Part shown: positions 1 through 35,042 of the stretch, in pieces
Layout: each line of letters starts with the position of its first letter
Position numbering within the stretch: the stretch's first letter is position 1
From: Streptomyces sp.
GTDB taxonomy: Bacteria > Actinomycetota > Actinomycetes > Streptomycetales > Streptomycetaceae
DNA: 35,042 bases
Assembly (NCBI RefSeq): GCF_031181555.1
Contig: NZ_JAPSKQ010000009.1
Location: 12,661-47,702 of the forward strand
Reading direction: 5' to 3'
The notes under the pieces: model-generated
The model's database searches: none
Told to the model about the DNA's origin: nothing
What the model saw: only the letters and a program-made list of their open reading frames with translations
Made by a program: the position numbers and the translations under genes

Positions 1-599
1 GCGTTGTCGACGACCCGCTTGTCCGGTACCGCCAACTCGTCGAGTTTCCGCAGGTAGTCGAACTGCCGGCTGTCCGGGTCGCCGAAGCCGACGAACTGCC
101 AGAACAGCGGCAGCCGCGCCGCCTTGCAGAGGTGGCGCTCGGCGGCGAGCCGGTTGACGGGGCCGCCGTCGGTCTGGAAGACGACGAGCGCGGGCGCGGT
201 CGCACCGCTGTCCAGGTAGTGGTCGATGACCGCGTCCATCGCCAGGTGGTAGCTGGTCCTGCCCATGTGCCCGAGCCCGGCCACGATCCGCCCGATGCGC
301 CCCTGGTGGTCGTCGAGGGCGATGTCGGTGACGGCGTCCACGTCGGTCGAGAAGAAGACCACCGGCACGGTGCCGTCGTCGTCGAGGTGCGCGGACAGGC
401 CCAGCACCCGGTCGGCGAGCGCCTGCACGCTGCCGTCCTTGTAGTACGGCTTCATCGAGCCGGAGTAGTCGACGACCAGGTAGACCGCGGCGCGCAGCCC
501 GTCCAGTCCGTGCTCGGCCAGTGACGCGCCGGCGGTCTTGTAGAGGCCGACCAGCGCGGGCGCGGTCTCCTCGATCTTGCGCAGGCTGATCGCGGCCAC
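1..599 (-). CDS. VWA-domain protein (TerF-like), 3' end outside window
   Basis: About 199 N-terminal residues are visible and the C-terminus lies beyond the left edge. The protein has a von Willebrand factor A fold with a complete-looking MIDAS metal site: DYSGS (Asp44, Ser46, Ser48), a Thr near residue 115 in GRTSY, and Asp144 in QTDGG. Such domains bind Mg2+ and partner proteins; the arrangement resembles the VWA proteins found with tellurite-resistance (Ter) systems, so a cytoplasmic protein-binding role is inferred. There is no signal peptide. The GTG start is chosen because a GGGGGAG ribosome site lies about 5 bases upstream and the reading frame begins there. It diverges from the rhomboid gene. 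The exact partner cannot be read from the sequence. Confidence 0.85.
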   Translation of the reverse strand, partial: MAAISLRKIEETAPALVGLYKTAGASLAEHGLDGLRAAVYLVVDYSGSMKPYYKDGSVQALADRVLGLSAHLDDDGTVPVVFFSTDVDAVTDIALDDHQGRIGRIVAGLGHMGRTSYHLAMDAVIDHYLDSGATAPALVVFQTDGGPVNRLAAERHLCKAARLPLFWQFVGFGDPDSRQFDYLRKLDELAVPDKRVVDN

Positions 600-655
600 G
601 TGAACTCCCCCTCGCCCTCACCGGGACCGGCTGCTCGGCCACCGGAACCGGACCC

Positions 656-672
656 GAGGGTACGGCACCCTC
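656..672. promoter_or_regulatory. Short inverted repeat between VWA and rhomboid genes
   Basis: GAGGGT and ACCCTC form a perfect 6-bp inverted repeat with a 5-base spacer in the divergent intergenic region. An AT-rich stretch (around 703-716) follows it and may hold the rhomboid promoter. The repeat is short enough to occur by chance. Confidence 0.2.
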
Positions 673-769
673 ACCCCGCCGCTCCTTCCGTCCACCCGCG
701 TTCGTTATTTTGTTCGCCGCCGCCCCCACCGGCTCAGTCCCGTCCCCGTCCCCCGCAAGGAGCCGGTCC

Positions 770-1699
770 GTGGATCCCGATTCCACCGTCACCACCTGCT
801 ACCGCCACCCCAGGGTGGAGTGCCACGTCCGCTGCACGCGCTGTGAGCGGTACATCTGCCCGGACTGCATGCGCGAGGCGGCCGTGGGCCACCAGTGCCC
901 CGAGTGCGTGAAGGAGGGCGCGCGGTCGATGCGGCAGGCGCGCACCGTGGTGGGCGGCCGGGTCTCGGCGGTGCCCGTGGTGACGTACGTGCTGATCGCG
1001 GTCAATGTGCTGGCGTATCTGGCGGAGTTGGCGCGGCCGGAGATCGTGGACCGGTTCGCGATGCTGGGCGCGGGACTGGTCGGACCGGACGGTGCGCGCT
1101 ACCTGTGGGTCGAGGGCTCGTACTTCGGGGACTACCGGCCGGAAGGGCTGGTGGACGGCGAGTGGTACCGGATGCTGACCGGCGCGTTCCTGCACATGCC
1201 GCCCACCGGGGGGACGTTCGGCGTCTTCCACATCGTGATGAACATGGTGGCGCTGTGGAACCTCGGCCGGCTCGTCGAGCCGATGCTGGGCCGCGTGCAC
1301 TACCTGGCCCTGTATCTGCTGTCGGCGCTGGGCGGTTCGGTGCTGGTGCTGCTGCTCGCGCCCGGGGAAGCCGTGGTCGGGGCGTCCGGGGCGATCTTCG
1401 GAGTGGGTGCCGCATACTACGTCGTGGCGCGGCGGGTCGGCATCGACATGGGCACCGTCAACCGGTTCATGACCGGTCTGCTGCTGTGGCTGGTGGTCTC
1501 CGCGGTGGTCACCTCCTGGGAGGGGCACCTCGGTGGGCTGCTGGCGGGCGGTGCGGTGGCGCTGGTGTTCGCGTACGTGCCGCGGGGGCCGCGCAGGGGC
1601 CTGGTCCAGGCGGCGGCGTGCGTGGGGCTGCTGGTGCTGCTGGTGGCGCTGGCGGCGGTCAAGGTGTCCGAGCTGACGGGTGGAGGGGTTCCCCAGTGA
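770..1699 (+). CDS. Rhomboid family intramembrane serine protease with N-terminal zinc-finger-like domain
   Basis: A 309-residue polytopic membrane protease predicted to cut substrates inside the bilayer. Residues 10-46 carry paired metal ligands (C10/H13, C22/C25, C30/C33, H41/C43/C46) resembling a B-box zinc finger, which would lie in the cytoplasm. The rhomboid core follows: HIVMN (H154, N158), the catalytic serine motif GASGA (Ser206) and the catalytic His in GHLGG (His253), with about six or seven membrane segments. The GTG start is supported by AAGGAG 7 bases upstream; an ATG 60 bases earlier has no such site. The stop overlaps the GTG of the chitosanase-family gene (GTGA), so the two are probably translated together. 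The substrate is unknown. A fused zinc-binding domain is common in actinobacterial rhomboids. Confidence 0.92.
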   Translation: MDPDSTVTTCYRHPRVECHVRCTRCERYICPDCMREAAVGHQCPECVKEGARSMRQARTVVGGRVSAVPVVTYVLIAVNVLAYLAELARPEIVDRFAMLGAGLVGPDGARYLWVEGSYFGDYRPEGLVDGEWYRMLTGAFLHMPPTGGTFGVFHIVMNMVALWNLGRLVEPMLGRVHYLALYLLSALGGSVLVLLLAPGEAVVGASGAIFGVGAAYYVVARRVGIDMGTVNRFMTGLLLWLVVSAVVTSWEGHLGGLLAGGAVALVFAYVPRGPRRGLVQAAACVGLLVLLVALAAVKVSELTGGGVPQ

Positions 1700-2598
1700 A
1701 ACGTTCCGGTGTGCTGTTCCTCGCGGCCCTTCCCGTGATCGCCACGGGGGTGTACTTCGTCATGCCGACGGACTCGGCCGACGCCCCGGCCGTCCCGCCC
1801 GCGGCCACCGCCCAGTCGGCCCGCGAGGACGCCAAGGACCGGGCCGAGCAGGAGCGGGCGGCGGACGACGCGCTCATCGCCGACCTGCCGCCGGGGCTCG
1901 CCGCCCCCGCGAAGAAGGAGCTGGCCCAGCAGCTGGTGGCGAGCGCCGGGCACTCGACCACCGACTGGCGCACCACCTACGGCGCCATCGAGGACCACGG
2001 CGACGGCAGGGGCTACACCGCGGGCATCATCGGCTTCTGCACCGGCACCCACGACCTGCTCACCCTGGTCGAGCGGTACACCAAGGCCCACCCCGACAAC
2101 GGACTGGCCTCCTACCTGCCCGCCCTGCGCGAGGTCGACGGCACCGACTCCCACGAGGGCCTGGACCCCGGCTTCACGGCCGCCTGGCAGGCGGAGGCCA
2201 AGGTACCGGCGTTCCGCAAGGCCCAGGAGGAGGAGCGCGACCGCGTCTACTTCGAACCGGCGGTCCGCCTCGCCAAGCTGGACGGCCTCGGCACGCTGGG
2301 CCAGTTCGTCTACTTCGACGCGATGGTCTTCCACGGCCCCGACCTCGACGCGAACGGCTTCTACGGCCTGCGCGAGCGCGCGATGAAGCAGGCGGAAACG
2401 CCCGCCGAGGGCGGTTCCGAGAAGGCCTACCTGGACGCCTTCCTCGACGTCCGCCGCGAGGCCATGCTGGCCCAGCACCCGGACGGCGACACCTCCCGCG
2501 TCGACACGGCCCAGCGCCGGTTCCTGGACGCCGGGAACCTGGACCTGGACACGCCGCTGGTGTGGGAGATGTACGGGGAGGGCTACACGCTGCCCTGA
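1696..2598 (+). CDS. GH46 chitosanase family protein (CsnB-like), possibly catalytically altered
   Basis: 300 residues. An N-terminal hydrophobic segment (about 6-24) after two basic residues is a signal peptide or membrane anchor. A charged Ala/Glu/Arg-rich linker (about 40-62) follows, then a GH46 domain with the hallmark GDGRGYTAGIIGFC (102-115). GH46 enzymes cut beta-1,4-glucosamine polymers with a general acid Glu and a catalytic Asp (Glu22 and Asp40 of the Streptomyces N174 enzyme). The Asp is present here as Asp103, followed by the Thr that positions water. The segment equivalent to SSAENSS reads ASAGHST, so the Glu appears to be replaced by Gly85. Activity is therefore doubtful unless another acidic residue takes over. 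GTG start with GGAGGGG upstream, overlapping the rhomboid stop. S. coelicolor has a second, anchored-looking GH46 protein (CsnB) in what I recall as the same position. Confidence 0.88.
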   Translation: MKRSGVLFLAALPVIATGVYFVMPTDSADAPAVPPAATAQSAREDAKDRAEQERAADDALIADLPPGLAAPAKKELAQQLVASAGHSTTDWRTTYGAIEDHGDGRGYTAGIIGFCTGTHDLLTLVERYTKAHPDNGLASYLPALREVDGTDSHEGLDPGFTAAWQAEAKVPAFRKAQEEERDRVYFEPAVRLAKLDGLGTLGQFVYFDAMVFHGPDLDANGFYGLRERAMKQAETPAEGGSEKAYLDAFLDVRREAMLAQHPDGDTSRVDTAQRRFLDAGNLDLDTPLVWEMYGEGYTLP

Positions 2599-2605
2599 GC
2601 ATGCG

Positions 2606-2651
2606 ACGGCGCCCGCCCCCTCATCCGGTCGGGGACGGGGGCGGGCGCCGT
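2606..2651. terminator. Bidirectional terminator between chitosanase and gltD
   Basis: A perfect 15-bp GC-rich stem (ACGGCGCCCGCCCCC and its complement) with a 16-base loop begins 8 bases after the chitosanase stop. It sits between convergent genes and can serve both. There is no T-tract, as is usual in streptomycetes. Confidence 0.85.
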
Positions 2652-2719
2652 CTGTGTTCCGTACGCCTTTGTACGGGACGTGCGGGGTGGCGGCCCGCAG
2701 GCCGCCCATGCGTGTTCCG

Positions 2720-4175
2720 TCAGACCGTCAGCGCACGGTCGGTCGGGCGGATCGGGGCCGGCAGCTCGCTCGCCCCGGTGAGGAAGCGGTCGCAGCCGCG
2801 GGCGGCCGAGCGGCCCTCGGCGATCGCCCACACGATGAGCGACTGGCCGCGTCCGGCGTCACCGGCGACGAACACGCCGGGCACGTTGGTCTGGAAGTCG
2901 GCGTCGCGGGCGATGTTGCCGCGCTCGTCGAGCTCCAGGCCGAACTGCTCGACCAGTCCGTTCTCCCGGTCGGTGCCGGTGAAGCCCATGGCGAGGGTGA
3001 CCAGCTGGGCGGGGATCTTGCGCTCGGTGCCCGGCTTCTGGGTCAGCTTGCCGTCGACGAACTCGACCTCGACCAGGTGCAGCCACTGGACGTTGCCGTC
3101 CTCGTCGCCCTCGAAGTGGGTGGTGGAGACGGAGTAGACCCGCTCGCCGCCCTCCTCGTGCGCCGAGGTGACCTTGTACAGCATCGGGAAGGTCGGCCAG
3201 GGCTGGGTGACCGGGTTCCGCTCCTCGTTCGGGCGGGGCATGATCTCCAGCTGGGTGACGGAGGCCGCGCCCTGGCGGTGGGCGGTGCCCACGCAGTCGG
3301 CGCCGGTGTCACCGCCGCCGATCACGACGACGTGCTTGCCCTCGGCCGAGATCGGCGGGGCGACGTAGTCGCCCTCCTGGACCTTGTTGGCGAGCGGCAG
3401 GTACTCCATGGCCTGGTGGATGCCCTTGAGTTCGCGGCCCGGCACCGGCAGGTCGCGCGCGGTGGTGGCGCCGACGGCGAGGACCACGGCGTCGTACCGC
3501 TTGCGCAGCGCGGTCGCCGGCATGTCCCGGCCGATCTCGATGCCGGTGCGGAACTTGGTGCCCTCCGCGCGCATCTGCTCGATACGGCGGTTGATGTGCC
3601 GCTTCTCCATCTTGAACTCGGGGATGCCGTAGCGGAGGAGACCGCCGATGCGGTCGGCCCGCTCGTACACCGCGACCGTGTGACCGGCCCGGGTCAGCTG
3701 CTGGGCGGCGGCCAGGCCCGCGGGGCCCGAGCCGACGACGGCGACGGTCTTGCCGGACAGGCGCTCCGGGATCTGCGGGGCGACGTCCCCGGTCTCCCAC
3801 GCCTTGTCGATGATCGAGACCTCGACGTTCTTGATGGTGACCGGCGGCTGGTTGATGCCGAGCACACACGCCGACTCGCACGGGGCGGGGCACAGCCGGC
3901 CGGTGAACTCCGGGAAGTTGTTGGTCGCGTGCAGGCGCTCGCTCGCCGCCGCCCAGTCCTCGCGGTAGGCGTAGTCGTTCCACTCGGGGATGAGGTTCCC
4001 CAGCGGGCAGCCGTTGTGGCAGAACGGGATGCCGCAGTCCATGCACCGGCTGGCCTGCTTGCTGATGATCGGCAGCAGGGAGCCGGGGACGTAGACCTCG
4101 TTCCAGTCCTTGACGCGTTCCTCGACCGGGCGGGAGGTGGCGACCTCGCGGCCGTGGTTCAGAAAGCCCTTCGGG

Positions 4176-4183
<8 letters not shown>
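2720..4183 (-). CDS. gltD: Glutamate synthase [NADPH] small subunit
   Basis: 487 residues. The beta subunit of GOGAT takes electrons from NADPH through FAD and iron-sulfur clusters and passes them to GltB, which makes glutamate from glutamine and 2-oxoglutarate in the cytoplasm. The N-terminal cluster motif is C47-x2-C50-x4-C55-x3-C59, with a second cysteine group at C98/C102/C106. The FAD-binding loop is GSGPAG (151-156) and the NADPH loop GGGDTG lies near residue 288. The C-terminal FAD motif is [11 protein letters not shown]. Length is normal for the family. The ATG lies inside the end of gltB (8-base overlap), so translation is coupled. The strong hairpin downstream ends the transcript. 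Confidence 0.98.
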
Positions 4184-8774
<4,591 letters not shown>

Positions 8775-8808
8775 CGGCTCTCCCGTCGTCGTCATGTGGC
8801 TGGAAGTA

Positions 8809-8838
8809 CCTCCCAGGCCCTTCGGGCTCTGGGGGAGC
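8809..8838 (-). promoter_or_regulatory. Hairpin in gltB leader just before the start region
   Basis: In the gltB mRNA sense, CTCCCCCAGAGCCC pairs with GGGCCTGGGAG around a 3-base loop, with small bulges. The 3' arm ends in GGGAGG, the ribosome site that would serve the upstream ATG at 8795. It may therefore mask translation initiation or act as an attenuator. It has not been shown to be functional. Confidence 0.4.
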
Positions 8839-8880
8839 AGGTGCCGAGGGACGACGTTGGCCCTCTGCGTGGGGTGCGAA

Positions 8881-8896
8881 ATTTCGTGCAGGTTAC
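8881..8896 (-). promoter_or_regulatory. GlnR-like binding half-box upstream of gltB
   Basis: On the gltB strand the sequence reads GTAAC, six bases, then GAAAT. The streptomycete GlnR a/b site is gTnAC-n6-GaAAc, so one position differs. It lies about 107 bases before the gltB start, a plausible operator distance. No second a/b pair is visible in the expected register, which weakens the call. GlnR control of nitrogen assimilation makes it sensible but unproven. Confidence 0.3.
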
Positions 8897-8940
8897 ATGA
8901 TGGAGCGGTTCTCGGGAACCGGGATAATCCGTTCCATCAT
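8893..8940 (-). CDS. Possible 15-codon leader peptide inside a hairpin, upstream of gltB
   Basis: A mini-frame [15 protein letters not shown] plus stop (TAA) starts at an ATG with GAGG 7 bases upstream. Its whole coding stretch is bracketed by 12-base inverted-repeat arms (8897-8908 and 8929-8940; 11 of 12 match), so the start codon sits in one arm and the stop lies just after the other. The geometry resembles a translated regulatory leader, but the same repeat could be a protein operator. If gltB transcription starts below 8881 the frame would not be transcribed at all. Conservation is unknown. Confidence 0.25.
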
Positions 8941-9144
8941 GCGGACACCTCGTGGGTCGCGGCGGGGGTTCCGCGCCCGGCGGTGGAAGCTGTGGGGACC
9001 GAGCGGGACAGATCGGTGTCCGTCGGCCGGCGACGGGGCGGGCTCCTTCGTCCGCCCCGCGGGCGCGCCGTCGGCCTCATTGCCCACAGCGCTTACGGCT
9101 CATGCCCGGTGGTCACGCGGCCGAAACCAGCGAGTAACGACTAA

Positions 9145-9164
9145 TTATGCGGTCCGGCGCATAA
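9145..9164. promoter_or_regulatory. Palindrome at the far end of the gltB upstream region
   Basis: TTATGCG and CGCATAA form a perfect 7-bp inverted repeat with a 6-base spacer, in an unusually AT-containing patch 12 bases from the end of the VIT gene. It is shaped like a dimeric-regulator operator for the gltB promoter region. It is too AT-rich and short-stemmed to be a typical terminator here. Confidence 0.35.
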
Positions 9165-9176
9165 GTGCGAGCCGGG

Positions 9177-9908
9177 TCATCCTACGGCCGTTCCGAACAG
9201 CGTGCCCAGGGCGTACGTCACACCGGCCGCCGCGCCACCGAGGGCGAGCTGCCGCAGCCCGCTGTACCACCAGGTCCGCGCCGTCACCTTGGCCACCACC
9301 GCACCGCACAGGAAGAGTCCGAGCAGCGCCAGCAGCACGGCGGGCCACAGACTGCTCGCGCCGAGGAGGTAGGGCAGCACGGGCAGCAGGGCGCCCAGCG
9401 CGAAGGAGCCGAAGCTGGAGACGGCGGCGACGGTGGGCGAGGGGAGGTCGCCGGGGTCGATGCCGAGCTCCTCGCGGGCGTGGATCTCCAGGGCCTGCTC
9501 GGGGTCCCGGGACAGCTGCCGGGCCACCTCGCGGGCCAGCTCCGGTTCGACGCCGCGGGCCTCGTAGAGCGCGGCGAGCTCGGCCTCCTCGTCCTTGGGG
9601 TGCTTGCGCAGCTCGCGGCGCTCGACGTCCAGCTCGGCCTCGACCAGCTCGCGCTGGGAGGCGACGGAGGTGTACTCACCGGCCGCCATGGAGAAGGCGC
9701 CGGCGGCCAGGCCCGCGAGGCCGCTGAGGACGACGGTCTGCTGGCTGACGGAGCCGCCGGCGACACCGGTCATCAGGGCGAGGTTGGAGACCAGGCCGTC
9801 CATCGCACCGAAGACGGCCGGGCGCAGCCAGCCGCCGTTCACGTCCCGGTGCGTGTGATTGTCGCGGTGCGCCTCGTGCAGCACCGCCTCGGTCTCGATG
9901 ATGGCCAT
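9177..9908 (-). CDS. VIT1/CCC1 family Fe(2+)/Mn(2+) transporter
   Basis: 243 residues. The family moves Fe2+ or Mn2+ out of the cytosol. The first membrane pair contains the signatures VFGAMDGLVSNLAL (about 33-46) and FSMAAGEYTS (about 72-81). A Glu-rich cytoplasmic stretch (about 85-150) follows, corresponding to the metal-binding domain of plant VIT1. Three more membrane segments complete a five-helix topology. The ATG is preceded by GGGGGG about 7 bases upstream. The gene is monocistronic: gltB starts about 400 bases beyond its end and the ADP-ribosylglycohydrolase operon diverges from its start. The iron box at 10020-10038 suggests DtxR/IdeR-type (DmdR) control. Which metal is carried cannot be read from sequence. 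Confidence 0.93.
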   Translation of the reverse strand: MAIIETEAVLHEAHRDNHTHRDVNGGWLRPAVFGAMDGLVSNLALMTGVAGGSVSQQTVVLSGLAGLAAGAFSMAAGEYTSVASQRELVEAELDVERRELRKHPKDEEAELAALYEARGVEPELAREVARQLSRDPEQALEIHAREELGIDPGDLPSPTVAAVSSFGSFALGALLPVLPYLLGASSLWPAVLLALLGLFLCGAVVAKVTARTWWYSGLRQLALGGAAAGVTYALGTLFGTAVG

Positions 9909-10019
9909 GACGCGTCCCCCCGGGGAGCTTGAGCCGAGCCCTTCCGAGCTCTCTTTGGACTGGTTCTACTTTTCGACGACTCCCAATGTACGCCGCGAAA
10001 TTCTCCGCCGCCAGCAAGG

Positions 10020-10038
10020 AAAGGCTGGGCTAACCTGC
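10020..10038. promoter_or_regulatory. DtxR/IdeR-type iron box in the VIT upstream region
   Basis: Thirteen of 19 positions match the palindromic iron box TTAGGTTAGSCTAACCTAA, including AGG on one side and the unbroken core GSCTAACCT on the other. It lies in the 282-base divergent spacer, 112 bases upstream of the VIT start. An iron or manganese regulator site next to a metal transporter makes biological sense. The other divergent operon could also be the target. Confidence 0.5.
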
Positions 10039-10157
10039 GGTTTTACGGATTCTGCTCGGTTGTGTGAAGGGCTGCTCACATGTCGACCGGGTGACGCTGG
10101 GGCTCATGAGGCTGCGCGGAGCACCGCACCGGGGACAGTTCCGCAAAGGGCCTCGCG

Positions 10158-10180
10158 CCTCTCGGGGCGCCCCTGAGAGG
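10158..10180 (+). promoter_or_regulatory. 5'-UTR hairpin partly covering the ribosome site of the first ADP-ribosylglycohydrolase gene
   Basis: CCTCTC-GGGG and CCCC-T-GAGAGG pair into a 10-bp stem with a one-base bulge. The last bases of the 3' arm (AGG) are the start of the AGGAGAG ribosome site (10178-10184). The structure could limit translation of the operon's first gene. It may equally be chance in GC-rich DNA. Confidence 0.3.
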
Positions 10181-10190
10181 AGAGCCGCGC

Positions 10191-11303
10191 ATGGCATCGA
10201 CCGCCCGCACCCCCTCGGTCCCGGCGCTCGGGAACGCCATCGGGCTCCGCGAACGGGCCCGCGGCGCGCTGCTCGGCCTGGCCGTCGGCGACGCCCTGGG
10301 CGCCCCGGCCGAGAACATGAAGCCCTCCGACATCCGTGCGGTCTGGGGCCGCATCACGGGATACGTCACGGACCGCCCCGCGGGCACGGACGACACCGAG
10401 TACGCGATCTTCTCCGGCCTGCTGCTGGCCCGGCACGGCCACGCGCTCACCCCGGCGCATGTCGAGGCGGCCTGGCACGAGCTGATCGCCGACCGTGCCG
10501 AGGGCCCCTTCCGGGGCGCCGGTTTCAGCGAGCGCGGCACGCTGGAGAACCTGCGCCGGGGACTGACCGCGCCCATCTCCGCCCAGCACCGGCACGCCTG
10601 GAGCGACGGGCTGGCGATGCGGGCGGCGCCCTGCGGGGTCTTCGCGGCCGGCCGTCCCGACGAGGCGGCCCGGCTGGCGGCCGTCGACGGCTCGGTCAGC
10701 CACGACGGCGAGGGCATCTACGGCGGGCAGGCGGTCGCCGCGGGCGTCGCGGCGGCGATGGCCGGAGCCCCGGTGGTCGCGGTCGTGGCCTCCGCCCTGG
10801 CGGTGGTCCCGGACGACTCCTGGACCGCCCGCTCACTGCGCCGCGCCGTCACCGCGGCCCACCTCGGCGAACGCGCGGTCCGCTCGGCGGTCGTGATCGG
10901 CGGCTACCCCTGGACCGACCTGGCCCCCGAGGCGGTCGCCCTCGCCTTCGGCGCGTACGCGGCGGCCGACGGCGACTTCGAGCAGGCGGTGCTGACGGCC
11001 GTCAACATGGGGCGCGACGCCGACACCACGGCGGCGGTCGCGGGCGCCCTGGCGGGCGCGACGCAGGGCGCCCGCGCGATCCCGGAGCCCTGGGCGGCCG
11101 CCATCGGCCCGGCCCGCGGCAGCTGCCTCCCGGCGATGGCGGGACACCACGTCCTGGACATCGCGGACCTGCTGGCGCCGGACGGGGACGGGGAGCGGGA
11201 CACGGCGGGGTGCGCGCCGGGCGAGACGCCGCTGCGGGGCGACGAGCCGGCCCCGGACACCTTCGTCCTGGTGGCGGACGACACGACGGAGGCCCCTTCA
11301 TGA
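10191..11303 (+). CDS. ADP-ribosylglycohydrolase family protein, paralogue 1
   Basis: 370 residues of the all-helical DraG/ARH fold, whose members remove ADP-ribose from proteins or small molecules using two Mg2+ ions. Signatures are GLAVGDALGAP (29-39), the metal motif TDD (T66, D67, D68) and the C-terminal metal motif RDADT (D276, D278, T279), so the binuclear site looks complete. The last 45 or so residues are acidic and probably disordered. The start has AGGAG 8 bases upstream. It leads an operon of six genes; its stop overlaps the next start (ATGA). Substrate is unknown: there is no nitrogenase or DraT toxin-like partner here, so regulation of nitrogenase is unlikely. Confidence 0.92.
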   Translation: MASTARTPSVPALGNAIGLRERARGALLGLAVGDALGAPAENMKPSDIRAVWGRITGYVTDRPAGTDDTEYAIFSGLLLARHGHALTPAHVEAAWHELIADRAEGPFRGAGFSERGTLENLRRGLTAPISAQHRHAWSDGLAMRAAPCGVFAAGRPDEAARLAAVDGSVSHDGEGIYGGQAVAAGVAAAMAGAPVVAVVASALAVVPDDSWTARSLRRAVTAAHLGERAVRSAVVIGGYPWTDLAPEAVALAFGAYAAADGDFEQAVLTAVNMGRDADTTAAVAGALAGATQGARAIPEPWAAAIGPARGSCLPAMAGHHVLDIADLLAPDGDGERDTAGCAPGETPLRGDEPAPDTFVLVADDTTEAPS

Positions 11304-12694
11304 CTCCCCCCGGCCCCACGGCCACCGACACCGGCACCGGCACCGGCACCGAGAAGCCCACGCAGGGCCCCGCGCCCGCCGACGGCACCCGGCCCCCGGG
11401 GAACCCCGCAGCCACCGCCGACGCCCGGCCCCCGCAGGAACCACCCGCACCCGCCGACGGCGAGCAGCCCGCACAGGGGCCACCCGCACCCGACCACGAA
11501 ACCCGTACGGGTGGTGCGAGGGGGAACACCCCCCGGGCCGAAGGCGCAGCCGGGGCCGAAAACCCCGCACCGCCGCCGCGGGCACACCGCGTCGAGGGGC
11601 TCCTCCTCGGCCTCGCCGCCGGGGACGCCGCGGGATGGCCCGCCGCACGGCACCGCGCCGCCCGGATGCCCGAGTGGACACGACGCCTCACCCGGGAGCT
11701 GGACACCTTCGCCGAGCAGAACGCGACCACCACCCTTCCCGTGCCGATCGCCCTCAACCAGCCCCCGGAGCCCCTGCGCCTCGGCCCCTCCGACGACGCC
11801 GAGTGGGCCGCGTTCGCGGCCGAGGCGGTGCTGCTGGCCGGGGACGACAGCGTGCTCGGGGATCTGAGCAGGGGTCGCCGGACGCGTGCCGCCATCGATC
11901 TGACCTGGAACGCCGTCGCCGCCGAGGTCGCCGCGGCCACCGAACGCGCCCCCGAGACCGAGTCGGCGGTCCTCCCCCTGCGCGCCCGCATCTCCGTGCG
12001 GGCCGGTCTCGGCAACCTGGCCACCGGTCTGCGCCCGCCCGCCACCGGCCACGACAACCCGCACTACTTCGACGACGCGGCCTGCGTACGGGCCTGCGTG
12101 CTGGCCGTGGCCCACCCCGGCGATCCCGCGGGCGCCGCCGCCCTCGCCGAGTTCGACGCCCGCTACACCCAGGACGGCGACGGGGTGCACGGCGCCCGCG
12201 CCATGGCCGCCGCCGTCTGTCTCGCGCTGGCCGGAGCGGACACGCACGCGTGCGTGGCCGCCGCGCTCGCCGAGCTGCCCGAGGAGACCGAGATCGGCCG
12301 CAACGCCCGGCACGCCCTGCGGCTCGCCGCCGACGCCGACAGCGCCTTCGCGCTCGTACCGCCGCTGGAGCACCAGATCGTCGACCACGTCTACAGCTAC
12401 GGCATCGCCGCCGCCGAGACCGTCCCCGTCGCCCTCGCCCTGGCCACCGCCGCCCACGGCCGGATCGCGGAGGCCGTCCCCGCGGCGGCCTGTCTGTCGC
12501 GGGTCGCGGACTCCGCCCCGGCGCTCGCCGGCGCCCTCACCGGCGCGCTGGGCGGCGGCGCGGCGATCCCCCGGACGTGGCGGGAGAGCTGCCGCGTCCT
12601 CTCCGGCTGCGCGCTCCCCCGGCTCACCGGCACGGACCTGGTGGAACTCGCCGGACTCCTGGAGGCCGTGCAACCGGCTCCACCGGAGGGATGA
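11300..12694 (+). CDS. Divergent ADP-ribosylglycohydrolase family protein, paralogue 2, with disordered N-terminus
   Basis: 464 residues. The first 95 or so are Pro/Thr/Ala/Gly-rich low complexity with a short TG repeat, probably disordered. The family fold follows: GLAAGDAAGWPA (104-115), SDD (164-166) in place of TDD, and a C-terminal motif reading RVADS (401-405) where paralogue 1 has RDADT. The first metal-binding Asp is thus Val402 and only Asp404 remains. The GDALG loop is also altered to GDAAG. It may bind ligand or partner rather than hydrolyse, or work with one metal. The ATG has GGAGG 7 bases upstream and overlaps the preceding stop. An alternative start inside the low-complexity region lacks support. 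Confidence 0.85.
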   Translation: MTPPGPTATDTGTGTGTEKPTQGPAPADGTRPPGNPAATADARPPQEPPAPADGEQPAQGPPAPDHETRTGGARGNTPRAEGAAGAENPAPPPRAHRVEGLLLGLAAGDAAGWPAARHRAARMPEWTRRLTRELDTFAEQNATTTLPVPIALNQPPEPLRLGPSDDAEWAAFAAEAVLLAGDDSVLGDLSRGRRTRAAIDLTWNAVAAEVAAATERAPETESAVLPLRARISVRAGLGNLATGLRPPATGHDNPHYFDDAACVRACVLAVAHPGDPAGAAALAEFDARYTQDGDGVHGARAMAAAVCLALAGADTHACVAAALAELPEETEIGRNARHALRLAADADSAFALVPPLEHQIVDHVYSYGIAAAETVPVALALATAAHGRIAEAVPAAACLSRVADSAPALAGALTGALGGGAAIPRTWRESCRVLSGCALPRLTGTDLVELAGLLEAVQPAPPEG

Positions 12695-12701
12695 TTCGGG
12701 C

Positions 12702-13883
12702 ATGACGCGCGAAGAGGCAGGAAAACGTGATCAGGGCGTGCCCCTGGACGAGCGGATCACCGGTGCCCTCGTGGGAGCCGCCGTCGGCGACGCCCTCGGC
12801 GGGCCGGTCGAGGGCTACTCCCCCGAACAGATCGTCGAGCGCCACGGCGGACGCGTGCACGGCGTCGTCGGCCCCTGGAACGGCGACGCCTGGCGCACCG
12901 CCCGCCCCATCGCCCCGTACCACAAGGGCGACGGCCACGTCACCGACGACACGTTGATGACGCACGCGCTGGTCCGGGTGTACGCGACGGTCCGCGACCA
13001 CCTGGACGCCCACGCGGTCGCCGACCACCTGGTCCCGGACCTGATGACGAACCCGCGCTGGATCCCGGAACTGGAGGCGGAGGCGCTTCCGCTGCAGCGG
13101 ATCTTCCTCGCGGAGAAGTGGCTGGTGGCCCGGCTCCACTACGGTCACGTCGACCCGCGCGAGGCGGGCGTCGGCAACATCGTCAACTGCGGTGCCGCGA
13201 TGTACATGGCGCCGGTCGGCCTGGTCAACGCGGCCCATCCGGCCGCCGCCTACGCCGAGGCGCTGGACGTCGCGGGCGCCCACCAGTCGTCGTACGGCCG
13301 GGAGGCGGCCGGGGTCCTCGCGGCGGCCGTCGCGGCGGCGTGCGCGCCGGGCGCGACGCCGGACTCGGTGGTCGCCGCGTGTCTGTCCCTGGCGAAGGAC
13401 GGCACGCGGGCGGCGATCGAGCGGGTCTGCGAGGAGGCGTCCCGGCACCCGGACTTCGAGTCGGCGCTGCGTCCCCTGCGGGAGGCGGTGGCCCCGTACG
13501 ACACCGTGGGCCCCGACTACCGCTCCCCCTCCCTGGGCGCCCGCCGCCCCTCCCGGCTGCACGCCGTCGAGGAACTGCCCGTGGCACTGGGGATGGTGGT
13601 GGTGGCCGGCGGCGACTTCCGGCACGCGGTGCTGGGCGCGGTGAACTACGGCCGGGACTGCGACTCCATCGCCACCATGGCCGGCGCCGTGACCGGTGCC
13701 CTCGGCTCACCGGTCCCCGAGGACTGGGCCAAGACCGTGGCGGAGGCCAGCCGCCTCGACCTGTGGGAACCCGCGGTCACGCTCACCGGCGTGGCCCGCG
13801 AGGTCTTCGCCCGGGACGTACGGCGCCGCCGGGCCCACGAGCGGGCGTTCGCGGAGCTGGGAGGGCCGGGATGCTCAGACTGA
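12702..13883 (+). CDS. ADP-ribosylglycohydrolase family protein, paralogue 3
   Basis: 393 residues with an intact-looking metal site: GAAVGDALGGP (25-35), TDD (T81, D82, D83) and GRDCDS (D319, D321, Ser322 for the usual Thr). It is the most conventional of the four along with paralogue 1. The segment GNIVNCGAAMYMAP (158-171) belongs to the fold's substrate side and resembles larger ADP-ribosylglycohydrolase-like proteins of unknown substrate. The start is 7 bases after the previous stop with GGAGGG somewhat far upstream; a later in-frame GTG at residue 13 is possible. Its end overlaps the next gene by 13 bases. Cytoplasmic. Confidence 0.92.
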   Translation: MTREEAGKRDQGVPLDERITGALVGAAVGDALGGPVEGYSPEQIVERHGGRVHGVVGPWNGDAWRTARPIAPYHKGDGHVTDDTLMTHALVRVYATVRDHLDAHAVADHLVPDLMTNPRWIPELEAEALPLQRIFLAEKWLVARLHYGHVDPREAGVGNIVNCGAAMYMAPVGLVNAAHPAAAYAEALDVAGAHQSSYGREAAGVLAAAVAAACAPGATPDSVVAACLSLAKDGTRAAIERVCEEASRHPDFESALRPLREAVAPYDTVGPDYRSPSLGARRPSRLHAVEELPVALGMVVVAGGDFRHAVLGAVNYGRDCDSIATMAGAVTGALGSPVPEDWAKTVAEASRLDLWEPAVTLTGVAREVFARDVRRRRAHERAFAELGGPGCSD

Positions 13884-15238
13884 CGTGGGTGCAGCCGGAG
13901 GACCTGATCGGCCACGAGCTGCGCCAGGCGGCCCAGGACGGCCGCGAGCCCTCGGTGGTCGCGGCCCGCTGGCGGGCGGCGGGCGGCCCCGAGGCCCCGC
14001 TCGGCGCGGGCGCGTCCCCGCGGCCGGCGTCCCGCTGCCTGCGCCTGCTGGCCGCCGACCTGCTGGACGAACTGGCCGACCTGCCCAGTGCGCTGGCGGA
14101 CGACGAGCCGACCGGCCTGACCGGGATCCGGGCCCTGTGCCCCGACTGGCCGCGACCGCCCGCGCATCCCCCTTCCCCGCCGGGCCCCGAACGCCTCGAG
14201 GCCGCCTGGCTCGGCCGGGCCGTCGGCTGCCTGCTGGGCAAACCGGTCGAGAAGCTCCCCCTCGACGGCATCCGCCGCCTCGCCCGGGCCGCCGGGAACT
14301 GGCCCCTGGCCGGCTACTTCACCGCCCGCGGCGTCCCGGAGGAACTGCTGGCCCGGTACCCCTGGAACCGCCGCTCGGCCCCCACCTCCCTCGCCGAGAA
14401 CATCGACGGCATGCCCGAGGACGACGACCTCAACTACCCCCTGCTGGGCCTCCTCGTCCTCCGCCGCCACGGCCGCGGCTTCACCACCGCGGACGTGGCG
14501 CGCGTCTGGCTCGACGAACTGCCCGCCGGCCGCGCGTTCACCGCCGAACGCGTCGCCTACCGCAACCTCCTCAGCGGTCTGGAACCGCCGCTGACCGCCC
14601 GTCACCACAACCCCTTCCGCGAGTGGATCGGCGCCCTGATCCGCGCCGACGTGCACGGCTGGACCAACTCCGGCGACCCGGCCGCCGCCGCCGCACAGGC
14701 CCACCGCGACGCGACCCTCACGCACACCGCCAACGGCGTCTACGCGGCGATGTTCACCGCGGCCGTCATCGCCGACGCCGCCACCGGCACCCGCGACGTG
14801 CACGCCTGCCTGCGCACCGGCCTCACGGTCGTCCCGCCCCGCTCCCGTCTCGCCCGGGCCGTCGAGCACGCCGTCCGGCTGGCCCGTGAGCACAGTGACT
14901 TCACCACCGTCGTCGACCTGCTGCACGACACGTACGCCGCCACCCACCACTGGGTGCACGCCGTCCCCAACACCGCCCTGATCGCCGCCGCCCTCACCCA
15001 CGCGGACGGCGACTTCGCCGGCTCCGTCTGCCGGGCGGTGTCCGGCGGTTGGGACACCGACTCCAACGGTGCCACCGCCGGGAGCATCGCCGGCCTGCTC
15101 GCCGGTTCCCCGGCCGCGCTGCCCGACCGCTGGACGGCCCCGCTGAGGAACCGGCTGGCGACCTCCGTCGGCGGCTTCCACGGCACCGGCTTCGACACCC
15201 TGGCCCAGCTCACCCACCAGGAGGCCTCCCGCCCATGA
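13871..15238 (+). CDS. ADP-ribosylglycohydrolase family protein, paralogue 4, with N-terminal extension
   Basis: 455 residues. Residues 1-105 form a separate helical region (starting MLRLTWVQPEDLIGHEL) that I do not recognise. The family domain follows: WLGRAVGCLLGKPVE (113-127), EDDD (183-186) in the TDD position and GGWDTDS (D395, D397, Ser398). The metal site looks complete but the LLGKP and EDDD variants set it apart from paralogues 1 and 3, as in the subset of the family sometimes annotated only as ADP-ribosylglycohydrolase-like. The start is supported by GGGAGGG 5 bases upstream and lies inside the preceding gene. The stop overlaps the CoA-transferase start (ATGA). Confidence 0.9.
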   Translation: MLRLTWVQPEDLIGHELRQAAQDGREPSVVAARWRAAGGPEAPLGAGASPRPASRCLRLLAADLLDELADLPSALADDEPTGLTGIRALCPDWPRPPAHPPSPPGPERLEAAWLGRAVGCLLGKPVEKLPLDGIRRLARAAGNWPLAGYFTARGVPEELLARYPWNRRSAPTSLAENIDGMPEDDDLNYPLLGLLVLRRHGRGFTTADVARVWLDELPAGRAFTAERVAYRNLLSGLEPPLTARHHNPFREWIGALIRADVHGWTNSGDPAAAAAQAHRDATLTHTANGVYAAMFTAAVIADAATGTRDVHACLRTGLTVVPPRSRLARAVEHAVRLAREHSDFTTVVDLLHDTYAATHHWVHAVPNTALIAAALTHADGDFAGSVCRAVSGGWDTDSNGATAGSIAGLLAGSPAALPDRWTAPLRNRLATSVGGFHGTGFDTLAQLTHQEASRP

Positions 15239-16470
15239 CCCGGCCCGACCCGACCGCCGCCCCACCGACCGCCCCGTCCCCCGCCGGACCCCCGCTGACC
15301 GGCCTGCGCGTCCTGGACCTCGCCACCCTCTTCGCCGGCCCGCTGGCGGCGACCCTGCTCGGTGACTTCGGCGCGGAGGTCGTCAAGGTCGAGCATCCGA
15401 GGAAACCCGATCCCTCCCGCGGCCACGGCCCGTCCAAGGACGGCGTCGGCCTGTGGTGGAAGGTGCTCGGCCGCAACAAGCGCACCATCACCCTGGACCT
15501 GTCCAGGCCCGGCGGCCGGGCCGCCCTCCTGCGCCTGGCCGGGACCGCCGACGTGGTCATCGAGAACTTCCGCCCCGGCACCCTGGAGAAGTGGGACCTG
15601 GGCTGGCCCGAGCTGTCCGCCGTCAACCCCCGCCTGATCCTGGTCCGGGTCACCGGCTTCGGACAGTTCGGCCCGTACGCGCACCGCCCGGGCTTCGGCA
15701 CCCTCGCCGAGGCGATGAGCGGCTTCGCCGCGATCACCGGCGAACCGGACGCCCCGCCGACCCTGCCGCCGTTCGGCCTGGCGGACTCCATCGCGGGCCT
15801 GGCCACGGCGTACGCGGTCATGACCGCGCTGGCCGGCCGCGACCGCACCGGCGAGGGGCAGGTCGTCGACATGGCCCTGATCGAGCCGATCCTCACCGTG
15901 CTCGGCCCCCAGCCGACCTGGTACGACCAGCTGGGCCACGTCCAGCCCCGCACCGGCAACCGCTCCCAGAACAACGCCCCCCGGGGCACCTACCTCACCG
16001 CCGACGGCACCTGGGTCGCCGTCTCCACCTCGGCCCAGTCGGTCGCCGAACGCGTGATGCGTCTGGTGGGCAGGCCGGAGCTGATCGACGAGCCCTGGTT
16101 CGCCACCGGCGCCGGCCGGGCCCGGCACGCGGACGTCCTGGACGAGGCGGTCGGCGGCTGGATCGCGCAGCGCACCCGCGCCGACGTGCTGGCGGCCTTC
16201 GAGAAGGCGGAGGCGGCCGTCGCCCCCGTCCAGGACGTACGGGACGTGATGGCGGATCCGCAGTACCAGGCCCTGCACACGATCACCACGGTCGACGATC
16301 CCGAGCTGGGTCCGCTGCGCATGCAGAACGTCCTCTTCCGGCTCTCCGGCACCCCGGGCGCGATCCGCTGGGCCGGCCGCCCGCACGGCGCGGACACCGA
16401 GGAGGTGCTGACCGAACTGGGCCTCGCCCCGGCCGACCTCGCGGCGCTGCGCGCGGAGGGCGCCCTGTGA
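15235..16470 (+). CDS. Class III CoA-transferase (CaiB/BaiF family)
   Basis: 411 residues. Family members such as formyl-CoA:oxalate transferase move CoA between carboxylic acids through an Asp-bound anhydride. The expected Asp is Asp184 in PFGLADSIAG. Other family landmarks are LRVLDLATLFAGP (24-36), GAEVVKVE (46-53), the RNKRTITLDL segment (80-89) and the VIENFRPG motif (108-115). The first 20 residues are Pro/Ala-rich linker. AGGAGG lies 10 bases before the ATG, which overlaps the stop of the fourth glycohydrolase gene. It is followed, also by overlap, by a CoA-ester lyase gene, so the pair could activate an acid and then cleave its CoA ester. The acid is unknown. Confidence 0.93.
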   Translation: MTRPDPTAAPPTAPSPAGPPLTGLRVLDLATLFAGPLAATLLGDFGAEVVKVEHPRKPDPSRGHGPSKDGVGLWWKVLGRNKRTITLDLSRPGGRAALLRLAGTADVVIENFRPGTLEKWDLGWPELSAVNPRLILVRVTGFGQFGPYAHRPGFGTLAEAMSGFAAITGEPDAPPTLPPFGLADSIAGLATAYAVMTALAGRDRTGEGQVVDMALIEPILTVLGPQPTWYDQLGHVQPRTGNRSQNNAPRGTYLTADGTWVAVSTSAQSVAERVMRLVGRPELIDEPWFATGAGRARHADVLDEAVGGWIAQRTRADVLAAFEKAEAAVAPVQDVRDVMADPQYQALHTITTVDDPELGPLRMQNVLFRLSGTPGAIRWAGRPHGADTEEVLTELGLAPADLAALRAEGAL

Positions 16471-17297
16471 CGGACTTCCCGCTGACCTGGCTCTACGCCC
16501 CCGGGGACCGCCCCGCCGTGGTGGCGAAGGCGCTCGCCTCCGGCGCCGACGTGGTGGTGATCGACCTGGAGGACGCGGTCGCCCCCGACCGCAAGGCCTA
16601 CGCCCGCGCGGCCACCGCCGAGCTGCTGCGCGACCCGCAGCCGGTCCCGGTCCACGTCCGCGTCAACGCCCTGGGCGGCCCCTGGGGCGAGGCCGACCTC
16701 GCGGCCGTCGCCCCGGCCCCGGGCCTGTCCGGTCTGCGGCTGCCCAAGGTGTCCTCCCCGTCCGAGGTCGTGCGCGCCGCGCGCCGCGCCGTGTCCGCGC
16801 ACGGCGGTGTGCTCCCCCTGTACGCCCTCCTGGAGTCGGCCCTCGGCATCGAACGGGCCCACGCCGTGGCCACCGCCCACCCGTCCCTGCGCGGTATCGC
16901 GATCGGCGAGGCGGACCTGCGGGCCGACCTGGGGGTACGGGAGGACGCGGGCCTCGACTGGTCCCGCTCCCGCGTGGTCGTGGCCGCGCGGGCGGCGGGC
17001 CTGGCCCCGCCCGCCCAGTCCGTCCACCCGGACACCCGCGACCTGGAGGGCCTCATCGCCTCCTGCGCCCGCGGTCGCGCCCTGGGCTTCCTGGGGCGCG
17101 CCGCGATCCACCCCCGCCAGCTGCCGGTCATCGAGCGGGCCTACCTCCCCGGCGAGGAGGAGATCGAGCAGGCGGAGACGATCGTCAAGGCGGCGGCGAC
17201 CGGGCAGGGCGCCCAGGCACTGCCCGACGGCGGGTTCATCGACGCGGCGGTGGTGGCGGCGGCTCGGCGAACCCTGTCCCTGGTCCGCAGGACCTGA
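16467..17297 (+). CDS. HpcH/HpaI aldolase / CitE-type CoA-ester lyase
   Basis: 276 residues of the TIM-barrel family that includes the citrate lyase beta subunit and malyl-/citramalyl-CoA lyases. Visible active-site markers are Arg65 in VRVN, Glu123 in LLES and Asp150 in GEADLRADLG, with LEDAV at 34-38 and the C-terminal IHPRQLP. Mg2+ would be held by the Glu and Asp. It probably cleaves or makes a C-C bond in a 3-hydroxyacyl-CoA. The GTG start overlaps the CoA-transferase stop (GTGA) and has GGAGGG 6 bases upstream. No other citrate lyase subunit is nearby, so it is a stand-alone lyase. Last gene before the operon's terminator. Confidence 0.92.
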   Translation: MTDFPLTWLYAPGDRPAVVAKALASGADVVVIDLEDAVAPDRKAYARAATAELLRDPQPVPVHVRVNALGGPWGEADLAAVAPAPGLSGLRLPKVSSPSEVVRAARRAVSAHGGVLPLYALLESALGIERAHAVATAHPSLRGIAIGEADLRADLGVREDAGLDWSRSRVVVAARAAGLAPPAQSVHPDTRDLEGLIASCARGRALGFLGRAAIHPRQLPVIERAYLPGEEEIEQAETIVKAAATGQGAQALPDGGFIDAAVVAAARRTLSLVRRT

Positions 17298-17341
17298 TGC
17301 CGGAAGCCACCCCGGAATCCACCGGAACCACCGCCCGGCAC

Positions 17342-17382
17342 ACGCCGAGGGCGCCCGGAACGTCTCCGGGCGCCCTCGGCGT
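17342..17382. terminator. Strong bidirectional terminator between the glycohydrolase operon and lgt
   Basis: A perfect 17-bp stem (ACGCCGAGGGCGCCCGG and complement) with a 7-base loop, 44 bases after the lyase stop and 14 bases from the lgt stop. It separates convergent transcripts. Confidence 0.9.
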
Positions 17383-17396
17383 CGTGCGGCGGGCCG

Positions 17397-18371
17397 TCAG
17401 CCCTTCTTCGCCGAACCGGCCCCGTCCTTGGGGTTCCCGGAGCTCTCGGGGCTCTCGGAAGCCCCGGGGGGTTCCTCCGCCGTGGCACCGCCCTCGGCGT
17501 CCGGCGAGTCCGCCTCGTCCTTCTCCACGGCCCCGGCCTCGTCGGCACCGCCGGAGGCTCCCGGCTCCACCACGGTCTCGCGCCCCGGCCGCTTCCTCGC
17601 CGACAGCACGATGTACAGCACGGCGAGCAGGAAGACGAGGATCGAGGTCCAGTTGTTCAGCCGCATGCCCAGGACGTGGTGGGCCTCGTCGACGCGCATG
17701 TACTCGATCCAGAACCGGCCCGCGCAGTACGCGGCGACGTACAGCGCGAACGCCCGCCCGTGGCCGAGCCCGAAGCGGCGGTCGGCCCAGATCACCAGCA
17801 GGGCGACGCCGACGCACCACAGCGACTCGTACAGGAACGTCGGGTGGTAGGTGCCCGGAACCCGGCCGTCGGCGGAGGAGGTGATCTCCACCGCCCACGG
17901 CAGATCCGTGGCCCGCCCGTACAGCTCCTGGTTGAACCAGTTGCCCCAGCGTCCGATCGCCTGGGCGAAGGCGATGCCCGGCGCGACGGCGTCTGCGTAG
18001 GCGGGCATCGGGATGCCCCGGCGCCGGCAGCCGATCCACGCGCCCAGGGCGCCGAACGCGATCGCGCCCCAGATGCCGAGGCCGCCCTCCCAGATCTTGA
18101 AGGCGTCCACCCAGTCACGGCCCTCGCTGAAGTACAGCTGGTAGTCCGTGATCACGTGGTAGAGCCTGCCGCCGACGAGGCCGAACGGCACGGCCCAGAC
18201 AGCGATGTCGGCCACCGTGCCGGCCCGCCCGCCCCGGGCGATCCAGCGCTTGTTGCCGAGCCAGACGGCTACGAAGACGCCGATGATGATGCAGAACGCG
18301 TAGCCGCGCAGCGGAACGGGGCCGAGGTACAGCACCCCGCTCGACGGGCTGGGAATGTAGGCAAGTTCCAT
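17397..18371 (-). CDS. lgt: Prolipoprotein diacylglyceryl transferase
   Basis: 324 residues, polytopic. Lgt moves diacylglycerol from phosphatidylglycerol onto the lipobox Cys of prelipoproteins in the plasma membrane. The family signature GRWGNWFNQELYG is at 140-152, including the essential Arg141. About seven membrane segments are visible. The last 70 or so residues (from about 255) form an acidic Gly/Glu/Ala-rich tail that most non-actinobacterial Lgt proteins lack. I start at the ATG giving MELAYIPSP, which is typical for streptomycete Lgt. An in-frame GTG 36 bases earlier adds 12 residues; neither has a good ribosome site. It lies downstream of the DsbA-like gene with a hairpin between them. 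Confidence 0.96.
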   Translation of the reverse strand: MELAYIPSPSSGVLYLGPVPLRGYAFCIIIGVFVAVWLGNKRWIARGGRAGTVADIAVWAVPFGLVGGRLYHVITDYQLYFSEGRDWVDAFKIWEGGLGIWGAIAFGALGAWIGCRRRGIPMPAYADAVAPGIAFAQAIGRWGNWFNQELYGRATDLPWAVEITSSADGRVPGTYHPTFLYESLWCVGVALLVIWADRRFGLGHGRAFALYVAAYCAGRFWIEYMRVDEAHHVLGMRLNNWTSILVFLLAVLYIVLSARKRPGRETVVEPGASGGADEAGAVEKDEADSPDAEGGATAEEPPGASESPESSGNPKDGAGSAKKG

Positions 18372-18440
18372 GGCAGGGTCGACGCTACCGTGCCGGACCG
18401 GCCGCACGACGGGCGGCCCGGCTACGGCTCCATAACAGGA

Positions 18441-18458
18441 CCCCGGGAATTCCCGGGG
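18441..18458 (-). terminator. Short hairpin after the DsbA-like gene
   Basis: CCCCGGG-AATT-CCCGGGG is a perfect palindrome 6 bases past the stop of the thioredoxin gene. It could be a weak terminator or an mRNA 3'-end stabiliser before lgt. Confidence 0.5.
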
Positions 18459-18464
18459 GCGGTG

Positions 18465-19241
18465 CTAGCCCTTGTTGGCCTCCTGCACCATCTGCTTCAG
18501 CTTCTCCGGGGTCATCGAGCGGTCCTGGTAGATGTTCTTGCCGTCGAACAGGACGGTCGGCGTGCCCGTGAAGCCGCCCTTCTGGAAGGCGTCGTGGGAC
18601 TTGGCGACCCAGCTGTTGTGCTTGCCGTCCTCGACGCAGGAGCGGAAGGCGGGGGTGTCGAGGCCGTCGACCTTGCCGGCCAGCTCGATGAGCTTGTCGT
18701 TGTCGGCGAAGGCGTCGTCGCTCTCCATCGGCTGGTTGTCGAAGAGCACCTTGTGGTACGCGGCGAACTTCCCGGCGTCCTGGGCGCAGGCGGCGGCGTT
18801 GGCCGCGTTGCGGGAGCCGGTGCCCCCCATGCCGCCGTCGATGAGGGTGACCAGGTGGTACTCCGTCTTCAGCCGGCCCGCTCCGGTCAGTTCGTCGAGG
18901 GTCGGGCCGTAGGCCTGCTCGAAGGCCTTGCAGGCCGGACAGCGGAAGTCCTCCCACACCGTGAGTGTGGCCTTGGCGTCCTCCTTGCCGACCGGGATGA
19001 CGGTGCCGTCCTCGCCCACCGCGCCCGAGGGCGCCACGACCGGGCCCGCCGAGTCGCTCCCGTCGTCCTTGCCGGAGTTGGCGGCGACGACGCCGATCAC
19101 CGCCGCGAGCCCCAGGACGCAGACCACGCTCGCACCCACGATCAGACCGCGGCGCCGCTTCTCCGCGGCCTTCCGCTTCTCGCGCTCGACCGCCAGCCGC
19201 TCCCGGGCGGTGCGCTTTCCCTCACGATTCTTCTCGCTCAC
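18465..19241 (-). CDS. Membrane-anchored DsbA-like thioredoxin-fold protein
   Basis: 258 residues: a highly charged cytoplasmic N-terminus (1-31), one membrane segment (about 33-54), a short linker and an extracytoplasmic thioredoxin fold with the redox pair C101-P-A-C104 and a Thr-Pro cis-proline loop near residue 225 (GFTGTPTVLF). This matches DsbA-family disulfide oxidoreductases of actinobacteria, which introduce or isomerise disulfides in exported proteins. Two further Cys (in NAAACAQD and FRSCVED) could pair. The GTG start is the family's usual one; its ribosome site is poor. A strong hairpin separates it from trpA, only 15 bases before the start, so it may rely on read-through or a promoter overlapping the hairpin. 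Confidence 0.93.
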   Translation of the reverse strand: MSEKNREGKRTARERLAVEREKRKAAEKRRRGLIVGASVVCVLGLAAVIGVVAANSGKDDGSDSAGPVVAPSGAVGEDGTVIPVGKEDAKATLTVWEDFRCPACKAFEQAYGPTLDELTGAGRLKTEYHLVTLIDGGMGGTGSRNAANAAACAQDAGKFAAYHKVLFDNQPMESDDAFADNDKLIELAGKVDGLDTPAFRSCVEDGKHNSWVAKSHDAFQKGGFTGTPTVLFDGKNIYQDRSMTPEKLKQMVQEANKG

Positions 19242-19255
19242 ACCCCGCAGAACGA

Positions 19256-19284
19256 ACCGGGGAGGCGCACCGCGCCTCCCCGGT
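19256..19284 (-). terminator. Terminator of the trpCMBA unit
   Basis: A 13-bp perfect stem (CCGGGGAGGCGC core) with a 3-base loop, about 80 bases downstream of the trpA stop and immediately before the DsbA-like gene. Confidence 0.8.
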
Positions 19285-19364
19285 CACAGGTCCACCCGTA
19301 CGAGGGACCCGTATGACTACCTGCGGATATCCGGCCGCGCGGGCCCGTCCGCCGTGCCCGTCCC

Positions 19365-20179
19365 CTACGCCTGTCCGCGCACGCCCTTGGCGAGGTCGCC
19401 CGCGAGCGCGCGGACGGCCTCGATGCCGGCGGCGTGGTCGGGGGCGTCCAGCATCCGCTTGACGAAGGCCGAGCCGACGATCACACCGTCGGCGAAGCCG
19501 GCGACCTCGGCGGCCTGGGCGGGGTTGGAGACGCCGAGCCCGACACAGACCGGCAGCCCGGTGCCGGTGGCCCGGGTGCGCTCCACCAGGTCCCGGGCCT
19601 GCGCGCCGACCGACTCACGGGTTCCGGTGACGCCCATCAGGGAGGCGGCGTAGACGAAGCCGCTGCCGGCCGCGGTGATCTCGGCGAGCCGCTCGTCCTT
19701 GCTGCTGGGCGCGACCACGAAGACCGTGGCGAGGCCGTGCTTGTCGGCGTGCTCGCGCCACAGCGCCGACTCCTGGACGGGCAGGTCGGGCAGGATGCAC
19801 CCGGCGCCGCCCGCCTCGGCGAGTTCGGCGGTGAACCGCTCGACGCCGTAGCGGTCGATGGGGTTCCAGTACGTCATGACGAGGACCGGCTTGCCGGTGG
19901 CCCGGTGCGCCTCGCGGACCGTGCGCATCACGTCGGCGATCCGCACGCCGCCGCGCAGGGCGATGTCGTCGGCGGTCTGGATGACGGGACCGTCGAGGAC
20001 GGGGTCGCTGTGCGGCAGACCCACCTCCACGACGTCGGCGCCGCCGTCGAGGACGGCCCTGACCGCCTCGATGCCGCCGTCCACGGTCGGGAACCCGGCC
20101 GGGAGGTAGGCGATGAGCGCCGAGCGCCCCTCGGACTTCGCCGCGGCGAGGGTGTCCGTCAACAGCTGGATGTTGCCGC

Positions 20180-20183
<4 letters not shown>
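19365..20183 (-). CDS. trpA: Tryptophan synthase alpha chain
   Basis: 272 residues. TrpA cleaves indole-3-glycerol phosphate and passes indole to TrpB through the synthase tunnel. Catalytic residues are Glu53 in VEVG and Asp64 in VLDGP, and the phosphate-binding GLGVSNP and GVIVGSAFV loops are present. It is a TIM barrel of normal length. The GTG start overlaps the trpB stop (GTGA), giving tight coupling and the 1:1 stoichiometry the complex needs. The stop is TAG. Confidence 0.98.
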
Positions 20184-21466
<1,283 letters not shown>

Positions 21467-21525
21467 GCGGAAACCTCACGGTGAGTGCGTGGAAAGAACA
21501 CTGTTCGCCGTGGGGGCGGGGAGGG

Positions 21526-21777
21526 TCAGCCGACCGCGGGCCCGCCGTGGCCGGTCGCGCCCGCGCGACGCGGTCGCACAGTCGGGTGCAGCCCCGCGCC
21601 CCCGAAGACCGGCTGCTGCCATCGCATGCCGTTCACCTGCCCCGGCTCGTCACCGATGACGTACCGCACCCGCCGGCCGTGCACCCGGCGTGCGGGCGCG
21701 CGGCAGCCGCGGGGCCGGCAGCCGCGCGCGAGGCGGGCGTACGGGTCCCGGGTCGTCACGGTGATCGGAAGCGTCAT
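21526..21777 (-). CDS. trpM: TrpM-like small Arg-rich regulatory protein
   Basis: 83 residues with many Arg, a repeated CRPRGC-type segment encoded by a DNA repeat, and the conserved-looking core RRVRYVIGDEPGQVNG (35-50). Position between trpC and trpB matches the S. coelicolor gene first called trpX and later trpM, whose small product was reported to modulate tryptophan synthesis and development. That protein is shorter as I recall, so the C-terminal third here (from about residue 58) may be a local extension. The ATG has only a weak upstream purine run; an in-frame GTG (residue 7) is a possible start. It is 21 bases after trpC. Mechanism is not evident from sequence. Confidence 0.75.
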   Translation of the reverse strand: MTLPITVTTRDPYARLARGCRPRGCRAPARRVHGRRVRYVIGDEPGQVNGMRWQQPVFGGAGLHPTVRPRRAGATGHGGPAVG

Positions 21778-21798
21778 CGGTGTCAGCCTACCGGGAGA

Positions 21799-22608
21799 TC
21801 AGCCCCGGCCGTGGCGCAGTGCCGGGTGCTCCCCCGCCGCCACCAGGTCGGAGACCGCCGTCTTCGGGTCGCGCCCGGTGACGAGGGACTCGCCGACCAG
21901 GACGGCGTCGGCGCCGGCGTTGGCGTAGGCGATGAGGTCGTGCGGGCCGCGGACGCCGGACTCGGCGACCTTGACCAGGTGGGCGGGGATCTCGGGGGCG
22001 ACCCGCTCGAAGGTGCCGCGGTCGACCTCGAGGGTCTTGAGGTTGCGCGCGTTGACGCCGATGACCTTGGCGCCCGCGTCCACCGCCCGCTCGACCTCGT
22101 CCTCGTCGTGCACCTCGACGAGCGGGGTGAGCCCGATGGACTCGGCGCGCTCGATCAGCGACTCCAGGGCCGGCTGGTCGAGGGCCGCGACGATCAGCAG
22201 CGCGAGGTCGGCGCCGTACGCGCGGGCCTCCCAGAGCTGGTACGAGGTGACGATGAAGTCCTTGCGCAGGACGGGGATGTCCACGCGCGCGCGGACCGCC
22301 TCCAGGTCGGCCAGCGAGCCGCCGAAGCGGCGCTGTTCGGTGAGGACGGAGATGACGGCCGCGCCGCCCGCCTCGTAGTCGGCGGCGAGTCCGGCCGGGT
22401 CGGCGATCGCGGCGAGCGCGCCCTTGGACGGGCTGGAGCGCTTGACCTCGCAGATCACCTTGACGCCGTCGCCGCGCAGGGCGGCCACGCCGTCCTTGGC
22501 CGCGGGAGCCTTCGCCGCACGCTCCTTGAGCTCGTCGAGGCTGACGCGCGCCTGCCGCTCCGCGAGGTCGGCACGGACTCCGTCGATGATCTCGTCGAGC
22601 ACACTCAC
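21799..22608 (-). CDS. trpC: Indole-3-glycerol phosphate synthase
   Basis: 269 residues, a monofunctional TIM barrel that closes the ring of CdRP to give indole-3-glycerol phosphate. Visible active-site segments are [10 protein letters not shown] (54-63, with Glu54 and Lys56), LRKDFI with its catalytic Lys, VNARNLKT and VAESGV. There is no PRAI (TrpF) domain fused to it, which fits a genome relying on PriA. GTG start with AAGGGGG about 8 bases upstream. First gene of trpC-trpM-trpB-trpA. The upstream spacer of about 176 bases has a TACCAT hexamer (on the gene strand, near 22709-22714) that could be a -10 element, but no convincing -35 or leader peptide rich in Trp codons. Confidence 0.98.
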
Positions 22609-22784
22609 GCGAGCGGCCCCCTTCCAGACGGTCGGTCTTCGATGCGTCGGCTTCCGCCGCGGGGCCCGCCTTCGCGGTCGGGTCGCCGGACGAAACCGGT
22701 GGTCACTGCGATGGTATCCGCAGCCGGGCGTATGCCTCGCATCCGGTTGACGCCGGTCCCACCACCTGGACGTTCACCTGCTGA

Positions 22785-23219
22785 TCAAGGATGCAGCCAG
22801 CCACCGAACGGTAGGTTCCGGACAACCGTGAAGACCAGCAGCAACGCCCCCAGGGACCACAGCAGCACCGGCGGGGGGTCGATCCGCAGCGGCTGTCCCC
22901 GTACCGCGCGGACCACCCATACGGTCCACAGCACGGCGAGGCCCGCGTAGCCGAGGACGGCGGGCGCGTTGGCCTGGAGGGCCGCGAGGAGGTCGCCGTG
23001 GACGACGGCGTGCGCGCTGCGCAGTCCGCCGCAGCCGGGGCAGTACAGGCCGGTGAGGCGCAGGAGCGGGCAGGCCGGGTAGTGGCCGGGCTCGTTGGGG
23101 TCCACAATCCCGACGTAGGCGAAGGCTCCGGCGACGGCGGCGAGCACCCCGGCGGGGAGGGCCAGCCGGGCCGCCCTGCCGCGGGTCACGCTGGGGGCGG
23201 GGGCGTTCACACCGTGCAT
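22785..23219 (-). CDS. DUF2752-type membrane protein
   Basis: 144 residues with three hydrophobic segments. The signature CPLLRLTGLYCPGCGGLRS (about 49-67) is the hallmark of the DUF2752 family; its CPGCG suggests metal or redox chemistry but no function is established. The segment after it (HGDLLAALQANA) is also typical. The ATG is weakly supported by GGGG upstream; a GTG three codons later is an alternative. It lies between hairpins, upstream of trpC on the same strand, and is often seen in streptomycete trp clusters. A role in tryptophan synthesis is only suggested by position. Confidence 0.85.
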   Translation of the reverse strand: MHGVNAPAPSVTRGRAARLALPAGVLAAVAGAFAYVGIVDPNEPGHYPACPLLRLTGLYCPGCGGLRSAHAVVHGDLLAALQANAPAVLGYAGLAVLWTVWVVRAVRGQPLRIDPPPVLLWSLGALLLVFTVVRNLPFGGWLHP

Positions 23220-23239
23220 TGTGCCCCGGACGCGCGTCA

Positions 23240-23273
23240 GGGGCGGTCGCGGCACCACCGTGCCGACCGCCCC
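23240..23273 (-). terminator. Hairpin between HGxxPAAW and DUF2752 genes
   Basis: GGGGCGGTC-GCGGCAC pairs with GTGCCGACCGCCCC around a CACC loop, with a two-base bulge: about 14 bp of mostly GC stem, 22 bases after the stop of the 83-residue gene. Confidence 0.75.
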
Positions 23274-23295
23274 TGCCGGGGGTGCTCCGCGGCGC

Positions 23296-23547
23296 TCAGC
23301 CCTCGGCGCGGGCCGGCTCGCGGTCGCCGGTGACCTGGTGAACGGGGTGGTCGCTCTTCGGCTGGCCCAGGCCCATCGAGCGCATGACGGCGCCGACGAC
23401 ACCGCCGAGGAGCACGATGCCCATGCCGGCCCAGAAGCCCACGGGCTGGGCCATGACCATGAACGCGCCCGCGACGCAGAAACCGATGAAGGCGATGATG
23501 ACACCGGTCCAGGCGGCCGGGGTGTGACCGTGGCTGCTGCCCGCCAT
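23296..23547 (-). CDS. HGxxPAAW family small membrane protein
   Basis: 83 residues. The N-terminus carries the family-defining HGHTPAAW (about 7-14), followed by two membrane segments (about 14-33 and 37-56) and a charged hydrophilic tail. The ATG has GAGGAG 6 bases upstream, so the start is firm. The family is actinobacterial and of unknown function. It sits between trpE and trpC and is flanked by a 20-bp palindrome on its upstream side and a terminator on its downstream side, so it is probably its own transcription unit. Confidence 0.9.
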   Translation of the reverse strand: MAGSSHGHTPAAWTGVIIAFIGFCVAGAFMVMAQPVGFWAGMGIVLLGGVVGAVMRSMGLGQPKSDHPVHQVTGDREPARAEG

Positions 23548-23601
23548 TGCTTGCTCCTCGTTGCTGTGTGCGTGTCTGAGCAGGACGCTCACGCTCATTG
23601 T

Positions 23602-23621
23602 CCCGCACGCGCGCGTGCGGG
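23602..23621. promoter_or_regulatory. 20-bp perfect palindrome upstream of the HGxxPAAW gene
   Basis: CCCGCACGCG joined directly to its complement, 55 bases before the start of the 83-residue gene, on the promoter side. It could be an operator or, less likely, a cruciform-forming element; without a loop it is not a good terminator. Confidence 0.3.
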
Positions 23622-24079
23622 GTGAGCGGGGGTGCTCCCCGGCGCGCTGCCGGAGCGTCCGGCGAAGTCCCGCCGGGGCCGCTCCGGCGTCCCGGACCCG
23701 GTCGGGCGGCCCCCACCGGCTCCCGCCGGGGCCCTCCCGCACGCCCGCGCGGGAGCGACCGTCCGACGCGACAGCGCGCGAGGGGACCGACGGCCCCGGC
23801 GCCGGTTCCCGCACACCGCGCGGGTGGTGGCGGCCCCCCGGCCAGGGGTTTCGCCCGGTCGGCCGTCGGCGCGGACCCACCCTCCGCGCGAAGGGCGACA
23901 GCCCCCGGCGCGGTTCCCCGTCCACCCGGCCGACCGACTCGCGGGGCTGGCATCCCGCGCGGCACATGGCGGCTCTCGGCGCCGGATCCGGGCCCGGCGC
24001 GCCCCCGGCGGGAGGGGCGGCCCACGGTGCGGTGTCCCGGGCGCGCCGGTCCGGTCCCCCGGGCGGCCGCCGGCGGGCT
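23622..24079. other. 458-base stretch without a supportable gene
   Basis: This stretch follows the TIGR02234-type gene on the minus strand. All open frames in it are Arg/Pro/Gly-rich and lack a ribosome site or recognisable motif, as expected of random GC-rich DNA. It contains many short overlapping inverted repeats of CCGG, GCGC and CGCGCGGG types. I see no RNA gene. It may be a decayed gene or a long 3'/5' untranslated region. Confidence 0.5.
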
Positions 24080-24721
24080 TCAGGCGCCGGTCGGGTCCTC
24101 GCCGCGGTCGAGGGCCTTCCAGAGGTCCTCGGGGCGGTCGGGGTCCACGGCGGGGGCCTTGCGGCGCTGCCGGGGGGCACCGCCCCGTTCGTAGCGGCCG
24201 GACATGGCGGGCCACAGCCGGCCGTAGCGCAGGGCGAGCAGTCCGGCCAGCAGGAGCAGCAGGCCGCCCACGGCCGCGACGTAGGGCCATGCGGTGTGGG
24301 CGAGGGCGTCCACCGTGGCGGAGGTGTCACCGGAGGCCTCCGCGGCCTTCTCGTCGAGCGCGGCACTGTCCGAGGCCCCGATCAGGGCCGCCGTGACGGT
24401 GCCCGCCCCGGCGAGGGCGAGCAGCGCGGCGACGGCGAGGCGTCCGACGCGGCGGACGGCGAAGACGGCGACGAGCGCGGCCAGGCCCACGATGGCCAGG
24501 GCGGCGGGGACGCCGGTGACGTCGCTGCCCCGGGCGGTCAGGGGGAAGGCGCCGCCGGCCACTCTCGCGGTGCCCTCCGCCCACTGCTGCCGGGTGGCGA
24601 GCAGGGCCACGGCCGCGCCCAGGGCGCCGCACAGCAGGGCGGCGGCGAGGCTGATGCGGCCGGCCCGGGCGGAACCCACGGCCTCGGAACGGGAGGGAGG
24701 TACGGCAGTCACGTACTCCAC
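24080..24721 (-). CDS. Trp biosynthesis-associated membrane protein (TIGR02234 type)
   Basis: 213 residues with four membrane segments (starting near residues 25, 75, 100 and 150), the RQQW motif after the first, and a hydrophilic C-terminus rich in Arg/Pro/Asp. The pattern matches the actinobacterial family found beside tryptophan genes, whose function is unknown; transport or enzyme anchoring are only guesses. The start is uncertain: GTG at 24721 or GTG at 24712 (giving MTAVPP). GGAG lies just before the latter but very close. It is 41 bases after trpE, with a hairpin in the gap. Confidence 0.88.
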   Translation of the reverse strand: MEYVTAVPPSRSEAVGSARAGRISLAAALLCGALGAAVALLATRQQWAEGTARVAGGAFPLTARGSDVTGVPAALAIVGLAALVAVFAVRRVGRLAVAALLALAGAGTVTAALIGASDSAALDEKAAEASGDTSATVDALAHTAWPYVAAVGGLLLLLAGLLALRYGRLWPAMSGRYERGGAPRQRRKAPAVDPDRPEDLWKALDRGEDPTGA

Positions 24722-24729
24722 TATCGCCT

Positions 24730-24759
24730 GAACCCCGGGCGAACCGTCACCCGGGGTTC
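24730..24759 (-). terminator. Hairpin directly after trpE, inside the leader of the next gene
   Basis: GAACCCCGGG pairs perfectly with CCCGGGGTTC (10-base loop). It begins 3 bases after the trpE stop and ends 8 bases before the next gene's possible start, so it could both end trpE transcripts and control the small membrane protein. Confidence 0.65.
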
Positions 24760-24762
24760 GTC

Positions 24763-26256
24763 TCAGGGCTTTCCCAGCCGGTTCGCCGTGTGAACGGCGC
24801 GCAGCACCGCAGCCGCCTTGTTGCGGCACTCGGTGTCCTCGGCGACCGGGTCGGAGTCGGCGACGATCCCGGCGCCGGCCTGCACGTACGCGGTGCCCTC
24901 GCGGAGCAGCGCGGTGCGGATGGCGATGGCGGTGTCGGAGTCGCCGGCGAAGTCGAGGTAGCCGACGCAGCCGCCGTACAGCCCGCGCCGGGACGGCTCG
25001 AGTTCGTCGATGATCTGCATCGCGCGGGGCTTGGGCGCACCGGACAGCGTGCCGGCCGGGAAGCAGGCGGTGAGCACGTCGAAGGCGGTGCGGCCGGCCG
25101 CGACCCGGCCGGTGACCGTCGAGACGATGTGCATGACGTGCGAGTACCGCTCGATGGACATGAAGTCGACGACCTCGACCGAGCCGGGCTCGCAGACCCG
25201 CCCGAGGTCGTTGCGGCCCAGGTCGACGAGCATGAGGTGCTCGGCGCGCTCCTTGGGGTCGGCGAGCAGTTCGTCGGCGAGGGCCTGGTCCTCCTGCGGG
25301 GTGGCGCCGCGGTGCCGGGTGCCGGCGATGGGGTGGACCATCGCCTGTCCGTCCTCGACCTTCACCAGTGCCTCGGGGGACGATCCGACGACGTCGAAGC
25401 CGTCGAAGCGGAACAGGTACATGTACGGCGAGGGGTTGGTGGCGCGCAGGACCCGGTAGACGTCCAGGGCGCTCGCCGTGCACGGGGTCTCGAACCGCTG
25501 GGAGGGGACGACCTGGAAGGCCTCGCCCGCGCGGATGCGCTCCTTGACGTCCTCCACGGCCCGCTGGAAGTCGGGGCCGCCCCACAGTGCGGTGTACTCG
25601 GGCAGCTCGGAGGGCGGCAGCACGGCCGGGGGCTGGGCCACCGCGCGGGTGAGGTCGGCCTCCATGGCGTTCAGGCGGGCCACGGCGTCGGCGTAGGCCT
25701 CGTCGACGCCGGTCTCCAGGTCGTTGTGGTTGATCGCGTTGGCGATCAGCCAGACGGCGCCCTCCCAGTGGTCCATGACGGCCAGGTCGCTGGTGAGCAG
25801 CATGGTCAGCTCGGGCAGCCGCAGATCGTCCCGTTCGCCGGGGCCGATCCTCTCCAGGCGGCGCACGATGTCGTAGCCGAGGTAGCCGACCATGCCGCCG
25901 GTGAAGGGCGGCAGGCCGAGGTCGTGGGCGAGGTCGCGCGGGGTGTGCAGGGCCTCGAGGGTGGCGCGCAGCGCGGCGAGCGGGTCGCCGTCGGCGGGGA
26001 CGCCGACGGGCGGGGCGCCCTGCCAGTGGGCCCGTCCGCCGCGCTCGGTGAGGGTGGCGGCGCTGCGGACGCCGACGAAGGAGTAGCGGGACCAGGAGCG
26101 TCCGTTCTCGGCGGACTCCAGCAGGAAGGTGCCGGGGCGCTCGCCGGCGAGCTTGCGGTAGAGCGCGACCGGGGTGTCGCCGTCGGCGAGCAGCTTGCGG
26201 GTGACCGGGATGACCCGGCGGTCGGTGGCGAGCTTGCGGAACGTCTCGAGGTCCAT
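24763..26256 (-). CDS. trpE: Anthranilate synthase component I
   Basis: 497 residues. Makes anthranilate from chorismate with ammonia supplied by a glutaminase subunit (TrpG) not present in this window. The allosteric tryptophan motif LLES is at 45-48, so the enzyme should be feedback-inhibited. The chorismate-binding domain carries [18 protein letters not shown] and [11 protein letters not shown]. There is no fused glutaminase domain, unlike the phenazine and antibiotic-type TrpEG fusions. The ATG is 11 bases after the hisI stop, so hisI-trpE are one operon. I see no Trp-rich leader peptide directly upstream because hisI occupies that place; feedback on the enzyme and control of the hisI promoter are the likely regulators. 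Confidence 0.98.
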
Positions 26257-26267
26257 GGCGGCAGACC

Positions 26268-26708
26268 TTACTGATCCGGGGCGGCCGCGCCGGAACCGGC
26301 GCCGTCGGCGGGAACGTCCGGGGAGACGGCCACGGGGCCGTCCTTCAGCAGCACGTCGGCGTCGAAACAGGTACGGGCGCCGGTGTGGCAGGCGGCGCCG
26401 ATCTGGTCGACCTTGACCAGCACGGTGTCCGCGTCGCAGTCGAGGGCGACCGACTTGACCCGCTGGAAGTGGCCGGAGGTGTCCCCCTTGACCCAGTACT
26501 CCTGCCGGCTGCGCGACCAGTAGGTGCAGCGGCCGGTGGTCAGCGTGCGGTGCAGCGCCTCGTCGTCCATCCAGCCCAGCATCAGCACCTCTCCGGTGTC
26601 GTACTGCTGGGCGATGGCGGGCAGGAGGCCGTCGGGGCTGCGCTTGAGGCGCGCGGCGATCTCCGGGTCGAGGCGGCTGGGCCGGGACGTGCTGGTCATG
26701 GGTGCCAT
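26268..26708 (-). CDS. hisI: Phosphoribosyl-AMP cyclohydrolase
   Basis: 146 residues, the cyclohydrolase only; the PRA-pH pyrophosphohydrolase (HisE) is not fused and not in the window. It opens the adenine ring of PR-AMP in histidine synthesis. Metal sites: DCDAD (90-94) for Mg2+ and C107, H108 and C114 (in CHTGARTC) for Zn2+. The C-terminal 25 residues are an Ala/Gly/Asp-rich tail. I chose the ATG giving MAPMTSTSR because GGAG lies 9 bases upstream; the internal ATG three codons later (26699) is the other choice. It diverges from the TIGR03085-type gene and is separate from the main his operon. Confidence 0.97.
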
Positions 26709-26840
26709 TGTGCCGCGCTCCGCCGGCGAGCCACGGAGGGCGTCCACCGATTGGGAACGGTGACGCGCCGGGGGTGCCCCGGGGGAGTTCCCGTGGGGGC
26801 GGCGGCCGGGTGACGGGTGGGCGGAGCGGACGGGCGGTCG

Positions 26841-26846
26841 TAGGCT
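26841..26846 (+). promoter_or_regulatory. Likely -10 element of a leaderless transcript
   Basis: TAGGCT fits the TANNNT actinobacterial -10 consensus and lies exactly 7 bases before the ATG at 26854, where transcription would start at or next to the first base of the codon. No purine-rich ribosome site is present, which fits leaderless translation. Confidence 0.5.
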
Positions 26847-26853
26847 GGCTGGC

Positions 26854-27489
26854 ATGTCGACCCATGCCAAGCGTGAACGACTCCTTCTGGCCGATCTGCT
26901 GGAGACCGCGGGGCCCGAGGCCCCCACCCTGTGCGAGGGCTGGACGACCCGGGACCTCGCCGCCCACGTGGTGGTGCGCGAGCGCCGCCCCGACGCCGCC
27001 GGCGGCATGCTGGTCAAGCAGCTGGCGCCGCGGCTGGAGCGGGTGATGGCGGAGTTCACCGCCAAGCCGTACGAGGAGCTGATCCAGCTGATCCGTACCG
27101 GCCCGCCCCGCTTCTCGCCCTTCTCGCTCAAGCAGGTCGACGAGATGTCGAACATCGTCGAGTTCTACGTCCACACGGAGGACGTCCGCCGGGCCCAGCC
27201 CGACTGGACGCCGCGTGACCTCGACCCGGTGTTCCAGGACGTCCTGTGGTCCCGGCTGGAACGCGCCGCCCGCCTGGTGGGCCGCGGCGTTCCGACGGGC
27301 CTGGTGCTGCGCCGCCCGAACGGCCAGACGGTGGTGGCCCACCGCGGCACCCCGGTGGTCACGGTGACCGGCGAGCCGTCGGAGCTGGTGCTGTTCGCCT
27401 ACGGGCGGCAGAGTGCGGCGAAGGTCGGGCTGGAAGGCGACGAGAGCGCGATCGCGAAGCTTCAGGAGACCAAGCAGCTCGGTATCTGA
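26854..27489 (+). CDS. TIGR03085 family metal-binding protein (mycothiol-dependent/DinB-like fold)
   Basis: 211 residues. The N-terminal part ([18 protein letters not shown], 26-43) matches the maleylpyruvate isomerase N-terminal/DinB-like four-helix fold common in actinobacteria; conserved His residues (H38 and one in [14 protein letters not shown] near 106) would hold a metal. The C-terminal part is an SCP2-like alpha/beta region. Related proteins are thiol-dependent (mycothiol) transferases or isomerases, but the substrate here is unknown. The start is fixed by the -10 element and absence of a ribosome site (leaderless). It is convergent with hisF, 44 bases apart, with no strong hairpin between. 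Confidence 0.9.
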
Positions 27490-27533
27490 CCGGCACCCGA
27501 GGGGCACGGCTCGTGACCGGGCCGGGCCGGACG

Positions 27534-28289
27534 TCAGCGGACCGGGTGCCCGGCCTTGCGCAGGGTGTCCTTGACCTGGCCGATGCGCAAGTCGCCGAAG
27601 TGGAAGACCGAGGCCGCGAGGACCGCGTCGGCGCCCGCCTCGACCGCGGGCGGGAAGTCGGCCAGCTCGCCGGCGCCGCCCGAGGCGATCACCGGGACGG
27701 TGACGTGCTTGCGGACGGCGGCGATCATCTCCAGGTCGTAGCCGTCCTTGGTGCCGTCGGCGTCCATGGAGTTGAGCAGGATCTCGCCGGCGCCCAGCTC
27801 GGCGGCGCGGTGCGCCCACTCCACGGCGTCGATCCCGGTGCCGCGGCGGCCGCCGTGCGTGGTGACCTCGAAGGAGCCGGACTCCGTGCGGCGGGCGTCG
27901 ACCGAGAGGACGAGGACCTGCCGGCCGAAGCGCTCGGCGATCTCGCGGATGAGGTCGGGGCGGGCGATGGCGGCGGTGTTCACGCCCACCTTGTCGGCGC
28001 CCGCCCGCAGCAGCCTGTCCACGTCCTCGGCGGTGCGCACGCCGCCGCCGACCGTCAGCGGGATGAACACCTGCTCGGCGGTGCGGCGCACCACGTCGTA
28101 CGTCGTCTCGCGGTTGCCCGACGAGGCGGTGATGTCCAGGAACGTCAGCTCGTCGGCGCCCTCGGCGTCGTACACCTTGGCCATCTCGACGGGGTCGCCC
28201 GCGTCGCGCAGGTTCTGGAAGTTGACGCCCTTGACGACCCGGCCGTTGTCCACGTCCAGGCAGGGGATGACTCGGACCGCCAGGGTCAT
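27534..28289 (-). CDS. hisF: Imidazole glycerol phosphate synthase, cyclase subunit
   Basis: 251 residues, a TIM barrel forming imidazole-glycerol phosphate and AICAR from PRFAR with ammonia channelled from HisH. Catalytic acid/base Asp12 (PCLDV) and Asp131 (LSVDA) correspond to Asp11/Asp130 of Thermotoga HisF. The phosphate-binding loops GGGVRT (81-86) and SGGAGE are present. The ATG overlaps the Rid gene stop (ATGA). It is the last gene of the his operon. Confidence 0.99.
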
Positions 28290-28690
28290 GAAGTCACGGC
28301 TCCTCTGAATGCTTCGAGTTCCACTGAGACCAGTACGCGCGAGTCGACGAAGCCCTCGACCACCAGGAGGGTGGTGACCGGGCGCACCGGGTCGAACAGT
28401 TCCTTGTGGGCCCGGCCGGCCTCGTCGACGTCCCGCGCGTGAACGAGGTGGATGCGCGTGCGGATCACGGACTCGATGCCGAGCCCGAACTCGCCGATCG
28501 CCTCCAGCGCGATGGTGAAGGCCGTCTTGGCCTGCTCGTAGGGGTCGCCCTCCCCGTGGAGCACCTCGCCCCGGAACGCGGTCGTGCCCGCCACCAGGAC
28601 GCGGTCACCCGCCGCCACGGCGCGCGCGGACCCGAAGGACTCCTCCCAGGGGCTTCCGCTCTGCACGCGCCGTACGGCTCCGGACGTCAT
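28286..28690 (-). CDS. Rid (YjgF/YER057c/UK114) family protein without the RidA arginine
   Basis: 134 residues with the chorismate-mutase-like fold typical of the family ([20 protein letters not shown] near the start, then the long helix [21 protein letters not shown]). RidA enzymes hydrolyse reactive enamine/imine intermediates using an Arg in a PARS motif; here the equivalent reads PVTT (104-107), so Arg is Thr106. It probably belongs to another Rid branch with a different or no deaminase activity. The ATG has AAAGGA upstream. It lies between priA and hisF, overlapping hisF, so it is produced with histidine enzymes, perhaps protecting PLP enzymes or acting on a side product. Confidence 0.88.
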
Positions 28691-28706
28691 CGCACCGTGT
28701 CCTTTT

Positions 28707-29429
28707 TCACGAGGTGACCTCCAGGGCCTCTTCCAGGGTGAACGCCTTCGCGTACAGGGCCTTCCCGACGATGGCGCCCTCGACACCGAGCGGCACGAGC
28801 TCCGCGATGGCGCGCAGGTCGTCCAGCGAGGACACGCCGCCGGAGGCGACCACCGGGCGGTCGGTGGCGGCGCAGACGTTCTTCAGCAGCTCCAGGTTGG
28901 GGCCCTGGAGGGTGCCGTCCTTGGCGATGTCGGTGACGACGTAGCGGGCGCAGCCCTCCTTGTCGAGGCGCTCCAGCGTCTCGTAGAGGTCGCCGCCGTC
29001 GCGGGTCCAGCCGCGGCCGCGCAGGGTGGTGCCGCGTACGTCGAGGCCGACGGCGATCTTGTCGCCGTGCTCGGCGATGACCCTGGCGACCCACTCGGGG
29101 GTCTCCAGGGCGGCGGTGCCGAGGTTGACGCGGGTGCAGCCGGTGGCGAGGGCGGCGGCGAGGGTGTCGTCGTCGCGGATGCCGCCGGACAGCTCCACCT
29201 TGATGTCCATCGCGCCGGTGACCTCGGCGATCAGCTCGCGGTTGTCGCCGGTGCCGAACGCGGCGTCCAGGTCGACCAGGTGCAGCCACTCGGCGCCCGA
29301 GCGCTGCCAGGCGAGGGCGGCCTCCAGGGGGGAGCCGTACGAGGTTTCCGTCCCGGACTCGCCGTGCACCAGGCGGACGGCCTGGCCGTCGCGGACGTCG
29401 ACGGCGGGGAGCAGTTCGAGCTTGGCCAT
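28707..29429 (-). CDS. priA: Bifunctional HisA/TrpF isomerase PriA
   Basis: 240 residues. Actinobacterial PriA catalyses the same Amadori rearrangement on ProFAR (histidine) and PRA (tryptophan), replacing both HisA and TrpF. Active-site residues are Asp11 (AVDVRDG) and Asp130 (GLDVRG). Arg19 and Arg143 (WTRDGG), known to be important for dual substrate binding in the Mycobacterium enzyme, are present, as is SGG (81-83). The trpC gene here has no TrpF domain and no separate trpF is in the window, which supports the dual role. It is 4 bases after hisH. The enzyme's discovery was in S. coelicolor. Confidence 0.97.
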
Positions 29430-29433
29430 GTCT

Positions 29434-30075
29434 CTACAGGGTTCCGATCCAGTTGGTGAGGAGCTGGGCACCGGCGTCGCCGGACTTCTCGGGGTGGAAC
29501 TGGGTGGCCCACAGGGCGCCGTTCTCCACCGCGGCGACGAACGGCTTGCCGTGCGTGGACCAGGTGACCTTGGGCGTCGCCATCGCCGGGTTGTGCACCT
29601 CGAGGGTCCAGTCGTGGACCGCGTAGGAGTGCACGAAGTAGAAGCGGGCGTCCGCGTCGAGGCCGGCGAACAGCTCGGAGCCGGCCGGTGCGTCCACGGT
29701 GTTCCAGCCCATGTGGGGCACGACGTCGGCCTGCAGCGGCTCGACCGAGCCGGGCCACTCGTCGAGGCCCTCGGTCTCCGCGCCGTGCTCGACGCCGCGC
29801 GCGAACAGGATCTGCATGCCGACGCAGATGCCCATCACCGGGCGCCCGCCGGCCAGCCGGCGGTCGACGATCCAGTCGCCGCGCGCCTCCTTCAGGCCCC
29901 GCATGCAGGCGGCGAAGGCGCCGACGCCGGGCACCAGCAGGCCGTCGGCGTTCATGGCCCGGTCGAAGTCACGGGTGATCTCGACGTCGGCTCCCGCGCG
30001 CGCGAGGGCGCGCTCGGCGGAGCGGACGTTGCCGAAGCCGTAGTCGAAGACCACGACCTTCTTGGTGGTGCTCAA
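29434..30075 (-). CDS. hisH: Imidazole glycerol phosphate synthase, glutaminase subunit
   Basis: 213 residues, a class I glutamine amidotransferase supplying ammonia to HisF. The triad is Cys84 (GICVGMQ), His194 and Glu196 (QFHPEKS). The oxyanion-strand motif PGVGA (49-53) is present. The start appears to be TTG, with GGAGGT 8 bases upstream, 4 bases after the stop of the preceding small gene. A GTG at codon 8 would remove the first beta-strand, so TTG is favoured. TTG starts are uncommon and may lower translation. Confidence 0.97.
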
Positions 30076-30079
30076 GAGG

Positions 30080-30238
30080 TCACACCTCCAGCCTCAGGAC
30101 GCCCGCGGCGAGACACAGCGCGGCGCCGGTCGAGAGCAGCACGATCAGGCTCTTGGGCATCTTCTGCTTGACGAAGGAGATGACTCCGCCGAGGAAGAAG
30201 AGGCCGACGACGATCAGGACGGTGGACAGTCCGTTCAT
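30080..30238 (-). CDS. 52-residue two-helix membrane protein within the his operon
   Basis: Sequence starts [19 protein letters not shown], giving one membrane helix (about 5-23), a short basic loop (KQKMPKS) and a second helix (about 30-48). No known motif is visible. It begins 2 bases after the hisB stop and ends 4 bases before hisH, so it is clearly part of the operon and translated with it. The ribosome site is poor (AAGGG, about 13 bases), consistent with translational coupling from hisB. Function unknown. Confidence 0.8.
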
Positions 30239-30240
30239 GC

Positions 30241-30834
30241 CTACAGCGCGCCCTTCGTGGAGGGCAGGATGCCGGCCGCGCGCGGGTCGCGTTCGGAGGC
30301 GTAGCGCAGGGCGCGGGCGAGCGCCTTGAACTGGCACTCCACGATGTGGTGCGCGTTGCGCCCGTAGGGCACGTGCACGTGCAGCGCGATCTGGGCCTGG
30401 GCGACGAAGGACTCCAGGATGTGCCGGGTCATCGTGGTGTCGTACTCGCCGATCATCGGCGCCATCTTCTCGGGCTCGGTGTGCACGAGGTAGGGGCGGC
30501 CGGACAGGTCGACGGTGACCTGGGCGAGGGACTCGTCCAGCGGCACCGTGCAGTTGCCGAAGCGGTAGATGCCCACCTTGTCGCCGAGCGCCTGCCGGAA
30601 GGCGGCGCCGAGCGCGAGGGCGGTGTCCTCGATGGTGTGGTGGGAGTCGATGTGCAGGTCGCCCTCGGTCTTCACGGTCAGGTCGAACAGGCCGTGCCGG
30701 CCGAGCTGGTCGAGCATGTGGTCGTAGAAGCCGACCCCGGTGGAGATCTCGGTCTTCCCGGTGCCGTCGAGGTCGATCTCGACGAGGACGGACGTCTCCT
30801 TGGTCGTCCGCTGCACGCGTCCAACGCGGTTCAT
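30241..30834 (-). CDS. hisB: Imidazoleglycerol-phosphate dehydratase
   Basis: 197 residues, monofunctional (no phosphatase domain). It removes water from imidazole-glycerol phosphate. Mn2+-binding motifs are [10 protein letters not shown] (61-70, with H65, H66, E69) and AHHIVE (161-166, with H162, H163, E166). The enzyme forms a 24-mer in other bacteria. The ATG overlaps the hisC stop (ATGA). The first dozen residues are basic and outside the core. Confidence 0.99.
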
Positions 30835-31940
30835 GCGCTCTGCTCCTTCTTGATGTCACGGACCGCGTCGAGGAACGCGTCGTTTTCGGCCGGGGTGCCG
30901 GCGGTGACCCGCAGCCATCCCGGTACGCCGTTGTCCCGGACCAGGACGCCCCGGTCGAGGATCTGCCGCCAGACGGCGTGGGAGTCCGCGAACCTGCCGA
31001 ACTGGACGAAGTTCGCGTCGGACTCGGTGACCTCGTAGCCGAGGGCGCGCAGTTCGGCGACCAGCCGGTCCCGCTCGGCCTTCAGCTGCTCGACGTACTT
31101 CAGCAGCGTGTCGGTGTGCTCCAGGGCGGCCAGGGCGGTCGCCTGGGTGACCGCCGAGAGGTGGTAGGGCAGCCGGACGAGCTGCACGGCGTCCACGACC
31201 GCGGGGTGCGCGGCGAGGTAGCCGAGGCGCAGGCCCGCCGCGCCGAACGCCTTCGACATGGTGCGGGAGACGACCAGGTGCGGCCGTCCGTCGAGCAGCG
31301 GCAGCAGCGAGTCGCCGTGGCTGAACTCGATGTACGCCTCGTCCACGACCACCATCGACGGCCCGGCCGCCTGAGCGGCCTCGTACAGGGCGAGGACCGT
31401 CTCGGCCGGGACCGCGTTGCCGGTGGGGTTGTTGGGGGTGGTGACGAAGACGACGTCCGGCCGGTGCTCGGCGATCGCCTTCTCGGCCGCCGCGAGGTCG
31501 ATCGAGAAGTCGTCGTGGCGCGGGCCGGAGATCCAGCCGGTGCCGGTGCCGCGGGCGATCAGGCCGTGCATCGAGTACGACGGCTCGAAGCCGATCGCGG
31601 TGCGGCCGGGCCCGCCGAAGGTCTGCAGCAGCTGCTGGATGACCTCGTTGGAGCCGTTGGCGGCCCACACGTTCTCGAGGCCGACCCGGTGACCGGCCGT
31701 CCTCGTCAGGTACTCGGCGAGCCGGGTCCGCAGCTCCACCGCGTCCCGGTCCGGGTAGCGGTTGAGGTTCCGCGCGGCCTCGCGCACCCGCTCGGTGATC
31801 CGCTCGACCAGCGGCTCGGGCAGCGGGTAGGGGTTCTCGTTGGTGTTCAGCCGTACGGGGACGTCCAGCTGGGGCGCGCCGTAGGGGGACTTGCCGCGCA
31901 GCTCGTCCCGTACGGGGAGATCGTCGATTCCGAAGTTCAC
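30831..31940 (-). CDS. hisC: Histidinol-phosphate aminotransferase
   Basis: 369 residues, class I/II PLP aminotransferase converting imidazole acetol phosphate and glutamate to histidinol phosphate. PLP Lys is K230 in SRTMSKAFG; Asp200 in VVDEAY contacts the pyridine nitrogen; LNTNENPY (31-38) and TPNNPTG (168-174) are family hallmarks. The GTG start overlaps the hisD stop (GTGA). Some HisC enzymes also act on aromatic amino acids; nothing in the sequence settles that. Confidence 0.98.
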
Positions 31941-33262
31941 TTGCTCGTCGGTACCTTCCACCCGAACCTCGCCTTGATCGCCGCGCCGTGCGCGGGCAGG
32001 TCCTCCGCCTCCGCCAGCGTCACCACGTGGTGCGCGACCTCGGCCAGCGCGTCCTCGGTGTAGTCGACGATGTGGATGCCGCGCAGGAAGGACTGGACGG
32101 ACAGGCCCGAGGAGTGGCAGGCGCAGCCGCCGGTGGGCAGGACGTGGTTGGATCCGGCTGCGTAGTCGCCGAGCGAGACCGGGGCCCAGGGGCCGACGAA
32201 GATCGCGCCGGCGTTGCGCACCCGGTCGGCGACCGCGGCGGCGTCGGCGGTCTGGATCTCCAGGTGCTCGGCGCCGTAGGCGTCGACCACGCGCAGGCCC
32301 TCGTCGAGGCCGTCGACCAGGACGATGGCGGACTGCCGGCCGGACAGCGCCGGGACGATCCGGTCCTCGATGTGCTTGCTGGCCTCGACCTGCGGCCGGA
32401 GCTCCTTCTCCACCGCGTCCGCGAGCTCGGCGGAGTCGGTGACGAGGACGGCGGCGGCCAGCGGGTCGTGCTCGGCCTGGCTGATCAGGTCGGAGGCGAC
32501 GTGCACCGGGTCGGCCGTGGAGTCCGCGAGGATCGCGATCTCGGTGGGGCCGGCCTCGGCGTCGATGCCGATCCTGCCGGTGAAGTAGCGCTTGGCGGCG
32601 GCGACCCAGATGTTGCCGGGACCGGTGACCATGTTCGCGGGCGGGCAGGACTCGGTGCCGTACGCGAACATCGCGACGGCGGTGGCGCCGCCGGCCGCGT
32701 ACACCTCGTCGACGCCGAGCAGCGCGCACGCGGCGAGGATGGTCGGGTGCGGCAGCCCGCCGAACTCGGCCTGGGCCGGGGAGGCGAGCGCGACGGACGG
32801 GACGCCGGCCTCCTGGGCGGGCACGGCGTTCATGATCACGGAGGACGGGTACACCGACCGGCCGCCCGGCGCGTACAGGCCGACGCGGTCGACCGGCACC
32901 CACTTCTCGGTGACCGTGCCGCCGGGCACGACCTGGGTGGTGTGGGTCGTGCGGCGCTGCTCGCGGTGGACGAGGCGGGCGCGCCGGATGGACTCCTCCA
33001 GGGCGGCCCGCACGGCCGGGTCCAGGCCCTCCAGGGCGTCGGTGAGCGCCTGCGCCGGGACCCGGACGGATTCCAGACGCACCCCGTCGAACCTCTCGGC
33101 GAAGTCGATCAGCGCCGCGTCGCCGCGATGATGCACGTCCTCGCAGATCGGACGCACCTTCTCCAGGGCGGTCGCGACGTCGAAGTCGGCTCGGGGCAGC
33201 AGGTCGCGCAGGGCGGGGCCCTCGGGAAGGGCGTCGCCGCGCAGATCGATTCGGGAGATCAC
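31937..33262 (-). CDS. hisD: Histidinol dehydrogenase
   Basis: 441 residues. Oxidises histidinol to histidine in two NAD-dependent steps. Zn2+ ligands by comparison with E. coli are Gln262, His265, Asp366 and His425; the catalytic pair is Glu332-His333 in AEHLEI. The GTG start gives MISRIDLRG, the usual streptomycete N-terminus; its ribosome site (GAGAG) is weak, so initiation may be inefficient or the mRNA short. First gene of the main operon, with an inverted repeat about 110 bases upstream. Confidence 0.98.
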
Positions 33263-33367
33263 GTGCTCAATTCTCTCAGACCCGCGTGGTAAGCCGTCCG
33301 CCCGTTCCAATGGCTGATACGGGACCCTTCGGTAACACTGCGCGCACACGCCGGAGATCTCCTTCAC

Positions 33368-33393
33368 TTTCCGTGTTCAACCCCTCACGGAAA
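33368..33393. promoter_or_regulatory. Inverted repeat in the hisD divergent spacer
   Basis: TTTCCGTG and CACGGAAA form a perfect 8-bp inverted repeat with a 10-base spacer, about 106 bases before hisD and 62 bases before the plus-strand gene. It has the size and symmetry of a repressor operator and could act on either gene. No His-rich leader peptide is visible in the spacer. Confidence 0.4.
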
Positions 33394-33454
33394 CGGGCAT
33401 GAACGGTTGTACGAAGGGACGAACCGACGAGTATCCGGGAGGGAGGGGGAAACC

Positions 33455-35032
33455 GTGACCGAGGGGGCGGGGCCGCACGCCGGGGAAGTGCCGGAGGATC
33501 TGACCGCCACGGAGGCCGGGATGTGGCAGGCCTTCCGGAACGGCAGCGTGTACGACCTGAGCAGCGGGGACACGGTCGTCGACGATCCGCACGGAGGGCA
33601 TCCGTGGGGCCCCGAACGGACGGTCCGGGCCCGCGTCGTGTGCTGGCTCCTGCTGGACGGACCGCCCGCCCTGGCCGGCCGGGTGTCCTCGCTGAAGCTG
33701 GTCGGGGTGCAGATCACCGGTGCCCTGGACCTGGCGGGCGGCACGGTGGTGCCGTACGTGGAGATGCGGGACTGCCGCTTCGAGCGGGACGTGCTGCTGC
33801 CGGAGGCCCGCTTCACGACGGTGCGGCTGGTGGACTGCTCGATACCGCGCCTGGAGGCGGCCCGGCTGCACACCGAGGGTGATCTGCACCTGCCGCGCTG
33901 CCGGTTCCTGGGCGGCATACGGCTCACCGACGCCCGGATCGGTACGGATCTGCTGCTCAACCAGGCGATCGTGCACCGGGACCGCAGCGGCCGCTCGATC
34001 GCCGGGGACGGCATGACGGTCGGCCAGGACCTCCAGGCCGAGATGCTGGAGTCGCACGGCGAGCTGAGCCTGCGCAGCGCGACGATAGGCGTCTCGCTCA
34101 GCCTGCGCGGCGCCCGGCTGGTCAGTCCGTACACCCGGCTCGCGCTGAACGCGCCCCAGCTGACCGTGGAGCGTTCGCTGTACCTGACCCCGGCGGGCGT
34201 CGGCGCCCAGGCGCGGAGCGGGATGACCCCGGCGCGCGGGACGCGGATCCAGCGGTTCGAGTGCCAGGGCGGGGTGCGGCTGGACGACGGGCGGTTCGGG
34301 GACGCGGTCGACTTCGAGGGGGCCAGGTTCACCTTCACCGACGACCAGGAGCTGTCGCTGCGCCGGGTGCAGACGCCGGAGCTGCGCTTCCTCGGGGAGC
34401 GGCCGGCGCGCGGCAGGGTGGTGCTGTCGGGGGCGCGGGTGGTCAACCTGATGGACCGGGCGGACAGCTGGCCGGGACCGGGCCGGCTGCACATGGGCGG
34501 CTTCACCTACGAGAACCTGGTGCCGCGCGGTCCGTTCCCGCTGCCGCTCCGGCTGCGGTGGGTGGACGCGGCGAGCGCCGAGTACAACCCGGAGCCGTAC
34601 GAGCGGCTGGCCGCCGTGCTGCGGGCGAGCGGGGAGGACGAGGACGCCCGCGAGGTGCTGCTCGCCAAGCAGCGCCGCCGCCGCGAGAGCCTGCCGCTCG
34701 CGGCCAAGCTGTGGGGCTACGCGCAGGACTGGACGGTCGCCTACGGGTACCGGCCGGGCCGGGCCGCGGTGTGGATGGCGGTGCTGTGGGCGGGCGGTTC
34801 GCTGGCCTTCGCGCACGCGCACCATCCACCCCTGAAGAGCGGTGAGCATCCCGCGTGGAACCCGGCCCTGTTCACCCTGGACCTGCTGCTGCCGGTGATC
34901 GATCTGGGGCAGGTGGGCTTCTGGCAGCTGCGCGGCGGCTGGCAGTGGCTGACGTCCGCGTTCATCCTGCTGGGCTGGATCCTGGCGACGACGGTGGCGG
35001 CGGGGGCGACGCGGACGCTGCGGCGGACCTAG
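33455..35032 (+). CDS. Pentapeptide/beta-helix-like membrane protein, function unknown
   Basis: 525 residues. The N-terminal two thirds (about 70-365) consist of irregular repeats of about 20 residues with the pattern L-x-G-A-x-(V/I)-x-x-x-L-x-L-x-x-x (for example VGVQITGALDLAGGTV), which suggests a right-handed beta-helix or pentapeptide-like solenoid. A helical region (ASGEDEDAREVLLAKQRRRRE) follows, then two C-terminal membrane segments (about 440-460 and 497-518). It is membrane-anchored by the C-terminus; the repeat domain lacks a signal peptide, so it is probably cytoplasmic. Homologues are sometimes named membrane-associated oxidoreductase, but I see no cofactor motif. The GTG start has GGGAGGGAGGGGG just upstream. 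The stop is 10 bases from the window edge. Confidence 0.85.
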   Translation: MTEGAGPHAGEVPEDLTATEAGMWQAFRNGSVYDLSSGDTVVDDPHGGHPWGPERTVRARVVCWLLLDGPPALAGRVSSLKLVGVQITGALDLAGGTVVPYVEMRDCRFERDVLLPEARFTTVRLVDCSIPRLEAARLHTEGDLHLPRCRFLGGIRLTDARIGTDLLLNQAIVHRDRSGRSIAGDGMTVGQDLQAEMLESHGELSLRSATIGVSLSLRGARLVSPYTRLALNAPQLTVERSLYLTPAGVGAQARSGMTPARGTRIQRFECQGGVRLDDGRFGDAVDFEGARFTFTDDQELSLRRVQTPELRFLGERPARGRVVLSGARVVNLMDRADSWPGPGRLHMGGFTYENLVPRGPFPLPLRLRWVDAASAEYNPEPYERLAAVLRASGEDEDAREVLLAKQRRRRESLPLAAKLWGYAQDWTVAYGYRPGRAAVWMAVLWAGGSLAFAHAHHPPLKSGEHPAWNPALFTLDLLLPVIDLGQVGFWQLRGGWQWLTSAFILLGWILATTVAAGATRTLRRT

Positions 35033-35042
35033 CGGGGCGGAC

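Follow-up and report, generated by a model that had tools for sequence, protein, structure and literature searches.

A six-gene Streptomyces operon of four ADP-ribosylglycohydrolase-family paralogues and two CoA genes, probably the core of an actinobacterial cluster for the breakdown of a sugar-acid compound

The window, i.e. the whole stretch of 35,042 nucleotides of Streptomyces sp. DNA that was analysed (NCBI RefSeq assembly GCF_031181555.1), carries a six-gene operon at positions 10191-17297. As ascertained from the open reading frames and Pfam, it comprises four paralogues of the PF03747 family, followed by a CaiB-type CoA-transferase and then by a CitE-type lyase. The features are as follows:

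10191..11303, + strand: ARG1, ADP-ribosylglycohydrolase family, metal motifs TDDTE (66-70) and DADT (276-279) both present
11300..12694, + strand: ARG2, ADP-ribosylglycohydrolase family, V402 in place of the first Asp of the C-terminal DxD motif
12702..13883, + strand: ARG3, ADP-ribosylglycohydrolase family, metal motifs TDDT (81-84) and DCDS (319-322) both present
13871..15238, + strand: ARG4, ADP-ribosylglycohydrolase family, metal motifs DDD (184-186) and DTDS (395-398)
15235..16470, + strand: CoA-T, CaiB/BaiF (class III) CoA-transferase, PF02515, D184
16467..17297, + strand: CitE, CitE/HpcH-type CoA-ester lyase with a GTG start, PF03328, R65, E123, D150
17338..17388, no strand assigned: GC-rich hairpin between the convergent CitE and lgt genes, from RNA folding

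An earlier note, made from the sequence alone, had proposed that four different ADP-ribosylglycohydrolase-family genes stand in tight succession with a CoA-transferase and a CoA-ester lyase. The open reading frames and Pfam scores bear out this gene content, and the coordinates confirm the spacing (one 7-base gap and overlaps of 4, 13, 4 and 4 bases, that between ARG4 and CoA-T being of 4 bases). The 17-bp terminator claimed by the same note stands only in part: a strong GC-rich hairpin does lie 3' of CitE (−69.2 kcal/mol, z −6.7, for a folded stretch of 103 bases), but the sequence behind it has no T run, which rules out a classical intrinsic terminator. CitE and its convergent neighbour lgt may share this hairpin. 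At the other end, no sigma-70-like promoter was found within positions 9880-10250. The upstream flank holds what we take to be a divergent VIT-like gene (9177-9908, − strand) and gltBD, and the downstream flank presumably holds lgt, a dsbA-like gene, trpA and trpB. Neither importer nor kinase genes adjoin the operon within the window.

All four ARG proteins belong to PF03747, with scores of 195.7, 111.6, 166.3 and 173.7 bits for ARG1 to ARG4 (Pfam cut-off 26.2), and they account for four of the eight PF03747 matches of the host genome, which is 86.8% complete. They are mutually distant (28-38% over the alignable parts), and each type forms one group spanning families in a quick tree (support of 87 for ARG1). 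Both Asp motifs of the full binuclear metal site are present in ARG1, ARG3 and ARG4. The corresponding Asp residues are kept in 71 copies of ARG1 (one copy is gapped at the second motif), in 87/87 copies of ARG3 and, for D184-186, D395 and D397, in 93/93 copies of ARG4, ARG4-like paralogues being counted in. ARG2 lacks the full site, the first Asp of its C-terminal DxD motif being V, L, Q or N in 84/84 copies. With the motif altered in every copy seen, ARG2 is probably a non-catalytic or modified partner of ARG1, and probably not an independent hydrolase. ARG2 begins with an Ala/Pro-rich stretch of about 95 residues, and the N-terminal helical addition of ARG4 spans about 105 residues. Of two structure models built, that of ARG4 (mean pLDDT of 91) matches MJ1187, DraG and ARH3.

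CoA-T is a class III CoA-transferase (414 bits against PF02515). According to the alignment offset, its D184 lies at the place expected for Asp169 of formyl-CoA transferase, presumably the catalytic nucleophile, which would make D184 its equivalent. The idea that CoA-T has no catalytic Asp was rejected, because the GFG motif (residue 155) is not the nucleophile site and D184 is present. CitE scores 128 bits against PF03328, and its R65, E123 and D150 align with the Arg, Glu and Asp of 8khl, 3qll, 4l9y and 5ugr, which places it in the superfamily; we take these three residues to be catalytic. The itaconate/citramalate route (Ict-Ich-Ccl; RipABC) also combines a CoA-transferase with a CitE-type lyase, and the best solved relative and the best NCBIfam match of CitE are 8khl and RipC (NF038242), respectively. 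The operon differs from this route in that CitE falls below the RipC cut-off (157.5 versus 375 bits), the transferase is of class III, and no hydratase occurs among the six genes. Since both CoA-T and CitE stay below every listed NCBIfam cut-off, the identity of the acid proposed below is a guess from chemistry.

The gene neighbourhoods of the relatives were compared using an ORF finder that scores codons and had the six operon genes as its training set; it may miss or shorten genes. A class sample of 296 genomes includes 25 outside Streptomyces with an ARG4 match (E 1e-100 or better) adjoining ARG3, and all 25 were read. CoA-T and CitE occur near ARG3/ARG4 on the same strand in 24/25 of them. 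Also nearby on the same strand are LacI, two permeases and a binding protein (23/25, the two misses starting at a contig end), a ribokinase-like kinase (22/25, one of them fused) and a glycosidase-barrel/FGE-fold (GH/FGE) protein (16/25). At L057, a complete operon, the GH/FGE protein is identical to a protein of Jiangella alkaliphila. The family matches of the binding protein and the permease are those of carbohydrate importers (SBP_bac_1; weak MalE-, GanS- and MalG-like hits). The kinases score 282.5-312.1 bits against the ribokinase family TIGR02152 (cut-off 299.65), one of six lying above the cut-off (312.1) and five below it. Furthermore, CoA-T (E 1e-110) is present in 46/46 genomes of the class sample that have the ARG4 operon gene versus 29/250 others, as counted by hand with kinship ignored. 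The layout varies: CoA-T and CitE are separated by other genes at three loci (L058, L061 and L177), and the CoA pair is placed ahead of LacI at another (L046). The kinase, ARG1 and ARG2 are all absent from L047, an operon missed by the ORF finder and read by eye, in which LacI, the importer and CitE were named by eye, and CoA-T, ARG4 and GH/FGE were confirmed beyond that reading. ARG3 and ARG4 are the pair retained in the most reduced relative. At L191 (genome G327), neither ARG1 nor ARG3 was called, possibly an ORF-finder miss.

A scan of named genomes yielded at least 80 loci. The record title is Streptomyces for 79 of those listed and Actinobacteria bacterium OV320 for the remaining one. 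Among the listed loci reaching 5.5 kb past ARG3, CoA-T is present in 72/72 and CitE in 71/72; the ORF finder may have missed the one absent CitE (L084), as well as ARG1 or ARG2 at the few loci where these were not called. A chance clustering of CoA-T with the ARG genes was rejected on this ground. The neighbourhoods compared, 24/25 outside Streptomyces and 72/72 listed loci within it, thus retain the CoA genes with the glycohydrolases, as opposed to the separation that the earlier note had named as evidence against its reading. The kinase occurs in 33/80 listed loci, four of which end before CoA-T, and its tree, which has weak support, calls for 12 gains or losses. No importer, LacI or GH/FGE match was found in any of the 80 listed stretches. 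Two Streptomyces genomes (G037 and G014) have LacI, the permeases and the binding protein immediately before ARG1, in a full operon located away from the gltB/lgt site, and a third (G023) has the permeases and binding protein between the VIT and lgt genes, with no ARG genes there. The binding protein has no match in the host genome (86.8% complete) at E 1e-60. A tie between binding protein and ARG4 operon gene within Streptomyces was also considered and rejected (22/31 versus 5/9, p 0.44); this table of 40 genomes was made by hand, with G001 (79% complete, without an operon-type ARG4 match) left out and G032 (ARG4 fragment at a contig end) counted as ARG4-positive. The binding-protein matches in Streptomyces number 27, and seven of the places were inspected.

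As regards CoA-T outside the ARG operons, matches of at least about 59% identity were followed, giving 21 places (20 stretches plus L200). CoA-T adjoins a TRAP DctM gene in L200, L209 and L214, together with an RraA-like gene in L200, and it stands with MmgE/PrpD-, cyclase- and amidohydrolase-like genes at 15/21 of the places read, a context checked with Pfam in L203 and partly in L212, and by likeness of protein starts in the remaining loci. From this company of TRAP-dicarboxylate or MmgE/PrpD-type genes, we propose that CoA-T is an acid-handling part. A single clade of the operon CoA-Ts is rejected (p-AU 0.0017); the simplest explanation would be that CoA-T joined ARG3/ARG4 on two separate occasions.

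Because genes for a ribokinase-like enzyme and a predicted sugar importer stand next to the same genes in other actinobacteria, the operon likely breaks down a sugar-acid compound, rather than removing ADP-ribose from proteins. We propose that it is probably the core, likely in a reduced form, of a larger actinobacterial cluster degrading a glycoside in which a sugar (probably ribose) is joined to a hydroxydicarboxylic acid. First, the binding protein and two permeases, whose genes are linked to the related operons, would import the compound. Second, the ARG3/ARG4 and ARG1-ARG2 pairs would cut glycosidic bonds by means of the binuclear metal site of the ARH fold. Third, the ribokinase-like enzyme, which in the present strain would be encoded elsewhere, would phosphorylate the freed sugar. 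Fourth, CoA-T would transfer CoA to the freed acid. Fifth, the CitE-type enzyme would cleave the malyl- or citramalyl-type CoA ester into acetyl-CoA and glyoxylate or pyruvate. In a more specific version, which we offer tentatively and rate somewhat below an even chance, ARH-fold enzymes would act as paired intracellular glycosidases: ARG3-ARG4 and ARG1-ARG2 (with ARG2 as a pseudoenzyme) would cut an imported riboside of a malate/citramalate-type acid, the sugar passing to the ribokinase and the acid to CoA-T and the lyase. The catabolic or salvage route suggested by the earlier note gains from the importer, LacI, ribokinase-like kinase and glycosidase-like protein found beside the same genes elsewhere, and from the same CoA-T type in acid-gene clusters; it loses in that ARG2 probably does not act as a hydrolase on its own, that the window copy has no adjoining importer or kinase, and that the sole assays in the available literature text are two negatives on one ADP-ribosylated substrate (PMC13036486).

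Were this true, a group of presumed ADP-ribosylation erasers would turn to carbon catabolism, the ARH fold would have a new biochemical use, and several actinobacterial families would use a sugar-acid compound. Should the glycosidase reading hold, four of the eight DraG homologues of S. coelicolor would be unrelated to ADP-ribosylation, a caution against using the number of PF03747 genes as a gauge of a genome's ADP-ribosylation. As the related operons encode a binding protein, the substrate question is open to direct test. We found no paper in the open-licence library searched that brings together an ADP-ribosylglycohydrolase, a CoA-transferase and a citrate lyase.

Alternatively, ARG1-4 could be DraG/ARH-type enzymes that reverse the ADP-ribosylation of proteins or nucleic acids, with ADP-ribose or ribose being salvaged and the CoA genes being chance neighbours. 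The fold, and the Asp metal motifs of ARG1, ARG3 and ARG4, are indeed those of DraG, ARH1 and ARH3. In S. coelicolor, SCO2028-SCO2031 are described as four consecutive, uncharacterised DraG homologues (PMC9411070), SCO2028-2030 are named among the DraG homologues (PMC5087735), and both accounts count such genes among the putative ADP-ribosyl hydrolases and infer a lively ADP-ribosylation metabolism. We take SCO2028-SCO2031 as the same locus, because in S. violaceoruber NRRL S-981 (L101) the gltB/VIT and lgt genes flank the series ARG1-4-CoA-T-CitE; the available parts of these accounts treat the four as ADP-ribosylation hydrolases and do not mention the CoA genes. We consider this alternative unlikely. 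The four paralogues differ from DraG/ARH1/ARH3 in their links to a kinase, CoA genes and, in other families, to LacI and a carbohydrate-type importer, with CoA-T kept in nearly all the loci counted above, as well as in the altered metal motif of ARG2 and the N-terminal helical addition of ARG4. Their best scores fall far from the NCBIfam equivalog cut-offs, at 73 versus 337 bits for DraG (TIGR02662) and 51 versus 490 bits for the ADP-ribosylarginine hydrolase Tri1 (NF041672). Furthermore, no activity of SCO2028 or SCO2030 could be detected with U-ADP-ribose, the one substrate reported in the available part of that study (PMC13036486).

Equally improbable, in our opinion, is the salvage of a nucleoside or modified nucleoside (N-riboside), whose carboxylated base would yield the acid for the CoA pair. 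The related operons do hold a ribokinase-like kinase, and the MmgE/PrpD, cyclase and amidohydrolase genes near CoA-T elsewhere would suit a heterocycle route. ARH-fold enzymes cleave N-ribosyl bonds. In addition, E. coli yegTUV (GgaR regulon), an operon of unclear function, likewise groups a transporter, predicted to be a nucleoside symporter, with an ADP-ribosylglycohydrolase and a sugar kinase (PMC10819704), but it differs by its single hydrolase, nucleoside:H+ symporter-type transporter and GntR regulator, and the available text names no CoA-transferase or lyase gene. Against nucleoside salvage, the importer matches carbohydrate families, a GH-barrel protein stands at 16/25 loci, and an unsystematic look over the operon genes revealed none for base processing. 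Lastly, two unrelated units, for a sugar and an acid, held on one transcript by co-regulation only, would fit the separation of ARG1-4 and importer from CoA-T, CitE and DctM on two contigs (G179), and of an ARG1-ARG2 group with LacI and ABC genes from a CoA-T/CitE/TRAP group by some kilobases (G096), but appear very improbable in view of the apparently repeated joining of CoA-T to ARG3/ARG4, the 4-base ARG4/CoA-T overlap and the linkage kept in listed Streptomyces loci without importer and kinase.

In a phylum sample, ARG3 was found in 10/396 genomes, all 10 of them Streptomyces. One carrier of operon genes has a genome of only 1.8 Mb.

The earlier note had described six genes in tight succession, and their coordinates and overlaps agree with the ORFs and the sequence. 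All four ADP-ribosylglycohydrolase-family products (ARG1 to ARG4) matched PF03747 well above the Pfam cut-off and share 28-38% likeness over the parts that align; Pfam assigned the fifth and sixth products as a class III CoA-transferase (CoA-T) and a CitE/HpcH-type lyase (CitE). The host of the window is a Streptomyces, and among the matches listed the closest ARG3 copies from named genomes have 94% identity. In 80 Streptomyces loci from named genomes, also among the matches listed, the operon is preceded by gltD-gltB-VIT and followed by lgt-dsbA-trpA wherever the stretch reaches, with one exception. In the listed loci extending 5.5 kb past ARG3, CoA-T was found in 72/72 and CitE in 71/72. Of the 80 loci, 33 have a ribokinase-like gene separating ARG4 from CoA-T (4 of the 80 stop before CoA-T); it is shortened in L125 and L079, and is absent from the window and its nearest relatives. 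LacI, permease, binding protein and GH/FGE genes, looked for in these loci, occurred in 0/80.

A larger cluster was observed outside Streptomyces. Searching a class sample of 296 genomes with ARG4 (E 1e-100 or better) yielded 25 non-Streptomyces genomes, and all 25 places were read, the parts being named by Pfam and NCBIfam on L057 and a few other loci. The genes typically run LacI, two permeases, solute-binding protein, ARG1, ARG2, ARG3, ARG4, kinase, (GH/FGE protein), CoA-T and CitE, in that order. ARG3 adjoins ARG4 in 25/25 places, and the following occur on the same strand: CoA-T and CitE in 24 (exception, G179), LacI with permeases and binding protein in 23 (L045 and L185 begin at the edge of a contig), both ARG1 and ARG2 in 22 (L047 a further miss), the kinase in 22 (including a fusion in L045) and GH/FGE in 16. 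CoA-T and CitE are separated by other genes in L058, L061 and L177, and precede LacI in L046. The GH/FGE protein is exemplified by:

5708-7624 (-) of L057, GH/FGE protein
2648-5638 of L045, GH/FGE protein fused to the kinase
2408-4276 of L047, GH/FGE protein

This protein of 620-640 residues, which has 1868 relatives in the database at E 0.001, combines a glycosidase-like barrel, which secondary structure suggests to be the N-half, with an FGE/EgtB-fold domain, placed in the C-half by Pfam. Its model (pLDDT 80) retrieved TIM-barrel glycosidases (GH13, GH30, fucosidase) and formylglycine-generating enzyme/EgtB with Foldseek (query TM-score 0.20-0.37).

The gene linkage, its spread over families and the parts of the cluster are established, and the best-supported reading of the operon is the catabolism of a sugar-acid compound, the likeliest halves of the putative substrate being ribose and a malate/citramalate-type acid. 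Plant 2-alkylmalate glycosides would presumably suit this chemistry. The closest described operon type found is E. coli yegTUV (excerpt of PMC10819704). SCO2028-SCO2031 are listed among eight uncharacterised DraG/ARH homologues (excerpt of PMC9411070), and SCO2028-2030 also appear in the list of PMC5087735 (excerpt).

Regarding the acid half, CoA-T matched 75/296 genomes of the same sample at E 1e-110, namely 46/46 genomes in which the ARG4 operon gene was matched (E 1e-100) versus 29/250 others, a comparison uncorrected for kinship that counts G327, with its broken-up ARG4 match, among the others. CitE keeps R65, E123 and D150. Outside ARG operons, 20 CoA-T places plus L200 were read: a TRAP DctM permease stands beside CoA-T and CitE in 3 (L200 additionally has RraA-like and NAD-binding_2/DUF1932 genes), MmgE/PrpD-, cyclase- and amidohydrolase-like genes accompany CoA-T in 15 (Pfam on L203, L212), and 3 fit neither context. 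These loci (L200, L201-L220) are recurrent actinobacterial clusters of CoA-transferase, CitE, MmgE/PrpD, cyclase and amidohydrolase genes, also holding FAD_binding_2 and Asp/Glu racemase genes (Pfam on L203), which we read as an acid pathway. In a tree of 42 CoA-Ts, the ARG-operon copies were split between two positions, with L047 separate from all the others, and a single clade was rejected (p-AU 0.0017). Most simply, a CoA-T that handles acids would have been joined to ARG3/ARG4 on two or more occasions.

The importer's loose tie to the ARG operon within Streptomyces is the main weakness of the catabolic reading for this strain. Searching 41 Streptomyces genomes with the binding protein gave one match each in 27, and 7 places were read. 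In G037 and G014 (the latter with no kinase called), binding protein, LacI and permeases lie directly 5' of ARG1, away from the gltB/lgt site; in G023 (L198 9460-12700), permeases and binding protein stand alone between VIT and lgt, i.e. at the window's site, with no ARG genes there and no ARG4 match in the genome, possibly as a remnant of the larger cluster; in four places the importer is elsewhere. From these placements, the larger cluster probably once stood at the gltB/lgt site too and was then trimmed. Within Streptomyces, importer presence showed no association with the ARG operon (p 0.44), an argument against most Streptomyces of today having an importer dedicated to it.

Metal-site residues were counted over copies from loci L045-L144. 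The N-terminal Asp pair and both C-terminal DxD Asp are kept in ARG1 (71 copies), ARG3 (87) and ARG4 (93, including ARG4-like paralogues from other contexts), the sole departure being one gap in ARG1. ARG2 retains the N-terminal pair in 83/84 copies, and its first C-terminal Asp is replaced by V, L, Q or N in 84/84. ARG2 usually adjoins ARG1, even where ARG3 and ARG4 are absent (L052, L064, L192), and we infer that it is a partner of ARG1; ARG1 or ARG2 is uncalled in a few loci, and in L191 ARG2 and ARG4 are the only two of the four. Structural matches of the ARG4 model (mean pLDDT 91) include MJ1187, DraG and ARH3; its top Foldseek match, above DraG and ARH3, is chain Q of the Orf2971-FtsHi motor complex (8xks). 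A second ARG4-like gene, devoid of the N-terminal addition (G000:C133; L056 10213-11286, -), adjoins a glycerate kinase gene, so named by NCBIfam in L056 and recognised by eye in L062 and L063. Other ARG4-like paralogues (G034:C35, G058:C1, G027:C1) carry one in-frame TGA inside the match.
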